A stretch of 56,424 nucleotides of DNA, from positions 1 through 56,424 of the forward strand of contig CALHAG010000005.1 in the NCBI GenBank assembly GCA_937934305.1. The letters are read 5' to 3'. This document shows positions 1-56,424 of this stretch, in pieces. The DNA comes from Candidatus Caldarchaeum subterraneum. GTDB lineage: Archaea > Thermoproteota > Nitrososphaeria_A > Caldarchaeales > Caldarchaeaceae. The position numbers were made by a program, and so were the translations under genes. Each line of letters begins with the position of its first letter. Position 1 is the first letter of the stretch. The notes beneath the pieces were generated by a model. It did no database searches, was not told the DNA's origin, and saw only the letters and a list, made by a program, of their open reading frames with translations.

Positions 1-270
1 TCGGAGGGCCTCGCGGAGAAAGTAAGCGACCAGCTGATACTCGAGGCTCAGCGTGTCCTCGCGTCAGCAGTGGGAATAGGTGTCGAGCCAGCTTCAGCAG
101 CCTCGCTCGCAGGTGTCAAGAAGCTTGTTGAAAGCGGTGAACTCGACGGCTCCGAGACAGTTGTCTGCGTCGCGACCGGACACGCTCTCAAGGACCCGAA
201 CCCCGACATCATCGCATCCTACCTCAGCAGCGAAAACATCTCTCTCGAGGCACTGCTAAAGAGCGTTTAA
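1..270 (+). CDS. thrC: Threonine synthase, C-terminal fragment (cut by window edge)
   Basis: The frame is open from base 1 and stops at 270, giving the last 89 residues of a larger protein. The segment GVEPASAASLAGVKKLVESG and the following VCVATGHALKDPNP match the C-terminal part of threonine synthase, the PLP enzyme that turns O-phosphohomoserine into threonine; the ATGHALKD stretch is a characteristic late motif of that family. The PLP lysine and N-terminal domain lie outside the window. The internal ATG at 70 is not a real start, because coding continues upstream. The rtcB gene follows on the same strand after 37 bp. The family call is good; the gene is partial only because of the window. 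Confidence 0.85.
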   Translation, partial: SEGLAEKVSDQLILEAQRVLASAVGIGVEPASAASLAGVKKLVESGELDGSETVVCVATGHALKDPNPDIIASYLSSENISLEALLKSV

Positions 271-307
271 ATCCAACTAATCGAATACATGAATACAGGT
301 GGTTTCT

Positions 308-3187
308 ATGGCACCTACTCTCGAGAAAATAGGCAACAACACATGGCGCATCCCCCAAACATACCGAAAAGACATGCGCGTCCCCGTCATCGTCTACGCC
401 TCTGAGAAACTTCTCGAAAAAATGAAAACCGACAGAACACTAGAACAAGCCGTGAACGTCTCCACACTCCCCGGCATAGTGAAGCAGATGACAGTTCTCC
501 CAGACGCGCATGAAGGATATGGTTTCCCAATAGGCGGCGTCGCAGCCATGGATGCTACCGAGGGCGTCATCTCACCCGGCGGAGTAGGATATGACATAAA
601 CTGCCTCCCTGGTGGGACCCCCATCCTCACAGAGCTGGGCTATACAAAACCAATAGAAAAGTTTGAAGGGCTAGAGAGAATTGTCGCCATACACGACGCT
701 AAAGCAACAGATGCTGGGATCGACTTGATATTTAAGAAGGAGGAAAAGAGACTTCTTAAGATAACGACAGAGTCTGGATTCACACTAAAAGCTACGGCTG
801 ACCATCCAATATTAACCAAGAAGGGAATGCTGGAGGCGCATAGGCTTAAGGTAGGTGATTATGTAGCTCTACATCCATTCGAAGGCCTACCCTACGAAAC
901 ACCTGCAGAAATTACGATATTAGACGGAAAAACATTACCTAATACAGTTGCAGCCGAACTCAGGAAACGTGGCCTACTTCCGTTGACTTCTAGAAACCCG
1001 AAACTACCCTACCTAATCCGTCTATTGGGTTACTTTACGGGAGACGGTGCCTTCGACGGGAAGTCAACAGTATTCTACGGAAGTATAGAGGGCCTTGAAT
1101 ACATACGGCGAGACATAGAGAAGATAGGCTACAGACCATCAAAGATATACACTAGGAGAAGAAAAACAATCATTGGAGGGAAAACAACCGAAGGTCAGGA
1201 AAACTCTGTCAGAGTCAACGCAAGGAGCTTTACAGCACTCCTCCAATACCTAGGCGCTCCAAAGGGGAAGAAAAAAGACACTGAATACCTAGTTCCAAAC
1301 TGGCTCTTCAACCTACCCAAATGGATGAAACGACTCTACCTAGCAGGTCTCTTCGGCGCCGAGCTTAACAAACCCCAGACAATAAATGGGTACAACTTCA
1401 CCATTCCGCAGCTAACTCTAACCAAGACGATTGAGCTTGAAGAGAATGGAAGAAAATTCCTAAACGAGATAGGCATGTTGTTACAGGAGATTGGCGTAGA
1501 GACAACCGGCATAAACACTGTTATAGAAGGAGATTCAATAAGGTTGCGGCTACTAATATCTGAGAAACCTGAGAACCTCAAGACTCTATGGAGCAGAGTA
1601 GGATACGAGTATAACCCAGCTAGGAGACGGCTAGCGTTGGCTGCAGTTGTATGGATAAGTTTGAAGCAGAAAATTGTAGAGGAACGTAGAAAGGCTCAGG
1701 AACTAGCAGTAATTCTACATAGCAACGGAGCACAAAAACAGGAGATAATTGAAGCGTTGAAATCAGAACATATAAATGGGAGGTTCATAGAACGTTCACT
1801 CTACGAAGGTAGAAAAACAGGCCCCCGAGTCCCAAGAAGCCTTCCAGAATTTGAAAAATGGGTGAATGAACACATGCATGGCGACATAATATGGGATAGG
1901 ATTGAGAAGATAGAGGAGATAGAGGCAGAGGAGGAGGTATATGACTTCACAGTAGACCATGAAAGCCATAACTTCATCGCCAACGGATTCGTAGTATCCA
2001 ACTGCGGTGTCCGACTGATGGTAACAGACCTCACCATAGGCGAGGTGCGGCCTAGGATAGTGGAGCTGGTTAACACAGTTTTCAGAAATGTTCCCGCTGG
2101 TCTTGGTTCGCGGCGTAGAGATTTCGTCGTCACCCACTCTGACTTGGATAGGGTGGCTTTGGAGGGCGCTCGCTACGTCATCGAGAAATATGGTCTAGGC
2201 TGGGCCGATGACTTCAGGAAGATGGAGGAGGAGGGCCGCTACCCCAGCTACAAAACGGGAAACATCCCCGACCCAGACCCCTCCATAGTCTCGAGAGAAG
2301 CCAAGGCACGCGGAGAATCGCAGATAGGAACGCTTGGAAGCGGCAACCACTTCCTCGAGATACAGCGCGTCGACAAAATCTACGACCCACGAGCAGCCAA
2401 AGCCATGGGCATAACACAGGAGGGCCAGATAACGGTGTTGATACACTGTGGAAGCAGGGGATACGGCCATCAGATATGCAGCGACTTTCTCAGAATCATG
2501 GAGAGAGCTGTCGCCAAGTATAACCTAAGACTGCCTGACAGGGAACTGGCCTGCACACCAGCCAGCAGCCCCGAGGCAACACAGTATCTCAAAGCCTTCG
2601 GATGCGCGGTCAACTTCGCCTTCGCCAACAGACAAGCAATAAGCCACTGGGTTAGGCAGAGCTTTGAACAGGTCTTCAAACGTTCGGCCGACGACATGGG
2701 GATGCAGATTGTCTACGATGTCTGCCACAACATCGTTAAACTCGAGAAACACAAGGTAGACGGAAGCGATATAGACGTCTTCGTCCACCGCAAGGGCGCG
2801 ACACGCAGCTTCCCAGCAGGACATCCGCTCATCCCGCAGGTCTACCGCGAAATAGGTCAGCCAGTTCTCATCCCAGGCTCCATGGGCACAGCGAGCTGGG
2901 TTCTCCTAGGCAACGAGAAAGCCATGACACTCAGCTTCGGAAGCACAGCCCACGGCGCGGGAAGAGAGATGAGCAGAAGCGGAGCAAAGAGACGATACCG
3001 CGGAGACCAGGTCCTCCGTGAGCTCGAGAGCCGAGGCATCTACGTCAAAGGCGACAGCATGGAAACCGTCGTGGAGGAAGTTGACGCCGCATACAAATCA
3101 GTCGACGAAGTGGTAGAGGTCAGCCACCAGGTCGGGATAGGGACAAAGGTCGCGAGACTCGTCCCAATAGGCGTGGTCAAAGGATAA
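308..3187 (+). CDS. rtcB: RNA-splicing ligase RtcB interrupted by an intein
   Basis: RtcB joins RNA 2',3'-cyclic phosphate and 5'-OH ends with GTP and Mn2+, and is the archaeal tRNA-exon ligase. The 959-residue precursor contains a 467-residue intein (residues about 99-565), leaving an extein of about 492 residues, normal for the family. Visible active-site segments are DIN/CGVRL (metal-binding Asp and Cys), GTLGSGNHFLE, HCGSRGYGH, DVCHN and the guanylylated-His region STAHGAGREMS. I prefer the ATG at 308, which has GGTGG at 298-302 as ribosome-binding site; a GTG at 299 is in frame and would add three residues. The organism has an intron-containing tRNA-Tyr at 44758-44881, which gives this ligase an obvious substrate. 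Identification is firm. Confidence 0.96.
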   Translation: MAPTLEKIGNNTWRIPQTYRKDMRVPVIVYASEKLLEKMKTDRTLEQAVNVSTLPGIVKQMTVLPDAHEGYGFPIGGVAAMDATEGVISPGGVGYDINCLPGGTPILTELGYTKPIEKFEGLERIVAIHDAKATDAGIDLIFKKEEKRLLKITTESGFTLKATADHPILTKKGMLEAHRLKVGDYVALHPFEGLPYETPAEITILDGKTLPNTVAAELRKRGLLPLTSRNPKLPYLIRLLGYFTGDGAFDGKSTVFYGSIEGLEYIRRDIEKIGYRPSKIYTRRRKTIIGGKTTEGQENSVRVNARSFTALLQYLGAPKGKKKDTEYLVPNWLFNLPKWMKRLYLAGLFGAELNKPQTINGYNFTIPQLTLTKTIELEENGRKFLNEIGMLLQEIGVETTGINTVIEGDSIRLRLLISEKPENLKTLWSRVGYEYNPARRRLALAAVVWISLKQKIVEERRKAQELAVILHSNGAQKQEIIEALKSEHINGRFIERSLYEGRKTGPRVPRSLPEFEKWVNEHMHGDIIWDRIEKIEEIEAEEEVYDFTVDHESHNFIANGFVVSNCGVRLMVTDLTIGEVRPRIVELVNTVFRNVPAGLGSRRRDFVVTHSDLDRVALEGARYVIEKYGLGWADDFRKMEEEGRYPSYKTGNIPDPDPSIVSREAKARGESQIGTLGSGNHFLEIQRVDKIYDPRAAKAMGITQEGQITVLIHCGSRGYGHQICSDFLRIMERAVAKYNLRLPDRELACTPASSPEATQYLKAFGCAVNFAFANRQAISHWVRQSFEQVFKRSADDMGMQIVYDVCHNIVKLEKHKVDGSDIDVFVHRKGATRSFPAGHPLIPQVYREIGQPVLIPGSMGTASWVLLGNEKAMTLSFGSTAHGAGREMSRSGAKRRYRGDQVLRELESRGIYVKGDSMETVVEEVDAAYKSVDEVVEVSHQVGIGTKVARLVPIGVVKG
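602..2002 (+). mobile_element. Intein in RtcB with LAGLIDADG-type endonuclease motifs
   Basis: The in-frame insert starts at Cys (CLPGGTPIL, block A) and ends FIANGFVVSN before Cys+1 of the extein. Block B is seen as ATADHPILT (Thr..His) and block F as YDFTVDHESHNFIANG. Two dodecapeptide-like motifs, LLGYFTGDGAF and LAGLFGAELN, point to a DOD-type homing endonuclease; the second has Glu at the catalytic acidic position and lacks the usual Asp-Ala-Asp. The residue before the terminal Asn is Ser, where His is most common. Splicing restores GYDIN-CGVRL, whose Cys is an RtcB metal ligand, so the enzyme cannot work before splicing. Codons here are richer in A-ending and AGA/AGG forms than in the exteins. 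Confidence 0.95.
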
Positions 3188-3196
3188 TTATATACA
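3186..3196 (+). promoter_or_regulatory. TATA box of gapN
   Basis: An A/T-rich element reading AATTATATACA is centred about 27 nt before the ATG at 3219. This is the archaeal box A to start-site distance, so gapN is probably transcribed as a leaderless mRNA. A second TATA-like run at about 3207-3214 is too close to the ATG to serve. Confidence 0.55.
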
Positions 3197-3218
3197 TCAG
3201 AAACACATTATAAAAAAC

Positions 3219-4745
3219 ATGGGCATCTCGCTTAGCAGAATTTTCTCAGACCTCTTCACACAGGATGAGGATGGCGTACCTGTCTTCGGCAGCTTTGTAG
3301 GCGGCTCGTGGCATGTTTCCAAAGATAAGCCATCTTTCAACGTCGTCACACCGATAGACGGCACGGTTGTTGCCAGAGTTCAGAGGTGCGGAGCAGCCGA
3401 GGTTGCGGAGGCTGTTAAAGCAGCGAAGGAAAACCAGCACAAAATACGCTCGCTCGCGGCAATCGACCGCGTCGAGATAATGGAGGAAGCCGCACAGATA
3501 TTAAAAAACCATGCAGAGGAAATCGCCTCAGTCATCACCCATGAAATGGGAAGACCCTTGGCTGACTCGCCTGGCGAAGTAAACGCGGTCGTGGAACGGC
3601 TTGAGCTCTCAATGGAGGATGCTCGGAAGATAAGCGGCGAATACATTCCCGGCGACTGGTCACCCGACACCGTGGGAAAGATAGCGGTTGTTCTCCGTGA
3701 GCCCATCGGCGTAGTCGGCGCAATCGGCCCCTTCAACTACCCACTCTTCATCCCAGCAGCCAAGATTATTCCCGCAGTATTGGGCGCGAACTCGGTTGTA
3801 GCCAAGCCCGCAAGCGCGACACCAATATCCTTGCTTCTCTTTGCTCGTGTGCTGCAGCTTGCCGGACTTCCCGACGGTGTGTTGAACGTTGTCACAGGCT
3901 CTGGCGAGGTTGGTGCGGCTCTGGCGAGTCACCCCGACGTTGGTATGATAAGCTTCACGGGAAGCACCGAAGTGGGGAAGGAGATTGCGCGAAACGCTGT
4001 CAACAAAAGGCTGCATCTCGAGCTGGGCGGAAAAGGCTACGCAATTGTATTGGACGACGCCGACATCGATTTAGCCGCGAGGAAATGTGTGGACGGCGCC
4101 CTCCGCAACGCGGGACAGAGATGCGACGCGGTGAGCATTGTTCTTGTACAGGAACAGGTGGCAGACGAATTTGTCGAAAAGGTGTTGCAGAATGTTGAGG
4201 CATGGAGGATGGGTGACCCGCGCGACATGTCCACACGGCTGGGCCCACTTGTCAGCTCCTCGGCGGCGAAAAGAGTGAACACGCTGGTGAAACAGTCCAT
4301 TGAAAAAGGTGCCACACTCGCCTACGGTGGAGAAGTGGACAACGCTTACCATCAGCCAACAGTTTTGACAAACGTACCCGAGCAAGCGCCCATAGTTTGG
4401 GAGGAGACCTTCGGGCCCGTCGTGCCAATAATGACCGTCAAAAGCGAGGCCGAAGCCCTCTCCATCGCCTCTCGCTCCCGCTATGGCTTAGACGCAGCAG
4501 TCTTCACCAACAACTTCTACAGAATGTGGAAAGTAGCCAAGGCCTTGACCGTCGGCGAAGTAACGATAAACGATTTTCCACGACACGGCGTCGGGTTCTT
4601 CCCCTTCGGCGGCGTCAAAGACTCGGGCATAGGACGGGAAGGAATCGGCTACAGCATCGAGGAAATGATGGTCCTGAAAACCATCGTCTTCAACCTCGAG
4701 CCCGCAGGCCTCGGTAAACTCCGCAGACCACGCCAAACCACCTAA
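3219..4745 (+). CDS. gapN: Non-phosphorylating NADP-type glyceraldehyde-3-phosphate dehydrogenase (GAPN)
   Basis: This 508-residue aldehyde dehydrogenase oxidises glyceraldehyde-3-phosphate directly to 3-phosphoglycerate in archaeal modified glycolysis. ALDH hallmarks are IGPFNYPLFIPAAKI near residue 168, SFTGSTEVGKEIA, the catalytic Glu in HLELGGKG, and the nucleophile Cys in NAGQRCDAVS. The C-terminal GVGFFPFGGVKDSGIG followed by REGIGYSIEEMM is the pattern of the GAPN subfamily rather than of generic ALDHs; this subfamily call is from memory of the family. It is a single gene with its own promoter, 31 bp after rtcB. Another substrate within the ALDH superfamily cannot be excluded. Confidence 0.85.
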   Translation: MGISLSRIFSDLFTQDEDGVPVFGSFVGGSWHVSKDKPSFNVVTPIDGTVVARVQRCGAAEVAEAVKAAKENQHKIRSLAAIDRVEIMEEAAQILKNHAEEIASVITHEMGRPLADSPGEVNAVVERLELSMEDARKISGEYIPGDWSPDTVGKIAVVLREPIGVVGAIGPFNYPLFIPAAKIIPAVLGANSVVAKPASATPISLLLFARVLQLAGLPDGVLNVVTGSGEVGAALASHPDVGMISFTGSTEVGKEIARNAVNKRLHLELGGKGYAIVLDDADIDLAARKCVDGALRNAGQRCDAVSIVLVQEQVADEFVEKVLQNVEAWRMGDPRDMSTRLGPLVSSSAAKRVNTLVKQSIEKGATLAYGGEVDNAYHQPTVLTNVPEQAPIVWEETFGPVVPIMTVKSEAEALSIASRSRYGLDAAVFTNNFYRMWKVAKALTVGEVTINDFPRHGVGFFPFGGVKDSGIGREGIGYSIEEMMVLKTIVFNLEPAGLGKLRRPRQTT

Positions 4746-4807
4746 CCCAACAAAGATTTGCCCATAATTTGGAAGCCATAGCGCTGCGCTTAGCAAACGC
4801 TGTAAAA

Positions 4808-4930
4808 ATGGAGAAAGTCAGAATTGTTTCGTTAAGTGAAGAGGTATTGCGGCGGTTTGCTCATAAAGAAATAAGTGAACATAAGAAAATTTTCGATGAA
4901 CTTGCGAGCTTTGAAGAGAGGCTCATATAA
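4808..4930 (+). CDS. Possible small protein, 40 residues
   Basis: A short reading frame runs from ATG (MEKVRIVSLSEEVLRRF...) to TAA between gapN and initiator tRNA-Met. It is charged and helix-prone, in the manner of the N-terminal part of an antitoxin or small regulator. No clear ribosome-binding site precedes it. It could be a real microprotein, a decayed antitoxin remnant, or chance; no family was recognised. Confidence 0.25.
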   Translation: MEKVRIVSLSEEVLRRFAHKEISEHKKIFDELASFEERLI

Positions 4931-5038
4931 CCGGCCAAAGCCCGCCATAGGCTTAAATGTAGCTTTTGGTTTTTTACCCTCGGGTATACCGGCCCAGCAA
5001 ACCCACGCCTCCACAGCAAGCCGGTGTAACCCGCCCAT

Positions 5039-5113
5039 AGCGGGGTAGGGTAGCCAGGTTAACCCGCCGGGCTCATAACCCGGAGATCGGTGGTTCAAGT
5101 CCACCCCCCGCTA
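5039..5113 (+). tRNA. Initiator tRNA-Met (CAT)
   Basis: A full cloverleaf can be drawn: acceptor AGCGGGG/CCCCGCT, anticodon arm CCGGG-CTCATAA-CCCGG and T-arm GGTGG-TTCAAGT-CCACC. The A1-U72 acceptor pair and the three G:C pairs next to the anticodon loop mark the archaeal initiator rather than elongator tRNA. No intron is present, and CCA is not encoded. Confidence 0.95.
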
Positions 5114-5144
5114 CATGATATAAATGGAATTTGCTGATATAATC

Positions 5145-5756
5145 CTATGGAGTGTATCCCAGCGAGGCTTTTTGGTCGAAGAGTTCTGCGCATGAGTTGC
5201 AGCATAGGTAGTATTCGCGTTCTTCTATTGTCCTCTTTATTGGACGCCCCTCTATCTCTTTGCCGCATATTATACAGAATATTCTTATGCCTGTTCCGGG
5301 TTTGAGCCGTGGACCGGGCTCGTCTTTGACCACGTTTACGACGATGTTTGTTTTTATTCCCTGTATGCCGTTGAGGGTTGAGAGCTTGTTGGCGATGAAG
5401 TCGTCCAGCTCGGCGTAGCTTTGGACTGAGAGTCTCACGAGTAGGTCATGTTCCCCCACTGTGCGGTAGACGCCAAGAACCTCGTCCACGTTCTTCAGCT
5501 TCTCAACAACAGCAGCTATGTCCGATGGTTTGACGCTTAACCCTATGAAGATGTCATAGCCCGTTACACGTTTCGGGTCCAGCAATATCGTGAAACGCTG
5601 TATCACACCCTCTTTAACGAGTCTGTTGAGCCTCTGCCTCGCTGTGGGGACGCTTACCCTGGCTTTACGCGCAAGCTTGCTGAGGGGTATTCTGCCATCC
5701 TCCTGAAGTATGGCGAGGATTCGGTAGTCTATCTGGTCCAGCTCCAAGGCATCCAC
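5145..5756 (-). CDS. Lrp/AsnC-type regulator with C-terminal TRASH domain, CopT-like
   Basis: The 203-residue protein has an N-terminal winged HTH (YRILAILQEDGRIPLSKLAR, about residues 10-55), a central AsnC/RAM ligand domain (about 65-140) and a C-terminal metal-binding TRASH module with CIICGKEIEG and YYLCCNSCAELF (about 158-200). The combination of Lrp HTH and TRASH is known from Sulfolobus CopT, which controls copper export genes. Here it is the last gene of a minus-strand run with copA, so copper sensing and regulation of that operon is the natural inference. The start is the ATG at 5756, 30 bp after the upstream small membrane gene. Confidence 0.85.
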   Translation of the reverse strand: MDALELDQIDYRILAILQEDGRIPLSKLARKARVSVPTARQRLNRLVKEGVIQRFTILLDPKRVTGYDIFIGLSVKPSDIAAVVEKLKNVDEVLGVYRTVGEHDLLVRLSVQSYAELDDFIANKLSTLNGIQGIKTNIVVNVVKDEPGPRLKPGTGIRIFCIICGKEIEGRPIKRTIEEREYYLCCNSCAELFDQKASLGYTP

Positions 5757-5786
5757 TTATCCACGGCCATCGCGTATATAGTTTGT

Positions 5787-5996
5787 CTATCCGCCCAGCT
5801 TGCGCTTTAGACGCGGCAGTAGGAGGGGCATGGAAACGATGAATGAGATTGTGAAAAACCATACCGAGCCTATCGCGATGTCCAGAAAAGTGTATGTGCC
5901 GATGAGTGTGGCCGCGGCTATGAACAGGGCTGTTGTAGCCGTCGCCGATGCTAGACATGAGCCGAGCATCAATAGAGTGCGATACGTCTTCGACAT
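5787..5996 (-). CDS. Small two-TM membrane protein in the copper operon
   Basis: The 69-residue protein has two hydrophobic helices (about residues 7-32 and 36-58) and a basic tail LLLPRLKRKLGG. It begins 9 bp after the copA stop and is preceded by GGTGAGG, a good ribosome-binding site, so it is cotranslated with copA and copT. No Met/Cys/His-rich metal motif is visible. I do not recognise a family; a role as an accessory to the copper pump is inferred from position only. Confidence 0.75.
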   Translation of the reverse strand: MSKTYRTLLMLGSCLASATATTALFIAAATLIGTYTFLDIAIGSVWFFTISFIVSMPLLLPRLKRKLGG

Positions 5997-6005
5997 CTCT
6001 TTTCC

Positions 6006-8543
6006 TCACCCTATCTTGGGCTTAACCCTCGTGAGCGTCAGGCTGTTGAGTGTGACTGAGACACTGCTCAGAGCCATCAATAATGCGGCCAGTTCAGGGC
6101 TCACTATAAATCCTGTCGCTGGGTAGAGAGCGCCGGCAGCTATTGGGATAGCCGCGGCGTTGTATCCAAACGCCCAGAGAAGGTTCTGCTTAATCTTCTG
6201 CATCGTCTTCCTGCTCAAGTGTATTGCGTTAACGACGTCGAGGAGGTCGTCTTTGACGAGGACGATTTTGCCCGCCTCCATCGCTATGTCCGTGCCGCTT
6301 CCCAACGCTATTCCAACATCTGCCTGAGTAAGCGCCGGTGCGTCGTTTATGCCGTCTCCAACGAAGCCTACTCTTTTACCCTCCTGCTGAAGCTTCTTCA
6401 CCTCCTCCGCCTTTTCGCCGGGAAGCACCTCCGCCAAGACACGTGTTATCCCCAGCTGCCTCGCTATCGCACGCGCGGTCCGCTCGTTGTCTCCCGTGAG
6501 CATGGCGACCTCCACACCCATGTCCCGGAGAGCTTTCACAGCCTCAGCCGAGTTCTCCTTCAACGTATCAGCAACGGCCACGAGCCCAAGCGGGGCACCG
6601 TCGTAGGCAACTATCATCACCGTTTTACCCTCATCCTCCAGCACCCGTATACTCTCCTCAAGCTCAGCAAAATCCACACCATACCTCTCCATCAGCTTCC
6701 TATTACCCACCAGTATCGTTTTTCCACCATAGGTTGCTCGGACACCATGTCCCGGGATTGCCTCAAAGTCCTCCGGCTCCGGTATCTCGAGACCAAGCAT
6801 CTTCGCATGCTCCACTATTGCCTGTGCCAGCGGGTGCTCTGAACGTGTCTCCGCTATAGCCGCTATCAGCAGCAGGTCCCGCTCATCCTCGATTGGACGC
6901 GGGTTGGCAAACATCTTGATAACAGGCTTCTGCAAAACCAAGTCTGTGACCGAGGGCTTACCCCTTGTAAGCGTCCCAGTCTTATCAAAAATTATCACGT
7001 CAAGCTTGTGGCATATCTCCAAGGCGGCTCCATCGCGTATGAGTATGCCGTTCTCCGCCGCTTTCCCTGTACCCACCATTACAGCCGCTGGTGTGGCGAT
7101 GCCTACGGCGCATGGACATGCTATGACGAGTATTGATGTTGCTATGATGAGTGCGAATATTCCCGCTGTCGTGTCTGGGGCCACGATTCTCCAGAACCCG
7201 GCCCACATCTCACCGCCGCGTGGAACAAAGTAGAGCTGGTAGCCTGCGAAGAACCAGAAGGCGAAGGCAAGCATCGAGATTATGAGTGAGGCTGTTATGA
7301 AGTGGCCTGCAACCCAGTCGGCCAGCCTCTGTATAGGGAGCTTTGTCTGCTGCGCCTCCTCCACCAGCCTAACTATCTGGGCCAGTGCCGTGTCTTTCCC
7401 AACCTTCGTAGCCCTAACCTTCAGGAACCCCGTCTTATTCACAGTAGCACCTATAACCTCATCCCCAACCTTCTTCTCAACTGGGATGCTTTCGCCGGTG
7501 ATCATGGACTGGTCGACAGAGGAGTAGCCCTCTATCACCACACCATCTACAGGGATTTTCTCCCCAGGTCTCACGAGGACTGTATCCCCTATCTGAACCT
7601 CGTCCGCAGGTATCTCTTTCTCCTCGCCGTCCCTTATAACCCGAGCCGTCAAGGGCTTAAGCTCCATCAACCTTCTAACGGCCTCTGATGTCCTCCCTCT
7701 CGCAACTGTCTCCATCAACCTGCCCAGCACTATGAACGCTACAAGGAGGGCGACTTCCTTGAACCATGTTGGGAGACCTGGTGCGAGCGGGTAGAAGGCG
7801 TGAACAGAGCTGAATATGTATGCGGAGCCTATTCCGACGGCGTAGAGAAGGTTCATGTCAGCTGCGCCATGCATGAGGCTGCGGGCTGACCTTATGAAGA
7901 ACTGTCTCGCCGGACCAAAGACAGCTATCGACGTAAGTATGAAGAGGAACAACTGGCTCCCGAGAAACTCGGGAAAAGGTATGTATGGGACGAGGTGCTT
8001 GCTGAACTCTCCCAAAACTGCCATCGCCGCTATTGGCGCCGCTATTGCGAGGTTAATCATCTGGCCCCGTATCTCGCGCCGCCTCTCCTGCTTCTCCCTC
8101 TCCGCCGCCGTCTCCGCTGAAACCTCCTCCCCCGCATCGTAGCCAACGCTCTTAACAGCTTTGATGAGAGCCTGCTTGCTTGTGCCAGGTAACGCATTTA
8201 CAACAGCCCTTGCAGTCATAAGGTTAACTGAGACATCTACAACACCCTCGACCTCCTTCAAAGCGTTCTCAACGGTTTGAACACATGAAGCACAGTGCAT
8301 ACCGCGCACACTCAGCACTATCTGGTCCTTGAGAACCCTATACCCAATATCGTTGATCGCCCTCTCCATATCGGCCAAGCTCACACGCGTCGGGTCATAC
8401 TCAACAGAAGCACGCGAGGCAGCAAAGTTAACGCTCACGCTATGCACACCGTCGAGGCTTTTGAGCATGCTCTCTACACTCTGTGCACAAGAGGCGCAGT
8501 GCATGCCACCAATCTGGAGAACAACCCTGCGACGCTCAGCCAA
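6006..8543 (-). CDS. copA: Copper-exporting P1B-type ATPase CopA
   Basis: This 845-residue pump drives Cu(I) out of the cytoplasm. It carries two N-terminal heavy-metal domains, each with GMHCASC (near residues 13-19 and about 86), then eight predicted TM helices, the membrane CPC motif (VIACPCAVG), the phosphorylation site DKTGTLTRG, the HP motif SEHPLAQAI and [13 protein letters not shown] plus the C-terminal [15 protein letters not shown] helix is the signature of the Cu+ subgroup. It lies between a YHS protein upstream and a 2-TM protein plus TRASH regulator downstream. Length and motifs are complete. Confidence 0.96.
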
Positions 8544-8590
8544 ACACCATCACCCGCAACAACAAAAAAGGTGGATAGGAGGACGCATCT

Positions 8591-8758
8591 CTAGTGGCTG
8601 TGCGCCTCCTTCATGTACTTGTGGGGGTCTTTCTCAAACTCTCTCTTGCATCCCTCGGCGCAGAAGTAGAAAACCCTCCCGCCATGCTCAGACTTGTACC
8701 TGGCGGTTGCAGGGTCTACCTCCATGCCGCAAACAGGGTCAACCACTTTCCCAGCCAT
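8591..8758 (-). CDS. YHS-domain metal-binding protein
   Basis: A 55-residue protein starts MAGKVVDPVCGMEVDP and continues with VFYFCAEGCKREFEKDPHKY; it ends in a His-containing tail. VDPVCGMxV followed by FYFCxxxCKxxFxxxPxxY is the YHS domain, a treble-clef-like metal-binding module often fused to or beside copper ATPases. It is the first gene of the copper operon, 47 bp before copA. A copper chaperone or sensing role parallels CopM of Sulfolobus in position, though not in domain type; that is inference. Confidence 0.9.
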   Translation of the reverse strand: MAGKVVDPVCGMEVDPATARYKSEHGGRVFYFCAEGCKREFEKDPHKYMKEAHSH

Positions 8759-8996
8759 ATCCCATCAACCAATACAAGCAATTGCCGAAATTATAACATT
8801 CGCTTACATAATAAGAAACAAAACAACAGATGAACTTTCCGAAAATGAGGACAGCGATTTCACGATGTAAAAAAAGGGAAAAAGATGCGGCGGTTCTTTC
8901 TAATCCGCTCCACGTTATAGGACATTCCGGCAACCATGAGAATTTCTATGTAAACCTTTTTACCAACACCTTTTTACTACTAATAGGTAGACCCAA
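8759..8996. promoter_or_regulatory. Divergent promoter region between the copper operon and vapBC
   Basis: This 238-bp A/T-rich region separates divergent operons. On the minus strand GTTATAATTTC (about 8789-8799) is a TATA candidate for the YHS-copA transcript. On the plus strand CTTTTTACTACTAA around 8970-8983 is placed correctly for a leaderless vapB message starting at 8997. Short frames here look random. No clear inverted repeat that might be the copper operator was found by eye. Confidence 0.45.
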
Positions 8997-9227
8997 TTGG
9001 CCGAGTACGTAACAGTTTCCACAAAAGTCAAGAAGAAACTGAAGGAGGAGGCGGAACGCCTCGGTGTCAAGGTATCCGAGGTTCTCAGAAATGCTTTGGA
9101 ACAGGAGGTGAGGAGAAGACAGCTTGAGGAGCTTGAGAAAAAACTCGAAAACCTCGGCACGGCCCTCGATAAACTCGACATAGACAGAGTAGCCCGGCTG
9201 ATCCGGGAGGACAGGAGATCCAGGTGA
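8997..9227 (+). CDS. vapB: VapB-type antitoxin
   Basis: The 76-residue basic protein begins at a TTG (AEYVTVSTKVKKKLKEEAER). A short N-terminal beta strand followed by helices is a ribbon-helix-helix-like DNA-binding layout, and LGVKVSEVLRNALEQEVRRR then leads into a charged coiled-coil tail that would wrap the toxin. It overlaps the PIN toxin gene by 4 nt (GTGA), as is usual for archaeal vapBC. The TTG start is supported by its distance from the T-rich box; no later Met keeps the strand. Confidence 0.85.
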   Translation: MAEYVTVSTKVKKKLKEEAERLGVKVSEVLRNALEQEVRRRQLEELEKKLENLGTALDKLDIDRVARLIREDRRSR

Positions 9228-9631
9228 AAACAATGGGAAATCTTCTTTTCGACGCATCCTCCCTAGTATCTTTGTTAAAACTTAGGAATCTAAAACCACT
9301 CAACCAAAACCATATACAGTGGTTAACTGTCTACGAAGTTGCCAACGCATTGTGGAAAGAGACATTCTTGATAGGCAGCATAAGCGCTGATGAGGCGCGT
9401 AAAATCATAGAGGTTCTGAGAGGTATTATGGATGTTGTCAACGTGCTGGGCCCACATTCTCATGAACGCGAAATCCTTGAGACAGCGGGTAAACTGGGGA
9501 TTACAGCCTATGATGCGTCATACATCGCTTTGGCTAAGGTTAATGGATTATCCCTGGTTACGGAGGACGCTGAGTTGAGGGATAAAGCGAGAAGAATGAT
9601 TAAGGTGTTTAGTGTAAGCGAAATATTGTAA
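9224..9631 (+). CDS. vapC: VapC-type PIN-domain toxin ribonuclease
   Basis: The 135-residue protein has the PIN acidic residues: Asp in LLFDASSLV (about residue 10), Glu in TVYEVANALWKE (about 38), Asp in ITAYDASYIALAK (about 98) and Asp in LVTEDAEL. PIN toxins cut RNA, usually tRNA or rRNA, when released from the antitoxin. The GTG at 9224 overlaps the antitoxin stop; an ATG at 9233 (MGNLLFDAS) is an equally good start. Its 3' end overlaps the convergent chaperone-like gene by 23 nt. Confidence 0.9.
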   Translation: MKTMGNLLFDASSLVSLLKLRNLKPLNQNHIQWLTVYEVANALWKETFLIGSISADEARKIIEVLRGIMDVVNVLGPHSHEREILETAGKLGITAYDASYIALAKVNGLSLVTEDAELRDKARRMIKVFSVSEIL

Positions 9632-10148
9632 CCTGAAATTTTTTCGCAAGATCTTGCACATCCTCTTTGATTATGTTTGCTAGGGTTGTTAGTGTTTTGG
9701 CTGCTGTTTGGTTGGGTGGTTTGGCGAGGCGCAGTGTTGGGAGGAGATGTGTGTTCAGGAATCTGGTTAGGAGACGCCAGAGTCTATCGGCTTCTCTCTC
9801 GTCTGTCAACTGCTTCACGTAGGCATCTATTGCGAGACGTGCCGCGAAAGCGGCCATGGTCAACAGACTGTCTGCCGTCTCAGGGACCTCGTAACCAGCC
9901 TGTGTCATGAAAGCCATAACATGTTGTCGCAGCTGGTTTCTAGACGCTGGCGATAGGTCGGTTCTAACCGCTGAGGCCGAGAGTGTTCCAATGTATTTAG
10001 CCAGCTCTTCGTCTGACCGGGGGACCTCCACCCCAACGGCCTCCAAAAACTCTGCAACCTCTACGGGAACCTCTTCGCCGCTGGAAATGCATCGGAGCAT
10101 AACGTATATGGAGACATAGAGGTTGGCTCGTTGGAAGGCGTCGTCCAT
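9609..10148 (-). CDS. TorD/DmsD-like molybdoenzyme chaperone
   Basis: The 179-residue all-helical protein (MDDAFQRANLYVSIYVMLRC...) has no catalytic motif. Its length, helix content and position directly behind the catalytic molybdoenzyme gene (5 bp gap) match the TorD family of cytoplasmic chaperones that guard Tat-exported molybdoproteins during cofactor insertion. I chose the ATG at 10148, just after the upstream stop at 10154; longer starts would run into that gene. The family assignment rests on context and general character, with sequence similarity not verified. Confidence 0.6.
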   Translation of the reverse strand: MDDAFQRANLYVSIYVMLRCISSGEEVPVEVAEFLEAVGVEVPRSDEELAKYIGTLSASAVRTDLSPASRNQLRQHVMAFMTQAGYEVPETADSLLTMAAFAARLAIDAYVKQLTDEREADRLWRLLTRFLNTHLLPTLRLAKPPNQTAAKTLTTLANIIKEDVQDLAKKFQVTIFRLH

Positions 10149-10153
10149 GTCTT

Positions 10154-13100
10154 TCACCAGACCACGCGATGTGGCTGGATTCCTCGGACGCGGCCTGTTT
10201 TCACGACTTTGACAGGGTTGCTGTAGTATGATTGTCCAGAGCCGAGCCACGATAACATGGGCCAGTTGTCGAGGGACGGGTCGCCTAACTCAACCGGGTT
10301 GGGTGAGACACCGTTGAACCGCCACTCGTCCACCGCGAGACCTTTCTCAAAGTATTCAGCGGGCCTGTGAGTGAAAAGTATCTTTTTAGCGATAGGTGGT
10401 AGGTGTTTTACGGGGTTGACGGCTGTCTCCGGTATCTCCACTTTATCGGGAAGGGTTGCAGCAATTTCCCCGCCGTTTTTGAGAGTGAAGTAACTGGGTT
10501 TAACGACCAAGGTTTCAGCCCATCTTCCCATTCCATAAGGCACTGCGACCACACCCTTAGCAATTGAGGCGGTGACAACCACCGGGGCTTCAATACTTCC
10601 CTCCGGGCTCTCAACCAATACAACATCGCCTGTCTTCACTCCAAGCATAGCCACGTCCGCCCTGTTGACCAGAACAAAGTTCTCGGGAAGAATCGATTTA
10701 ATCCAGTAGTAGTTGCCGCTTCGATGCTTCGTGTAAAGCGGGCCTGATTCGAAGACGAGTTTCAGCGGATACTGCGACTGTGGGTAAAGCTCTTCAAGAG
10801 GTGTTCCGGCGAAGCTTAGCGACTTTAATCCTCCGACCGGGGCGTAGGTGGCCGGCTCCACGTATGCAGGGCCTCCCCAAAACTTCTTTCCCGTGATGCT
10901 GTTACGTGTTTTCGCCAGCTTCTCATTCCACAGCAACAGAACACCTGTACCGGGCACGCTTCTCTTCGAGAAGCCTTTTTCGTTGAAAGAGTCCTCGTAT
11001 CTTGTGAAGACACCGCCTCTGGCCAGGCAATAGGCCGCTGCCTGCCACTCGTCCTCTGGGAGAATGTCCTTGAACTTGGCTATTGGATAGTTTTGCTCGA
11101 CGAACCTAACATCTTCGACGGGAATCTCCTTGGGGAGGATTCCTCTGTCTTTGGCGCTTGTTCCGCCGTTTGCGAAGACTCGTAGAATGTAGTCCCAGAA
11201 GCTGTGAAGCGGGAACCATTTTCCGTCATATTTTTTATCCTTGACCCCTGGGATGCCTTTTTCCCCGAACCCGGGTGCTTTTAGTGCTTTGCCAACGTCG
11301 ATGAAGAACTCCCACATAGATGCGTAACGCGGTTTGCCGTCGGGTGAATCGTTTATCCTCTGTGTAAGAGGCATGATTGCCGGCGACCTCCATGCCTCGG
11401 CTATGTACCTGCCCATGCCTCCGCTGTAGAGAAACTGGACACCGTTTGTACCTGTCTCGAGGTATGTTGTGTCTGGGACAAGGTAGTCGGCGTAGAGATA
11501 GGTCTCGTTGATGGTGGTTGTTATGCCGATGAAGAGAGGCAGCTTCTTGGTGTCGCGTAGCACTTCCGCGAACTTCAGTCCTTTGTTCGCCGAGAGCACT
11601 GGGTTGGCGAAGTAGAGTATGAGAGCCATGATTGGGTAGGGGTATGCAAGGTCTATTCCTGCGAAGAGCTCTGTGTAGCTCTCCTCGGGGCTGAACGGAT
11701 ACCACGGCCTCTTAGCCGGATACGGGTTCTCATCCGACTTCACCTTTCTGTAATACATTATGGTTTTTTCGTACTCGGCTCTGTGTCTATCGATTGGCGG
11801 CCCCCAGCTTATCGGCTCGCCGAAACCGCTTGCCGACAAGTTGTAGAGATAGCTGTTGTATGAAGTGAGGGATGGCCGTGCCAGCAGCCCACCCATCCTG
11901 TGGAAGTTTCCCACTAGGATGTCGAGGCTCCTAATGGCCCAGACGGTGTATTCTCCGTTTGGATGCTGGGCAACCCCCCTGTGGATGTAGGTAGCCGCCC
12001 GTGGGGCAGCCTCCCCAAAATCCCTCGCCATCTCCTGTATAGTCTGAACAGGTATCCCGCATATGCGCGACCATTCCTCAACTGTTTTGCTGAAGACTGT
12101 CTCCTTGAACACGGTGAATACTGTTTTGACCGTTACCTCCTCGCCTGAGGCGAGTTTGACCTTTCCAGTGAACTCGAGGTCGGCCCTGTCAACAGAGTCA
12201 TATGGGATAATCTCTTCACCGGCTTTGACAAGTGGTTTGTTGTCGCCGCCGATGCCGAGCATCGTGTCTGTAAGATGTGAGCCGTAAAGGCTGTGGTTCT
12301 CCTCCATGACCACGAGCCATGTGGCGTTGCTGTGGTAGGGGTAGCCGAGCTTCTCGGCGGCTTTCTTAGACGGAGCCTCGAGGAACGCCATGTTTATCCA
12401 CCCGTTCTTTATCAGGAGCTGAGCTACCGCAAGGGCCCATGCGGCGTCCGTTCCAGGTTTAACAGGCACCCAGACGATGTTTTTCCGGGCCGCTGTTCTA
12501 GGGGCCAGGGGGTTGATGTAGTATATCTTTAATCCGTTTTCCGCGGCTTTCTCGATGAGGGCTCCCTGCCCTGTCGCACCTGGGTGAATCCTGCCCATGG
12601 CTGCGCCTGCCATGAAAATAACTTTCGAACCCATGAAGTCGGGGTTGATGTCATAGTAACCTGACCATAGGTAGTTTCCGGTGTAGAATGCGAGCTGACA
12701 CGCTGATGTGTGTCTCATCCAGTTAACGCTACCAAAAGCTTTGATGAACCTGTTTGTGAAGGTGTCGGCGTTGTCCTGTCCACGGCCTCTCATGTATACA
12801 AGCATGTTGGCTTTTGTTCCGAGGTCGGGGTTTTCGGGGTCGATCAGCACATCCTCCAGCCTAAGCCCCTTCTCACCCAAAATCTTGCTCCATTTCTCCT
12901 TGAAGCTTGTGAGAAGCGCCTCAAACTCTTCCTTTGTTACTTTTTTGTCGGCAGCCTTTGCCACGAGCTCGTCCACATCTTTCTTAAGAGAAGATAGTAT
13001 ATCGGATGGGTTATCGAACCCTGCGTCCCGGAGAAGGCCGTAGACAAATATCTGCCGAATCCCTGGCAGCCTCTCACCCGTCTCTTCGATAACTCCTCCG

Positions 13101-13600
13101 TCGACCACTTCCTTGACAAGCTGCTCCCATGAGATCTCCTTCCATTTTCCGCTGCCCCTCGGCCCAGCTCGTTTCAATGGCCTCGTTATCCTGTACGGGT
13201 CGTAGACATAGTGTATACCGTCTTGGCCTCTTGCGCAGAGAGTTCCCGTCACAGTCAGAGAGTCTGTTACAGGTGTTTGGTAGGTGAGCTCGCTGAAGCG
13301 GTTGAGCTGATGGTCTGGCGAGATGGCCCGGTTGTATGGGTGGTAGGGGTTGCCCTCTATCCTCTCCACCACCTCCACTCCATCGACCGTCGCTACTCTG
13401 ACCCTGATGCCGCATCTGACGTTGCATCCTAGGCAGCTGGAGTAGACGTATCTCACGCCTGCTCCGCGAAGCCGGTCAGGGCTGTAGAGCTGGGTCGTTG
13501 GCCTAATGGTTTTTTCTACTGTTCCCCAGTAACCCGCTAAGAAGACACCCGTCGACGCCGCCGCCAACACGCCCTTTACCGCTGTTCTCCTACTCACCAA
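10154..13600 (-). CDS. Tat-exported molybdopterin oxidoreductase catalytic subunit, TtrA-like
   Basis: This 1148-residue DMSO-reductase-family enzyme starts with a Tat signal (SRRTAVKGVLAAASTGVFL). The [4Fe-4S] site is C56-x2-C59-x3-C63 and C122 (CLGCNVRC, LCARGQDG). HTSACQLAFYTG near residue 297 places Cys301 where the Mo ligand is expected, as in thiosulfate, polysulfide, tetrathionate and arsenate reductases rather than in nitrate or DMSO reductases. With an NrfD membrane subunit and a four-cluster ferredoxin upstream in the order B-C-A, tetrathionate reductase is the best analogue; another sulfur oxyanion or arsenate remains possible. It overlaps the membrane-subunit gene by 11 nt. Confidence 0.82.
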   Translation of the reverse strand: MVSRRTAVKGVLAAASTGVFLAGYWGTVEKTIRPTTQLYSPDRLRGAGVRYVYSSCLGCNVRCGIRVRVATVDGVEVVERIEGNPYHPYNRAISPDHQLNRFSELTYQTPVTDSLTVTGTLCARGQDGIHYVYDPYRITRPLKRAGPRGSGKWKEISWEQLVKEVVDGGVIEETGERLPGIRQIFVYGLLRDAGFDNPSDILSSLKKDVDELVAKAADKKVTKEEFEALLTSFKEKWSKILGEKGLRLEDVLIDPENPDLGTKANMLVYMRGRGQDNADTFTNRFIKAFGSVNWMRHTSACQLAFYTGNYLWSGYYDINPDFMGSKVIFMAGAAMGRIHPGATGQGALIEKAAENGLKIYYINPLAPRTAARKNIVWVPVKPGTDAAWALAVAQLLIKNGWINMAFLEAPSKKAAEKLGYPYHSNATWLVVMEENHSLYGSHLTDTMLGIGGDNKPLVKAGEEIIPYDSVDRADLEFTGKVKLASGEEVTVKTVFTVFKETVFSKTVEEWSRICGIPVQTIQEMARDFGEAAPRAATYIHRGVAQHPNGEYTVWAIRSLDILVGNFHRMGGLLARPSLTSYNSYLYNLSASGFGEPISWGPPIDRHRAEYEKTIMYYRKVKSDENPYPAKRPWYPFSPEESYTELFAGIDLAYPYPIMALILYFANPVLSANKGLKFAEVLRDTKKLPLFIGITTTINETYLYADYLVPDTTYLETGTNGVQFLYSGGMGRYIAEAWRSPAIMPLTQRINDSPDGKPRYASMWEFFIDVGKALKAPGFGEKGIPGVKDKKYDGKWFPLHSFWDYILRVFANGGTSAKDRGILPKEIPVEDVRFVEQNYPIAKFKDILPEDEWQAAAYCLARGGVFTRYEDSFNEKGFSKRSVPGTGVLLLWNEKLAKTRNSITGKKFWGGPAYVEPATYAPVGGLKSLSFAGTPLEELYPQSQYPLKLVFESGPLYTKHRSGNYYWIKSILPENFVLVNRADVAMLGVKTGDVVLVESPEGSIEAPVVVTASIAKGVVAVPYGMGRWAETLVVKPSYFTLKNGGEIAATLPDKVEIPETAVNPVKHLPPIAKKILFTHRPAEYFEKGLAVDEWRFNGVSPNPVELGDPSLDNWPMLSWLGSGQSYYSNPVKVVKTGRVRGIQPHRVVW

Positions 13601-14699
13601 CTTCCCTCACCTCCAGAGGAAACAGTATCGAGAGAAATAGGAATAGGGCGACGCCGGCTGCCACAGGGGCCAGCGTCTCAAGCCACCAGAGTCCATGCAG
13701 CTCGGCTTCGAAGAAAGCGAGACCGGTTTTCGAGATGAGCTGGGCGTTTATCAGGATGTTCCACTTGTTGGCAAACGTACCCGCAAGAGCGACTACCGAC
13801 ACAGCCAAGCTTGTCAACGGATAGCGTATGGAAGCCAGCGAGAGAAGAAAGCTTAGAAGCATCACTATTATCACTATGTACATCAGCGTGTGGAGCGGCG
13901 CCGTCATCTCCGCGAACGATGGAGACCAGAATCCCCAGACAGCTAACTGCAGTCCTGTAAGAGCAGCCACCGAGATAGAGCCGGCCGCGTGTATCTTCAG
14001 CACGGGCACGACGACGTCTCTCTCTAGCTTTCTTCCCCGCCAGAAAAAGTAGAAGAGAAGGAATAGGGCTGTAGCAACCACGAATGTGTCGGCGAAGTAT
14101 ACGACGGGGAGAAGGCTCCAGTTTCTCCAGACGGGGTTCCATGTCTGCGCAAGAAGCATGGAGGCAGGGTATATGCCCCACATCACAAGTGGTACCAGCA
14201 TGGCTACGGCAACCACCTTAGCAACCTTCTCAGCAACGGCGTACCTCTCTTTAGTAGTCACACCAATTGAGAAAACTCTGTAAAAAGCGGCTCTGAGACC
14301 TTTCGCACTGATTGAGGCTTGATACGAGTAGTAGGAGAATGTTGAGACGGCGAAGACCAGGGCAAGGATTAGTGCAGCGACCCATGCTATCCCTTGGATG
14401 GCTATCAACGAAATACCGGGGTTCTGGGCGGTTGCAGCTATGTGCGGGTTGCCGAAAATAAGCCACGCTCTCTGTGGGGACCTGAGGTCCGCCAGAGGCC
14501 CCAGCAATACGACGGCGAAGAACCCTATGCCCATCATCGTCATCAGCGGAATGGCTTTTCTCAGCGAACCGGATAGGTATGCGAGGGATGTTAGGATGAG
14601 TAGGTCGGCTCCCGATATGAGCAGTGTGTAGGTGAAGAGCACGGGATGCCAGAGAAGAGGCTCAGCAGCCTCATTAGGGAAATAGTATTCCAGCACCAT
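13590..14699 (-). CDS. NrfD-type membrane subunit (TtrC-like)
   Basis: The 369-residue protein has about nine hydrophobic helices and the NrfD/PsrC character: quinol-binding membrane anchor without haem ligands. Features include LLGPLADLRSPQRAW, where Asp-Leu-Arg-x-Pro is typical of NrfD proteins. It would pass electrons between the quinone pool and the extracytoplasmic Fe-S and molybdenum subunits. It starts 2 bp after the ferredoxin subunit and overlaps the catalytic gene, so the three are translationally coupled. Confidence 0.85.
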   Translation of the reverse strand: MVLEYYFPNEAAEPLLWHPVLFTYTLLISGADLLILTSLAYLSGSLRKAIPLMTMMGIGFFAVVLLGPLADLRSPQRAWLIFGNPHIAATAQNPGISLIAIQGIAWVAALILALVFAVSTFSYYSYQASISAKGLRAAFYRVFSIGVTTKERYAVAEKVAKVVAVAMLVPLVMWGIYPASMLLAQTWNPVWRNWSLLPVVYFADTFVVATALFLLFYFFWRGRKLERDVVVPVLKIHAAGSISVAALTGLQLAVWGFWSPSFAEMTAPLHTLMYIVIIVMLLSFLLSLASIRYPLTSLAVSVVALAGTFANKWNILINAQLISKTGLAFFEAELHGLWWLETLAPVAAGVALFLFLSILFPLEVREVGE

Positions 14700-14701
14700 G
14701 G

Positions 14702-15346
14702 CTACCTGTTCACCTCGCTCGGTAAATCAAGATAGAAAATCATGGGCTTTGCCCCTGTCTCGGGCTTGAGGACCTGAGTCGGCCTACTGTTGATTATTCT
14801 CGTCAGCTCGTTATCCTCTGTAAGGGGTCCGAAGACACGGGCCCCTGTTGGACACGCCTCTACGCATGCGGGCAACAACCCCTCGGCCAGCCTGTGGCTG
14901 CAAAACGTGCATTTGTCGGCCACACCTTTGACAGGATTGATGAAACGTGCTCCATATGGACATGCCTTGACGCACGCTCCGCATCCGATGCAGAGGTTGT
15001 CGTTGACGAGCACGAGGCCGTCTTGTGTGATGAAGGTCGCTTTGGTTGGACACGGTGGGACGCATGGAGGGTCGTCGCAGTGGTTGCACTGCTTGGGGAT
15101 AAATATCCGGGTGCCGTCAGGCTTCTCCAAATGCTCAATCCATGTCCTAAAGAAGTCGAGGGGCACATTATTCTCAGCCGAGCACGCCACCACACAAGCC
15201 ATGCAGCCGTAACACTTCTCAACATCCATCAACATCGCATACCGTTTTCCTTGCTCACCAGTCGCTGACACGGTGAACACCGGCGCTGATAGCAAAAGGC
15301 AGCCGGCAACACCCTTTATGAAATCGCGTCGAGACTGCTCGATCAC
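14702..15346 (-). CDS. Four-cluster [4Fe-4S] ferredoxin subunit with Tat signal (TtrB-like)
   Basis: The 214-residue protein starts with a twin-arginine leader (SRRDFIKGVAGCLLLSAP). Sixteen cluster cysteines are arranged in four groups: CYGCMACVVAC, CNHCDDPPCVPPC, CIGCGACVKAC and CTFCSHRLAEGLLPACVEAC. This is the electron-transfer subunit of DMSO-reductase-type complexes (DmsB/NrfC/TtrB). Having its own Tat signal is usual when the complex faces outside. It is the first gene of the operon, and its promoter lies in the A/T-rich 15347-15434 gap. Confidence 0.9.
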   Translation of the reverse strand: MIEQSRRDFIKGVAGCLLLSAPVFTVSATGEQGKRYAMLMDVEKCYGCMACVVACSAENNVPLDFFRTWIEHLEKPDGTRIFIPKQCNHCDDPPCVPPCPTKATFITQDGLVLVNDNLCIGCGACVKACPYGARFINPVKGVADKCTFCSHRLAEGLLPACVEACPTGARVFGPLTEDNELTRIINSRPTQVLKPETGAKPMIFYLDLPSEVNR

Positions 15347-15434
15347 GGATGATATGCATAAACTCGTGTAGATAACAGTGTCTGTACAGGTATGTACTTT
15401 TGTGTGATAGGCATTTACAATATTGTTAATAATC

Positions 15435-15863
15435 CTATCGCTTGGGTTTCTTGACCTCCCCGGTTACAAGTAGGTCGAGAGGGGCTCCATTCACGACGGT
15501 GACCTTGTATCTCACGCCGGGGAGGTCTCCCATGGATTTGCCCATTGAGCCGCCGATGCCCTCGACGATTACTTCGTCGTGTTCGTCTACGACGTTTAGG
15601 GCTCCGTCGCCTGGGAGGAACGCGGTTATGACTTTGCTGTTTTTGATGAGCTGGACGCGGACACATTTTCGGACAGCTGAGTTGGGCTGACGAGACTCGA
15701 TACCCACCTTCTGTATCACGATGCCACGGGCCATAGGCGCCCCCTCGAGAGGGTCTGTCTTCTCCTTGAGGTTGAGCATTCTTATGCGGTAATCTCGCTT
15801 CGCCCACCTAAACCTGTTCCTAACCTTCTTGAGATGTCTCGCAGCGAATTCTCCGTTACCCAT
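15435..15863 (-). CDS. rps12: 30S ribosomal protein S12 (uS12), archaeal type
   Basis: The 142-residue protein has the conserved decoding-centre segments [20 protein letters not shown] and [22 protein letters not shown] with the archaeal/eukaryal extension at the N terminus. The stretch PNSAVRK surrounds the site equivalent to the streptomycin-resistance positions. In many archaea the gene sits beside rpoA/rps7/EF-1A genes; here it stands alone between the molybdoenzyme operon and moaA. Identification is firm. Confidence 0.97.
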
Positions 15864-15911
15864 CCCGGTCTCCGAAAAACAGCTGCAAGCCGGTGTTTAA
15901 TAAGGTTGAGC

Positions 15912-16907
15912 CTATCCGCCGATAGTGTGCATCGGCCTCACATGAGGCACAAACCCCTTAGCTTTGATAAGTGTCTCGACGCCGGCGAACTTTTTCCTAA
16001 AACTTTCCCTGATAAAGAGAGCTATCTCCTCGTCCGAGGCCCCGCCGCGCAGAAGCTTCTTCACATCATACTCGTCTCTGCTGAAGAGACAGGGCACGAT
16101 TTTTCCATCGGCTGTGAGCCTTATCCGGTCGCAGTCACCGCAGAAAGGCTTGGTCATGCTCGTGATGACGGCGACGTTTCCATCAGCTCCGTCGGCGTAT
16201 TCGTAAACCACTGCAGTGCTTCCGGGTTCACGCGGCAGCTCAACCAACCTATACTTCTCACGTATCTTCTCAATTATCTCGGAGCCGGGAACAAGCCGTG
16301 AAACATCCCAGAGATGTCTACCGTCGAACGGCATGTATTCTATGAACCTGATGGAGAATCCTGACTGGCGGCTGAGCTCCACGAAGTCGAGTATCTCGTC
16401 GTCGTTGCAGCCACGGGTCACGACGCAGTTTATCTTGACAGGGTGTAGTCCAATCTTCTTCGCCTCTCTAAGCCCGTCCAACACCTTCGAGAAAACATCC
16501 TTCCGTCCAACTATTTCTTCGAAACGTTCGGGCTTGAGGCTGTGGAGGCTTACTGTGACGCTTTGGAGTCCTGCTTCTTTGAGCTGCGCCGCCTTTTCCG
16601 CCAGAAAGTAGCCGTTGGTTGTCATCGAGACTGTCTCGACGCCCGGTATGCTGCTGATGAGCTTCACGCCTTTCTCCAAGTCACGTCTCATCAGAGGCTC
16701 GCCCCCGCTCAGCCGAACCTTGGTAACATTCATGCTTACGAGGATTCTGACAACACGCGCCATCTCCTCATAAGTAAGTATCTCTTTGTGAGGTATCCAG
16801 ATGGGGTGGAGCGGCATGCAGAAATCGCATCGAAAGTTGCATCTATCCGTGACCGAGAGACGGAGCTTCCTCGCCACCCTACCGAACCCGTCTACCAGCG
16901 GCTCCAA
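15912..16907 (-). CDS. moaA: GTP 3',8-cyclase MoaA (molybdenum cofactor biosynthesis)
   Basis: The 331-residue radical SAM enzyme makes the pyranopterin precursor from GTP. The N-terminal SAM cluster is CNFRCDFC (CxxxCxxC, near residues 22-29), the second [4Fe-4S] site includes KPFCGDCDRIRLTADG and a later Cys (VPCLFS), and the protein ends in Gly-Gly (MHTIGG), which is required in known MoaA. Translation appears to start at a TTG at 16907. It supplies cofactor for the two molybdoenzymes in this window (10154-13600 and 51132-53411), although it is not in an operon with them. Confidence 0.96.
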   Translation of the reverse strand: MEPLVDGFGRVARKLRLSVTDRCNFRCDFCMPLHPIWIPHKEILTYEEMARVVRILVSMNVTKVRLSGGEPLMRRDLEKGVKLISSIPGVETVSMTTNGYFLAEKAAQLKEAGLQSVTVSLHSLKPERFEEIVGRKDVFSKVLDGLREAKKIGLHPVKINCVVTRGCNDDEILDFVELSRQSGFSIRFIEYMPFDGRHLWDVSRLVPGSEIIEKIREKYRLVELPREPGSTAVVYEYADGADGNVAVITSMTKPFCGDCDRIRLTADGKIVPCLFSRDEYDVKKLLRGGASDEEIALFIRESFRKKFAGVETLIKAKGFVPHVRPMHTIGG

Positions 16908-16964
16908 ACTAACAAAGACATGTTATGCGACATTATAAAGAGGTTTTTGATACACCTGGCTGAG

Positions 16965-18332
16965 TTATTTGACAGCTTGCATCGCATGCCTGTAAACATG
17001 CGCGATTGCGCCGAAAAGCATTACTATGACGCCGAGGTTGAAGAGAGCGAGGTTTTTGAGACCGTCAAGATAGTTTTGGAAGGCGACGAGAGAGAGTATG
17101 CCTATGGCTGCGAGAACGCCCATGATTATCCGGACAGCCCACGGGTAGGGGAGCTGGAAGGTTATGGGCCTTGTTCTTACAGGGGGTTTCTGTGGACGCG
17201 CTGATGGGGGTGGCGCGATGAATTTGTAGCTTATGATGAAGGATGCGGCGACGAGGAAGGCTAGCAGCGGATAGAAGATCAGTGGCTCGATGTATACGGC
17301 TGTGAAGGCGTCGACCCGTGGCGTGGTGTAGAAGCCCCAGACGGTTGTCACAATTATGAGGACTATGGAAGATATTCCCGCGGCCGTGAAGAAGGGCCTC
17401 TCTTTCCAGCTAAGCTTCTTGGAGCGGTCGACGAAAGGCACTAAGAGGAAAAAGAGGATGAACAGTAAGGGGAGGAAAGCCCCTGCCGTAAACCTCTCGA
17501 GCCCCGTCCTCAGAAACGCGTAGATGCCGGTGAGATACCATTCAGGCACCTCCACTATGCCACGTGTCGGGTCATACTTTATCCCGAGGTCGACTGGATA
17601 AAGCCCACCCGCTATCAAAATCGCGCCTATGACACCTGCGACGACCGGCGGGTCGAATACGAGGTTACGTGGGAAATGGACGAGGGCTAGAAGCAGCATA
17701 ACCATGGGGAGGATGAAGACATGTAGAGCGTAGAACCTGATAATGAGGTCGTAGAGGCCGCCGCCGAGGAGAAGAGGCGCCAGCTGTTCCCCAAGGAAGG
17801 GAGCGGAGTTTGTGAGACCGACGGCGATGTTGACCGCGAGCATCGCTCTCTGGTTGAGTATGAGGTCGTATCCCGTGAAAGCCTCGATTACGGTCACTGT
17901 TCCAAGGATTACACCGGTCACCCAAATCACCTCGTTCTTGACCTTGAACCTTCCGCTGAAGTATTGGTAGAAGAGGTGGGCGATGGCGAGGAAGACCATC
18001 GCGTTTGAGGCGTGGTAGTGGATGTTTCGGATGAAGAAGCCGAAGGCTATCTCCTCCTGAATCTGTTTTACACTGTTGTAGGCTTGTGTTACGTCGGGCC
18101 GGTAGTATAACATGAGAAGCGCCCCAGTTACTCCGAGGAGTAGGAAAACTATTCCAGTCAAGGTGCCGAGGTATCCGAAGGGGCTAACTGTTACACGGGG
18201 TATTTGGAACCTGAAGGTGACAATCGGTGTTCTCTCAAGCCTCTCCACAAGCCATTTTACAAACTCGTCAAACACACGGCCCAGCGGCCCTGCCTCACTC
18301 TTCTGCTGAGACATCAGCACTACGAGCGCCAT
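16965..18332 (-). CDS. Cytochrome b (b6-like) of a Rieske/cytochrome b complex
   Basis: The 455-residue protein carries two bis-His haem pairs: IHYHASNAMVFLAIAH (spacing of 13 residues) and LHVFILPMVMLLLALVH (spacing of 14, as in b6-type proteins). The quinol-site PEWY motif is present (EVPEWYLTGIYAFLR). About ten or more TM helices continue past the b6/subunit IV-like part, with a Pro-rich cytoplasmic loop PPPSARPQKPPV near residue 378. A TATA box (TATATAT, about 18338-18344) lies 26 nt from an internal ATG at 18314 (MSQQKSEAG), so the true start may be 18314. No Rieske protein or cytochrome c gene adjoins it. Confidence 0.9.
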   Translation of the reverse strand: MALVVLMSQQKSEAGPLGRVFDEFVKWLVERLERTPIVTFRFQIPRVTVSPFGYLGTLTGIVFLLLGVTGALLMLYYRPDVTQAYNSVKQIQEEIAFGFFIRNIHYHASNAMVFLAIAHLFYQYFSGRFKVKNEVIWVTGVILGTVTVIEAFTGYDLILNQRAMLAVNIAVGLTNSAPFLGEQLAPLLLGGGLYDLIIRFYALHVFILPMVMLLLALVHFPRNLVFDPPVVAGVIGAILIAGGLYPVDLGIKYDPTRGIVEVPEWYLTGIYAFLRTGLERFTAGAFLPLLFILFFLLVPFVDRSKKLSWKERPFFTAAGISSIVLIIVTTVWGFYTTPRVDAFTAVYIEPLIFYPLLAFLVAASFIISYKFIAPPPSARPQKPPVRTRPITFQLPYPWAVRIIMGVLAAIGILSLVAFQNYLDGLKNLALFNLGVIVMLFGAIAHVYRHAMQAVK

Positions 18333-18393
18333 CTCGATATATAAGAGTAAATCCAGATCACCTTAGAGCCACAAAGTTAAATAACAAAATCCT

Positions 18394-19341
18394 TTGCTCC
18401 GGTTGTTGAAGCACGTCATCTCGGCTAAGCAGTTTGACCTCGATACACTTGCTGAATTGTTCTCGACTGCCAAGGCTTTGAAGAAGAGGTTATCGGAGCA
18501 GAAGGTTGTGAAGCTTGCTGTTGACAGGATTTTGATGACCGTGTTTCTGGAGCCGAGCACGAGGACGCGGCTGAGCTTTGTCTACGCCATGAAGAGGCTT
18601 GGAGGAGAGGTTGTTGACTTCGGACCCGAGGAAGTGACAAGCAGGGCTAAGGGCGAGACCTTCGAGGACACTATGCGGATGCTCGACGGATACGCCCCCG
18701 ATGTGATTGTTCTCAGAAGCCGTGAAGTCGGGGCCGCTGAGAAAGCATCGAAAATCGTCAGATGCAACGTCATCAACGCAGGCGATGGCTGGAACGAGCA
18801 TCCTACACAAGCGCTCCTTGACGTCTACACTATTTGGGAGCAGTTGGGCAGAGTCGATGGACTTAGGATAGCTATTATGGGTGACCTGAGATATGGTAGA
18901 ACACCCAGCAGCCTCTCCTACCTTCTCGCAAAATATCGAGACATAACCTTCCACTACGTCGCTCCGCCTCAGCTGCAAATCCGCGAAGAGGTTCTAAAGG
19001 AAGTTTCACATCACACTGTTCATCAGCATAGCAGGCTCGAGGAGATAAGGGATGAGGTTGACGTGCTTTATGTGACGAGGCTTCAGAAAGAGCGGCTCGG
19101 CGACGAGAACCTGTATCAGCAGCTGAGGGGAAGCTACGTAGTCACCGTCGACCTATTGAAGAAGCTGAAGAAAATTCCGTTAATAATGCATCCCCTGCCG
19201 CGTGTCGATGAACTCCCAGCCGAGGTGGATGCTCTGCCTCAGGCCAAGTATTTCCAGCAGGCTGAGAACGGCGTATACGTCCGCGCCGCCCTTCTAACAA
19301 AATTGCTCAACCTCGACATCTCAAGCCTACAAAGCAGCTAA
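18394..19341 (+). CDS. pyrB: Aspartate carbamoyltransferase catalytic chain
   Basis: The enzyme makes carbamoyl-aspartate in pyrimidine synthesis. Diagnostic motifs are FLEPSTRTRLSF (carbamoyl-phosphate site), GDGWNEHPTQALLDVYT, MGDLRYGRTPSSLSY and MHPLPRVDEL. At about 310 residues it is normal length. No ATG is available: TTGs at 18394, 18403 and 18406 compete, and AGTTAAATAAC at 18375-18385 favours leaderless initiation at 18403 or 18406. The regulatory chain pyrI is not adjacent. The 3' end overlaps the convergent membrane gene by 4 nt. Confidence 0.95.
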   Translation: MLRLLKHVISAKQFDLDTLAELFSTAKALKKRLSEQKVVKLAVDRILMTVFLEPSTRTRLSFVYAMKRLGGEVVDFGPEEVTSRAKGETFEDTMRMLDGYAPDVIVLRSREVGAAEKASKIVRCNVINAGDGWNEHPTQALLDVYTIWEQLGRVDGLRIAIMGDLRYGRTPSSLSYLLAKYRDITFHYVAPPQLQIREEVLKEVSHHTVHQHSRLEEIRDEVDVLYVTRLQKERLGDENLYQQLRGSYVVTVDLLKKLKKIPLIMHPLPRVDELPAEVDALPQAKYFQQAENGVYVRAALLTKLLNLDISSLQSS

Positions 19342-20627
19342 ACCCTCACACTTTTAGCGAACATCCACAACCCATGAACAGCCGAAGCAACCACTGCAGC
19401 TGCGGGAAGAAAAGCCAGCATCGCGAGAGGGTCGGTGGATATCCTGACCATTTGAAGAACAGCTGCCGCGGCGAAGTTGAGGCCGAGGACGAGTAAAAGT
19501 CCGGAGTATAATTTTCTCCTCCAACCGCCGTCTGTGAGCAGTGTTGAGATTGTTATGATGTTTACTGCTCCGAGTCCTGTGACTAAGGAGGGTAGAGGGG
19601 CTGTCGAGGGTGCGGCCGCGAGGGCGAGGACGATGGATAACATGGGAAGCAGCTGGTGTGGAGCTTTTCCCCTCAACACCTGTACACCGTGGGCTGTTTT
19701 GACAGCTTCGCCGACAACTCCGACAGCTGCCACAAGAGCGGTTAACTGCAAAACCCTTCGAATCAGGGCCGCGGAAGCATCCACTGTGGGGAGACCGGTT
19801 AAAGGTATTAGAAGATTAGCCAAACCTGTGTGGAAAACGGTGCTATAGAATGCGAGTCCAGCGGCCGCCGAAGACATGATAGCGTCGCCGAACCTGCCTC
19901 CGTTTCCGTTTAGGGTTGGGGAAAGGGCTGCGAACGCTGCTGGGATGATTAGCAGAGTTTCGGTGCTGAGTTCCATGTTTATGGATGGCTGTGTCTCTGA
20001 CAGAGGTGAGAGAAAAAGTCCGAGGACGATGAAGAGAAGAACTGCGGCTGCTACGGCTGTGAAGGCCTGGGGAAACATGGAAGCTGTTTTGACACCTGCA
20101 GAAGCTGTTGCCAGAAGAAAAATAGCCAACGCAATTGAGGTTACTTCAGCTGGAAGAGAATAAGTTGTCACAAGGGGCAGTAGACCAAGAACGGCTGATG
20201 CTGAGACAGCCTGGGCAAACGCCGGCCCCATCCTCTCATAGAAGAAGATGTGAAAAACGAGAGCCATCGCGAAGACAACAAGTATGGGAAACTCGAGCCC
20301 CCCTGCGTTAAGGGTCCTTACGACTAATGTGAGCAACAATGTTGCCGAGGCCATTTGTGGGATGAGGTGTTTCTGGAGACGGAGTCCCAGCCGTGTCAAC
20401 CAAGGTGTGAGCAAAGCTGTTGTGAGAAAAAGTCCCGCAACCGCTGCGAGGGTGGAGAAACTGGTGAAAAAATAGGATGCGAAAACGAGGTAAAGGTAGA
20501 GCATCGAGTAACTTCCCTCCAGACCCGGCCTACGCCGGCCGATCAGAAGAAAACCTAGCGCAGCCGCCGCGGCGAGAAATGAGAAAACAAGCAGCGGCAA
20601 CAACCCATAAAACATCAAAAGCCTCAT
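19338..20627 (-). CDS. Large polytopic membrane protein of unknown function
   Basis: The 429-residue protein is almost entirely hydrophobic, with roughly twelve to fourteen helices, few charged residues, and short cytoplasmic loops such as LIGRRRPGLEG (about 27-37). I see no transporter signature, haem ligands or catalytic motif. It converges on pyrB with a 4-nt overlap and lies 22 bp downstream of the porB stop in the opposite gene order, so it may be the first gene of its own transcript. A distant transporter or a complex I antenna-like protein are guesses that I cannot support. Confidence 0.7.
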   Translation of the reverse strand: MRLLMFYGLLPLLVFSFLAAAAALGFLLIGRRRPGLEGSYSMLYLYLVFASYFFTSFSTLAAVAGLFLTTALLTPWLTRLGLRLQKHLIPQMASATLLLTLVVRTLNAGGLEFPILVVFAMALVFHIFFYERMGPAFAQAVSASAVLGLLPLVTTYSLPAEVTSIALAIFLLATASAGVKTASMFPQAFTAVAAAVLLFIVLGLFLSPLSETQPSINMELSTETLLIIPAAFAALSPTLNGNGGRFGDAIMSSAAAGLAFYSTVFHTGLANLLIPLTGLPTVDASAALIRRVLQLTALVAAVGVVGEAVKTAHGVQVLRGKAPHQLLPMLSIVLALAAAPSTAPLPSLVTGLGAVNIITISTLLTDGGWRRKLYSGLLLVLGLNFAAAAVLQMVRISTDPLAMLAFLPAAAVVASAVHGLWMFAKSVRV

Positions 20628-20649
20628 GTAATAAACTGCATTGGACGGT

Positions 20650-21624
20650 CTAAGGCGGAGCTATGGTCACGGGTTTTGCAACAGTTATCCTGAAGCCCTC
20701 GTTCTTAGCGGCTTCGAGCCAATAGTTGTTGACTTGTTCCTGTATGCTGGCTATCGCCGTCTCCTGTTTCCTCGGCGTGAAGAGATGTCTAAACCTGTTT
20801 TGATGCCTGAGATATTCTTCTACAGGTTTCAGAACTGTGGGAATGTATGTGTGGCGGACTTTTCCATAGACGGATTCCTTCAGAGGCCATATTCCGCACT
20901 CCACCGCAAGCCTCGAGATTCTAACCGAGAGCGACGGGTCAAACCCCCAGCCTGTTGGGCAGGATGAAAACGCTATGAAGAGCTTAGGGCCTTTGAACTG
21001 TGAGGCCGTCTCGATTTTTCTCAGCATGTCCACCATGTGTGAGGGAGCTACTGTGGCTATGTAGGGGGGCTTGTGGCTTCTCCAAATCTCGAACAGGTCT
21101 TTCTTTACACCTGTATAGCCTGTTGGATTTCTCTCGGTGGGGGGCGTTGTTGCCGTGGCCGAGCCATAGGGTGTTGCCCCGCTTTTCTGAAAACCTGTGT
21201 TGCCATATGCCTCGTTGTCGTAGACGAGGTAGTAGAAGTCGAGGCCTCTCTCTATCGCGCCTGACGTAGACTGCAGGCCGATGTCATAGGCCGCTCCGTC
21301 GCCCGTAACCACAACCACTTTAAGGTCCTCAAAACTGTTTACCCGTCCTTTCTCCATCAAAATGTCTAATGCATCCCGTATCCCCTGAGCACCGGCGGGA
21401 GCAGAGGCGAAAGCCGTGTACATCCAGCTCGACTTATTGGGGGTGTAAGGATAAACCTGTAAAAGGGTTAGGCAGCCAGCCGCGTTGACGAAGACGACGT
21501 TGGGCCCAAGAACCTTGTGAAAAGCGCGGAGCACAAGCATCGCACCGCATCCAGCGCACATCGTAGAACCGGGAGAGAGATACTCTTCAACCGGAAAATC
21601 TCTCAACGTCTTGTACCGCGTCAA
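20650..21624 (-). CDS. porB: 2-oxoacid (pyruvate):ferredoxin oxidoreductase beta subunit
   Basis: The 324-residue thiamine-diphosphate subunit shows the GDGAAYDIGLQ...N TPP/Mg site (GDGAAYDIG then YDNEAYGNTGFQ) and cluster cysteines CAGC near residue 21 and SSCPTGWGF near 218. YGNTGFQKSGATPYGS is the pyruvate-type POR pattern. It overlaps porA by 4 nt (ATGA) and is the last gene of the GD-A-B operon. It cleaves pyruvate to acetyl-CoA and CO2 with ferredoxin reduction. Confidence 0.94.
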   Translation of the reverse strand: MTRYKTLRDFPVEEYLSPGSTMCAGCGAMLVLRAFHKVLGPNVVFVNAAGCLTLLQVYPYTPNKSSWMYTAFASAPAGAQGIRDALDILMEKGRVNSFEDLKVVVVTGDGAAYDIGLQSTSGAIERGLDFYYLVYDNEAYGNTGFQKSGATPYGSATATTPPTERNPTGYTGVKKDLFEIWRSHKPPYIATVAPSHMVDMLRKIETASQFKGPKLFIAFSSCPTGWGFDPSLSVRISRLAVECGIWPLKESVYGKVRHTYIPTVLKPVEEYLRHQNRFRHLFTPRKQETAIASIQEQVNNYWLEAAKNEGFRITVAKPVTIAPP

Positions 21625-22838
21625 GTTTCTTCACCCGTGTATCCTGCTAGGCGGAGAGCTGTCTGGACATGCGCTAGCTCGTCCGCCCTGAAGAGGAAAA
21701 CAGGTTTGCCTGGCTGTGTTTTCTCCGGATGCATCAACATGTGGAAAACATGCTCGAACTCCTCAACCGTTGTATATTTTCCACCTACACCGCCTATCGC
21801 TGAGAGAAGGGTCTCGGGCCTGTTTTTGACATGGTATAGGGCGGCGGCAACCTCGTTGTAGATTACGCCTCCTAGACCGGGGGAGATGTTCTGGTCGAAC
21901 ACTGCGACCGCTTTTCTGCCTCGCAGTTTTTCCATGATGTCGCTGGAGGGGAAGGGCCTCAGCATCACGAGTTTAACCAGACCAGCGGGAACACCTTTCT
22001 CCCGAAGCCTCACAACAGCTTTTCTCGCAATGCTTGTGAACGAGTTTGTCACAACCAATACATATTCGGCGTCGTCGAGGAGAAAACCCTCAACAGGGCT
22101 GTGAAACCTGCCCGTCACCTCCCTAAACCCTGCCGCAGCCTCTTTGAAAACATCACCTGCCCTGAGCAGTGATTCATGGATGTTGTGTTTAAAGTATGCG
22201 TATATGTGTCCGCCTAATACTGCTGCACCCTTGACGACAGGCCTACCCGCTCGGAAGGGATGCGGAGGATTGTATGGTGGTAAAAATTCCTCGACATCGG
22301 TTTTCGACGGTATGTAAACAGGCTCGCGTGTGAAGCTTAGGTAGAACCCATCCATGTTGACTATCACGGGCAGCATCACTCTATGGTCCTCTGCGACACG
22401 GTAGGCGATTAGAATTAGGTCGAGAACCTCTTGACACTTCTCCGCATGCAGCTGGATGAAGCCGCTGTCACGTGCGGCGAGAACATCGTTGTGGTCAGGC
22501 TCTAATGTGATGGGGGCGGCCACGGCTCTCGACACATTCACCAGCACAAGAGGAGCACGCCATCCCGCAATGTTGTAGAGCATCTCGAAGCCATAGAGAA
22601 GACCTTGGCTCGAGGTGGCTGTGAAGACTCTCGCTCCAGAAAGAGAAGCCGTGCCCGCTGCCGTGAGCATGCTATGCTCGGATTCGAGTTGAACAAGCTT
22701 CGCCTTCATCAACCCTTGGCTTATCCAGCTGGCGAGCGTCTCGATTATCTCGGTCTGAGGCGTGATCGGATAGGCGGGGATGTAGTCGACATCGGCTATA
22801 CGTGCGGCCCAAGCCGCGGCCACGTTTCCCGTCAACAT
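21621..22838 (-). CDS. porA: Pyruvate:ferredoxin oxidoreductase alpha subunit
   Basis: The 405-residue subunit begins MLTGNVAAAWAARIADVDYI and continues with PAYPITPQTEI, the classical POR alpha N terminus; later segments include ESEHSMLTAAGTASLSGARV and TATSSQGLLYGFEMLYN. I chose the ATG at 22838, 7 bp past the gamma-delta stop, because upstream codons would read through the end of that gene and do not resemble the family. It binds pyruvate and TPP at the interface with the beta subunit. Confidence 0.94.
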   Translation of the reverse strand: MLTGNVAAAWAARIADVDYIPAYPITPQTEIIETLASWISQGLMKAKLVQLESEHSMLTAAGTASLSGARVFTATSSQGLLYGFEMLYNIAGWRAPLVLVNVSRAVAAPITLEPDHNDVLAARDSGFIQLHAEKCQEVLDLILIAYRVAEDHRVMLPVIVNMDGFYLSFTREPVYIPSKTDVEEFLPPYNPPHPFRAGRPVVKGAAVLGGHIYAYFKHNIHESLLRAGDVFKEAAAGFREVTGRFHSPVEGFLLDDAEYVLVVTNSFTSIARKAVVRLREKGVPAGLVKLVMLRPFPSSDIMEKLRGRKAVAVFDQNISPGLGGVIYNEVAAALYHVKNRPETLLSAIGGVGGKYTTVEEFEHVFHMLMHPEKTQPGKPVFLFRADELAHVQTALRLAGYTGEET

Positions 22839-22845
22839 ATCGACT

Positions 22846-23730
22846 TCACGCAAAAATCTCCACCTCCCTAACAGAGGAAATGGCGCGGATGGGGCACTCG
22901 ACAACACAGATGAGACAGCCCTTGCAGTGCTCATAGTCTATGACAGGCTTATTCTCCGCATCGAGGCTTATGGCCGAGTCGGGACAATAGATGAAACACA
23001 CCTTACAGCCCGTGCACTTGCCATAGTCGACCACGGGTCTGAAAACTCTCCAGTTCCCAGTGGCCCTGTGCACTGCGTTGCCCGCAGCGAAAACATCACT
23101 GTAGACAACTCTGCCGGATGCGGGGTCAACCAGCTCTACGGCTCCTACACGTTCTTCATCGACTTTGATGGAGTATCGCGGAGTGTTGTCATAGGTCTCG
23201 GACATTAGCATAAGGTTCTTCTCGAGCAATTCGTCACGCACACCCAGCTCAGATAGTTCCTCGCGAACAGCCTCCTCAACATGTTGTTTTCTCAACCCGC
23301 AGAGCTTAGCGGCAGCTGCCGCCGCTGAAACGCTCACGATGGGTTTTCCGATTATTCGCAACGCTGGGTCTGTGAAGTTTATTCTCATAAACACATGCCC
23401 CGCTTGGTCCTCGGAGAAAATGGGGCCGCGGGCTGAGTTTATCAACGCCACACCGCCTCGCGGAAGGTCTTCCAACGGCCTCGCCTGTGCATCGGCCAGG
23501 AGTGTCTCATCCATCACCACCACTATGTGGGGGTTGAAGATGTAGCCCCTCTCCATGATAGGTGAATGAGAAATCCTCGTAAACGCGGTCACAGGGGCTC
23601 CTCTTCTTTCAGCCCCATAAATCGGAAAATCTTGTGCAAAAAACCCGGCGGAAAACGCCGCACGTCCAAGAATGCGACTACTTGTCTTAACGCCTTGGCC
23701 ACCCCTCCCATGAAACCTAATTCTGAGCAT
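22846..23730 (-). CDS. porGD: Pyruvate:ferredoxin oxidoreductase fused gamma-delta subunit
   Basis: The 294-residue protein fuses a gamma domain (IRFHGRGGQGVKTSSRILG, residues about 4-180) to a delta-type 2[4Fe-4S] ferredoxin with CTGCKVCFIYC and CKGCLICVVEC near the C terminus. Gamma and delta are separate genes in many archaea, so the fusion is notable but known in related lineages. The ATG at 23730 is preferred; a TTG at 23748 would add six residues. A TATA-like ACAATATATTG at 23747-23757 sits about 26 nt upstream of that ATG. Confidence 0.92.
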   Translation of the reverse strand: MLRIRFHGRGGQGVKTSSRILGRAAFSAGFFAQDFPIYGAERRGAPVTAFTRISHSPIMERGYIFNPHIVVVMDETLLADAQARPLEDLPRGGVALINSARGPIFSEDQAGHVFMRINFTDPALRIIGKPIVSVSAAAAAAKLCGLRKQHVEEAVREELSELGVRDELLEKNLMLMSETYDNTPRYSIKVDEERVGAVELVDPASGRVVYSDVFAAGNAVHRATGNWRVFRPVVDYGKCTGCKVCFIYCPDSAISLDAENKPVIDYEHCKGCLICVVECPIRAISSVREVEIFA

Positions 23731-23792
23731 GGAGGGGCACCATAACAATATATTGTAGAGGTGGCTTATTATTGTTTTATGAATTTCTTTGG

Positions 23793-23800
23793 TATATAAG
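23793..23800 (+). promoter_or_regulatory. TATA box of the ADP-forming acetyl-CoA synthetase gene
   Basis: TATATAAG is centred 27 nt before the ATG at 23824, giving a leaderless message. It shares a 93-bp divergent intergenic region with the por operon promoter, which would allow joint control of pyruvate oxidation and acetyl-CoA conversion. Confidence 0.65.
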
Positions 23801-23823
23801 GGGCTGCTTCGCTATGTTAACGA

Positions 23824-25935
23824 ATGCTTGAGGCTTTTTTCAACCCCCTCTCAATAGCCGTGGTCGGAGTTTCGGGCGACCCTCATAAGCTGGGCCGCGC
23901 CATATACGACCGACTGCGCCAAAACAAGCTCTCCGGCGTTTTGAAGTCCCGTCTTTACGCGGTCAGCTCCTCGATAACCGAAATTTATGGAGAGAGGGTT
24001 TACCGCCGAGTCTCGGAGATTAACGATGATGTAGAGCTTGTTGTGGTCGCCGTCCCAGCTCCAGCTGTTCCAGATGTTGTGGCTGACGCGGCTGGTCACG
24101 GGGCCCGGGCTGTTGTCGTGATTAGCGGCGGCTTCTCCGAGGCCGGCAATAGAGACTTGGAGAAGAGGCTCCGGCAAGTGGTGGTGGAGACGGGGATAAG
24201 GCTTCTGGGCCCCAACACAATAGGCGTCATCGACCCCTACACAGGTGTTGACACATCATTCACCCGCGAGACCAAACCCTTCGCAGACGGTACGTGGGGG
24301 CGGGCGATCATATTTCCCCGAAAAGGTAACGTTGCAATCATTTCTCAGAGTGGGGCCTTGGCCTACCACAGCATAGACCTGTTGGGCGGCAGGGGGGTCG
24401 GGCTCAGGGCAGCGGCATGCGTCGGCAACCAAGTAGACGTAAACATAACCATGCTGGCGGATTATTTCGCGGACGACACGTTAACCAGCGTTATAGTGTT
24501 GTATGTGGAGGGCATTGCGGACGGCAGAGGTTTGCTCAACGCCGTGTTGAAGGCTAGACACCGTGGTAAACAGGTTGTGGTGCTTAAGGCTGGGCGGACA
24601 GCGGTGGGGGGAAGGGCTGCCTACACTCACACCGCCAGCATGGTCGGCGAATGGGATGTTTTCACCGGCTGCCTCAGACAAGCAGGAGCCATGGTTGTAA
24701 ACGGCGTGGAGCAGATGGTTGACGTCGCCCATCTAGCCAGCCTCCAAAAACCTCCACGAAACAAGAAAACCCTCATTCTCACAAACGCGGGCGGCTTCTC
24801 AGTGCTTGCAGCCGAACACATCAACATGAACGGGCTGGAGACACCTCCGCTATCTCAACATACAGTGGAGAAGCTTCTGCATCTCAGGGAATCTGGAGGT
24901 ATTCCGGCGGTTACAGTTCCAGCCAATCCGCTGGACCTAAGCGGCAGCGCAACACCGGAAGCCTTTGAAAAAGCCTACAACGCCGTCGCAGATGAGGATT
25001 TTGGAATTCATCTTTTGATGCCCTTTCACATACCTCCTCCCATGGATGAAAGCGTTGTGGAGAAACTTGTACGCATAGCAAATGGATGCGGGGCGACGGT
25101 TGCGGCTGTTGATACAGGATACTCGGATTGGGGACAACGGATAAGAAAGCTGCTCACGGAAAACGGTGTCCCAGCCTTTGAAAGCGTGGAGGCGGCGGCA
25201 CAGGCACTCTCCATCTACGCATCAGCCAAGACACCCAAACGCACCTCTTTCCCCGCATTCCAACAAGTCTCCGGAGAACCCGAGCCAATGGAGAGGAAAC
25301 GTCTTCTCAGTCTTCTAAGCAATTATGGTGTGGAGACTGCTGAGGAGAGGCTGGTCTACAACGCCGATGAGGCTCTCGCGGCCGCTGAGGAATTAGGCTT
25401 CCCTCTGGTTATGAAAATAGCTTCGCAGAAGATTTCACACAAGAGCGATTTGGGGGGCGTGGTTCTCGGTATCAGCACGCCGAAAATGGCCGCGGAAGTT
25501 TTTGAAAAGCTGATGAATTTGGCTCAGAAGCTTGGTGTGGCTGATGACGGTGTGGTGTTGCAGGAAAGCTGCATCGGGCTTGAGCTTTTGCTAAGCACTA
25601 AAACAGACCCGTCGATGGGGCCTGTGGTAACATTTGGCTTGGGAGGCGTTTACACAGAGCTTTGGCGAGACATCATCACATATGCGGCTCCCGTGACAGA
25701 GGAAGAGGCCATAAACATGCTTGACTCACTTCAACACGCCAGAATATTGAACGGTTTCAGAAACATACCACCCATCAACAGGCATGAAATCGCCAAACTC
25801 ATAGCACGCTTCTCAAACATAATACCTGAAAACCCGTCGATAAACCAGCTGGAGATAAACCCCCTAACCATCAGAGGTGAAAAAGTAAAGGCGGTTGACT
25901 GCAGAGGACTCGAGACAAAGCCAACCAACCTTTAA
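23824..25935 (+). CDS. ADP-forming acyl-CoA (acetyl-CoA) synthetase, fused alpha-beta
   Basis: The 703-residue protein joins an alpha part (CoA-binding fold, IAVVGVSGDPHKLGRAI at the N terminus, SQSGALAYHSID, and the phospho-His loop AAYTHTASMVGEWDVF near residue 265) to a C-terminal beta ATP-grasp part (GVETAEERLVYNADEALAAA then FPLVMKIASQKISHKSDLGG). It converts acetyl-CoA, ADP and phosphate to acetate, CoA and ATP, or works in reverse. Divergent pairing with the por operon favours acetyl-CoA as substrate. In Thaumarchaeota related enzymes activate 3-hydroxypropionate or 4-hydroxybutyrate, so substrate cannot be settled from sequence. Confidence 0.9.
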   Translation: MLEAFFNPLSIAVVGVSGDPHKLGRAIYDRLRQNKLSGVLKSRLYAVSSSITEIYGERVYRRVSEINDDVELVVVAVPAPAVPDVVADAAGHGARAVVVISGGFSEAGNRDLEKRLRQVVVETGIRLLGPNTIGVIDPYTGVDTSFTRETKPFADGTWGRAIIFPRKGNVAIISQSGALAYHSIDLLGGRGVGLRAAACVGNQVDVNITMLADYFADDTLTSVIVLYVEGIADGRGLLNAVLKARHRGKQVVVLKAGRTAVGGRAAYTHTASMVGEWDVFTGCLRQAGAMVVNGVEQMVDVAHLASLQKPPRNKKTLILTNAGGFSVLAAEHINMNGLETPPLSQHTVEKLLHLRESGGIPAVTVPANPLDLSGSATPEAFEKAYNAVADEDFGIHLLMPFHIPPPMDESVVEKLVRIANGCGATVAAVDTGYSDWGQRIRKLLTENGVPAFESVEAAAQALSIYASAKTPKRTSFPAFQQVSGEPEPMERKRLLSLLSNYGVETAEERLVYNADEALAAAEELGFPLVMKIASQKISHKSDLGGVVLGISTPKMAAEVFEKLMNLAQKLGVADDGVVLQESCIGLELLLSTKTDPSMGPVVTFGLGGVYTELWRDIITYAAPVTEEEAINMLDSLQHARILNGFRNIPPINRHEIAKLIARFSNIIPENPSINQLEINPLTIRGEKVKAVDCRGLETKPTNL

Positions 25936-25961
25936 AAACACGTAACCACAGCTTTCAACAA

Positions 25962-26037
25962 GGGGCCGTGGTCTAGCTTGGTCTAAGACTCCAGCCTGGG
26001 GCGCTGGCAATCCTGGGTTCAAATCCCAGCGGCCCCA
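25962..26037 (+). tRNA. tRNA-Pro (GGG)
   Basis: The cloverleaf is complete: acceptor GGGGCCG/CGGCCCC, D-stem GTCT/AGAC, anticodon arm CCAGC-CTGGGGC-GCTGG with anticodon GGG, and T-arm CTGGG-TTCAAAT-CCCAG. There is no intron and CCA is not encoded. Confidence 0.95.
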
Positions 26038-26107
26038 TCCAAAAGAAATTTTAAATACCATTAAAATTTGACGAATAGTAATGTATTTGTTGAATTGTTT
26101 GAGCTTT

Positions 26108-26113
26108 GGAGGT
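26108..26113 (+). promoter_or_regulatory. Ribosome-binding site deciding the start at 26122
   Basis: GGAGGT lies 8 nt before the ATG at 26122. An in-frame TTG at 26068 would give a longer protein, but the strong Shine-Dalgarno sequence favours the ATG. Confidence 0.6.
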
Positions 26114-26121
26114 TATGGTGT

Positions 26122-26679
26122 ATGGATGTAGTTGGTTTCCTCAGCCAGATTGAGCCGCCTCTTCCGCCGCCTTGGCTTGACCCCGCTGTTTTTCTGTCGA
26201 ACCTTTTCTGGGTCTTCTTGAGAACTTTTACCACGTTTGTCGTCGTCTTCATTCTCGGACTTGTCTCGCTCCGTGTCGTTGACTGGATAACTCCGGGTGT
26301 GAAGGAGCTTGAGCGAGTCAAGGGTCATCCGCTTGCGACGGCTCTTTTCGCCGCTGGCTTTTTCGTCTACCTCTCGTTCGGCTACATCGCCTCGATGGCC
26401 TCGCCTATTCCAGTGGGTCTCGAGACAGGAATAGTGTCTGGACCCAACCTCAGCCCCCTCGTCCTAATAGGCTACAAGCTCGTGACACTCCTTTTCGGAG
26501 TCCTCCTATCATACGTATTCGCGATAGTATATTATCGCATACTGGCTAAGGTTGAGCCTTTCGGCCTCGACTTGGACGATGTTGACAAGGAGCCGCTCGC
26601 AGTAGGTGTTTACCTTTTCGGCTACCTCGTCTTCCTAGGAGCGGTCGTCTACGTTGCTTTGATGCTTCCCGCGGCGTAG
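26122..26679 (+). CDS. Four-TM membrane protein with an internal repeat
   Basis: The 185-residue protein has four hydrophobic segments (about residues 27-52, 70-93, 108-133, 152-178). The second and fourth resemble one another (HPLATALFAAGFFVYLSFGY and EPLAVGVYLFGYLVFLGAVV), suggesting duplication of a two-helix unit. This resembles the DUF350 layout, which I offer only as a possibility. It is the first gene of a four-gene envelope cluster, 4 bp before the PrsW-like gene. Function is unknown. Confidence 0.75.
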   Translation: MDVVGFLSQIEPPLPPPWLDPAVFLSNLFWVFLRTFTTFVVVFILGLVSLRVVDWITPGVKELERVKGHPLATALFAAGFFVYLSFGYIASMASPIPVGLETGIVSGPNLSPLVLIGYKLVTLLFGVLLSYVFAIVYYRILAKVEPFGLDLDDVDKEPLAVGVYLFGYLVFLGAVVYVALMLPAA

Positions 26680-26683
26680 GGAA

Positions 26684-27556
26684 ATGTCTTTCCGAGAAAG
26701 CATCTCAACTTTTTTCAAGCGTCCATCACCCATTGTAGCACCAACTCAGGAGATATACGCGGCCGGCGTCGTCACTCCACGGTTTTCCCGTCTAGTTCTT
26801 GCTTTGGCTGCTGTTATGGTTTTGATGGGGTTGGTAGCTGTTTTAGTAGAGGGCCTTTTCACATTGGCCGCCTCTCTAGCTTTTTCTCTACTGCCTGTGG
26901 CACTACTTCTTGTGTGGGCTTTGAAGACCGACCGGTATGAGCCTGAGCCCAAGTCTCTTGTTTTGATGGTGATTGGCTTGGGAGGAGCTTTAGCCGCATT
27001 CTTTACAGCCATCTCCTTGCCAGGTGGATTGCTGGGATACGTCGTCAAAGTGGCCTTGGTCGAGATAGTGTTCTTCCTAGCTCTCTATGGCTTAGACGCA
27101 AATAGATTCACTGGTAGAGAGTTTAACGACCATATGGATGGCGCTGTTTATGGGCTTGCGCTTGGCGCAGGATACATCGCTTACGCAAACTTTCTAACAG
27201 TTCAAGCAGGTGGATATGTTACTTCTCTTGCTGCGACAGTCTTCGCGCTGGAGAGGTTTTTCACAATGGTTTTTCCGGGGCTGACAGGCTGGTGGATAGG
27301 ATATGTGAAGGCAAAATATGTCTCGGTCGGGTTTAGGCCCCTCTTTATCGGCTTCCTTCCCGTGCTCTTGCTACGGCTTGTTTATGAGGGTGTTTTGACA
27401 GGTTTCGCTGGACTAGTGCTACCTCTGAGGCTTGCCGCAACCACTTTGGTTGGACTAGTCTTCCTCGCTATCCTAGTAAGGCGTATTCGCTGGGCTCTGG
27501 AGGATGAGAAGATTTGGGGCTATGCTTCTGGCCTCGCACCGGTGGAGAAAAAATGA
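26684..27556 (+). CDS. PrsW-like membrane protein, catalytic motif apparently degenerate
   Basis: The 290-residue protein has about eight helices. KTDRYEPEPKSLVLMVIG and, further on, FNDHMDGAVYGLALGAGYIA correspond to the DRYEPEP and DGxVYGxxxGxG regions of PrsW-family (M82) intramembrane proteases. The glutamate pair plus Lys (EExxK) expected in the preceding helix reads VALVEIVFFLAL here, with one Glu and no Lys, and the later EN pair reads AN. It may therefore be a non-proteolytic relative. It is coupled to the gene on each side (4-bp gap before, ATGA overlap after). Confidence 0.7.
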   Translation: MSFRESISTFFKRPSPIVAPTQEIYAAGVVTPRFSRLVLALAAVMVLMGLVAVLVEGLFTLAASLAFSLLPVALLLVWALKTDRYEPEPKSLVLMVIGLGGALAAFFTAISLPGGLLGYVVKVALVEIVFFLALYGLDANRFTGREFNDHMDGAVYGLALGAGYIAYANFLTVQAGGYVTSLAATVFALERFFTMVFPGLTGWWIGYVKAKYVSVGFRPLFIGFLPVLLLRLVYEGVLTGFAGLVLPLRLAATTLVGLVFLAILVRRIRWALEDEKIWGYASGLAPVEKK

Positions 27557-28572
27557 AGCAGGTTAAATCAGTTGCGGCAATAGTTGCTTTTCTAGTCGCG
27601 TTATCATCCCTGGTGGCTGTCTCGGCTCAGGGTGCTCTTCCTCCCTACATCCAGCCGGGGCTTGTCTTCGTCTACCAGCTACGTGATGGACAGAAACAGC
27701 AGCTGGAGAACGCGTTCCACAAATACGTCATCGAATCTGTCTCACCGCAGGGGGTCACGATAGCCATAGTATCTGACGTTGCCCAATCGGGGAGATTGAC
27801 TGTAAACGCCAACGGCGAATTTAAGCCTGGTGAGAGAATCGACCTCTGGATTCCACAAGGAGTCTCTGCCGGCACCCGTTTCAAGATGATGGGCGTCGAC
27901 GCTGTTGTCGCCCAGACAGGCTATGAGATGCAAAACTTCAAAGTAACAATTGTGGTATCGGCGGACCAGTCAATTCTTTGGGTCTTTAATGAGGATGGGC
28001 CTCCGCCATATAACCAACTCAAGGGGCTTCTGCTACTTGTCATATTCAGCTCGAACGGCAAAGCCCTTGTTCTTGTCAACATAGAGCAGGCGGGGGCGGT
28101 TACAACCACGTCAACCTACAGCACAACTACACGAGCCGCCACAACAAGACCCGTAACAACCACGAGGACGCAGGTTACCGAGGGCAGGACTGAAACAGTC
28201 GTGGAGACGCAGACGGTCACCGAGACAACAATCGTAACAAAAACAGTCGAGACGGTGCAAACCTACACCACGACAACCACCTCGTCTGTGAGTGTTCAGG
28301 CGGAGAACCCGCCACCGGTGATACCTCTGACAGTGGCTATACCGATAGCCGCCGTAATAGTTGGAGGTGGACTGTTCTACATCAGGTCGAGAAGAAGGCC
28401 TCTGCCGCCGACTTATCCCTACCCCGCTTATCCGCCTCCTCCGCCCACATCCGGCTACACTCCTCAGCCACCTAGACAGGTTATCGCTCCCGCGGCCTAC
28501 TGTCCCGCCTGCCGGTTCCCAATATATCCCGGCGAGTACATGTGTAGGAGGTGTGGTTTCCGTGTCGCCTAA
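27553..28572 (+). CDS. Secreted, Thr-stalk membrane protein with C-terminal zinc ribbon
   Basis: The 339-residue protein starts with a signal peptide (VAAIVAFLVALSSLVAVSAQ), followed by an extracytoplasmic domain of about 170 residues that I do not recognise. A Thr-rich stalk (about residues 185-260) leads to a TM helix (VAIPIAAVIVGGGLFYI), a Pro/Tyr-rich cytoplasmic linker and a final zinc ribbon (CPACRFPIYP ... CRRCGF). The ATG at 27553 overlaps the upstream stop (ATGA). The layout suggests a sensor or scaffold linking the outside of the cell to a cytoplasmic partner; the function is inferred, not known. Confidence 0.8.
   Translation: MKQVKSVAAIVAFLVALSSLVAVSAQGALPPYIQPGLVFVYQLRDGQKQQLENAFHKYVIESVSPQGVTIAIVSDVAQSGRLTVNANGEFKPGERIDLWIPQGVSAGTRFKMMGVDAVVAQTGYEMQNFKVTIVVSADQSILWVFNEDGPPPYNQLKGLLLLVIFSSNGKALVLVNIEQAGAVTTTSTYSTTTRAATTRPVTTTRTQVTEGRTETVVETQTVTETTIVTKTVETVQTYTTTTTSSVSVQAENPPPVIPLTVAIPIAAVIVGGGLFYIRSRRRPLPPTYPYPAYPPPPPTSGYTPQPPRQVIAPAAYCPACRFPIYPGEYMCRRCGFRVA
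28546..28552 (+). promoter_or_regulatory. Ribosome-binding site within the zinc-ribbon coding region
   Basis: AGGAGGT lies 9 nt upstream of the GTG at 28562. It is formed by codons of the zinc-ribbon tail of the previous gene and sets the start of the metalloprotease gene. Confidence 0.7.
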
Positions 28573-30199
28573 ACCAATCATCGCAATTCTGCTTGTTGTC
28601 TTATTTGTTTCATCTGTTTTGCCAGCCGCTGCGCAGGAGCAGGAGTTTGAATGGAATCGGCAGATACCGTTTATAGGGGCTCAGCCTACTCTCGTCCTGC
28701 TGGTTCAGTTTAGCGACGTCAAGCTAAGCATCTCGAGGACTCAGGCTGAGCAGATTGTGAAGATAGTTGACAACTTTGTAAGAGATGCATCATATGGCAG
28801 GACATGGCTGGAATACACTATTCATCCAAAGGTGATAACGCTGCCTAAACCCATGTCCTACTACGGTGGACCAAGCTCCGGTGCACAGAGAGGAGACGAC
28901 AACCAAAGGATTCTTGAGTTTCATCTAACAACAATACAGCTCGCCAAGAAGGATGGAGTGGACATAAGCCAATACAAACACGTGATAACAATTCACGCAG
29001 GAAAAGATGAAGCAGCCGGCGGCTCAGCCAACGACATCTGGAGCCACTGTAACTGTGTCGTACCCAAGATTCTCTATTTTTTAATAGAGCAGTATGGATT
29101 TGACGCTGTCGAGTCAGATTTGAAGAAGCAGGGATATGATTGGGTCGTTGAACTCTTTATGCATAGAACACGGAGCGGCGAGGGCAGATTGCTTTCGGGA
29201 ATAGAGACAGTCGCAGAATATGATATCCCGTCCACTATGGCTCATGAATTCACTCACAGCATGTGGATACCCGACCATTATGTTTACGCTAAAGACGGCT
29301 ATAGTGCGGGGAGCGAGGTCAGCGTCTGGACTAACATGGACTCCGGTTCTTTTATGGACCCTCCCGTCGACATAGACGGCTGGAGCAAATACTTGCTGGG
29401 CTGGATAGAAGCTGTTACAGTTGAAAGAGACGGGGAATACACTATTCATACTCTCGATAAACCCGATGAACCACATGCCTTAATCATACCCATAAACGAG
29501 AAAGAATACTACTTCATACATGCTCGTAGGCCTGTGAAGAATGATGAGGCACTACCCGGCCCAGGCGTCCTAGTCATGCGAGTCAACAAATTCAAAGACA
29601 ATAATGTTGAGGGGGAGCCTTTCATGGTGCAGCTTTTCGACGCCAACCCAGACACCCCAAGAGAATGCGAACAATATGCATCCGGATTCAGAGATCCGCG
29701 TCGTTTCATGACTTTGTGTGTAAAGTTTGACGCACCCTTCTACAGCGCAGATGGCTATAGCGGCACATGGGTCTCAAAAGCTGCTGGAGGAAGAACATTT
29801 GGAACTTATCAGATAGACTTGGGTAATTCCGAGTATGTGACTGAGGAGGGTTTCAGGATTTCTGTTTTGTCGTTTGATGAGAGAACGGGTCTGGCGAGGA
29901 TACGTGTTTCGTTGGGTGGACAGCCTAGGGAGGAGGGCGGTGAAACAACTGTTGTCACGGTAACACGAACGGTGACGGGAACAGCCACCGAAACACTCTA
30001 CACAACCACAACAATCGTAGGAACAGAGACAAGAACAGTCGTCGTCACAGTTACAACAACCCAGCTCCCACGCTCAACAGGAGAAGAATACATCTCCATA
30101 GCCATCATACTCGCCGCACTTCTCTTCACAACAGCCATAATCGCCGTGGGACGAAGAAGACCAAGGACAGCGCCTCCACCGCCGCCCCCTGCATGGTAG
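28562..30199 (+). CDS. Secreted, membrane-anchored M6-like metalloprotease
   Basis: The 545-residue protein has a signal peptide (PIIAILLVVLFVSSVLPAAA), a catalytic domain with the zinc motif MAHEFTHSMWIPDHY (HExxH and a downstream Asp/His, near residue 238), an all-beta region, a Thr/Val-rich stalk (about 460-510), a TM helix and a Pro-rich tail. The arrangement AHEFxHxxxxPDHY followed by MDSGSFMDPP is like M6 (immune-inhibitor-A/InhA) peptidases. The GTG start follows the AGGAGGT site. The gene overlaps its upstream neighbour by 11 nt and shares the stalk-TM anchoring style with it. Substrate is unknown. Confidence 0.8.
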   Translation: MSPKPIIAILLVVLFVSSVLPAAAQEQEFEWNRQIPFIGAQPTLVLLVQFSDVKLSISRTQAEQIVKIVDNFVRDASYGRTWLEYTIHPKVITLPKPMSYYGGPSSGAQRGDDNQRILEFHLTTIQLAKKDGVDISQYKHVITIHAGKDEAAGGSANDIWSHCNCVVPKILYFLIEQYGFDAVESDLKKQGYDWVVELFMHRTRSGEGRLLSGIETVAEYDIPSTMAHEFTHSMWIPDHYVYAKDGYSAGSEVSVWTNMDSGSFMDPPVDIDGWSKYLLGWIEAVTVERDGEYTIHTLDKPDEPHALIIPINEKEYYFIHARRPVKNDEALPGPGVLVMRVNKFKDNNVEGEPFMVQLFDANPDTPRECEQYASGFRDPRRFMTLCVKFDAPFYSADGYSGTWVSKAAGGRTFGTYQIDLGNSEYVTEEGFRISVLSFDERTGLARIRVSLGGQPREEGGETTVVTVTRTVTGTATETLYTTTTIVGTETRTVVVTVTTTQLPRSTGEEYISIAIILAALLFTTAIIAVGRRRPRTAPPPPPPAW

Positions 30200-30248
30200 C
30201 CGTTGATGACGTTTATATCAACCATGTCTCGATGAGAATGCGGAAAAA

Positions 30249-31103
30249 TTGGCTGGAAAACCTGTCATCGAGATTGCATTCGACACACCGCGGCTGGAGG
30301 AGAAGCTGTTAGCCAAGGCGGTGGCCGCAAAAGGAGCTGAACTCCGGCTGACAAACATCAAACAAAATGTCTTCACACTCCAGAAAACCTCTCTGGACGT
30401 CTGTCTCGTGCGATGCGTCTCCCTCTACAGCGCCATACACACAGCCGCGTTGAGAGAGGGCGCGGGTGTCCGCAGCATAAACAGCTCCGAATCCATTTTC
30501 CTCGCGGGAGACAAGGTATTGACGGTTTCGCGGCTCAGGTCGGCGAACCTTCCTATTCCGAGAACCGCTGTCGGGCTGAACACGAGAGCGGCTGAAAAGG
30601 CCTTGGAGAAAGTGGGGCTGCCTGCAGTCGACAAACCACCCATCGGAAGCTGGGGCAGACTCATCGCCCTCGTGAGAGACATCGACGACTTCAAGCTCGT
30701 CGCCGAACACCGGGAAATGCTGCCCAGCAGCTACATGAAAACCCACATAATACAGGAATACATCGACCTGCCGAACCGAGACATCAGAACAATCGTAATC
30801 GGCGAAGAGGTCGTTGGAGCAATCTACCGCTACAGGTCTTCAAATGACTGGAGGACAAACGTCGCACTCGGAGGAGAACCCGTCCAAGCTTTTCTCAACG
30901 ACGAGCTGGTGGAAATAAGCCTCAGAGCCGCGAAAGCAGTGAAAGGTGATGTTGTCAGCATAGACGTCTTCGAGACAACCGACGGCAGCTACCTCGTCAA
31001 CGAGGTAAACGGCGTCCCCGAGTTCAAAGGATTGATGAAGGCAACAGGAGTAAACGTTCCCGAGAAAATCATCGACTATGTAATTGCCTCAACAAGAAGG
31101 TAG
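30249..31103 (+). CDS. LysX/RimK-family ATP-grasp ligase
   Basis: The 284-residue protein has the ATP-grasp layout. KPPIGSWGRLIALVRD in the middle is the LysX hallmark (GSWGR), and VVSIDVFETTDGSYLVNEVN carries the Mg-binding Asp/Glu/Asn near the end. LysX and ArgX join alpha-aminoadipate or glutamate to the carrier LysW in archaeal lysine/arginine synthesis. No lysW or other lys genes adjoin, so either the pathway is dispersed or this paralogue has another acceptor. Translation starts at TTG 30249. The 3' end overlaps the convergent archaemetzincin gene by 35 nt. Confidence 0.8.
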   Translation: MAGKPVIEIAFDTPRLEEKLLAKAVAAKGAELRLTNIKQNVFTLQKTSLDVCLVRCVSLYSAIHTAALREGAGVRSINSSESIFLAGDKVLTVSRLRSANLPIPRTAVGLNTRAAEKALEKVGLPAVDKPPIGSWGRLIALVRDIDDFKLVAEHREMLPSSYMKTHIIQEYIDLPNRDIRTIVIGEEVVGAIYRYRSSNDWRTNVALGGEPVQAFLNDELVEISLRAAKAVKGDVVSIDVFETTDGSYLVNEVNGVPEFKGLMKATGVNVPEKIIDYVIASTRR

Positions 31104-31599
31104 CTCGGCCCCTGCATCTTTCACATAGCTCGCCGCTTTTCAAGTCAACCTCATCAACCGAATTGCTGAAACTCATAACACAGCTTCCCGCGCTGCAGTG
31201 CCTCAAGCCAATCAAGTGCCCCACCTCGTGAACAGCCTCCTTCAAAACCCTATCAAGCAGCAAAGACCTCCCAAACCCCCCAACCTCTACAGAAGGCTTC
31301 AGCCTATGGATAGAGAGAACACCCCCGGGTGAAGGAGCATATCCGAAGACAAAATTAAGGCCCTCGACATAAAGGTCTCTACCGGTCAGGATGAGCACAA
31401 ACGGCTCCCCGGGATGTATGTGCTTCACAAGTTTTTCCGCGTCATACTGACGTCTCTGAGAATTCCAAGCCTTCTCGGCAGAAGACACTAAACCATTCTC
31501 AACAACAACATCAAACCCATAAACCTCCGCAATCCTCGCCGCGACCGCCGAACCGAGGCCCTCGTCACCCGTCTCATTCAAAACCTTTAATCGCAACAT
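31069..31599 (-). CDS. amzA: Archaemetzincin (zinc-dependent peptidase)
   Basis: The 176-residue protein ends in the family signature HEVGHLIGLRHC...C.M (zinc motif HExxHxxGxxH then Cys residues), followed by CERC that completes a second, structural zinc site. The Met of VMSFSNS is the metzincin Met-turn. I chose the ATG at 31599 (MLRLKVLNE), because the residues read upstream of it are the complement of the divergent AK6 gene. The physiological substrate of archaemetzincins is not known. Confidence 0.93.
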   Translation of the reverse strand: MLRLKVLNETGDEGLGSAVAARIAEVYGFDVVVENGLVSSAEKAWNSQRRQYDAEKLVKHIHPGEPFVLILTGRDLYVEGLNFVFGYAPSPGGVLSIHRLKPSVEVGGFGRSLLLDRVLKEAVHEVGHLIGLRHCSAGSCVMSFSNSVDEVDLKSGELCERCRGRATFLLRQLHSR

Positions 31600-31621
31600 C
31601 TCCAACAACCCGCGGAATACG

Positions 31622-32197
31622 TTGATAATATGGGTGACGGGGACACCGGGGGTGGGCAAGACAGCCACGGGCAGAGAACTTGCAAAACGTCTCGGAATAG
31701 GTTTCATAGACCTTCCCGAATATGTATCGATGAACAACCTGTATAAGGAGAGGCTGGAGGATGGCACGATGGTTGTAGAATCACGGAGGCTTGCCCAGCA
31801 TCTATCCAAACATGTTAAAGGCGACACGGTCATAGCGGGACACATCACGGTCAAGGTTCGAGGGCATGAGACAAGATGCGTGGTTCTCCGACTCAACCCT
31901 CTCCAGCTTAGGGAAAGGCTTGAGGAAAGAGGCTACAGCGTGGAGAAGGTGGCGGAAAACGTTGAGGCAGAGTTTCTCGGAGTGGTTTACCTCGACGCAT
32001 TACGTGTGTTCGGGAAGAACCGCGTAAGCCAGATAGATGTGACTGGGAAAGAGGCTAGCGATGTGGTTAACCGTTGTGTTGATGTCTTGGAGGGAAGAGA
32101 TGCTGGCGATGATGTTGAGTGGATGAGCCGCTTAGATGAAGCCGCTGTCTCTCAGCTTTTACGCTATCTCTCAACCACTAAATCGAGAATCCTGTGA
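31622..32197 (+). CDS. AK6/Fap7-type adenylate kinase-like NTPase
   Basis: The 191-residue protein opens with the P-loop IIWVTGTPGVGKTATGREL and has the short lid and the hydrophobic core of the AK6 family, related to Fap7, which acts in late small-subunit ribosome maturation. It starts at TTG 31622, only 22 bp from the divergent archaemetzincin start. Its position 59 bp before ABCE1, a ribosome-recycling ATPase, fits a ribosome-related role. Confidence 0.88.
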   Translation: MIIWVTGTPGVGKTATGRELAKRLGIGFIDLPEYVSMNNLYKERLEDGTMVVESRRLAQHLSKHVKGDTVIAGHITVKVRGHETRCVVLRLNPLQLRERLEERGYSVEKVAENVEAEFLGVVYLDALRVFGKNRVSQIDVTGKEASDVVNRCVDVLEGRDAGDDVEWMSRLDEAAVSQLLRYLSTTKSRIL

Positions 32198-32256
32198 TAT
32201 CTTTTTTACCGGCATGCGGCAGTATGTGGCGGAGAAAACTTTCCTAGTATGGATGG

Positions 32257-34053
32257 GTGACGGAGATGGTTTCCGACCACCGTGTAGCGGTCCTCGACAG
32301 GGATAGATGCGATTCGAAAAAATGCGGAAACTGGCCATGCATAACCTACTGCCCACCCGTTCGAAACAACATCGAAGCCATCAAAATGGGGGAAGACGGC
32401 TTCCCCATAATCAGCGAAACACTATGCATAAGCTGCGGCATATGCGTCAAAAAATGCCCCTTCGAAGCCATCACAATAATCAACCTACCAACCGAGCTAC
32501 GAAAAGACGTGGCGCACCACTATGGCGTCAACAAGTTCAAGCTCTTCAGGCTACCCTATCCCGAGGCTGGGAAAATCGTCGGCCTACTCGGCAAAAACGG
32601 TATAGGAAAATCAACTGCACTCAAAATACTCGCTGGACAGCTTGTCCCCAACTTCGGCATACTCGACAGACCCGTCACATGGGAGGAGGCTTCACGGTTT
32701 TTCCGCGGCTCACTAATCCAAGAACATCTTAGCAGCATCTCCAAGGGAAAGTCCAGGGTCTCCTACAAGCCTCAGAACATAGCCGAGATACCCAAGGTGG
32801 TTTCGGGAACCGTTAAGCAGGTTTTGAGCAGACTCGGCGACTCCGCCGCCGTCGAGGACGTGATGGAGAAGCTGGAGCTGACGAAGCTCAGCGACCGCGA
32901 CATCCGTTTCCTCAGCGGCGGAGAACTGCAGAGGCTCGCCATAGCCGCATGCCTCCTCAGAAAAGCAGACACTTACATTCTCGACGAGCCGTCCAGCTTC
33001 CTCGACATAAGACAGAGGCTGAGGATGGTTGAGGCTGTGAGAAGCGCTGTGCATGACGAGGTAAAAATCGTCGTAGCCGACCATGACTTAGCTGTTCTCG
33101 ACTATTTCTCCGACACGATTTTCCTCTTCTACGGCGAGCCATCTGTCTACGGTGTTGTCGCAGGCCCCTACGGGGTGAGAGAAGGCATCAACATCTTCAT
33201 CGAGGGATACATTCCCGACGAGAACATGAGGTTTCGGAGCGAGCGGATAGATTTTCAAGTGAAGCCTCCCACACGTGAACAGACAAGCTCCGAGAAGCTT
33301 GTGTGGCCCAGTTTCACCAAAACTTTTGAAGGGTTTAGGCTAGAGGTGGAGGAGGGCTGGGTCTATAGAGGAGAGGTGCTCGGCATCGTCGGCCCCAACG
33401 GCATAGGGAAAACCACTTTTGCATCAATCATCGCAGGTGTGCAGGAGACCGACCAAGGCTTCTCCTTCGACCCAAAGGCTGTAAGCTACAAGCCACAGTA
33501 TCCGCAGGCCGACGACAGAACAGTTGAAGAACATCTCAGAGAAGCCGCGGGACAGGAATATGACACCTCGCTCTACCAATCCCTCATACTCAGGCCCTTC
33601 AGCCTCGAGAAGCTGCTGGAGAAAAACATGAAGGAGCTGAGCGGAGGAGAGCTGCAGAAAGTCGTCGTTGCAGAATGTCTCTCGAGAAAAGCCGACATCT
33701 ATGTCCTGGATGAGCCGAGCGCCTTCCTCGACGTCGAGGAGAGATACCATATGGCGAAGATTCTGAAAAGGCTGGCTTTGGAGAAAAAAGTGTATGTTTT
33801 ATTGGTTGAGCATGATTTCACGGTCCTCGACTTCGCGTCATCGGCCCTCATGGTTTTCAGCGGCGAAGCAGGTGTATCGGGACACGGCCACAGTCCAACA
33901 GACCTTAGAACAGGTTTCAACATGTTCCTCGAGCAAATGGACATCAGCTTCCGCCGAGACCAGACCACCAAACGCCCCCGAATAAACAAGAGAGACAGCC
34001 AGCTGCACAGGCTCCAGAAAAAGATGGGCGAATACTACTACCTCTCCGCTTGA
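32257..34053 (+). CDS. abcE1: ABCE1 ribosome recycling ATPase (Rli1 homologue)
   Basis: The 598-residue protein has the N-terminal Fe-S domain (CDSKKCGNWPCITYCPP then CISCGICVKKC), followed by two ABC ATPase domains. Walker A motifs are LLGKNGIGKSTALK and IVGPNGIGKTTFAS, signature loops LSGGELQRLAIA and LSGGELQKVVVA, and Walker B ILDEPSSFLD and VLDEPSAFLD. It splits post-termination ribosomes. A GTG at 32257 opens the frame; ATG 32266 is an alternative. The C terminus carries an unusual basic tail of about 40 residues after the second domain. Confidence 0.97.
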   Translation: MTEMVSDHRVAVLDRDRCDSKKCGNWPCITYCPPVRNNIEAIKMGEDGFPIISETLCISCGICVKKCPFEAITIINLPTELRKDVAHHYGVNKFKLFRLPYPEAGKIVGLLGKNGIGKSTALKILAGQLVPNFGILDRPVTWEEASRFFRGSLIQEHLSSISKGKSRVSYKPQNIAEIPKVVSGTVKQVLSRLGDSAAVEDVMEKLELTKLSDRDIRFLSGGELQRLAIAACLLRKADTYILDEPSSFLDIRQRLRMVEAVRSAVHDEVKIVVADHDLAVLDYFSDTIFLFYGEPSVYGVVAGPYGVREGINIFIEGYIPDENMRFRSERIDFQVKPPTREQTSSEKLVWPSFTKTFEGFRLEVEEGWVYRGEVLGIVGPNGIGKTTFASIIAGVQETDQGFSFDPKAVSYKPQYPQADDRTVEEHLREAAGQEYDTSLYQSLILRPFSLEKLLEKNMKELSGGELQKVVVAECLSRKADIYVLDEPSAFLDVEERYHMAKILKRLALEKKVYVLLVEHDFTVLDFASSALMVFSGEAGVSGHGHSPTDLRTGFNMFLEQMDISFRRDQTTKRPRINKRDSQLHRLQKKMGEYYYLSA

Positions 34054-34102
34054 GGATGTGGGCTAAGGTTTTATACCTGCCCTATATAGGACCCGATAGG
34101 TT

Positions 34103-36283
34103 ATGTCAAGTCCATCACCAACCAGGAAAAAGGAGTTAAGTCTGAGGGTCGCCGAGGCTCGTCAAAGAGACATAGGTCGGAAAATAGCCCGCGTCGACAG
34201 CCAAGGGATGAAGGAGCTTGAACTAAGCCCCGGCGACTTGATAGAGATTACGGGCAGAAGAAGCACCGTCGCCATAGTTTGGCCGCCGTATAAAGAGGAT
34301 GATGGACAGGGAATAATCAGGATAGACGGCGAAATTAGGAGGAACTCAGGCGTCAGCGTAGGCGAGTATGTACGTGTAAGCAAAACAACAGCCAAGCCAG
34401 CAACAAAGATTGTTCTCGCACCTTTCGAACCTCTCCCCTTCGTGGGCGATTTTGGCAGAATCGTGAGGAGCCAGCTGCTCAACATGCCCGTTGCCAAAGG
34501 CGACATCATCGTGGTCCCCGTTCTTGGAATGGGTGTAGAGCTGAAGGTTAGCTCAACAAGTCCATCACCCATAGTCATGGTCACGGAAAGCACCGTCGTC
34601 GAGATCAGCTCCACAACAGCTAAGAGAATTGAGGAGGTCTCAGGCGTCACCTACGAGGACATCGGAGGGCTTCACGACGAACTGCAGAGGATTAGGGAAA
34701 TGATTGAGCTTCCTCTCAAGCATCCCGAGCTATTTAGACACCTCGGCATAGAGCCGCCCAAGGGAGTTATTCTATACGGGCCGCCAGGCACAGGTAAAAC
34801 ACTCATAGCCAAGGCAATAGCCAACGAAACCGGCGCCCACTTCGTCTCCATAAACGGGCCTGAGATAATGAGCAAGTTCTACGGCGAGTCGGAGGCGCGG
34901 TTAAGGGAGGTGTTTCAAGAAGCTGAGCAGAACGCTCCCTCGATAATTTTCATAGATGAATTGGATGCAATCGCGCCGAAGAGAGGCGAGGTCACCGGAG
35001 AGGTTGAGCGCAGAGTTGTCTCACAGCTGTTGACGTTGATGGATGGACTTAAGAGCCGTGGACAAGTAGTTGTGATAGGCGCCACAAACCGTATAGAAGC
35101 CATCGACCCCGCTCTCCGAAGACCGGGCAGGTTCGACAGAGAAATACGCATAGGTGTTCCCGACAGAAACGGGAGGAAAGAAATCCTGCTGATACACACG
35201 CGACGAATGCCTTTGGCAGATGACGTCAACATCGACGAATTGGCTGAAATCACTCACGGCTTCGTTGGAGCAGACATAGCCGCGCTGACACGTGAAGCCG
35301 CTATGAATGCTCTGAGAAGATTCCTTCCACAGATAGATTTGGAGAAGGAGGTTATCCCGGCGGAGGTGTTGGAGAAGATTAAGGTTACGCGGGAGGATTT
35401 CGCCAACGCTTTGAGAACCATTCAGCCTTCGGCTCTCAGAGAGGTTGTCCTCGAGATACCTAACGTGAAATGGGATGACATTGGTGGGCTGGAGAATCTT
35501 AAACAGGAGCTAAGAGAAGCGGTTGAATGGCCTCTGAAGTATCCCGATGTGTTTAAACGGCTTGGAATAAGGCCTCCGCGTGGAATACTGCTCTACGGCC
35601 CACCGGGAACAGGAAAAACGCTTCTGGCCAAGGCAGTTGCCACAGAGAGTCAAGCCAACTTCATAAGCGTCAAGGGCCCCGAGGTATTGTCCAAATGGGT
35701 GGGAGAATCGGAGAAAGCGGTTCGCGAAATATTCAGAAAAGCTCGGGAGACGGCGCCCTGCATTATTTTCTTCGACGAGCTTGACTCGATAGCTCCTCGT
35801 AGAGGAATTCACACCGACGCAGGCGTCACCGACCGGATAGTCAACCAGCTGCTCACGGAGATGGATGGAATGCAGTCCCTCAAGGGAGTGGTTGTACTCG
35901 GAGCAACAAACAGGCCCGACATACTCGACCCTGCGCTCCTAAGGCCGGGAAGGTTTGACAGAGTGCTCTACGTTCCTCCACCCGACAGAAACGCCCGACT
36001 CGCGATATTCAAGATACACACCAGGGAGATGCCTCTTGACCAAGATGTTGACCTCGAGCAGCTGGCCGCGTTGACGGAGGGCTACACAGGAGCAGACATC
36101 GAGGCGGTGGTGCGGGAGGCCGCGTTGATAGCTGCTCGCGAAAACATCAACGCCCAGGTTGTCTCGATGAGGCATTTCGGGCTTGCGCTGCAGAAGATTA
36201 AGCCGAGTGTGGGCGCTGAAGAGAAGGCTGAGTATGATAGAATTGTCTCCAACTTCAAGAAATCCATGGCATACATCGGATAA
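34103..36283 (+). CDS. cdc48: CDC48/VAT family AAA+ ATPase
   Basis: The 726-residue protein has an N-terminal double-psi barrel region (about 1-180) and two AAA modules with Walker [18 protein letters not shown] and [18 protein letters not shown] and Walker [15 protein letters not shown] and [14 protein letters not shown]. It is a homohexameric unfoldase that feeds proteins to the proteasome. GTTTTATACC about 30 nt upstream gives a promoter. It precedes the ESCRT-III gene but is the CDC48 type, with two AAA domains and no MIT domain, so it is not CdvC. Confidence 0.96.
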
Positions 36284-36392
36284 CCGAATACACGTGTAAC
36301 ACCGCAACACTATCCACATATTCTTCGACGCGTCGAAACGGTTCAACCGATAAATACGCCGACGATGGGCCCCGCATGTGAGGTAGGAAAAA

Positions 36393-37013
36393 ATGAAAAT
36401 GCCTTGGACAAGGGAACCAGTGCAGCAGCCGGCCTACGTGCGACCAGTCAACTACCAAGACCGAATGCTGGAGATACTGACGCAGCTCAAGATTCAGAAC
36501 GAGAAGCTGAACCGGACGATTGAGAGGCTGAAACACCGCGGCAAAGAGCTTTTCGAACAATGTGTACGGGCTGAGCAGGAGAAGGACACGGCACGTGCAA
36601 CAATCTACGCCAACGAGATTGCGCAGCTCCGTAAGATGACTAGAACTCTGCTCGCCAGCCACATGTCGCTTGACAAAGTTGTTCTACGTCTTGAGACGGT
36701 GAAAGAGTTCGGTGACGTGATGCATGTCCTCGGCCCGGCGACGCAGATAATCAAGCAGGTGCAGCACGAGATATCCGGAATCGTTCCAGAAGTGGCCCAC
36801 AGTTTGAGAAGAGTCGACGAGATGCTGGAGAGCATCATAATCGAGGCTGGCAACGTAACAGGAGGAAGCGTCTACGTCTCGCCCTCCGACCCGGAGGCTC
36901 AGAAAATCATAGAGGAAGCAGCCGAAGTCGCGGCACAGAGGATGAAGAGCAGCTTCCCAGAGCTGCCTGAAACCTATCAACACCTCGAGTCAGCCGCCAA
37001 CAGGGCTGACTAA
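36393..37013 (+). CDS. ESCRT-III (Snf7) family protein, CdvB1/B2-like
   Basis: The 206-residue protein is a long helical hairpin typical of Snf7 proteins (LKIQNEKLNRTIERLKHRGK, then EFGDVMHVLGPATQII). A length near 210 without the C-terminal winged helix found in the main CdvB matches the short paralogues CdvB1/CdvB2. It would polymerise at the membrane during archaeal cytokinesis or vesicle budding. The last residues (SSFPELPETYQHLES) could hold a MIM-like peptide for CdvC. TATA-like GATAAATAC and GAGGTAGG precede the ATG. Confidence 0.88.
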   Translation: MKMPWTREPVQQPAYVRPVNYQDRMLEILTQLKIQNEKLNRTIERLKHRGKELFEQCVRAEQEKDTARATIYANEIAQLRKMTRTLLASHMSLDKVVLRLETVKEFGDVMHVLGPATQIIKQVQHEISGIVPEVAHSLRRVDEMLESIIIEAGNVTGGSVYVSPSDPEAQKIIEEAAEVAAQRMKSSFPELPETYQHLESAANRAD

Positions 37014-37016
37014 ACA

Positions 37017-37027
37017 CCCCCTTTTTT
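37017..37027 (+). terminator. T-run terminator after the ESCRT-III gene
   Basis: A C-tract followed by TTTTTT lies directly past the stop codon at 37013, with further T-runs to 37052 inside the convergent gene. Oligo-T after a coding region is the common intrinsic archaeal terminator. Confidence 0.4.
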
Positions 37028-37913
37028 ACATCATTTTTCTGAATGTTTTTTGTGGAGCTTTTTCTCGGAAAACTTCTGGATGAAGTATTTCACCAAGTAT
37101 CAAAGCCGCGTCGCCTATCTGGGGACCGTGTCTGCTAAAGTATCGGTCTGCCTCGACGGCGTAGACTTCGCCGCATCGATAGGCGGGGAGCTGTTGAACC
37201 CAGTTCTGTCCACAAAACCTCTCAACCTCCAAAGCGGCCTTTTCCAAGCTGTATCCACATGGCGCGGCCACCAGTTTCTCAGGCCCATGCGCGAGTAATT
37301 CCTCAGCCCTGATTCTACGTGATGGCTTTCCAGCGACGCCGATGTCACGGCCTCCAGCCAATTCCACGAGCTCGGGAACCCAGTGGCCGCTGCAGAACGG
37401 GGGATGAAGCCACTCGAGAACAGCGGTCCTGACCAGGGGAAGACCAGCCGCATACTCTCTAACATACTCTAACTTTGCTGAAATCGCTGCGACAAGCTCA
37501 ACCGCTTCCCTCTCCCTCTTCACAAGCTTTCCGACTAAGAGTATGTCGTCGAGAATCTCCTTCACTGTGTGCGGGTTGAGGGTGAATATTGGCGCCAAGC
37601 TTCTCAGTTTCTCTGTGACGATGTCTCCTGTTACGCCGCAGACCTCGCAGAGGCCCTGGGCAAGTATGAGGTCGGGTTTCAGCGACTCGATCAAACCATA
37701 GTCAACGAGGTATAGCTGTTCACCATTCGCAGAGGCAGATGAGACAATTCTGTCCACCTCCTCGGGAGATAGATTCTCGGTGCTGATACAGGGCTTCACC
37801 ACAACGGGCTTCGACACAACCCCACACGCATAGGTAACCGCTGCCAATTCATCCACCGCACCCAACTCAACCAAAATGTCTGTCGCGCTGGGGACAAGCG
37901 AGACTATCCGCAT
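37026..37913 (-). CDS. BtuF/FepB-like cobalamin-binding-type protein without signal peptide
   Basis: The 295-residue protein begins MRIVSLVPSATDILVELGA, the classical start of the mature BtuF/TroA-type helical-backbone fold, and has SLKPDLILAQGLCEVCGV and PPFCSGHWVPELVELAGG. No export signal or lipobox precedes it at the start I prefer, so it may act in the cytoplasm, as in related COG0614 proteins near no ABC transporter. Longer starts upstream would overlap the divergent uppP promoter. The class II ribonucleotide reductase in this window needs cobalamin, which gives context but no proof. Confidence 0.75.
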   Translation of the reverse strand: MRIVSLVPSATDILVELGAVDELAAVTYACGVVSKPVVVKPCISTENLSPEEVDRIVSSASANGEQLYLVDYGLIESLKPDLILAQGLCEVCGVTGDIVTEKLRSLAPIFTLNPHTVKEILDDILLVGKLVKREREAVELVAAISAKLEYVREYAAGLPLVRTAVLEWLHPPFCSGHWVPELVELAGGRDIGVAGKPSRRIRAEELLAHGPEKLVAAPCGYSLEKAALEVERFCGQNWVQQLPAYRCGEVYAVEADRYFSRHGPQIGDAALILGEILHPEVFREKAPQKTFRKMM

Positions 37914-37936
37914 CAGATTGTCTGAAGCTATGGTTT

Positions 37937-37950
37937 CATATATTTTTATA
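37937..37950. promoter_or_regulatory. Shared A/T box between btuF-like gene and uppP
   Basis: CATATATTTTTATA lies 22-35 nt upstream of the GTG at 37972, the right place for a leaderless uppP transcript. On the other strand it sits 24-37 nt upstream of the ATG at 37913. One A/T element may thus serve both divergent genes. Confidence 0.55.
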
Positions 37951-37971
37951 CGGGATGGGTTAGATGGTTGC

Positions 37972-38739
37972 GTGGATTTAGGCGAGGCGCTTTTCCTCGG
38001 AGTTGTCCAAGGTTTGAGTGAGTGGCTTCCCGTCAGCAGCGAGGGGCTGGTCACACTCTTCTCGCGGCTGATGTTCGGCAGCGGCTTCGAGTATGCTCTC
38101 TCTGTTGCTATATGGCTGCACTTGGGGACGCTTTTCTCAGCGCTTCTTTACCTTCGAAAAGATGTGCGTCTTGTTTTGCAGGGGTTCACAGGCGATAAAG
38201 AAGGGCGGCGGCTTCTTCGGTTTCTCACGGTGGCCACCCTGTCCTCCGCCGTATCCGCGGCCCCTCTTCTCCTGCTTCTACGTGGCCTCGAATTATCCGA
38301 CAGACCTTTCACCGTAATGGTGGGCTTTCTGCTTATTGGCACGGCCCTTGTTCAGCGGCAGCCGGTCTCTGGAGAACAGAGTATAGATACCCGGAGTGCT
38401 TTGGTAGCTGGGCTGCTGCAGGGCTTATCCATAATGCCGGGAATAAGTAGGTCGGGAATAACTTTAGCAGCTCTCGTGGGCTTGGGGTTTAATGTCAGGG
38501 ATGCGTTGCGTCTAAGCTTTCTGATGAGCATACCCGCGATAGCGGCTGCACAGATTCTGCCTCCCCTGCTTACAAGTGAGTTCGCAGTGAGCTTTGAGAT
38601 GTTTGCGGGGGCGTTTGCAGCGTTTGTCGTCGGACTATTAACCGTGAAGATGTTGTTGTCTGCTGCAGAGCGTATCGACCGCCGCCTCTTCATGATACCC
38701 CTTGGCTTGGCGATAGTCTTGCTTGGTCTGTTACTCTAA
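37972..38739 (+). CDS. uppP: Undecaprenyl/polyprenyl-diphosphate phosphatase
   Basis: The 255-residue membrane protein has the two BacA/UppP signatures VVQGLSEWLPVSSEG near the N terminus and MPGISRSGITLAA near residue 150. It recycles the lipid carrier used for cell-surface glycan synthesis; in archaea the carrier is dolichol-type. I start it at GTG 37972 (VDLGEALFLG), because that matches the family N terminus and the TATA distance; ATGs at 37876 and 37930 would precede the promoter. It overlaps the convergent KH-protein gene by 4 nt. Confidence 0.92.
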   Translation: MDLGEALFLGVVQGLSEWLPVSSEGLVTLFSRLMFGSGFEYALSVAIWLHLGTLFSALLYLRKDVRLVLQGFTGDKEGRRLLRFLTVATLSSAVSAAPLLLLLRGLELSDRPFTVMVGFLLIGTALVQRQPVSGEQSIDTRSALVAGLLQGLSIMPGISRSGITLAALVGLGFNVRDALRLSFLMSIPAIAAAQILPPLLTSEFAVSFEMFAGAFAAFVVGLLTVKMLLSAAERIDRRLFMIPLGLAIVLLGLLL

Positions 38740-39350
38740 AACCGTGGACGCGGCGGATAAAGTCCACCGGTCTTTCTTCTTCTCGCGTATTCGTTGAGCA
38801 TTCGATAGACGGCGCCGTGGGGAGCTCCTCTCACAAGAGTTATGACAGCCTCCTCAGCCGCTCTGACGTTCTCGTATTCTCCGATGATCGCTACGGTGTC
38901 GCCGTAGACCGATACATCGACTTGGCAGGTTTCCTCGATGATTCGACGTGTTTTCCCCTGCGTGCCTATCACACGGGCCTTTACTCTCGCGAGATGGTTG
39001 GGGCTGTCGCCCACGTAGTCGGTTAGGTCGATCACTGTGAGGACGGTTCCGTCCTCTACGAGTTTCAAGGCTTTTTCGGGTGAGAAGCCTCTACCGATTG
39101 CGGTGACGATGTCGCGTGCCTTGAACAGCGAGGCGGGGTCGCCGCCCTCCTCCACCGGCTTAGCCAAGTTAATGACCACTGTTCCCTCGCTGCTGTCCAC
39201 TTGAAGCGAGACACCGAGAAGCTTCTCTATCTCTGCTTTCACGGAGCCGCCTCCGCCAATCAACACACCTACACGCTCCCTCGGAATGTTTACCACGAAG
39301 CTCGAATGAGAGATGTGGGGAAAATTCTTTCCACCAACCATGTCAATCAC
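38736..39350 (-). CDS. Archaeal KH-domain RNA-binding protein (Pno1/Dim2-like)
   Basis: The 204-residue protein carries two KH-type modules: RERVGVLIGGGGSVKAEIEK (GxxG loop) and, later, VKARVIGTQGKTRRIIEET. The order and the C-terminal RGAPHGAVYRMLNEYARR match the archaeal partner of Rio1, equivalent to eukaryotic Pno1/Dim2 in small-subunit maturation. It overlaps rio1 by 4 nt, the usual archaeal arrangement. Confidence 0.92.
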   Translation of the reverse strand: MIDMVGGKNFPHISHSSFVVNIPRERVGVLIGGGGSVKAEIEKLLGVSLQVDSSEGTVVINLAKPVEEGGDPASLFKARDIVTAIGRGFSPEKALKLVEDGTVLTVIDLTDYVGDSPNHLARVKARVIGTQGKTRRIIEETCQVDVSVYGDTVAIIGEYENVRAAEEAVITLVRGAPHGAVYRMLNEYARRRKTGGLYPPRPRF

Positions 39351-40156
39351 CCCGACTTAATCACGCGAACAGCTTCCTCAACATCAACACTAACTCCACG
39401 TTTCTTGAAAAACCTTGCCAGAGTCTCAACACCTCTAAGCAGAAGCGTCTCGGCAAGAGGATGACCCAGCTTCACAGCCTGCGCAAAATCAATGATGTAC
39501 ACAACCGGTCCACGGCCAATGACCACGTTGTATTCGCTGAGGTCGCCGTGAACAAGCGCAGCCCTCTTATACATTTTCGCCGCGTTCTCCAACAGCTGCC
39601 CCCAAATCATCTTCAACTCATCAGATTCAAACTCCTCCTCAACCAGCAACGGATACCTTACACCGTTTTCGCCGAGAAACTGCATAACCAGAATGTTCTC
39701 CCTCTGGACTATAGGCTTGGGAACGGAGACGCCGGCGTTGTATGCGTCAACGAGGTTCGCGAACTCCCGCTTCGCCCAGAGATACACAAATTTTCTAAAG
39801 TCACGGGGAATAGATTTGAACCGTGGGTCGTCGACAACATACTGGAGCCTGTTGCGTCTAAACTCCGCCGATGATGTGAGATAGATTTTGACAGCGGTCT
39901 CCGAGCCGTCGCCTGCGACACCGTGGTAGACACGGGACTCCTTCCCTGCGCTAATCACACCCATAACCTCCCTAAGCCTACCCGTGTTAAGCAGCTCATA
40001 AAGAGCCAAGAGCGTCCGCTGGTCAAACACCTCCTCCAAACTCTCGTCAAGCTCCGACCTCTTCTCCAAATAACGCTGCATCCTCTCTTTCCTAAACTCC
40101 CGAAGCCGAAGACGCCTCTCAACATCGTCAACTTCCCTTCCCAACACCTCATACAC
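39347..40156 (-). CDS. rio1: Rio1-type serine kinase
   Basis: The 269-residue kinase has the Rio nucleotide loop ISAGKESRVYHGV, the invariant Lys in TAVKIYL, the catalytic loop VHGDLSEYNV and the metal-binding IIDFAQAV. Rio1 acts on late pre-40S/30S particles. The N-terminal region is charged and helical, as usual. In many archaea eIF1A precedes rio1; here nothing related lies upstream. Confidence 0.94.
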   Translation of the reverse strand: MYEVLGREVDDVERRLRLREFRKERMQRYLEKRSELDESLEEVFDQRTLLALYELLNTGRLREVMGVISAGKESRVYHGVAGDGSETAVKIYLTSSAEFRRNRLQYVVDDPRFKSIPRDFRKFVYLWAKREFANLVDAYNAGVSVPKPIVQRENILVMQFLGENGVRYPLLVEEEFESDELKMIWGQLLENAAKMYKRAALVHGDLSEYNVVIGRGPVVYIIDFAQAVKLGHPLAETLLLRGVETLARFFKKRGVSVDVEEAVRVIKSG

Positions 40157-40310
40157 CCGCTCCTAGCTCTTAAAAAACAAGCAATACCCTATATGAGTTA
40201 ATACCGCATAAGTTGCTTACGGTTTTCTTTAAGGCGTGGTTTCCCCGTATTGGGATGTCTTCGCGACATGTTAGTCATGTTTAATATGCGGAGTAGCAAT
40301 AATTAATGTT
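40157..40310. promoter_or_regulatory. Intergenic region with overlapping hairpins
   Basis: This 154-bp divergent region lies between rio1 and a small protease gene. It contains ATGTC-TTCGC-GACAT (40255-40269), and the second arm is shared with ACATG-TTAGT-CATGT (40266-40280), so the two hairpins are mutually exclusive. TTAATATGCGG at 40280-40290 is a possible TATA for the GTG at 40311. No coding frame looks convincing. Confidence 0.4.
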
Positions 40311-40667
40311 GTGGGATACGTTTACTGCGAGTTAAAGATTAGAGGTGAACGTGAGAAGGAGATAAAGGCCCTCGTTGATACTGGCGCCTCATATATAGTT
40401 CTCGACCCCAAAACAATACAGGAGATAAAGCCAACCGCGACTCAATATGAGGTCGAAGTGATCTTAGCCGATAAGCGGAGGCTGAGGACGAGACTATATC
40501 TAGCTGAGGCGGAGGCAGTAGGTAGGAGAGGCCCAGTGTTCATAGCTGAGCTAGAAACCCCGACACCCCTACTAGGCGTCTTCGCACTAGAAACTCTCGG
40601 ACTAAAACCAAACCCAGCAACAGGAAAACTAGAAATCATAGGCCCAGAAGGCGGATACCTACTCTAA
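40311..40667 (+). CDS. Clan AA retropepsin-like aspartic protease
   Basis: The 118-residue protein has the single aspartic-protease motif ALVDTGASYIVLD near residue 22 and a second hydrophobic-Gly segment PLLGVFALETLGL near 85, the pattern of small clan AA proteases that work as homodimers. Such standalone proteins are scattered in archaea, and their substrates are unknown. It starts at GTG. It stands alone at the left edge of the accessory zone. Confidence 0.8.
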   Translation: MGYVYCELKIRGEREKEIKALVDTGASYIVLDPKTIQEIKPTATQYEVEVILADKRRLRTRLYLAEAEAVGRRGPVFIAELETPTPLLGVFALETLGLKPNPATGKLEIIGPEGGYLL

Positions 40668-40918
40668 AAATCGTGTCCAAAAATTCATCACACCTCAACC
40701 CCGGACCTGAAGCTCATTAAGAGCTTGGGAGATGAATTATGGTAAGAAGGTAGGTCATCAAAATAACGTTAAGCTAAACCCTGTTCCTAGCCGTCTTTAG
40801 ATGTATCTTCTCTATGCGGGATACGCAAGTAGATATTCCATGATATGGATTGCTGGAAATGTTTTGGCACCGGCGCCAATATTTTAAACGGAAGGAGACG
40901 GTAGATCATGATGGGAAT
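40668..40918. other. Intergenic region with a short hairpin
   Basis: These 251 bp lie between convergent genes. AAGCTC-ATTAA-GAGCTT at 40710-40726 is a perfect 6-bp hairpin. TTGGC-ACCGGC-GCCAA near 40863-40878 is a second one. Either could mark transcript ends. No coding frame was recognised. Confidence 0.4.
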
Positions 40919-41524
40919 CTACAAGAGACCTAGTTTTGCTTTGATCTCCGATATATCCCTCTCCAACCTAGCAAGCCTCTCATCCAGGATAGTTTTCAAA
41001 TCACGCCTAAGCTCCTTCACCTCCTCCAACGTCTCGTTAGCCAGACTAATGGATTCATTTTTGAACTCTCTGAACTCATTTCTATAATCCCTGAACTCAT
41101 TTCTATAATCTCTGAATTCCCGCCTGAGGTCGCTGAATTCTGTTACGAGTTTTGTGAAGTATAGCTTGGACCACTCTAGGCTCTCCGCAATATCTCTCTC
41201 AATAGGCCTTGGCCCCTCCTCGCCATAGTCTATTTCGAAGGCGCCGTAGCTCCTCCAAGGTCCGCTGTATCCAGTCTCACCCTCTCTAGACACCTCAACC
41301 CTTTCCACGTGGAGGCTTAGTACATCCTCGGCCCTGCCCTTAACATCAATCATTTTAACAAACCTGTCCATAATATCCTCGGGTGCTTCTGCGAAGACCT
41401 CGACGGAGCCGTCATCCAAGTTCCTAACCAAGCCCCTAACACCGAGGGAACGGGCGATAAACTTAACCAAAGCCCTATACCCTACGGCCTGGACATTCCC
41501 GAAGACCCTAACAGTAGCCCGCAA
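40919..41524 (-). CDS. Acylphosphatase domain fused to a coiled coil
   Basis: The 201-residue protein has an N-terminal acylphosphatase fold (residues about 1-95): VFGNVQAVGYRALVKFIARS contains the phosphate-binding Arg, and VRNLDDGSVEVFAEA the catalytic Asn. The remainder (about 110-201) is a charged coiled coil with internal repeats FRDYRNE. Normal acylphosphatases are about 90 residues with no such tail. The fusion suggests multimerisation or tethering. Both catalytic residues are kept, so hydrolysis of acyl phosphates is plausible. Confidence 0.8.
   Translation of the reverse strand: MRATVRVFGNVQAVGYRALVKFIARSLGVRGLVRNLDDGSVEVFAEAPEDIMDRFVKMIDVKGRAEDVLSLHVERVEVSREGETGYSGPWRSYGAFEIDYGEEGPRPIERDIAESLEWSKLYFTKLVTEFSDLRREFRDYRNEFRDYRNEFREFKNESISLANETLEEVKELRRDLKTILDERLARLERDISEIKAKLGLL
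41070..41111 (-). repeat. Two tandem 21-bp repeats in the coiled-coil region
   Basis: CTGAACTCATTTCTATAATC followed by one base occurs twice in a row (41070-41090, 41091-41111), with a partial third copy after it. Each encodes seven residues, one coiled-coil heptad, so slippage here would lengthen or shorten the coil by whole heptads. Confidence 0.85.
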
Positions 41525-41584
41525 CCCCGCTACCCAAATACTACGCTAAACAAAGTAAAATAAACATTGCTAAAGCCAGAGCGG

Positions 41585-42033
41585 ATTGTGTCCGGATAAG
41601 CAACTCTACCCGTCTCCACTCCTCATCGCATGGTCGCATATCGTGAATAGTTTTTTATTCCTTGTTGATTTTTTGCGCTTAGTTTGTTGGGGAATACCGT
41701 GGTTCTCTCTTTTGGGTATCTGAAGAGTCTCTCGACTCTATTCCTCATGCCGACTCTCTGGTGCTCGTATTCTAACCCTAGCCTCTCTAGTGCCCATCTA
41801 TACCAAGGACCACTGTCAACTATTACCTTATGCTTGTTCAGGCACTTCTTTAGGGTCTTCAGGAAAAGTAGGGCGTTTAGGTTAGCCCCTACCATGGGCG
41901 GCCTCTATAGTCAGTAGTTCTTCCGAATCCACATCGACTGCAGAGCAGACGTAAACCACTATCTTCGTCACCTGTCTCATCAACAGCTATACACTTTCTA
42001 CATTTTGGCTCAGAGGCTATAGCCGGACACTAT
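41585..42033. mobile_element. Decayed insertion sequence with imperfect terminal inverted repeats
   Basis: The left end reads ATTGTGTCCGGATA (41585-41598), and the inverted right end (42020-42033) reads ATAGTGTCCGGCTA, 12 of 14 identical and pointing inward. Between them lies the transposase remnant at 41623-42013. At 449 bp the element is shorter than intact IS6-type elements, consistent with deletion. No clear target duplication was seen. Confidence 0.6.
41623..42013 (-). pseudogene. Transposase remnant (DDE, IS6-like) with frameshifts
   Basis: Reading on the minus strand, pieces of one protein occur in different frames: KCRKCIAVDETGDE, then IVVYVCSAVDVDSEELLTIE, then ALLFLKTLKKCLNKHKVIVD and SGPWYRWALERLGLEYEHQR. 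AVDET, AVDVD and VIVDSGPWYRW correspond to the DDE core of archaeal IS6-like transposases. At least two frameshifts separate the pieces, one close to 41900, so it cannot make an active enzyme. Confidence 0.7.
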
Positions 42034-42240
42034 GCTGGCGGAACATCAAAATGTGAAAAAGGAAAGAAGGAGGGGTTGTATGCGCCATCTTCATCTCCTA
42101 CGCCTTCGCCCAAGACTTTCCCCGCGGAACGCCCGACTGTCTTCCGCCCGCATGTCATCACCCTCTGGGGTATGGGGTTGACGCCGCAGGCGCCGGCTGG
42201 TTTCTGTCACCCTTCATAGGAAAAGGTTCATTAGGAGCCC
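42034..42240. other. Structured noncoding stretch downstream of the TnpB fragment
   Basis: These 207 bp have no recognised gene. Several short stems are visible: AAGAC/GTCTT around TTCC-CCGC-GGAA near 42111-42142, and CGCC-GCA-GGCG near 42181-42195. Because it lies 3' of the minus-strand tnpB, a right-end guide RNA (reRNA) is conceivable, but no conserved end motif was identified. Confidence 0.3.
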
Positions 42241-43122
42241 TCACCCAAGATACCCCCGGCCTGGGACTGCCGGAGGGGTCTTGGGAAGGACTTCCTCCCC
42301 TTTTTCCCCTCCGAGTGGCAGACCCTGACACTGGGGGTCTTGGGTGGAGGCTTTCTCGACTGCTGTTGTCAGGTTGTCTAATGCCTGTTTGTATTTTCTG
42401 AGTTCTTTTCCGAGGTGGGTGTCGAGTAGGTGGAAACCGTATAATAGTAGTGCTGTTCTCGCCAGATTTTTTACCGCTACATGGTCTCTGTCATCTCGGT
42501 GTCCGCATTCTTCGCACTTCAGTCTCTCCCATTTGCCTTTCTCATGCTTCATCAGTTTGTTGCATTTTGGGCATAGGCTGCTGGTGTAGTGGGGAGGCAC
42601 TGTTACTAGCTTCCCCATCTTTTCGCATGCTGTTGACAGTCGTCGTATAAGCTTGGCTATGGGCCAGCTGCTGATGATATGCGACTTTTCAGGGTCTTTT
42701 GCTTTTAGCCGCTGCTTTAGCTGACCGGCGTTGAGCCGCTCCAGAACCACTGCCTGTGTATTCGATGCAAGCCTCTTCACTAAACCGGCTGACTTGTTTA
42801 CCCAGTCGTTGTCCAAGTTTCTAGCATATCTCAGCCACGCATATGCTGGTCTTCCATGGATCTTTAGAGACCGCCTGTTAACCCTTCTGACAAACAATAG
42901 CTTGCCGACGTTGCGTGAGACACGTCTATAACCCTTGAAGCGGATCAGCAGCCCAACCTCAACCTCCGCAACTATGATGTCTCTGACGTTTACGTCCACC
43001 ACGACCATTTTTATGGACCCCCGCAGCGCATAGCTCCGAAGCAGATCTGGAACATGTCCTCTCGCCCCGGCCCCCAACCCCGAAGAGCCGGAGCCGCCAA
43101 AGCGTTCTCCAGTCCCTCCCAT
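42241..43122 (-). CDS. tnpB: TnpB (IS200/IS605 OrfB) C-terminal part, N-terminally truncated
   Basis: The 293-residue frame keeps the RuvC-like core: Asp in VVVDVNVRDIIVAEV, Glu in AVVLERLNAGQLKQ, the zinc finger CPKC...CEEC, and Asp in DDRDHVAVKNLA. Full TnpB is near 400 residues and has a further N-terminal REC/WED region, which is missing. The first 38 residues are Gly-rich and unlike TnpB, so translation may begin at the ATG at 43008. A stop codon lies in frame just upstream of 43122. No tnpA is nearby. Whether it still cuts DNA is doubtful without its N terminus. Confidence 0.75.
   Translation of the reverse strand: MGGTGERFGGSGSSGLGAGARGHVPDLLRSYALRGSIKMVVVDVNVRDIIVAEVEVGLLIRFKGYRRVSRNVGKLLFVRRVNRRSLKIHGRPAYAWLRYARNLDNDWVNKSAGLVKRLASNTQAVVLERLNAGQLKQRLKAKDPEKSHIISSWPIAKLIRRLSTACEKMGKLVTVPPHYTSSLCPKCNKLMKHEKGKWERLKCEECGHRDDRDHVAVKNLARTALLLYGFHLLDTHLGKELRKYKQALDNLTTAVEKASTQDPQCQGLPLGGEKGEEVLPKTPPAVPGRGYLG
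42244..42285. repeat. Long imperfect hairpin at the tnpB 3' end
   Basis: The arms 42244-42260 and 42269-42285 are inverted with 14 of 17 positions matched and an 8-nt loop. They overlap the last codons of the TnpB frame. A second hairpin AGACCC-x-GGGTCT lies at about 42319-42340, and GGGGTCTTGGG occurs in both. Such subterminal hairpins are typical of IS200/IS605 ends. Confidence 0.6.
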
Positions 43123-43136
43123 AGCTCTCCCCCCTC

Positions 43137-43203
43137 ATCCCTAGACCCGGAGGCTGTGACCCCAGGCCTTTGGGATGAGACCTGGGGGCTTGGGTCTAGG
43201 GAT
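43137..43203. repeat. Nested inverted repeat upstream of the TnpB fragment
   Basis: ATCCCTAGACCC (43137-43148) is perfectly inverted at 43192-43203, and inside it CCCCAGG (43160-43166) pairs with CCTGGGG (43181-43187). With the hairpin at 42244-42285 it brackets the TnpB fragment and may mark the left end of the element. Confidence 0.7.
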
Positions 43204-43243
43204 CATTAAGCACGCTAACTGCCGCCGAATGTCTAATATCTGC

Positions 43244-43314
43244 GTAGGGTCGACAACCCTACTTTCTGCGGGCAGCCGACTACCGCCCTTTTAATGGCCA
43301 GGCGACTACCGGCC
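43244..43314. repeat. Three tandem covarying hairpins, 26-nt period
   Basis: Units start at 43244, 43270 and 43296. Each is 19 nt, followed by a 7-nt linker. Positions 1-4 pair with 16-19 in every unit but with different bases: GTAG/CTAC, GGGC/GCCC, GGCC/GGCC. The 11-nt centres are similar: GGTCGACAACC, AGCCGACTACC, AGGCGACTACC, consensus RGNCGACWACC. Unit 1 extends its stem to 7 bp. Stem covariation with a fixed loop points to selection on structure. A fourth hairpin with a different loop (GCCC-x9-GGGC, 43320-43336) follows. Confidence 0.75.
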
Positions 43315-43380
43315 CTATAGCCCAGCTAGGCGGGGCTTTCCACTCCTTCTCCTTACCTAGCCGTATTCAACTACTTTAAC

Positions 43381-43454
43381 CCGATATAATAACTTAACCT
43401 CCCACTTTCAGATACCTCTTAACTTATTTGAGGCTACCTACTATTCATTGTAGC
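43381..43454 (+). promoter_or_regulatory. Promoter and leader hairpin of the unknown 422-aa gene
   Basis: GATATAATAA at 43383-43392 is a TATA candidate with transcription expected near 43412-43418. GCTAC (43433-43437) and GTAGC (43450-43454) form a 5-bp hairpin with a 12-nt loop that ends exactly before the ATG at 43455; it could hinder or time initiation. Confidence 0.4.
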
Positions 43455-44723
43455 ATGCTCCTTAGACGGGTCTCCTTAGATAAGAAGAGACTCCAGGTCA
43501 GCATCTCAGGCAAAGTTTTCAATGTGTGGGGTAGCGAGGATGAGGGTTATGTCCTGAAAGGTGGTCCAAACCTGCTTGAGCATGTGAGGGGTATTAGGCT
43601 GTCTGACCTTCCTGAGCATTTGGCGGTAGAGATTGGTCCCAGGTTATCGGAGAAGTTTGGACTACAAAGAAGATTGAATTTCTCAGCAAGTCGGAAGGCT
43701 TTCAAAGTATCTTATCTGGTAACTGCTTCACGGGAAACTCTGATAGATGTTGAAGAGTATGCATCAGAGATTGCCCGCAAGGCTGAGGAACATGGATTCA
43801 GTTGCCAAACCAGCAAGACGGAAGAAGAGATCCACATTGAGGCTAGTTACCGGGAGGGCGGAGGAGAGGAGATAGGGTATATTGTTAAGCTTTTCGAGGA
43901 TGCATTAGCGTCTGCAGACAGGTCGATTGAGCAGAAAGAGGAGAATATGCGTCAAAAGCTGGAGTACTGGATAGGGAAGGTGGGACGGCTTGATGGCCGC
44001 TTCCTCTCAAAACTGAACGGTTTGGAGGGCGTGGCTAAATGGATTATCCACCCGCTCACCAGTAAAGAGATAGCGTACATACTCTTCGGCATCAAGCCTG
44101 AATCGTTTAATCTGGGAGCCAAGCTGTCTTACGCGTTACTTCAAAGATTCGAGGTCTGGGATGGCGAGACAATAGATAGGCTTAAGGCCTTAGGCATAAT
44201 AGCATACATGGAAGATAATTCGAGGCTCTTCTGCACGTTCACAGGATGGCGAGTCAAAAAGCTCCTCGAACAAATGATCTTCTTGGAACCTAAAAGCTTC
44301 ACCTCATCCACAGCCGGAGGCTACGACCCAATCTCCCTCCTCCACTATATCGGGAGGAACTTCCCATCACTGGCAATATCCAAAAGCAGGAGATTCAGAG
44401 GAAACAAAAGCGGAGCATTCAGATACGCCGAAAAAATGCTTAAACAGCTAACCTTCACACACATAGCAGCCCTAGCCGGAATCTATTGGCGGCTTCACAT
44501 ACCCAAGCAGGTATTAGAGGAAACCCTCAGCCAGCTGATCAGCCTAGGCTTCATAAGCCACAACAGAAAAATCAAACCCTTCGCCAAATGGATAATAAGC
44601 CTGATAAACGGCTACATCAGAAAAACCAAACTAGCCCCAAACCAAAAACAAGCCCAGACAACACTATTCAACTGGAACTGCCTACAAGAAACATTCATAA
44701 AACAAATATCTAAAAAGCAGTAA
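43455..44723 (+). CDS. Unrecognised 422-residue protein in the accessory zone
   Basis: The product starts MLLRRVSLDKKRLQVSISG. I recognise no family. The N-terminal half is mixed alpha/beta with a charged coiled stretch (ADRSIEQKEENMRQKLEYW, about residue 160). The C-terminal half is helical and basic with likely winged-helix character (HIPKQVLEETLSQLISLGFI) and ends in a Lys/Gln-rich tail. A TTG at 43428 would add nine residues. Codon use near the 3' end is A-rich, unlike housekeeping neighbours, which fits recent transfer. It lies between the hairpin array and tRNA-Tyr. A nucleic-acid-binding role is a guess. Confidence 0.7.
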   Translation: MLLRRVSLDKKRLQVSISGKVFNVWGSEDEGYVLKGGPNLLEHVRGIRLSDLPEHLAVEIGPRLSEKFGLQRRLNFSASRKAFKVSYLVTASRETLIDVEEYASEIARKAEEHGFSCQTSKTEEEIHIEASYREGGGEEIGYIVKLFEDALASADRSIEQKEENMRQKLEYWIGKVGRLDGRFLSKLNGLEGVAKWIIHPLTSKEIAYILFGIKPESFNLGAKLSYALLQRFEVWDGETIDRLKALGIIAYMEDNSRLFCTFTGWRVKKLLEQMIFLEPKSFTSSTAGGYDPISLLHYIGRNFPSLAISKSRRFRGNKSGAFRYAEKMLKQLTFTHIAALAGIYWRLHIPKQVLEETLSQLISLGFISHNRKIKPFAKWIISLINGYIRKTKLAPNQKQAQTTLFNWNCLQETFIKQISKKQ

Positions 44724-44757
44724 AAACCGGGCGGGTACGCAAATTTTCAGGTTGTGG

Positions 44758-44881
44758 TCCCGCGGGCAGGATTTGAACCTGCGACCACCCGGTTTCCATG
44801 TTGCCTGGCGGGCTGAACATCGGCTCAGCCACGGGGCTGACCGCTACAGCCGGGCGCTCTACCAGGCTGAGCTACCGCGGG
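44758..44881 (-). tRNA. tRNA-Tyr (GTA) with 50-nt intron
   Basis: On the minus strand the exons give acceptor CCCGCGG/CCGCGGG, D-stem GCTC/GAGC, anticodon stem CCCGG/CCGGG with loop start CTGTAG (anticodon GTA), and T-arm GCAGG-TTCAAAT-CCTGC. The intron at 44794-44843 sits after position 37, the canonical site, and holds the hairpin GGCTGA-x-TCAGCC. Removal needs the archaeal splicing endonuclease, and ligation the RtcB encoded at 308-3187. Confidence 0.93.
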
Positions 44882-45431
44882 ACGTGTTCATGGTTCTGGT
44901 TTTTTCCGTGTTTTTTAGTTTTTCGAGTGTTTGGATGCGTTTTGTTAGTATGTAGGCGTTTATTGCGAGTAGTGTGACTGCGGCGGCTGTGAGGATGGGG
45001 CTTAGGGCTGTGACGGCGGCTACTCCGAAGAAGATGAGTGAGACGGGCCATCCGCAGCAGAGGTAGCCGAAGCTGATTATGCTTGCGAGGAGGCCGCCGA
45101 CTCCGCTCCAAGCAGTTCCCAGTAAACATGTCCTCAACATGCCGCGGCGATAAAGGGTGAATAGAAGGCCTGCGTTGTATCCGACTAGGGCCGAGACAAC
45201 CACGCCGAGAAGCATGGGGTAGAGGCGGAGGTTGAAGACAAACCCGTCGCCGACAACCTGTAGAAGAGGACCTGTGTAAAGCTGTGTCTCGACAAAGGTG
45301 TAAACAAACACTATAGATGTTATGCCTATCCGCGGCGTCTGCATAAGCTGGGCAGCTCCTGTGAAAAACAGGTAGAACAGGAAATAGGCTACAGCAGGTG
45401 GGGCAGAGTATGTGATGATTTGTCTCTTCAT
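44859..45431 (-). CDS. Membrane protein coupled to SCO1
   Basis: The 190-residue protein has about five TM helices (ITYSAPPAVAYFLFYLFF at the start; FGYLCCGWPVSLIFFGVAAV late) and a basic C-terminal tail. It overlaps the SCO1 gene by 4 nt (ATGA) and its stop lies 23 nt inside the tRNA-Tyr gene, so one transcript may carry all three. A vicinal CysCys in a membrane-proximal segment could bind copper; a role in cytochrome oxidase assembly is inferred from context only. No family was recognised. Confidence 0.75.
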   Translation of the reverse strand: MKRQIITYSAPPAVAYFLFYLFFTGAAQLMQTPRIGITSIVFVYTFVETQLYTGPLLQVVGDGFVFNLRLYPMLLGVVVSALVGYNAGLLFTLYRRGMLRTCLLGTAWSGVGGLLASIISFGYLCCGWPVSLIFFGVAAVTALSPILTAAAVTLLAINAYILTKRIQTLEKLKNTEKTRTMNTSRGSSAW

Positions 45432-46042
45432 GGTTTTGTAAGCAGCCATTCCACTCCCTTCTGATATTCTTCAAACGGCATGTCAGGAGTGAAGGCGAGA
45501 CGGAGAACATGGTTCTTATCAGCTCCGAGAACGAGCGCATAATGGTCGACGAGGTAGTTTCCCTTCTCGTCAGGCGGATTTTTCTTGTAGTAGACGTTGT
45601 AGAGACGTGCGACGGCGTCAATCTCCTCGGGAGAGCCCGTCAAAGCAATAATCCTATCCGAATAATAGGAGACATATTTTTTCATGGCTTGCACGTTGTC
45701 ACGCTCAGGGTCAACCGTGATAAATATGAGTGCAACATCGTTGGCCCTGTTTCCAAGCGTTTTGAATAGTTGGGCATACTTAGTCATGACTAGAGGGCAT
45801 ACATCGGGGCAGTGTGTGTAGCCGAAGTAGATGAGCACTGCTTTACCCTTTACGCTCGACAACTTGAATGGGTTTCCGTTCTGGTCTGTTAGTGTGAAGT
45901 CTGGTAAAACCCTCTCACCCGGAATCTCTATCGCGGGTTTGTAGGGTTCGAGAACCTGACGTGATAGAACAGCTGCTGTAGCGCCCGCGGCCACTGCGAG
46001 AGCCGCGACGCCTACGAAAAGGAGCAGCCTCGACCTATTCAC
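45428..46042 (-). CDS. sco1: SCO1/SenC-type copper chaperone
   Basis: The 204-residue protein has an N-terminal membrane anchor (LLLFVGVAALAVAAGATAAV) and a thioredoxin-like domain with the copper-binding CPDVC of YTHCPDVCPLVM and the distal His in VDHYALVLGAD. SCO proteins deliver copper to the CuA site of cytochrome c oxidase or act as thiol reductases. I use the GTG at 46042 as start; upstream codons lack coding character and face the divergent ribonucleotide reductase gene. No oxidase subunit is in the window. Confidence 0.9.
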   Translation of the reverse strand: MNRSRLLLFVGVAALAVAAGATAAVLSRQVLEPYKPAIEIPGERVLPDFTLTDQNGNPFKLSSVKGKAVLIYFGYTHCPDVCPLVMTKYAQLFKTLGNRANDVALIFITVDPERDNVQAMKKYVSYYSDRIIALTGSPEEIDAVARLYNVYYKKNPPDEKGNYLVDHYALVLGADKNHVLRLAFTPDMPFEEYQKGVEWLLTKP

Positions 46043-46075
46043 ATGAGTAAAATGTGGTGTCCCTGTTTTAAGTTT

Positions 46076-48676
46076 ATGCCAGTGTCTTGGGAAAGAATAA
46101 AAGCGGTTGAACGTTGTTGTTCTGGGTTGTGCCCTGTTCCCCTGAAGGTTGTCAAGAGAGATGGGCGAGTTGTCGATTTTGATGTCGGTCGCATACGCGA
46201 AGCTATCCGGAAAGCGATGGCTGCTAAACGTGTCGAGGATGAAAAAATTCTGGATAACGTTGTCGCAACCGTGTTGGAGCATCTTTCAACCCGGTTTGGT
46301 GCGGAGAAGATTCCGCATGTGGAGGAAATTCAGGACATAGTGGAGAGCTCTTTGATGGAGCATGGGTTGAAGGAGGTTGCGAAAGCCTACATACTCTACC
46401 GACATGAACGGACAAGAATAAGAGAGGAGAAGATGAGGATACTGGAGACAAACTATGTTGATGAGGTTGACAAAGCCTTCTCAGTCAACGCGCTCAGGCT
46501 CATGGCTGCACGCTACCTTCTACGGGACAGGTCAGGCCGACTCATCGAGAGACCTAAGCAAATGTTTCAGAGAACTGCCGCACTCATCGTGTTGGCCGAC
46601 ATCCTATACGACCCCATGTTCTTCGACAAAAACGGCCAGCAGAAAAAATGGGAGATAGATGACGTGGAACTCGAGGATTACGCCGACAAGATAGGCGTCG
46701 GACCATCAGAAAACATGCTTGAGACGAAATGGAACATACACCATCTCGAGAGACTTGCCACATTATACAAACGTTTGAACGAGCAGGGCGTTATGAGAAA
46801 ACCCCTCCGAGAGGTGCTCGAGTATCTCAAAAAACATCCATCTAGGTTCTACGAAAACTACCGCCGCTACTACGACTTGATGGTTGAGAAAAAGTTTCTC
46901 CCCAACAGCCCCACCCTCTTCAACGCAGGCACCGTCCTCGGTCAGTTGAGCGCATGCTTTGTCCTCGATGTGGAGGATGATATTTCCTCGATTATGAGGA
47001 CGGCTGAGGAGGCTGCGTTGATTTTCAAGACAGGCGGAGGTGTTGGGATAAACTATTCGAAGCTGAGGCCTGAGGGTGATGTTGTTTCGTCGACGGGCGG
47101 GGTTGCATCGGGGCCCGTGTCCTTCATGCGGATAGTCGACACAGTGACCGATGTGGTTAAGCAGGGTGGGCGTAGGAGAGGTGCGAACATCGGTATTCTT
47201 AACATCAACCACCCCGACATAGACAAGTTCATAGCCGCTAAGCAGAGGCCCGGGTTTCTAGAAAACTTCAACATCTCGGTGATGGTTACCGCGGATTTCT
47301 GGAAACACTACGAGGAAGACAAGCCTTATCCGCTTGTTAACCCGCGTGATGGCTCGGTCTGGAGGCTTGTCGACCCACGCAAACTCCTGAGGCAAATCGC
47401 GGAGAACGCTTGGAAGACAGCCGACCCCGGGCTACTATACCATGACAACATCAACGAGCTCAACCCACTCAGAGAAGCATACGGGGACATTTACTGCGTC
47501 AACCCATGCGGCGAGCAGCCCCTCTACCCCCATGAATCATGCAACCTCGGCTCCATCAACCTACTCGCATTCATCAGAGACGGCCAGCTTGACTGGAACT
47601 CCCTGGGAAAATGTGTCGAAGATGCTGTGAGGTTCCTTGACAATGTCGTGGATCTGACCAAGCACCCAACGGAGGCTGTTGAGAAAATGACTCTACGGAC
47701 GAGGAGGATTGGGCTAGGCATAATGGGTTTAGCGGACATGCTCTACGCTCTCCGCATACCCTATAACAGTGAGGAGGGCTTCGCGATGATGAGGAGTGTG
47801 ATGGAGTTCATCGCATACAAGGCGGTTGAGACGTCTGTTGAGCTTGCCGAGAATCGTGGCCCGTTCCCTGATTTCCCGAGGTCATCGTGGGTCAAAGGAC
47901 TGTTGCCGTTCAGGGGCTTGAGAGAGGAGCGTGACTTGAAGATGGATTGGAGCAGGCTGGTGGAGTGTGTGAAAAAAGGCATCCGCAACAGCCATCTGCT
48001 TACGGTAGCGCCAACGGGAAGTATCTCGATGCTCGCAGACACCTCTTCGGGCCTTGAGCCACAGTTCGCGCTTGTCTACCGCAAACAAGTGACCGCGGGA
48101 GTCTTCTACTACTCCGACCCCGTCTTCGAGAAAGCTCTCGAAGAATATGGGTTGCCTAAACAGGAGATAATGAGGAAAGTTGCTGAGAATGGCGGCTCTG
48201 TGCAGGGCATTGATGAGATACCTGAGGACCTACGTAGAGTGTTTGTGACGGCGCTTGACATTCCTTGGTGGGACCATCTAAGGGCTCAGCATGAGATACA
48301 GAAGTGGGTTGACGCATCAGTGAGCAAAACCATCAACATGCCATCATGGGTGACTGTCGACGATGTTTTGAAGGCATTCATCGCGGCACATAGACTTAAG
48401 CTCAAGGGCATAACCGTTTACAGGGATGGCTCGAAATCAGCGCAGGTTCTCGTTACACCCACACAACGCAACAAACGCTATGAAGTACCTGTCACCAACA
48501 ACACTCCAGAGCTGCTCCGCGGCCTCGGCATAGAGGTCGAGGAGAAAGCAGCTGAGACACCTCCACCAGCCATAATCCACACCATCTGCCCGGTATGCGG
48601 CAGCACATCCATAGTCTTCCAGGAAGGATGCGAGAAATGTCTCGAATGTGGATGGACTAGCTGTGTAATTGCATAA
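46076..48676 (+). CDS. nrdJ: Class II (cobalamin-dependent) ribonucleoside-diphosphate reductase
   Basis: The protein of about 866 residues has an N-terminal ATP cone (LKVVKRDGRVVDFDVGRIRE), the catalytic barrel with NSPTLFNAGT, GGGVGINYSKLRPEGD, active-site NPCGEQPLYPHESCNLGSIN (Cys, Glu, Cys) and APTGSISMLADTSSGLEPQF, and a C-terminal CPVCGST...CLECGW region, probably the zinc/redox tail. It makes deoxynucleotides without oxygen. The start is unsettled: ATG 46043 abuts the SCO1 start and lacks a promoter, ATG 46076 is listed, and TTG 46127 fits a leaderless start from AATAAAAG near 46097. Confidence 0.93.
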   Translation: MPVSWERIKAVERCCSGLCPVPLKVVKRDGRVVDFDVGRIREAIRKAMAAKRVEDEKILDNVVATVLEHLSTRFGAEKIPHVEEIQDIVESSLMEHGLKEVAKAYILYRHERTRIREEKMRILETNYVDEVDKAFSVNALRLMAARYLLRDRSGRLIERPKQMFQRTAALIVLADILYDPMFFDKNGQQKKWEIDDVELEDYADKIGVGPSENMLETKWNIHHLERLATLYKRLNEQGVMRKPLREVLEYLKKHPSRFYENYRRYYDLMVEKKFLPNSPTLFNAGTVLGQLSACFVLDVEDDISSIMRTAEEAALIFKTGGGVGINYSKLRPEGDVVSSTGGVASGPVSFMRIVDTVTDVVKQGGRRRGANIGILNINHPDIDKFIAAKQRPGFLENFNISVMVTADFWKHYEEDKPYPLVNPRDGSVWRLVDPRKLLRQIAENAWKTADPGLLYHDNINELNPLREAYGDIYCVNPCGEQPLYPHESCNLGSINLLAFIRDGQLDWNSLGKCVEDAVRFLDNVVDLTKHPTEAVEKMTLRTRRIGLGIMGLADMLYALRIPYNSEEGFAMMRSVMEFIAYKAVETSVELAENRGPFPDFPRSSWVKGLLPFRGLREERDLKMDWSRLVECVKKGIRNSHLLTVAPTGSISMLADTSSGLEPQFALVYRKQVTAGVFYYSDPVFEKALEEYGLPKQEIMRKVAENGGSVQGIDEIPEDLRRVFVTALDIPWWDHLRAQHEIQKWVDASVSKTINMPSWVTVDDVLKAFIAAHRLKLKGITVYRDGSKSAQVLVTPTQRNKRYEVPVTNNTPELLRGLGIEVEEKAAETPPPAIIHTICPVCGSTSIVFQEGCEKCLECGWTSCVIA

Positions 48677-48707
48677 ACCATAAAAACCAACACATCAGGG
48701 AAATTGC

Positions 48708-49145
48708 ATGCCAGAGGTAGTAAACAGGGCTAAAGCTGTTTGGCAGGGAGACCTATTCCATGGACAGGGCATGGTCAGCTTCGACAGCGGAGCTCTTCCA
48801 ACAGTCGATGTATCCTGGGCGACACGCTCTTCAAAGGTAAGCGGAAAAACCAATCCAGAGGAGCTTATCGCGGCTGCACATGCAACATGCTTCGCCATGG
48901 CTTTGTCCAACATAATCGCGAAGGAGGGAAAACGCGCTGAAAAGCTCGAGGTCACGGCTGAAGTGGTCTTCAGCATCGGTGACCAGGTGAAAATCTCCGA
49001 GTCGCGGATAACCGTTGTCGGAAAAGTGCCTGGCATGGACCAAGCATCCTTCGAGAAAGCTGCTCAAGCCGCTAAAGATGGTTGCCCGGTTTCGAAAGCG
49101 TTAAAGGGAAACGTGGCCATCTCATTGACAGCCAAGCTTGAATAA
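48708..49145 (+). CDS. OsmC/Ohr-family peroxiredoxin
   Basis: The 145-residue protein has the two reactive cysteines of the OsmC fold, in NPEELIAAAHATCFAMALSN and DGCPVSKALKGN, and the long central helix. It detoxifies organic hydroperoxides. The gene follows nrdJ by 31 bp and overlaps the next gene by 8 nt, so the three may be cotranscribed. Confidence 0.93.
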   Translation: MPEVVNRAKAVWQGDLFHGQGMVSFDSGALPTVDVSWATRSSKVSGKTNPEELIAAAHATCFAMALSNIIAKEGKRAEKLEVTAEVVFSIGDQVKISESRITVVGKVPGMDQASFEKAAQAAKDGCPVSKALKGNVAISLTAKLE

Positions 49146-49665
49146 ACCACTTTTCTTCGCCGCAGCTTTTCTAACCATTTTTCTCGGAATTTTATCCTCT
49201 TTCTTTTTCCTCAACACCCAAAACCAAACAACTACAACCAGTGTCATCAAGACATCTGAATCCATAGCCACTTCGGAGAAACCGCTGGAACCATACGTAA
49301 AAATCCGGGAAGCAGTTTTCTCCGTCGAGATAGCTGACGATGACGCTGAACGGGGAAGAGGCTTATCAGGAAGGGAAAAGCTGCCCGAGAACCGTGGAAT
49401 GCTTTTTGTCTTCGAGAAGCCGGGTCGCTACAGTTTCTGGATGTATGAGATGCGTTTCGCCCTTGACATCATCTGGATAGATGCCGACGGACTTGTGGTC
49501 CACATCGAGGAAAACCTCCAGCCGTGCACACCCAACCAAGTTTGCCAATCATACACACCTTCGTCTGATGCGAAATATGTTTTGGAAATTAACGCGGGCC
49601 TAGTAAAAAAACACGGAATAGTTGTTGGGGATTTTGTAGAGGTTTGGCTGGGCTCAGCCGACTGA
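49138..49665 (+). CDS. Membrane-anchored DUF192 protein
   Basis: The 175-residue protein starts at TTG with a hydrophobic anchor ([20 protein letters not shown]), then a Thr-rich linker and a DUF192 domain: [39 protein letters not shown] and [21 protein letters not shown]192 domains are small all-beta proteins of unsettled function found outside the membrane. The 3' end overlaps the convergent sufB by 12 nt. Confidence 0.88.
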
Positions 49666-51054
49666 GCCCGACATCTCCAGCTCGATGAGTCTGTTGAACT
49701 CGACGGCGTACTCCATGGGCAGGGTTTTTGTGAAGGGCTCGAGGAATCCAAGGACAATCATGTTGAGCGCTTCCTGCTCCGAGAGACCGCGGCTCATCAG
49801 GTAGAATAGCTGCTCCTCACCGATTTTCCCAACCGTCGCCTCATGCGTCGCAGTCGTATCCTCCTCGTTTATCTCATTATATGGATAGGTGTCAGTCCGC
49901 GAAATATCGTCAAGTATCAGTGCATCGCATCTCACGCTTGACTTGACCCGTTTCGCCCCCTTCGCAACATGCAGCAATCCTCTGTAGGATGTTCTGCCAC
50001 CGTCCTTACAGACAGATTTCGAGGTTATCCGTGAAGTGGTGTCAGGGGCGAGATGCACAGCCTTGGCTCCCGTGTCCTGATGCTGGCCGCGTCCAGCGAA
50101 AGCCACTGACAAAATATCCGCCTTAGCCCCTCTCCCAAGCAGATAAACGCTGGGATACTTCATAGTAACCTTGCTTCCGATGTTTGCGTCAACCCATTCA
50201 ACAGTGGCCTCCTCGTATGCATGTGCTCTCTTGGTCACGAGGTTGTAGACATCGCTGCTCCAATTCTGCAAAGTAGTGTAACGGACGTAGGCGCCTTTCT
50301 TCGCAACTATCTCGACGACAGCTGTGTGGAGCGAAGAGGTTGAGTATATCGGCGCGGTGCAACCCTCTATATAATGAACCCTGCTGTAGGGCTCGGCTAT
50401 GATAAGCGTCCGCTCAAACTGGCCGACGTTGGCTGCGTTGATTCTGAAGTATGCTTGTAATGGGTACTGGATTTCCACTCCTTCGGGTACGTAGATGAAG
50501 CTTCCGCCGCTGAAGACCGCGCTGTTGAGTGCTGCGAACTTGTTGTCATCTGGCGGTACAACCTTGCCGAAATAGGGTTTGAAGATGTCAGCATACTCGC
50601 GGAAAGCCGTGTCAGGGTCGACGAAAATCACACCCTTCTTCTCAAGCTCCCTCTGCAGGTTGTGGTATACGACTTCGCTCTCGTACTGTGCTCCGACACC
50701 AGCTAGGAATTTTCTCTCAGCCTCTGGGATGCCGAGTCGTTCGAAGGTTCTCTTGATGTATTCGGGGACATCGTCCCAGCTTCTTGCTTTGCGGTCGCTG
50801 GGCTTGATGTAGTAGTGTATCCTGTCAAAGTCCACGCCCGAGAGGTCTGCTCCCCAGATGGGCATGGGTTTCCTGTAGAATATTTCCAAGCTCTTGAGCC
50901 GGAATTTTCTCAGCCACTCAGGCTCATCCTTGTGCTGGGAAATCTCTTCAACAACTTTCTCCGAAAGCCCGGGCTTGGACTTGTAAACGTACAGCTCCGG
51001 GTCCTTAAAGTCGTATTTGCTGTAGTCTATTTCCAGCTTTGTTTCTCCCGCCAT
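49654..51054 (-). CDS. sufB: Fe-S cluster assembly scaffold SufB
   Basis: The 466-residue protein has SufB features: [60 protein letters not shown] (the conserved Cys) and [20 protein letters not shown], ending [20 protein letters not shown]. With SufC it builds [4Fe-4S] clusters. Neither sufC nor sufD is adjacent, although archaea commonly encode sufCB together. The many Fe-S proteins in this window depend on it. Confidence 0.95.
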
Positions 51055-51131
51055 CTCGCTATAACGCCGTTATCCCCTCTATTATACGTTACACACCTAC
51101 ATCCATAGGGGAGCAGTCTTCTCAGACCCTC

Positions 51132-53411
51132 TCAGAGGCTTTCCGGCTTTATTGGGAGCTTTTTCACCCGCTTTCCGGTGGCGTCATAGACCGCGTTGGC
51201 GATGGCCGCAGGAGTGGGAATACATCCTGTCTCACCCAATCCCTTGGCTCCGAAGGGGCCCGCGGGGTCGGGCTTCTCGACGAAAACAGTCTTGATGACA
51301 GGTGTCTCGAGGGCGGTGGGTAGAAGATAATCTGTCAGAGCTGCGTTGACGACGCGGCCCTGCTCAAGAACAAGCTCTTCATACAGTGTGTAGCTGAGGC
51401 CCATGGCCACGCCTCCGTGAACCTGGCCCTCGGCAGCGGCTGGGTTGAGTATGCGCCCTGAATCATGCACCGAAACTATCTTCAGCACCTTCACCCACTT
51501 TGTCTCAGGGTCGACCTCGACGAGAGCCGCCTGTGCACCGAAAACATATGCCGCTGAGAGGTTGCCCATCCAGTTCTCATCCTGCATCTCCGTCGGCGGG
51601 TCGTAATACACCGAGACAACTATGTTGCTTCCCCCCTGTCTAAAATGTATCCTTCTAACAAGCTTGTCAAACTCTATTTTCTTGGCTGGGTTTGTGACGT
51701 CGTAGACAGTGTTGTTTTCGAAGACAAGGTTCTCTGGAGGGGTTTGCAGTTCCTCGGCGGCGGCTTTGGCGAGGATTTCCCTTGCTTTTTTGGCGGCCAG
51801 CAAAGCTGAGTTACCTGCGACGAATGTGGCCCTGCTCGCATGAGTCCCCACATCCCAAGGCCGTATCGAGGCGTCGTCGTTTACCACCCGCACCTTCTCC
51901 AAAGATATCCCCAGTTCTTCAGCGACAATCTGCGCTATCGCTGTGTCGGAGCCTGTGCCAAGGTCTGTTGAACCCGTTATCACTGTGACGAGGCCAAAGT
52001 CGTCGACTGAGAGAACTGTGCCGCATCCATCGGACCTGTATACCCGTGCGCCTCCGCCGACGTGGAAAAAGGCCGCGAACCCTATGCCTCGGTTGGGCCC
52101 AGCCATCCCCCGGCCACGCCATCCAATCTCCTCAGCCGCCCTCCTCAAACACTCACGGAGCTCACATGTTGTTATCTTCAAGCCCTGCGGCGTGACTGTG
52201 TTGGGTTTGTTGGCGTTGATTATGCGGAACTCCACCGGGTCCATGCCCAGCTCCTCAGCCAACGCGTCCATCTGCTGCTCGATGGCGAAGGTTATCTGAG
52301 GATTGCCCGCTCCTCTCTGTGTGCCGGTGTAGGGGTTATTGGTGTAAACAACCGTGGCCTCGAACAACACCTCGGGAACAGTGTAGAGCCCTGTTGTGGT
52401 GGCCATCATCACTCGTCCGTCAAAAGGACCCCATGAAACATACGCCCCCGCGTCTAGAATTACACGCGCTTCTCTGGCCAAAAGTCTGCCTTCTCGGTCA
52501 GCGGCTGTACGCATGTAGATTATCGCCGGCTGTCGTGGAGGCGCGTATTGAAGCTCCTCTTCTCGGGTGAAGACAAGCTTGACGGGTCTCCGTGTTTTCA
52601 TGGATAGGGCCGCCGCTATCGGGTCAAGCGGGTAAACATCCATGCCGCGACCAAAGGCTCCGCCTATTTCTGGCTGTATGACCCTTATTTTTGAGGGGCT
52701 TATCCCGAGAATTTTTCCGAGCTCGTGGCGGTAGAGGAATGGTGCCTGCGTGTTTGTGTACATGGTGAGTTCTCCCAGGTTGTTGTAGTGTGCGACGACG
52801 CCCATGGTTCCAAGCGGTGAGGCGTTGTTGTAGTGGACCTGGTAACGGTCTGAGACGACTGCCGCAGCTTTTTCAAACACTTGGTTTAGATGTGTGCTGT
52901 CGCTTGTTGAGAAACGCATCTTGAGGTCAACTATGTTGCTTCTGTTTTCCTCGTGGACAAGAGGCGCGTCAGGCTTCATCGCCTCCTCTGGGTCGAAAAC
53001 CCCCTCGAGAGGCTCATACTCCACCTCAATGGCTTCAACGGCCTCTTCAGCGGCTTCAACTGTTTCAGCGGCCACAGCGGCCACCTCATCCCTGACCGAG
53101 CGGACCTTCCCTGTCTTCAGCGGCGGATGGTCCTGCAGAATCCCCATTCGCCCGAGCTGGACATCGTATCCTGTGACAACCGCCCTCACTCCTGGAACAC
53201 GCCAAGCCTTCTCAGTGTTTATACGTAGAATCCTCGCATGCGGATACCTGCTTCTCAGTATCTTGGCGTAGAGCATGTTGGGAAGCTCGACATCATCCAC
53301 GTAACGTGCAGCTCCGACGACCTTCAGCCCGCCATCAATCTTGGGAACGGATTTGCCCACAACCCTGTAACGCTCAGCGGTGACAAGCACAGAGATGAAT
53401 CCTTGATGCAT
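51132..53411 (-). CDS. Xanthine dehydrogenase-family molybdenum hydroxylase, large subunit
   Basis: The 759-residue protein carries molybdopterin-binding segments typical of CoxL/XDH large subunits: VPKIDGGLKVVGAARYVDDV, IGGAFGRGMDVYPLDPIAAA, and GPFGAKGLGETGCIPTPAAI with the catalytic Glu. The CO-dehydrogenase loop AYRCSFR is absent; the site reads TGTQRGAGNPQ, so CO is not the likely substrate and another aldehyde or N-heterocycle is. The FAD and [2Fe-2S] subunits that normally accompany it are not in the window. The promoter seems to be the A/T box at 53443-53452. Confidence 0.88.
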   Translation of the reverse strand: MHQGFISVLVTAERYRVVGKSVPKIDGGLKVVGAARYVDDVELPNMLYAKILRSRYPHARILRINTEKAWRVPGVRAVVTGYDVQLGRMGILQDHPPLKTGKVRSVRDEVAAVAAETVEAAEEAVEAIEVEYEPLEGVFDPEEAMKPDAPLVHEENRSNIVDLKMRFSTSDSTHLNQVFEKAAAVVSDRYQVHYNNASPLGTMGVVAHYNNLGELTMYTNTQAPFLYRHELGKILGISPSKIRVIQPEIGGAFGRGMDVYPLDPIAAALSMKTRRPVKLVFTREEELQYAPPRQPAIIYMRTAADREGRLLAREARVILDAGAYVSWGPFDGRVMMATTTGLYTVPEVLFEATVVYTNNPYTGTQRGAGNPQITFAIEQQMDALAEELGMDPVEFRIINANKPNTVTPQGLKITTCELRECLRRAAEEIGWRGRGMAGPNRGIGFAAFFHVGGGARVYRSDGCGTVLSVDDFGLVTVITGSTDLGTGSDTAIAQIVAEELGISLEKVRVVNDDASIRPWDVGTHASRATFVAGNSALLAAKKAREILAKAAAEELQTPPENLVFENNTVYDVTNPAKKIEFDKLVRRIHFRQGGSNIVVSVYYDPPTEMQDENWMGNLSAAYVFGAQAALVEVDPETKWVKVLKIVSVHDSGRILNPAAAEGQVHGGVAMGLSYTLYEELVLEQGRVVNAALTDYLLPTALETPVIKTVFVEKPDPAGPFGAKGLGETGCIPTPAAIANAVYDATGKRVKKLPIKPESL

Positions 53412-53442
53412 GGTTTAAACCTTGCCGAGTGCCTTGTTCACA

Positions 53443-53452
53443 CTTAAGACAT
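53443..53452. promoter_or_regulatory. Bidirectional A/T box between the hydroxylase and the aminotransferase
   Basis: CACTTAAGAC is a near-palindromic element in the 63-bp divergent gap. It lies about 27 nt from GTG 53475 on the plus strand and about 36 nt from ATG 53411 on the minus strand, so it could serve both genes. Confidence 0.4.
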
Positions 53453-53474
53453 GGCTTCACACTGATTATTCGAG

Positions 53475-54632
53475 GTGGCTGGTTTGTTGTTGATGATACC
53501 TGGGCCCACGGAGATTGATGAAAGGGTTATCCGTGCCATGGCTCGGCAGATGATTGACCACCGCTCCGACGAGTTCCGCGCCCTCATGAAAAGCGTCGTC
53601 GAAAAGTCGCGAAAAATCTTTGAAGCAAATTCATCCGACATCTACATATTAACAGCCTCCGGTACAGGTGGTGTAGAGGCTGCGGCCTCTAACCTGACCC
53701 AACCGGGGGACAAGGTGTTGATTCTTTCGGCCGGTTTGTTTGCTGAGAGGATGGCTGAGGCTTTCGCAGCCTATGGCGCCAACGTTGTTAAACATCCTCT
53801 TGAGAATGGCCAGGGGCCTAATCCCGTGGCTGTGAAGAAACTGTTGGAGACTCATCCAGACACGGCTATTGTCGGGTTTCCCTTCAACGAAACCTCCACG
53901 GGAATAATTTCGCGCGATGTCAAGGAGATTGGCAGGATTTGTCGTGAGCATGGTGCTTTGCTTGTTGTCGACGCGGTGACGGCGGTCGGCGGTGTGAGGG
54001 TTCCCGTCGACGAGTACAACATTGATGTGTGTGTTGCGGGGACGCAGAAGTGTTTGGCGACGCCCCCGGGCCTCGCGTTGGTGACTGTTTCAAAACGTGC
54101 TTGGGAGAAGATTGAGCAGAAGAAGCTGCGTCCGCCTTATTTCGACCTCGTCAAGTATAGGCATTTTATGGAGAGGTGGGAGACGCCTTTCACGCCGGCG
54201 GTTACTCTTTTCTGGGCGTTTGACGAGGCGTTGAACATTATTTTCGAGTATGGGTATGAGAGATGGCTTGCGCGTCATGCCGCTGGTGCTGCGGGTCTCT
54301 ACGCTGGCCTACGCACATATGGGCTGGAGTTTTACGCGGGCCCTGGTTTCGAGTCTCCGATTGTTGCCGCGATGCATATTCCCCCGGGGTTAACTGACAC
54401 CGCTATCCGTGAAACGATGAAGAAGAAGTATGGGATATTGATTTCGGGTGGTCTCGCCCATTACAAGGGCAAGATGTTCCGCATAGCCAACATCGGGTTG
54501 ATTACACGTGACAAGGTGGTTAACACGATTTTCGCTCTGGGGAAGACTTTGAAGTCTCTTGGAATGGATGTGGATGTTTCCGCGGCTGTGGAGAATACTG
54601 AGCGCGAGCTTGACCGTAATTGGCCGAGCTGA
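53475..54632 (+). CDS. Class V aminotransferase (alanine-glyoxylate / serine-pyruvate type)
   Basis: The 385-residue PLP enzyme starts near MIPGPTEIDERVIRAMARQM and shows ILTASGTGGVEAAASNLTQP, LLVVDAVTAVGGVRVPVDEY and the PLP lysine in VAGTQKCLATPPGLALV. This is the pattern of AGT/SPT and the archaeal phosphoserine-type relatives. Starts at GTG 53475 and ATG 53493 compete; the A/T box distance favours 53475. The physiological amino donor and acceptor cannot be read from sequence. Confidence 0.9.
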   Translation: MAGLLLMIPGPTEIDERVIRAMARQMIDHRSDEFRALMKSVVEKSRKIFEANSSDIYILTASGTGGVEAAASNLTQPGDKVLILSAGLFAERMAEAFAAYGANVVKHPLENGQGPNPVAVKKLLETHPDTAIVGFPFNETSTGIISRDVKEIGRICREHGALLVVDAVTAVGGVRVPVDEYNIDVCVAGTQKCLATPPGLALVTVSKRAWEKIEQKKLRPPYFDLVKYRHFMERWETPFTPAVTLFWAFDEALNIIFEYGYERWLARHAAGAAGLYAGLRTYGLEFYAGPGFESPIVAAMHIPPGLTDTAIRETMKKKYGILISGGLAHYKGKMFRIANIGLITRDKVVNTIFALGKTLKSLGMDVDVSAAVENTERELDRNWPS

Positions 54633-54635
54633 GGA

Positions 54636-55073
54636 ATGTTTTTCGAGGATTTCGAGGTTGGGCGGGAGTTTGTCTCCCGCGAGAGGGTTGTCACACCGTC
54701 TGACATAGACCTCTTCGCCACGTGGACATGGGCCGCTAACCCGCTTTTTCTCAGCGACGGCTTCGCAAAAGATAGGGGGTTTCCGCAGCGCATAGCTCCC
54801 GGCGCTCTCGTCATAGCCTTTGCCATAGGCCTTCTCTATCAGACCGGTGCTTTCGACAACATAGTTGCGCTCGCGTCGATAGATAAGATGAGTTTCAGGT
54901 CACCCACCCATCCCGGTGACGTGATTAAAGCGGTTGCAAGGGTTGTGGAGAAGAGGGAGTCCAGGTCGCCTGACCGTGGGGTTGTGAAGCTTGATGTCAC
55001 TTGTCAAAACGTGACGCGTGGGACGCCTGCTTTTACGGCTGAGATGCTTTTCGTGGTTTTCCGCAAAACTTAA
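54636..55073 (+). CDS. MaoC-like hot-dog protein lacking hydratase residues
   Basis: The 145-residue protein has the MaoC-dehydratase layout (FEDFEVGREFVSRERVVTPS, then FPQRIAPGALVIAFAIGLLY and KMSFRSPTHPGDVIKAVARV). The hydratase-2 active site, normally Asp-x-Asn-x-x-His, reads WAANPLFLSD here: the Asp and His are replaced while Asn-Pro is kept. It may therefore bind acyl-CoA without hydrating it. It lies 3 bp after the aminotransferase stop, so the two are coupled. Confidence 0.82.
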   Translation: MFFEDFEVGREFVSRERVVTPSDIDLFATWTWAANPLFLSDGFAKDRGFPQRIAPGALVIAFAIGLLYQTGAFDNIVALASIDKMSFRSPTHPGDVIKAVARVVEKRESRSPDRGVVKLDVTCQNVTRGTPAFTAEMLFVVFRKT

Positions 55074-55098
55074 ACAACTGTGTCATCGCCTTCCATGC

Positions 55099-55818
55099 GT
55101 GGAGCATGGGAGAACCGCGCTTCTTTATCTCGATGATTCTTATTTGAGAGTTTTTTCTGCCGAGGTGGTTGAGGTTAGCGGCGACGCTGTTGTTCTTGAT
55201 AGGACTGCTTTTCATCCCCGGGGTGGTGGGCTTGTCTCTGATGTGGGGTTTCTCCGTTTTGGGGATGTTGTGTCGCGGGTTGTTGAGGCGTTTTTCACCG
55301 ATGGCGGTGTGGCTCATAGGCTGGAGGGTGGTTTGCCGCGTGTCGGCGAAGTTGTTGAAGGTGAGGTTGATTGGGAGAAGCGTTACAGGATTATGAGGAT
55401 GCATACGGGGCTGCATGTTTTGGCTGCGACGATGGTTGAGAAAACTGGTGCCTTGATTACGGGTAACAACATCTCCTACGACGGCGGGCGTGTGGATTTT
55501 AGCTTGGAGGCGTTTGACCGTGGTGTTATCGAGGAGGTTGTAGAGGAGACGAATAGGAGGCTTGCCGTGGATCATCCTGTAAGGGTCTATTACTTGGAGC
55601 GGGAGAAGGTGTTGAGCATGCCGGGGATGGTTAAGCTGGCGAATAGGCTTCCTCCCGATGTTCCTGTTCTGAGGATTGTGGAGATTGAGGGGCTTGATGT
55701 TCAGGCTGACGGCGGCCCGCATGTGAGGAACACGGTTGAGGTGGGGAGGATTATGGTGGTGAAGCTGGAGAACAAGGGGAAGGCGAATAGGCGTCTCTAT
55801 TTCACGGTCTCTCCTTAA
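55099..55818 (+). CDS. alaX: Trans-editing alanyl-tRNA deacylase AlaX
   Basis: The 239-residue protein has the editing-domain start VVEVSGDAVVLDRTAFHPRG, GGG, the zinc motif HTGLH (HxxxH, near 118) and DGGPHVRNTVEVG near the end. AlaX hydrolyses Ser- or Gly-tRNA(Ala). The usual CGGTH reads DGGPH here, so the third zinc ligand would be Asp. I start at GTG 55099 (EHGRTALLYLDDSYL), which has the A/T box AACTTAAACA about 26 nt upstream; an ATG at 55018 would lie inside the upstream gene. Confidence 0.87.
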   Translation: MEHGRTALLYLDDSYLRVFSAEVVEVSGDAVVLDRTAFHPRGGGLVSDVGFLRFGDVVSRVVEAFFTDGGVAHRLEGGLPRVGEVVEGEVDWEKRYRIMRMHTGLHVLAATMVEKTGALITGNNISYDGGRVDFSLEAFDRGVIEEVVEETNRRLAVDHPVRVYYLEREKVLSMPGMVKLANRLPPDVPVLRIVEIEGLDVQADGGPHVRNTVEVGRIMVVKLENKGKANRRLYFTVSP

Positions 55819-55932
55819 ATAAGAGGATGTGGATGATGCTGTGATGATGAGACTGACCTGTTCAGAGAGCCTCGGCGCTCAATGAAGAACATACACCTCT
55901 CTGAAACAAACCAACAAAAACACCACCCCCAA
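55819..55932. other. Spacer between alaX and the CRISPR array
   Basis: These 114 bp contain no gene. They lie at the degenerate-repeat end of the array, so they are the trailer rather than the leader. GTGATGATGA and CTCTCTGA resemble C/D-box sRNA boxes, but their spacing does not fit. Confidence 0.4.
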
Positions 55933-56424
55933 ATTTCAATTCCCTCTCGCGGGATCAGTTTGGTCCGATGAGCCAGACTCTGAAGTCTTTACTGAATCCG
56001 TTGCTTTCAATTCCCTCTCTCGGGATCACAGAGATAACGTGGTTTTCAGTATGGAATACCGGCGAACCTTTCAATTCCCTCTCTCGGGATCACAAGTCTA
56101 AATACATATGAAACCCTTTCATGCCACTATACTTTCAATTCCCTCTCTCGGGATCACACGGTTAAGGATGCTGTTGTCTTGTCATATCTCAGCATAGTGA
56201 GACTTTCAATTCCCTCTCTCGGGATCACACGACTACGAGGCTACTGATGAGCCAACTCGCCGAGGCCGCCGACTTTCAATTCCCTCTCTCGGGATCACTT
56301 GGCTAGCTCAATTTGCCGATCGGCTAAGCCAGCCGATTTACACTTTCAATTCCCTCTCTCGGGATCACCGATGAAGAAGAAATTCTCTCTTTTGAGGAGA
56401 AACGTGATACTTTCAATTCCCTCT
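55933..56424 (-). CRISPR. CRISPR array, seven full repeats and one cut by the window end
   Basis: The 26-nt repeat on the plus strand begins CTTTCAATTCCCTCTCTC and ends GGGATCAC. Copies start at 55933 (degenerate), 56004, 56068, 56132, 56203, 56273, 56343 and 56410 (truncated). Spacers are 38-45 nt. Read on the minus strand the repeat ends ATTGAAAG, the 5' handle of crenarchaeal type I/III crRNAs, with a small TCCC/GGGA stem. The variant first copy at the left end and the handle both indicate transcription from right to left, with the leader beyond the right edge. No cas genes are in the window. Confidence 0.97.

Follow-up and report, generated by a model that had tools for sequence, protein, structure and literature searches.

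The window, that is, the whole stretch of 56,424 nucleotides analysed here, is contig C5 of the 1.56-Mb genome of a hot-spring archaeon of the order Caldarchaeales. Four genes follow each other on its plus strand, in the order A (DUF350), B (PrsW-like), C (stalk and zinc ribbon) and D (M6-like protease). Gene A (26122..26679, 185 aa), with an ATG at 26122 preceded by GGAGGT, encodes a DUF350 (YjfL-type) four-TM membrane protein, and gene B (26684..27556, 290 aa) encodes a putative catalytically dead PrsW with a modelled fold of the APH-1/TMEM147 type. The product of gene C (27553..28572, 339 aa) is a single-pass protein made up of an outer domain, a Thr-rich stalk, a TM helix, a Pro-rich tail and a zinc ribbon. 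Gene D (28562..30199, 545 aa) has a GTG start preceded by AGGAGG and encodes an M6-like metalloprotease with a signal peptide, a Thr-rich stalk and a C-terminal TM anchor. A sequence-only reading of this DNA had described the genes as tied by a 4-bp gap and overlaps, and the coordinates were reproduced exactly: a 4-base gap between A and B, a 4-base ATGA overlap between B and C and an 11-base overlap between C and D. The signal peptide, Thr-rich stalk and TM anchor that it had seen in two products belong to C and D: each has a hydrophobic signal at the N-terminus and a single C-terminal TM helix, and Thr makes up 39-40% of the stalk, against a background of 5% in the window. Integration next to tRNA-Pro was considered and rejected, since the 3' end of the tRNA occurs only once in the window, which gives no sign of an integrated element.

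Gene A, to which the sequence-only reading gave no name, matches the DUF350 profile PF03994 (E 1.1e-9, 38.9 bits against a cut-off of 26) and has four hydrophobic segments. DUF350 is found in bacterial envelope-stress operons (PMC11237479). When the products were searched by sequence against solved structures, A and B had no match and D had weak M6 matches alone. For D, the score against PF05547 is 22.8 bits (cut-off 22), and TIGR03296 gives E 3.7e-26 with 92.7 bits, below its cut-off of 110.8. The zinc-binding motif HEFTH lies at residues 228-232 (29243..29257); H228, E229 and H232 are invariant and HExxH is kept in all 10 orthologs, where several invariant acids follow the motif and may include a third zinc ligand, the alignment to 4yu5 being weak. 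The stalk of D (29924..30076) contains 39% Thr and its TM helix spans residues 511-529. Close matches of D come from records named Candidatus Caldarchaeum, Geocrenenecus, Pelearchaeum and Benthortus.

The other stalk protein, C, ends in the zinc ribbon CPAC...CRRC (28501..28557), which is predicted to be cytoplasmic, so that the ribbon and the HEFTH motif are divided between the two stalk proteins as the sequence-only reading had it. The ribbon has a weak DZR match (E 0.12) and resembles the tail of a partner protein in genome G233 (profile match 96.5%); C also has a conserved tail on the predicted inner side. The stalk (28096..28320) contains 40% Thr. In front of it, residues 27-180 (27631..28092) form an outer domain. 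Its model has pLDDT 77-86 in the blocks from residue 31 onwards and resembles the lipid-binding half-barrels of the LolA type, with VIA Z 11.2 to LmcA and 10.5 to BF2203, followed by a long list of LolA, RseB and MucB at 5-6. This likeness is structural, for the domain has no Pfam sequence match to LolA-like families. The structural claims for B and C depend on models built from alignments of 6 and 8 sequences.

B has no match to the Pfam model PF13367 and reaches 21.8 bits (E 1e-4) against the NCBIfam PrsW model NF033739, whose cut-off is 225. It matches the double-zinc-ribbon PrsW proteins of two other genomes of the order, G005 (E 8.7e-20) and G007 (E 2.0e-19), which pass Pfam's PrsW model and carry the double zinc ribbon at their N-terminus. 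In G005, a DUF350 gene also occurs near the live PrsW with a PIN-domain gene between them, which we did not count as evidence. Aligned with live homologs, B keeps DRYEPEP (26930..26950), EFNDHxDG (here EFNDHMDG, 27119..27142, common to dead and live forms) and the C-terminal DE..WGYAxGxAPvE, and on this sequence homology we regard it as sharing descent with PrsW. The catalytic residues went a different way. As the sequence-only reading had pointed out, EExxK is missing, and B reads VEIVF at that site (27059..27073). The site is x-E-F in all six B orthologs and E-E-K in all nine live relatives; none of the six retains the first Glu or the Lys of EE..K or the two His (TM5, TM6), and five have also lost the Glu of the EN motif. 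All nine live relatives have the eight catalytic positions E-E-K-E-N-H-H-N, which are intact in no dead form. The lost residues include published active-site motifs of PrsW (PMC4602095). The dN/dS of B is about 0.12, a rough value with high dS, and its frame is uninterrupted in six lineages, which indicates purifying selection. On this sequence evidence, B is best described as a conserved pseudoprotease, beyond a mere degenerate copy.

B might still cut through other residues (E127, E146, D149, H150 and D152), which would make the cluster a cascade of two proteases. E127 and EFNDHxDG are indeed kept in all six Caldarchaeales orthologs; however, EFNDHxDG also occurs in live forms and lies outside the published active-site motifs (PMC4602095), E127 is gone in the dead forms of G338 and G233 outside the order, and the Lys and both His are gone in every dead form. 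We give an active B a very slim chance.

The AlphaFold model of B (pLDDT 78, pTM 0.82) was compared with solved structures by realigning Foldseek candidates. The best match is APH-1 of gamma-secretase (VIA Z 13.3, rmsd 5.0, 209 residues), followed by APH-1B (Z 12.7) and by chains of multipass-translocon and BOS entries at Z 12.4, 11.5 and 10.6, which we take to be TMEM147 from their length and the entry titles; the rows at Z 10.6-13.3 span 201-209 residues and the next row is at 7.9. These values should be read with caution, because a high Z is easily reached by helical bundles and the tool itself advises caution at about 13; E-values in plain Foldseek are weak (at least 0.07). As modelled, B has the seven-helix fold of APH-1 and TMEM147 without the catalytic residues. 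PrsW and APH-1 belong to one superfamily (PMC4602095), and the match to APH-1 may reflect merely this common fold.

To see how the genes are distributed, we searched 44 genomes of the order Caldarchaeales; these are drafts, several of them less than 90% complete, and presence and absence are stated on this basis. Not counted as orthologs were the weak partial matches of A, seen in G004 and as paralogs in other genomes, and the distantly related live PrsW proteins of G005 and G007. It turned out that A and D have orthologs in the same 10 genomes (Fisher p 4e-10, shared descent ignored), and B and C in the same six (p 1.4e-7, likewise with shared descent ignored). The sequence-only reading had named a separation of the four genes in relatives as what would refute it; they are consecutive, with their order kept, in all six genomes with B, which belong to three families (G000, G002 and G003 in f1; G011 in f2; G027 and G033 in f4). 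In G007, A adjoins D with B and C absent, and in G039, which lacks B and C too, A and D are neighbours in convergent orientation. In G001, both lie on contig ends and their adjacency was not counted either way. Thus, A and D are the more widespread core, B and C behave as one cassette, and the gene set goes beyond chance association.

The distribution also bears on the idea that B and C are an archaeal counterpart of TMEM147-nicalin which helps to insert or fold D and other membrane proteins. The model of B does match TMEM147 of the multipass translocon, and its partner is a single-pass protein with a large outer domain, but a patchy occurrence in six of the 44 genomes is unlike a biogenesis factor, and the linkage to one protease also speaks against it. 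We consider such a role improbable.

Besides, three further genes belong to a wider set around D. These are E (signal and TM), F (multi-TM) and G (PRC barrel and zinc ribbon), which adjoin D in five relatives and lie elsewhere in the genome of the window. E and F, which have no Pfam match, occur in nine genomes, eight of which also have D (Fisher 2e-6, shared descent ignored). They lie a few genes from the cluster in G003, and in the genome of the window they are on contig C15, away from the cluster.

B and C are inherited, lost and exchanged together. G000, the genome of the window, and its sister genome G002 share a collinear 25-kb block with 89% identity, inside which a patch of about 68% DNA identity covers about 26.69-28.65 kb (26690..28650), from the A/B junction to the end of the signal peptide of D. 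The silent-site divergence between the two genomes is 1.7 for B and saturated for C, and it is 0.28-0.57 for A, D and three flanking genes. Taken together, the low-identity patch and the raised divergence read as a B-C segment replaced by recombination. For the loss, G023 contains a 152-aa remnant between A and D, in which residues 90-137 of B are joined, without a frameshift, to the end of C that has the zinc ribbon; this fusion is a deletion scar, which indicates that B and C were lost as one piece.

We then searched the B profile in 398 genomes of the phylum and found distant relatives of the dead form. In G338, the gene of a dead PrsW overlaps one for a C-like protein; the outer domain of this protein and that of C are homologous (98.9%, E 1e-17), and a live double-zinc-ribbon PrsW stands beside the pair in divergent orientation. 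This pair has no neighbouring protease. G233 and G303 are closely related and were treated as a single lineage; both have, in this order, a C-like protein, a dead PrsW (99.7%) and a metalloprotease of 695-705 aa. Here the C-like protein is homologous to C in its TM, tail and zinc ribbon and not in its outer domain. The protease has one predicted TM helix and the motif HEVGHVLGLHH, which makes it a metzincin of a family other than that of D; NCBIfam names nothing for it and Pfam gives weak metzincin matches alone. Generally, a dead PrsW has a zinc-ribbon single-pass neighbour in nine of nine cases and a membrane-anchored metalloprotease in eight of nine, and a zinc ribbon is fused to the PrsW N-terminus in seven of nine live relatives and in none of the dead forms. 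The cell-surface proteolysis or signalling module proposed by the sequence-only reading is hence supported by the linkage and by this recurrence outside the order with another protease family.

In a tree of 19 rows, the dead forms fall in two places. A single clade for the dead forms as originally listed is rejected by the AU test (p 0.0067). G233a is half-degenerate, with one Glu, the Lys and one His still in place; once it is included, a moderately supported branch (79/81) separates the dead forms and G233a from the other rows. From these sequences, the dead forms may have one origin with stepwise loss, or two origins.

The same comparisons bear on two other explanations. The four genes could be envelope genes that travel together without forming a common complex, as might be read from their patchy distribution, their differing genomic locations and the exchange of B-C by recombination. 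Yet B and C always occur together, the arrangement reappears with an unrelated protease family, and the zinc ribbon belongs to PrsW, C or D depending on the genome, so we regard a loose grouping of this kind as very improbable. The second is signalling by regulated proteolysis, in which the LolA-like domain of C would sense a hydrophobic ligand or envelope damage as RseB/MucB do, D would cut C outside, and another intramembrane protease would free the zinc-ribbon tail to act on transcription or a partner. RseB and MucB are among the LolA-like matches of C, the zinc ribbon and conserved tail of C are on the predicted inner side, and live relatives fuse PrsW to zinc ribbons; such fusions are already known in bacteria, where Zhang et al. 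2012 read them as signalling peptidases (PMC3482391). Nevertheless, the membrane protease of the cluster is the dead partner, and PF13367 finds no live PrsW in the six Caldarchaeales genomes that have B. In G039, it is the protease that ends in a zinc ribbon, which links tail and protease and argues against a signal released from C. To our knowledge, the sigma/anti-sigma pathway, in which RseB/MucB-type signalling is known, is absent from archaea, another point against this pathway, which seems unlikely on the whole.

Our preferred explanation, to which we give a probability of roughly 0.55, is that a dead-PrsW scaffold holds C, as a sensor of lipids or stress, and the surface protease D in one module. 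B would descend from a PrsW intramembrane protease, with the catalytic residues lost and the fold retained, and would now serve as a seven-helix membrane scaffold, holding C through the single TM helix of C. Outside, the LolA-like domain of C would probably bind a lipid or another hydrophobic ligand, with the zinc ribbon inside the cell. B and C would position or regulate D, a presumably active metalloprotease raised on its Thr-rich stalk, beside the four-TM protein A. The whole would be a surface proteolysis module, probably for the processing of envelope or S-layer proteins, gated by C. Complex formation, lipid sensing, gating, ligand and substrate are parts that we infer. The proposal builds on the linkage across families, the conserved loss of the active site, the intact HExxH, the co-inheritance of B and C and the recurrence with a different protease, all read from sequence, and on the modelled folds of B and the outer domain of C. 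A scaffold appears to explain most simply why B stays dead yet keeps its fold, why it is inherited with C and why the set recurs with different proteases. In G007 and G039, and in G023 after the loss, A and D are present although B-C is absent, so D is not strictly dependent on the scaffold. Gene adjacency is no proof of contact, and the pair of G338 without a protease neighbour also speaks against this explanation.

Going further, it is possible, at somewhat less than even odds, that these proteins form an archaeal family of dead-PrsW scaffolds in the phylum of the window, in which the loss of catalysis was coupled to the zinc ribbon moving onto a separate single-pass partner and at least two unrelated outer metalloprotease families were docked; it would be a prokaryotic counterpart of APH-1/nicastrin and TMEM147/nicalin. 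In the open-licence papers searched, we found no description of a dead PrsW whose zinc-ribbon partner is a protein of its own and which has an outer protease beside it. A dead PrsW under selection in archaea suggests that the conversion of a protease into a scaffold, known from APH-1 and TMEM147 in membrane complexes of eukaryotes, also took place in prokaryotes, once or twice among the sampled archaea. The cluster is a small expressible system for asking how a membrane protease turns into a scaffold, and a candidate system of envelope proteolysis in little-studied thermophilic archaea.

Compared with known systems, B has sequence homology to the PrsW intramembrane proteases, including the double-zinc-ribbon fusions, with DRYEPEP, EFNDHxDG and the C-terminal WGYAxGxAP in common, but its catalytic motifs are lost, it has no fused zinc ribbon and it stays under the Pfam cut-off. 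D has HExxH in common with the M6 (immune inhibitor A-like) metalloproteases and matches one M6 profile above and another below its cut-off; most known M6 enzymes are secreted, whereas D is anchored in the membrane and stands on a Thr-rich stalk. In its model, the outer domain of C folds like the LolA/RseB/LmcA half-barrels, to which it has no detectable sequence match; unlike them, it is tethered through a stalk and a TM helix, with a zinc ribbon on the predicted inner side. iRhom and ADAM17 likewise combine an inactive intramembrane protease with a metalloprotease anchored in the membrane; this likeness concerns the way of working only, as iRhom is a rhomboid and not a PrsW, with no homology. 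APH-1 (with nicastrin, in gamma-secretase) and TMEM147 (with nicalin, in the multipass translocon) belong, like B, to the seven-TM members of the PrsW/CAAX-protease superfamily that are catalytically dead, and they have the same fold as modelled for B. As proposed for B, each works with a single-pass partner having a large outer domain; for instance, the single TM of nicalin packs on TM1 of TMEM147, as modelled on APH-1/nicastrin (PMC7505659). On the other hand, both are eukaryotic, the outer domains of nicastrin and nicalin are neither LolA-like nor M6, and, unlike gamma-secretase, the cluster here has no presenilin and its presumed active protease is the outer metalloprotease. We liken B to APH-1 and TMEM147 by its way of working and its modelled fold, and claim neither membership nor orthology.

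Between 15.4 and 40.2 kb this genome is collinear with its sister genome G002 at 89% identity, and a patch of low identity lies inside this block. In the comparison of the two genomes, identity falls to about 68% at 26690-28650, and the edges of this patch are sharp. The catalytically dead PrsW gene (B), the gene for the stalk and zinc-ribbon protein (C) and the signal peptide of the M6-like protease (D) were likely swapped by recombination. Other stretches of the window, at ~10-15 kb and 42-44.5 kb, are also strongly diverged from G002 or have no counterpart at the corresponding place there. A short distance downstream of D lies an archaemetzincin (M54) gene (31069-31896, minus strand), which is found in G002 too.

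In the Caldarchaeales genome G023, part of B is joined to the zinc-ribbon end of C (L043:9658-10116), which represents a deletion scar. G039, of the same order, has neither gene, and its D ortholog carries its own zinc ribbon at the end (L046:8797-10476).

Three further genes, encoding a signal and TM protein (E), a multi-TM protein (F) and a PRC-barrel/zinc-ribbon protein (G), follow the distribution of D from genome to genome and adjoin it in relatives; here they are located outside the window, on contig C15 (L135:6193-9097). G-like PRC-barrel/zinc-ribbon genes are also found in G287 (L176:8124-9179) and G315 (L179:4713-5162), close to genes for PrsW relatives which keep the catalytic residues and are fused to an N-terminal double zinc ribbon.

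What the first reader, a model, noticed from the sequence alone, without database searches (positions are those of the whole stretch)
43244..43314. Tandem covarying hairpin triplet with conserved loop upstream of an unknown gene
Three 19-nt units at an exact 26-nt period keep 4-bp stems by compensatory change (GTAG/CTAC, GGGC/GCCC, GGCC/GGCC) while the loop RGNCGACWACC stays constant. A fourth hairpin with a different loop follows at 43320-43336, and the linker TATCTGC before unit 1 recurs as TTTCTGC after it. This is what selection on an RNA (or cruciform DNA) looks like, possibly a multivalent protein-binding RNA, an antitoxin RNA with repeated units, or iteron-like binding sites for the 422-aa protein. 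I know no family with this loop.
Basis: partly seen in the sequence, partly recalled or inferred. Interest (0 to 1): 0.85.

Follow-up and report, generated by a model that had tools for sequence, protein, structure and literature searches.

The report
Hairpin-array leader RNA of mini-TnpB
In a few hot-spring archaea, a cut-down relative of the Cas12/TnpB gene scissors is preceded by an undescribed RNA, a pseudoknot followed by three look-alike hairpins, that evolution keeps folded the same way while its letters change; it sits next to an unknown protein that may bind it.

Summary
Three 19-nt units lie at 43244-43262, 43270-43288 and 43296-43314, period 26. The same RNA lies between the same two genes in Pelearchaeum maunauluense and Wolframiiraptor gerlachensis. 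All 18 hairpin pairs are kept in all three species, 8 by changes on both sides; the pseudoknot has 3 more. Calditenuis and HRbin02 carry one hairpin at the same place. Nothing similar was found in Rfam or in other genomes of a 398-genome phylum sample. The module (mini-TnpB, array RNA, 422-aa protein of unknown fold) is patchy and confined to Caldarchaeales. Best reading: a multivalent protein-binding leader RNA of the mini-TnpB transcript. The divergently encoded 422-aa protein is the prime candidate ligand, because hairpins and that gene occur and decay together. RNA structure and module are well supported; ligand and function are inferred.

The parts
43384..43392 (-). TATA-like box (TTATTATAT) of the proposed minus-strand promoter; TTATA starts 28 nt before the pseudoknot, as in Pelearchaeum; Wolframiiraptor has an AT-rich box at the same distance
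   Evidence: read directly; inferred promoter, no transcript data
43355..43361 (-). pseudoknot stem 1, 5' arm GCUAGGU
   Evidence: pairs with 43325-43331; 7/7 pairs kept in three species, 3 pairs with changes on both sides
43296..43314 (-). hairpin A, GGCCGG-UAGUCGC-CUGGCC
43270..43288 (-). hairpin B, GGGCGG-UAGUCGG-CUGCCC
43244..43262 (-). hairpin C, GUAGGG-UUGUCGA-CCCUAC
43240..43365 (-). whole array RNA as matched by covariance model R1
   Evidence: 122.7 bits, E 1.5e-30 in the fetched loci (this sequence is in the model)
43137..43203 (-). long hairpin (12-bp perfect arms) just before the mini-TnpB ribosome-binding site, conserved in Pelearchaeum
42241..43122 (-). mini-TnpB, 293 aa: RuvC (D43, E128, DDRDH) and zinc-ribbon/TNB domain; WED/REC half of TnpB absent
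42107..42352 (-). conserved structured RNA over and after the mini-TnpB 3' end, omegaRNA-like
   Evidence: 6-species alignment and consensus fold, 17 of 49 pairs with compensatory changes; guide function inferred
43383..43392 (+). TATA-like box GATATAATAA for the 422-aa gene, the same AT box read the other way
   Evidence: conserved as GGTATAATAA in Pelearchaeum
43455..44723 (+). 422-aa protein of unknown family, pI 9.6, basic C-terminal part, confident predicted fold without PDB match; always beside the mini-TnpB

Best explanation
The finding is part of a structured leader RNA of about 120 nt transcribed on the minus strand, starting near 43361-43365 with an H-type pseudoknot, followed by three hairpins (6-bp stem, 7-nt loop YWRUCGN), and running into the mini-TnpB reading frame. 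The three hairpins present one loop motif several times, so they most likely form a multivalent docking site for a protein. The likeliest ligand is the divergently encoded 422-aa protein (mini-TnpB itself is the alternative). Binding would control expression or RNP assembly of the mini-TnpB / 3'-RNA unit. Shown here: the fold, its conservation by compensatory change, the genomic association; the strand is supported by wobble pairs and promoter-like boxes. Inferred: promoter and transcript, that it is continuous with the mini-TnpB mRNA, the ligand, and the regulatory outcome.
For: Homologous RNA at the same place in three genera. Sequence-only MAFFT put all hairpins in register. 97% of cells paired, 8 pairs changed on both sides, 0 of 500 shuffles as good, slid controls 33-50% paired. 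Pseudoknot stem 1: 7/7 pairs kept, GCUAGGU/GCCUAGC vs GUUGGCC/GGCCAAC, 3 double changes. All three wobble pairs are G-U only on the minus strand. AT-rich TATA-like box at a constant distance in front. RNA about as conserved at nucleotide level (53-65%) as the mini-TnpB gene (60-62%) and more than the 422-aa gene (42-52%). Array or single hairpin in 5/5 loci that hold both genes; absent from the divergent mini-TnpB of G035, which also lacks the 422-aa gene. Joint decay: HRbin02 has both genes broken and a mismatched hairpin; G005 keeps only the C-terminal part of the 422-aa gene.
Against: Only three full arrays and two single hairpins are known, all from one order; no expression data. Calditenuis and HRbin02 work, if at all, with one hairpin, so multivalency is not essential. 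The 422-aa protein evolves fast and matches no known RNA-binding domain. No terminator or processing site was found, so leader versus stand-alone RNA is open. The G035 comparison is a single case.
Confidence: 0.42

Rival explanations
1. The array RNA is a structural subunit of a ribonucleoprotein: mini-TnpB has lost the RNA-binding WED/REC half of TnpB, and this RNA, with the 422-aa protein, supplies that missing role in trans.
For: Mini-TnpB keeps RuvC residues and TNB but nothing N-terminal of RuvC. RNA and 422-aa gene always accompany this subfamily. Pseudoknots are common in such RNAs (established knowledge of omegaRNA/Cas12f guides).
Against: The divergent mini-TnpB of G035 lacks both and still carries the 3' RNA. 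The 422-aa profile does not resemble TnpB's N-half (0.2% probability) and its model matches no TnpB/Cas12.
Confidence: 0.25
2. The hairpins act as DNA: sites for a recombinase, transposase or regulator (iterons, ssDNA hairpins as in IS200/IS605 ends).
For: Palindromes between two divergent genes of a patchy, probably mobile module; two of the loci abut the same intron-bearing tRNA gene.
Against: The arms vary with pairing kept and the loop conserved, the reverse of double-strand DNA sites. Imperfect pairs are G-U on one strand. The array lies inside the module, not at its ends. A pseudoknot has no obvious DNA-site meaning. No Y1 transposase is present.
Confidence: 0.12
3. A ligand-sensing riboswitch or attenuator in front of mini-TnpB.
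For: 5' leader position; H-type pseudoknot with a purine-rich loop is a common aptamer form (established knowledge).
Against: Three near-identical hairpins with one loop motif fit a protein ligand better; no terminator or alternative fold found; no plausible Rfam match up to E 5.
Confidence: 0.08
4. A TIGR-like guide array, with variable arms as spacers and the constant loop as repeat.
For: Tandem units with constant loop and variable flanks next to a RuvC protein; stem-loop TIGR arrays exist (PMC12045711).
Against: No Nop domain in the 422-aa family or mini-TnpB. Arms are only 6 nt and complementary to each other. Linkers of about 5-8 nt leave no room for two 8-12-nt spacers. Only three units.
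Confidence: 0.03

Closest known systems
TnpB/omegaRNA of IS200/IS605 and IS607 elements
   Same: RuvC nuclease with TNB zinc ribbon; structured RNA over the 3' end of the gene
   Different: Protein lacks the WED/REC half; an extra 5' RNA with pseudoknot and hairpin array; a divergent 422-aa gene instead of TnpA
CsrB/RsmZ-type sponge RNAs (from general knowledge)
   Same: Several hairpins presenting one loop motif with covarying stems, i.e. multivalent protein docking
   Different: Bacterial, GGA loops, CsrA protein, trans-acting; no sequence relation
TIGR-Tas stem-loop arrays (PMC12045711)
   Same: Tandem stem-loops with variable palindromic parts near a RuvC-domain gene
   Different: No Nop protein, no box C/D, no room for dual spacers
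Type III toxin-antitoxin RNAs (ToxI, from general knowledge)
   Same: Tandem structured RNA units and a pseudoknot upstream of a protein gene
   Different: No ToxN-like toxin; units differ in sequence; the single pseudoknot lies outside the repeat

Membership tests
TnpB (IS200/IS605, IS607) | RuvC catalytic residues and TNB/zinc ribbon | tested here: met
   PF07282 E 1.7e-13; D43 and E128 invariant in five, DDRDH-type motif in four; Foldseek to Cas12g, Cas12f and TnpB
TnpB (IS200/IS605, IS607) | N-terminal WED/REC half | tested here: not met
   NCBIfam matches begin at profile position 207 of 431 or 264 of 389; no OrfB N-terminal Pfam
TnpB (IS200/IS605, IS607) | omegaRNA at the 3' end of the gene | tested here: inconclusive
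   Conserved covarying 3' RNA in six loci; guide function not testable here
TnpB (IS200/IS605, IS607) | adjacent Y1 or serine transposase | tested here: not met
   The only partner gene matches no Pfam, NCBIfam or PDB family
TIGR-Tas | Nop-domain protein | tested here: not met
   no PF01798 in six family members or in mini-TnpB
TIGR-Tas | dual 8-12-nt spacers per unit with box C/D | tested here: not met
   6-nt self-complementary arms, short linkers
Rfam families | score above gathering threshold | tested here: not met
Type III toxin-antitoxin | ToxN/Abi-like toxin gene | tested here: not met
   no such match for either neighbour
Multivalent protein-binding RNA | binding of a protein to the repeated loop | not testable with these tools
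   needs binding assay

The most novel reading that the evidence does not exclude
A split RNA-guided nuclease system: a RuvC-only TnpB that has handed its RNA-binding and target-recognition role to a separate pseudoknot/hairpin-array RNA and a new protein family, unknown outside Caldarchaeales.
Probability: 0.18. Interest if true: 0.92.

Novelty: new variant of a known kind. Interest (0 to 1): 0.72.

Why it matters
It adds an RNA structure not in Rfam, a protein family without known fold, and a TnpB clade lacking the half that binds guide RNA in characterised relatives. If the parts work together, they show how a TnpB nuclease can be reduced to its RuvC core and controlled or completed by RNA and a partner, a question central to how Cas12 enzymes arose. 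The parts are small and could be tested in vitro.

Tried and rejected
Plus-strand leader of the 422-aa gene: wrong side of its promoter, wobble pairs wrong, no excess folding in the window. Split TnpB with the 422-aa protein as the N-half: hhalign 0.2%. Viral origin: mini-TnpB and 422-aa scans of viral contigs found nothing. A two-unit loop pattern gave 104 viral stretches, and of those held as loci none carried clustered paired units. Other copies in the own genome: 20 loop matches, only the three array units have the 7-nt-loop stems. Weak CM hits in ten other genomes (17-20 bits, E 0.01-0.1 over 398 genomes) are at chance level. A weak DUF505 match in one homologue is below threshold. Literature searches found no description in the held library. 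G002 is not an empty site: it keeps the last 60 bp of the 422-aa gene, so it is a deletion.

Full report
What is in the sequence. On the minus strand each is a 6-bp stem with a 7-nt loop: GGCCGG-UAGUCGC-CUGGCC, GGGCGG-UAGUCGG-CUGCCC, GUAGGG-UUGUCGA-CCCUAC. A scan for this unit finds these three and one stray in the window; shuffled sequence gives 0.39 per window and no cluster in 100 trials. The fourth hairpin (43320-43336) has a loop, GCCUAGC, complementary to GCUAGGU at 43361-43355: an H-type pseudoknot.

Relatives. A DNA search of 101 genomes found one homologous locus besides the window, G004 = Candidatus Pelearchaeum maunauluense. In all of them the 422-aa homologue is divergent to a short TnpB, with the array (or one hairpin) between. 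The window's genome falls in the same family as Pelearchaeum in the tool's scheme; the group is Caldarchaeales.

Covariation. MAFFT without structure placed the hairpins of the three species in register. 22 pairs: 97% of cells paired, 8 pairs with changes on both sides, none of 500 shuffles as good, slid partners 33-50% paired. The two unpaired cells come from a one-column shift of stem 2 in one species. For the pseudoknot, cores with loops left out give 7/7 stem-1 pairs, 3 with double changes (C-G to U-A, A-U to G-C, G-C to C-G), 16 of 500 shuffles as good. Minimum-energy folds show all three hairpins in each of the two relatives. Caveat: three sequences only, and the structure was named from these same sequences.

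Strand and start. The three wobble pairs (two in the window's hairpins, one in stem 1) are G-U on the minus strand and A.C on the plus strand. An AT-rich TATA-like box starts about 28 nt before stem 1 in window, Pelearchaeum and Wolframiiraptor. The 422-aa gene has its own box on the other strand, downstream of the array. Unit spacing is 26, 26 in the window but 24-26 in the others, so the stretch is not coding. Folding z-scores favour the minus strand in the window but not in the relatives, so they do not decide the strand. No terminator-like U-run follows hairpin C, so I read it as the leader of the mini-TnpB transcript (inference).

Neighbours. Mini-TnpB begins at RuvC-I: NCBIfam matches start at profile position 207/431 or 264/389. 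RuvC and TNB parts are conserved, and the modest-confidence model matches Cas12g, Cas12f and TnpB. Its 3' end carries a conserved structured RNA in six loci. The 422-aa family is found in 6 of 398 phylum genomes plus one marginal match, has a confident model (pLDDT 87) and no convincing structural or sequence match. Nucleotide identity between species: RNA 53-65%, mini-TnpB 60-62%, 422-aa gene 42-52%.

Distribution and decay. The covariance model finds the full array only in the three genomes (E about 1e-29 to 1e-30), which built the model; the rest is chance level. It independently picks the single Calditenuis hairpin at the homologous place (16 bits). In the same genus, G002 has lost 41904-44660 but keeps the last 60 bp of the 422-aa gene. 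G005 keeps only the C-terminal part of that gene. In HRbin02 both genes are frameshifted and the hairpin has a mismatch. A divergent mini-TnpB in G035 has the 3' RNA but neither the hairpins nor the 422-aa gene. So hairpins and the 422-aa gene come and go together, the main reason to propose that protein as ligand.

Mechanism. Shown: fold, covariation, position, association. Inferred: transcript, ligand, outcome. I put 0.42 on a multivalent protein-binding leader RNA, 0.25 on an RNP subunit that makes up for the missing half of TnpB, 0.12 on DNA sites, 0.08 on a riboswitch, 0.03 on a TIGR-like array; the rest is unknown.

Noticed in passing
window 42107-42352 (-): Conserved structured RNA over the 3' end of mini-TnpB with invariant TAATGAACCTT-like core and a closing stem CAAGGCCCC/GGGGAAAGCCUUG, likely an omegaRNA; shared with the divergent mini-TnpB of G035 (L040).
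   Followed up: partly
window 41904-44660: Whole module missing from the same-genus genome G002 (L072/L082) by a deletion that leaves 60 bp of the 422-aa gene.
   Followed up: yes
window 44758-44881 (-): Intron-bearing tRNA gene missed by ARAGORN (bacterial setting) but found by Rfam; the 422-aa gene ends 34 bp from it, and in Wolframiiraptor (L024 around 1426-1441) its homologue runs into the same kind of tRNA gene, hinting at a preferred insertion site.
   Followed up: partly
window 43403-43426: Conserved DNA stretch CACTTTCAGAYA..CTCT between the divergent promoter box and the 422-aa gene (TGAAAG on the minus strand), also in Pelearchaeum and weaker in others; possible operator or promoter element.
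   Followed up: no
window 43137-43203: Long perfect-armed hairpin just upstream of the mini-TnpB start, kept in Pelearchaeum; GC-rich hairpins also sit at the mini-TnpB start in Wolframiiraptor and Calditenuis.
   Followed up: no
L034 (HRbin02) 2443-4638: Both the mini-TnpB and the 422-aa homologue are frameshifted, so this copy looks decayed.
   Followed up: no

What the first reader, a model, noticed from the sequence alone, without database searches (positions are those of the whole stretch)
43455..44723. Unrecognised 422-aa protein between a structured RNA-like array and tRNA-Tyr
The protein matches no family I know, has a mixed N-terminal half, a basic helical C-terminal half with winged-helix character, and A-rich codons suggesting transfer. 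It is preceded by a hairpin ending exactly at its ATG and by the hairpin triplet. Protein plus repeated-hairpin RNA is a layout seen in type III toxin-antitoxin systems and guide-RNA nucleases, so this pair deserves attention as a possible new RNA-protein system.
Basis: inference. Interest (0 to 1): 0.75.

Follow-up and report, generated by a model that had tools for sequence, protein, structure and literature searches.

The report
Halved TnpB, partner protein, hairpin RNA
In a few archaea an unrecognised protein sits back to back with a cut-down relative of the RNA-guided DNA cutter TnpB and one to three folded hairpins, often beside a transfer-RNA gene, so the three parts look like one small RNA-protein system whose job is still untested.

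Summary
The protein (P, 43455-44723) is real and matches no known family above a curated cut-off. It is not a lone gene. In 5 of 5 loci where both genes were found, P is divergent from a TnpB-derived gene (window 42241-43122, minus) that keeps the RuvC triad and zinc finger but lacks the N-terminal WED/REC half ("TnpB-S"). The hairpin triplet is also real: 6-bp stems, 7-nt loops, 26-nt spacing. It recurs in those 5 loci (3, 3, 3, 1, 1 copies) and the stems covary strongly (65 of 66 cells paired). It probably belongs to the TnpB-S leader, not to P's mRNA. The one TnpB-S locus without P (G035) lacks such hairpins but keeps the conserved 3' region, so hairpins track P and the 3' RNA tracks TnpB-S. 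In 5 of 7 loci (a P remnant included) the 3' end of a tRNA gene faces the module. Whether it cuts, is guided, or moves is untested. The hairpin at P's ATG is not seen in homologues.

The parts
43455..44723 (+). P, 422-aa protein of no known family
   Evidence: open frame; relatives in 6 of 398 genomes of the phylum, one of them a remnant
42241..43122 (-). TnpB-S: TnpB-derived protein with RuvC and zinc finger only, 293 aa
   Evidence: PF07282 E 1.7e-13; guided_TnpB positions 264-388 of 389 only; D43, E128, D213 and C184, C187, C203, C206 invariant in 4 of 4
43244..43314 (-). array of three hairpins (43296-43314, 43270-43288, 43244-43262), 6-bp stems, 7-nt loops
   Evidence: strand inferred (65 of 66 cells pair in this sense, 63 of 66 in the other)
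43325..43364 (-). leader stem with purine-rich loop next to the array, similar in G004 and G038
   Evidence: the stem is my reading of the sequence
43383..43392 (.). TATA-like stretch that could serve both divergent promoters
   Evidence: inference, AT-rich region
42055..42330 (-). conserved, probably structured 3' end of the TnpB-S gene and its 3' UTR (candidate omega-RNA relative), ending in a polypyrimidine/T-run (42055-42083)
   Evidence: conserved in six loci; 45 consensus pairs, 19 with a compensatory change, but covariation term only -0.05
43139..43205 (.). further inverted repeat near the TnpB-S start, found also in G004 only
   Evidence: 43063-43199 is 74% identical to L009; alignment
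44758..44881 (-). intron-bearing tRNA gene (tRNA-Tyr by my reading) whose 3' end faces P
   Evidence: Rfam RF00005, 57.8 bits; aligned to G004, G005 and G038 counterparts

Best explanation
A two-protein, TnpB-derived ribonucleoprotein module with a patchy distribution, often at tRNA 3' ends. TnpB-S supplies the RuvC nuclease and binds the conserved 3' part of its own transcript, as TnpB binds omega-RNA. P binds the hairpin array in the leader of that transcript and, through winged-helix-like segments, supplies recognition that TnpB-S lost with its WED/REC half. Shown by sequence: the pairing of P with TnpB-S, intact catalytic residues, the missing N-terminal half, covarying hairpins that track P, a conserved 3' region that tracks TnpB-S, tRNA adjacency. 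Inferred: that the hairpins act as RNA, that P binds them, that the RNA joins the two proteins, that the complex cuts or nicks DNA, and that this keeps or moves the element.
For: P and TnpB-S are divergent neighbours in 5 of 5 loci that hold both. TnpB-S (E<=1e-30) is in 6 of 398 genomes, five of them P genomes. RuvC and zinc residues invariant in 4 of 4, while profile matches cover only the C-terminal half. Hairpin stems covary. G035 has TnpB-S and the 3' region but neither P (E<=0.01) nor a hairpin of the pattern in its 16-kb stretch. A tRNA 3' end faces the module in 5 of 7 loci.
Against: No test of binding or cutting. Hairpin-follows-P rests on one contrasting locus. The C-terminal half of P could not be modelled, so a recognition role is a guess. 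The 3' region ends in a T-run rather than in an obvious guide, and its covariation term is near zero. P diverges much faster than TnpB-S (20-38% against 54-56% identity), which also fits a loosely coupled regulator. Copies are broken in G018 and G005.
Confidence: 0.4

Rival explanations
1. P is a transcriptional regulator of the divergent pair: its winged helices bind the shared promoter (a CACTTTCAG-like stretch lies between the TATA-like box and P), and the array is a leader attenuator or a repeated DNA operator. TnpB-S works alone or is degenerate.
For: Divergent layout; a CACTTTC stretch stands upstream of P in the window, L009 and L012 (by eye).
Against: A DNA operator does not need compensatory stem changes, which are strong here. 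TnpB-S lost the half that lets TnpB work alone.
Confidence: 0.25
2. P is a new kind of transposase or recombinase of an element that targets tRNA 3' ends, with TnpB-S as its accessory nuclease.
For: The 3' end of a tRNA gene faces the module in 5 of 7 loci; G004 has about 5.3 kb after tRNA-Phe where its congener G007 has about 130 nt.
Against: No catalytic motif recognised in P; no repeated 12-mer marks the ends of the G004 stretch; that stretch holds other genes too; the hairpins lie inside, not at ends; P occurs once per genome in the hits, apart from split matches.
Confidence: 0.12
3. A decaying TnpB remnant beside an unrelated gene.
For: Copies are lost or broken in G002, G005 and G018.
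Against: The same truncation, intact catalytic residues and the same divergent partner recur at 54-56% TnpB-S identity across three families of the order.
Confidence: 0.07
4. A type III toxin-antitoxin: P a toxin, the hairpins its RNA antitoxin.
For: Repeated structured RNA beside a protein gene.
Against: No toxin-family match; units differ in stem sequence; the array lies upstream of P's TATA-like box; a TnpB-family gene is always present.
Confidence: 0.03

Closest known systems
TnpB / OMEGA RNA-guided nucleases (IS200/IS605, IS607), relatives of Cas12f
   Same: RuvC triad, zinc finger, conserved RNA-like region overlapping the 3' end of the gene.
   Different: WED/REC half missing; a divergent partner protein; a hairpin array in the leader; the 3' region ends in a T-run; no TnpA recognised.
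TldR, nuclease-dead TnpB-derived repressors (recalled)
   Same: TnpB-derived protein that has lost part of the original.
   Different: TldR keep recognition and lose the nuclease; here the nuclease residues stay and the recognition half is gone.
TIGR-Tas (PMC12045711, passages read)
   Same: Tandem RNA units, some stem-loop arrays, RuvC in TasR.
   Different: No Nop domain matched; here the loop is constant and the stems pair with themselves, with no spacers seen.
Type III toxin-antitoxin systems (recalled)
   Same: Repeated structured RNA beside a protein gene.
   Different: No toxin homology; units differ in stem sequence; probably the opposite transcript.
IStrons, group I intron plus TnpB (recalled)
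   Same: TnpB-type gene inside a transcript with structured ends.
   Different: No intron family matched by Rfam.

Membership tests
TnpB (OMEGA nuclease) | RuvC catalytic D-E-D and TNB zinc finger | tested here: met
   PF07282 in 4 of 4 scanned; residues invariant in 4 of 4
TnpB (OMEGA nuclease) | N-terminal WED/REC half in the same chain | tested here: not met
   profiles match only from about position 207 of 431 or 236 of 389; RuvC-I starts at residue 43; 332 nt between start codons in the window
TnpB (OMEGA nuclease) | omega-RNA overlapping the 3' end of the gene | tested here: inconclusive
   region conserved in six loci, 19 of 45 pairs with a compensatory change but covariation term -0.05; no Rfam family at E<=0.3
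TnpB (OMEGA nuclease) | guide taken from DNA flanking the element end | tested here: inconclusive
   polypyrimidine/T-run follows the conserved region in the loci aligned; no target search was run
TnpB (OMEGA nuclease) | element with a TnpA transposase | not tested
   no search for TnpA was made; none noticed among the neighbours that were scanned
Type III toxin-antitoxin | toxin of the ToxN, CptN or TenpN families | tested here: not met
   no Pfam, NCBIfam or PADLOC match for the window's P; homologues only weak unrelated hits
Type III toxin-antitoxin | near-identical antitoxin repeats in the toxin's transcript | tested here: not met
   stems differ between units; transcript assignment is inferred
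TIGR-Tas | Nop domain in the associated protein | tested here: not met
   no Nop family among Pfam hits of P and four homologues
[quoted passage not shown]
   units read by eye show constant loops and self-paired stems; no box search was run
IStron (group I intron plus TnpB) | group I intron RNA around the gene | tested here: not met
   no intron family in cmscan of the window and seven loci at gathering scores, nor of 41950-43460 at E<=5

The most novel reading that the evidence does not exclude
A split RNA-guided or RNA-scaffolded nuclease: P is a new, unrelated replacement for the recognition half of TnpB, supplied in trans and docked through a tandem array of hairpins spaced 24-26 nt apart in the nuclease's own transcript. 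That would be a separate evolutionary route from TnpB to a multi-subunit RuvC effector, living at tRNA genes.
Probability: 0.22. Interest if true: 0.9.

Novelty: new variant of a known kind. Interest (0 to 1): 0.68.

Why it matters
TnpB is the ancestor of Cas12, and in known TnpBs one chain both reads the guide and cuts. A lineage that keeps only the cutting half, together with the same unknown partner and covarying hairpins, would show how such an enzyme can be split into subunits, and the link between P and the hairpins is directly testable. It also gives a new covarying RNA element and a new archaeal protein family.

Tried and rejected
Type III toxin-antitoxin, TIGR-Tas and IStron readings: disfavoured on family matches and anatomy. 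Reading the same-genus genome G002 as an empty site: rejected, because it keeps 45 of the last 63 nt of P next to tRNA-Tyr, so it is a deletion. Structure search with the P model: nothing at Foldseek E<=0.001, best E 0.0063, best VIA Z 7.0 and none at 8 or more, so no relative can be named and no new fold is claimed. P's C-terminal half folded alone reached pLDDT 37.7 and was not searched. Profile of P against PDB sequences: one hit at E 0.96.

Weak hits of the homologues, all below curated cut-offs where there are any: DUF505 for the G018 fragment (E 0.0016), Pox_P4A (0.024) and MEDS (0.14) for G004, Ribosomal_L31e (0.097) for G014; MkoB (0.0085) for G014 and Specificity_I (0.015) for G038; phrog_7529 (0.0094) for G004 and phrog_12485 (0.047) for G038; NCBIfam PRK02090.1 (0.14) and T4SS_effec_BID (0.16) for G004 and G014. 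They disagree with each other and I give them no weight.

Long-range pairing of leader and 3' end. RNAduplex did not support it: own partners were not better than swapped ones; 832, 50, 110 and 884 of 1000 shuffles were as good for W, L011, L012 and L013; the L009 row failed because its anchor was not found. A local complementarity score favoured own partners (total 46, reached by 2 of 120 assignments, the true one included), but the shuffle control in that call was faulty, as the shuffled strand was not reverse-complemented. Corrected: the total was reached by 0 of 2000 mononucleotide and 11 of 2000 dinucleotide shuffles; per locus 207 (W), 52 (L009), 33 (L011), 1976 (L012) and 158 (L013) of 2000 dinucleotide shuffles. 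The leader stretches were chosen by eye, so this stays a lead.

No relative of P in the plasmid or phage collections; none confirmed for P or TnpB-S in viral contigs (these scans use a few peptide patterns). Genome contigs gave one hit, the HR01 remnant, whose contig length equals that of G005:C8. For the tRNA-Glu site of G014, five genomes matched the tRNA stretches only, and the P-side flank matched none of five: uninformative. TATA-like patterns upstream of the array were found in 4 of 5 loci, none in L013, at varied distances in AT-rich DNA: weak.

Full report
What is there. The 422-aa frame P is open from 43455 to 44723. The window's P has no match in Pfam or NCBIfam at E<=1 or in PADLOC at E<=0.1, and one weak PHROGs hit (E 0.064); weak hits of the homologues are listed under Tried and rejected. 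P relatives (E<=0.001) occur in 6 of 398 genomes of the phylum, all in the window's own order: G000 (the window), G004, G014, G018, G038 and G005. G005 is a remnant: 90% identical over residues 258-413 and broken before that. Identity to the window protein is 38, 25, 20 and 25% for G004, G038, G014 and the G018 fragment.

The partner gene. Window 42241-43122 (minus) is a TnpB-family gene (PF07282, E 1.7e-13). TnpB profiles align only with their C-terminal half: guided_TnpB positions 264-388 of 389 and IS607_TnpB 207-390 of 431 for the window's protein; solved TnpB and Cas12f chains match over the same part at E about 1e-5. D43, E128, D213 and four cysteines are invariant in 4 of 4 sequences. 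RuvC-I begins at residue 43, and 332 nt separate the start codons of the two genes, so a WED/REC half cannot be encoded there. TnpB-S (E<=1e-30) occurs in 6 of 398 genomes: the five non-remnant P genomes and G035. In these five loci the two genes are divergent. In G018 both are broken into more than one frame, so that copy looks decayed or badly assembled. In G000 this is the only TnpB-family match at E<=1e-10.

The hairpins. In TnpB-S sense the gap holds 6-bp stems with 7-nt loops of the form (U/C)(A/U)(G/A)UCGN, one loop reading UAGUAGA: three each in the window, G004 and G038, one in G014, and one with 5 of 6 pairs in G018. The triplets are spaced 24-26 nt. On the 11 hairpins 65 of 66 cells pair and 19 are changed on both sides (shuffled mean 5.9, 0 of 500 as high); sliding the partner by 1-3 columns drops pairing to 35-55%. 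The count of pairs with a change on both sides (4) is not above shuffles (199 of 500), since only six pairs exist. The pattern with 6 of 6 pairs occurs 17 times in 423,078 strand-bases of window and loci, 10 of them in these arrays (some loci overlap by homology). A covariance model of the triplet finds three places in 44 genomes of the order, which are the three sequences it was built from; it shows only that no further strong copy was found, and it misses the single hairpins of G014 and G018. Strand: 65 of 66 cells pair in TnpB-S sense and 63 of 66 in P sense, a slight lean. A TATA-like stretch at 43383-43392 lies between P and the array, so the array is more likely leader of TnpB-S than of P. 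That is inference without transcript data.

The 3' region. The last codons and 3' UTR of TnpB-S are conserved in six loci, G035 included. A (C/T)TAATGAACCTT stretch stands in 5 of 6; G038 reads TTAATGAGCTTT. RNAalifold gives 45 pairs, 19 with at least one compensatory change, but a covariation term of only -0.05: conserved, structure likely but not proven. A polypyrimidine/T-run follows in the aligned loci. Partial complementarity between that end and the leader is a lead only.

The contrast that matters. G035 has TnpB-S and the 3' region, but no P at E<=0.01 and no hairpin of the pattern in its 16-kb stretch. So hairpins track P, and the 3' region tracks TnpB-S. It is one locus.

Surroundings. 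The 3' end of a tRNA gene faces the module in 5 of 7 loci: tRNA-Tyr in the window, G005 and G038 (by alignment), tRNA-Phe in G004 and tRNA-Glu in G014. In G038 the P frame runs into the tRNA gene on the other strand. None was found near the module in G018 or G035. If a genome has 46 tRNA genes (assumed) in 1.56 Mb, a random place lies within 400 bp of one about 2.4% of the time. In G004 about 5.3 kb separate tRNA-Phe from the next shared stretch, against about 130 nt in its congener G007; this stretch also holds other, partly degenerate genes, and no repeated 12-mer marks its ends. G002, of the window's genus, has a deletion that leaves 45 of the last 63 nt of P.

P itself. The single-sequence model has block pLDDT of 53-89 over residues 11-170 (an alpha/beta domain) and fails beyond about 180. 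No solved structure stands out. Two winged-helix-like segments in the C-terminal half are my reading of the alignment.

Mechanism. I favour a TnpB-derived two-protein RNP: TnpB-S with its 3' RNA as nuclease part, P bound through the hairpins as recognition part (0.4). The main rival is P as regulator of the divergent promoters (0.25), then P as a recombinase (0.12).

Literature. Searches for TnpB with Caldarchaeum and with Aigarchaeota returned no paper. Four broader searches showed, in the titles and abstract starts listed, no RuvC-only TnpB with a partner protein; most subscription papers are not held, so this is no proof of novelty. PMC12045711 was seen in passages, PMC11061315 as outline and abstract. 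The residues that define RuvC, the WED/REC layout of TnpB, and the traits of TldR, IStrons and type III systems are recalled. That the order is Caldarchaeales is a guess from recall and the HR01 record title.

Noticed in passing
window 41584-41903: A stretch beyond the TnpB-S 3' end matches G018 (L013) on both sides of its P/TnpB-S pair (6744-7017, 10237-10337, 10394-10455); it looks like pieces of an insertion sequence (recalled, not tested).
   Followed up: no
L011 8647-8785: The tRNA-Tyr gene of G038 carries an extra insertion in the D-arm region besides the anticodon-loop intron, and the P frame overlaps its 3' end on the other strand.
   Followed up: no
L040 6337-7125: In G035 a 263-aa frame with a winged-helix-like start and apparent membrane segments lies convergent to TnpB-S; a link to P was not tested.
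   Followed up: no
window 43428-43470: A CACTTTC stretch lies downstream of the TATA-like box upstream of P in the window, L009 and L012 (by eye); possibly an operator. In the window it is near 43405.
   Followed up: no
L025 1-22: The G003 contig starts 22 bases from the 3' end of tRNA-Tyr, just where the element lies in the window; an assembly break at a repeat is possible.
   Followed up: no
window 43139-43205: A long inverted repeat beside the TnpB-S start is shared with G004 (43063-43199, 74% identity) but not seen in the other loci.
   Followed up: partly
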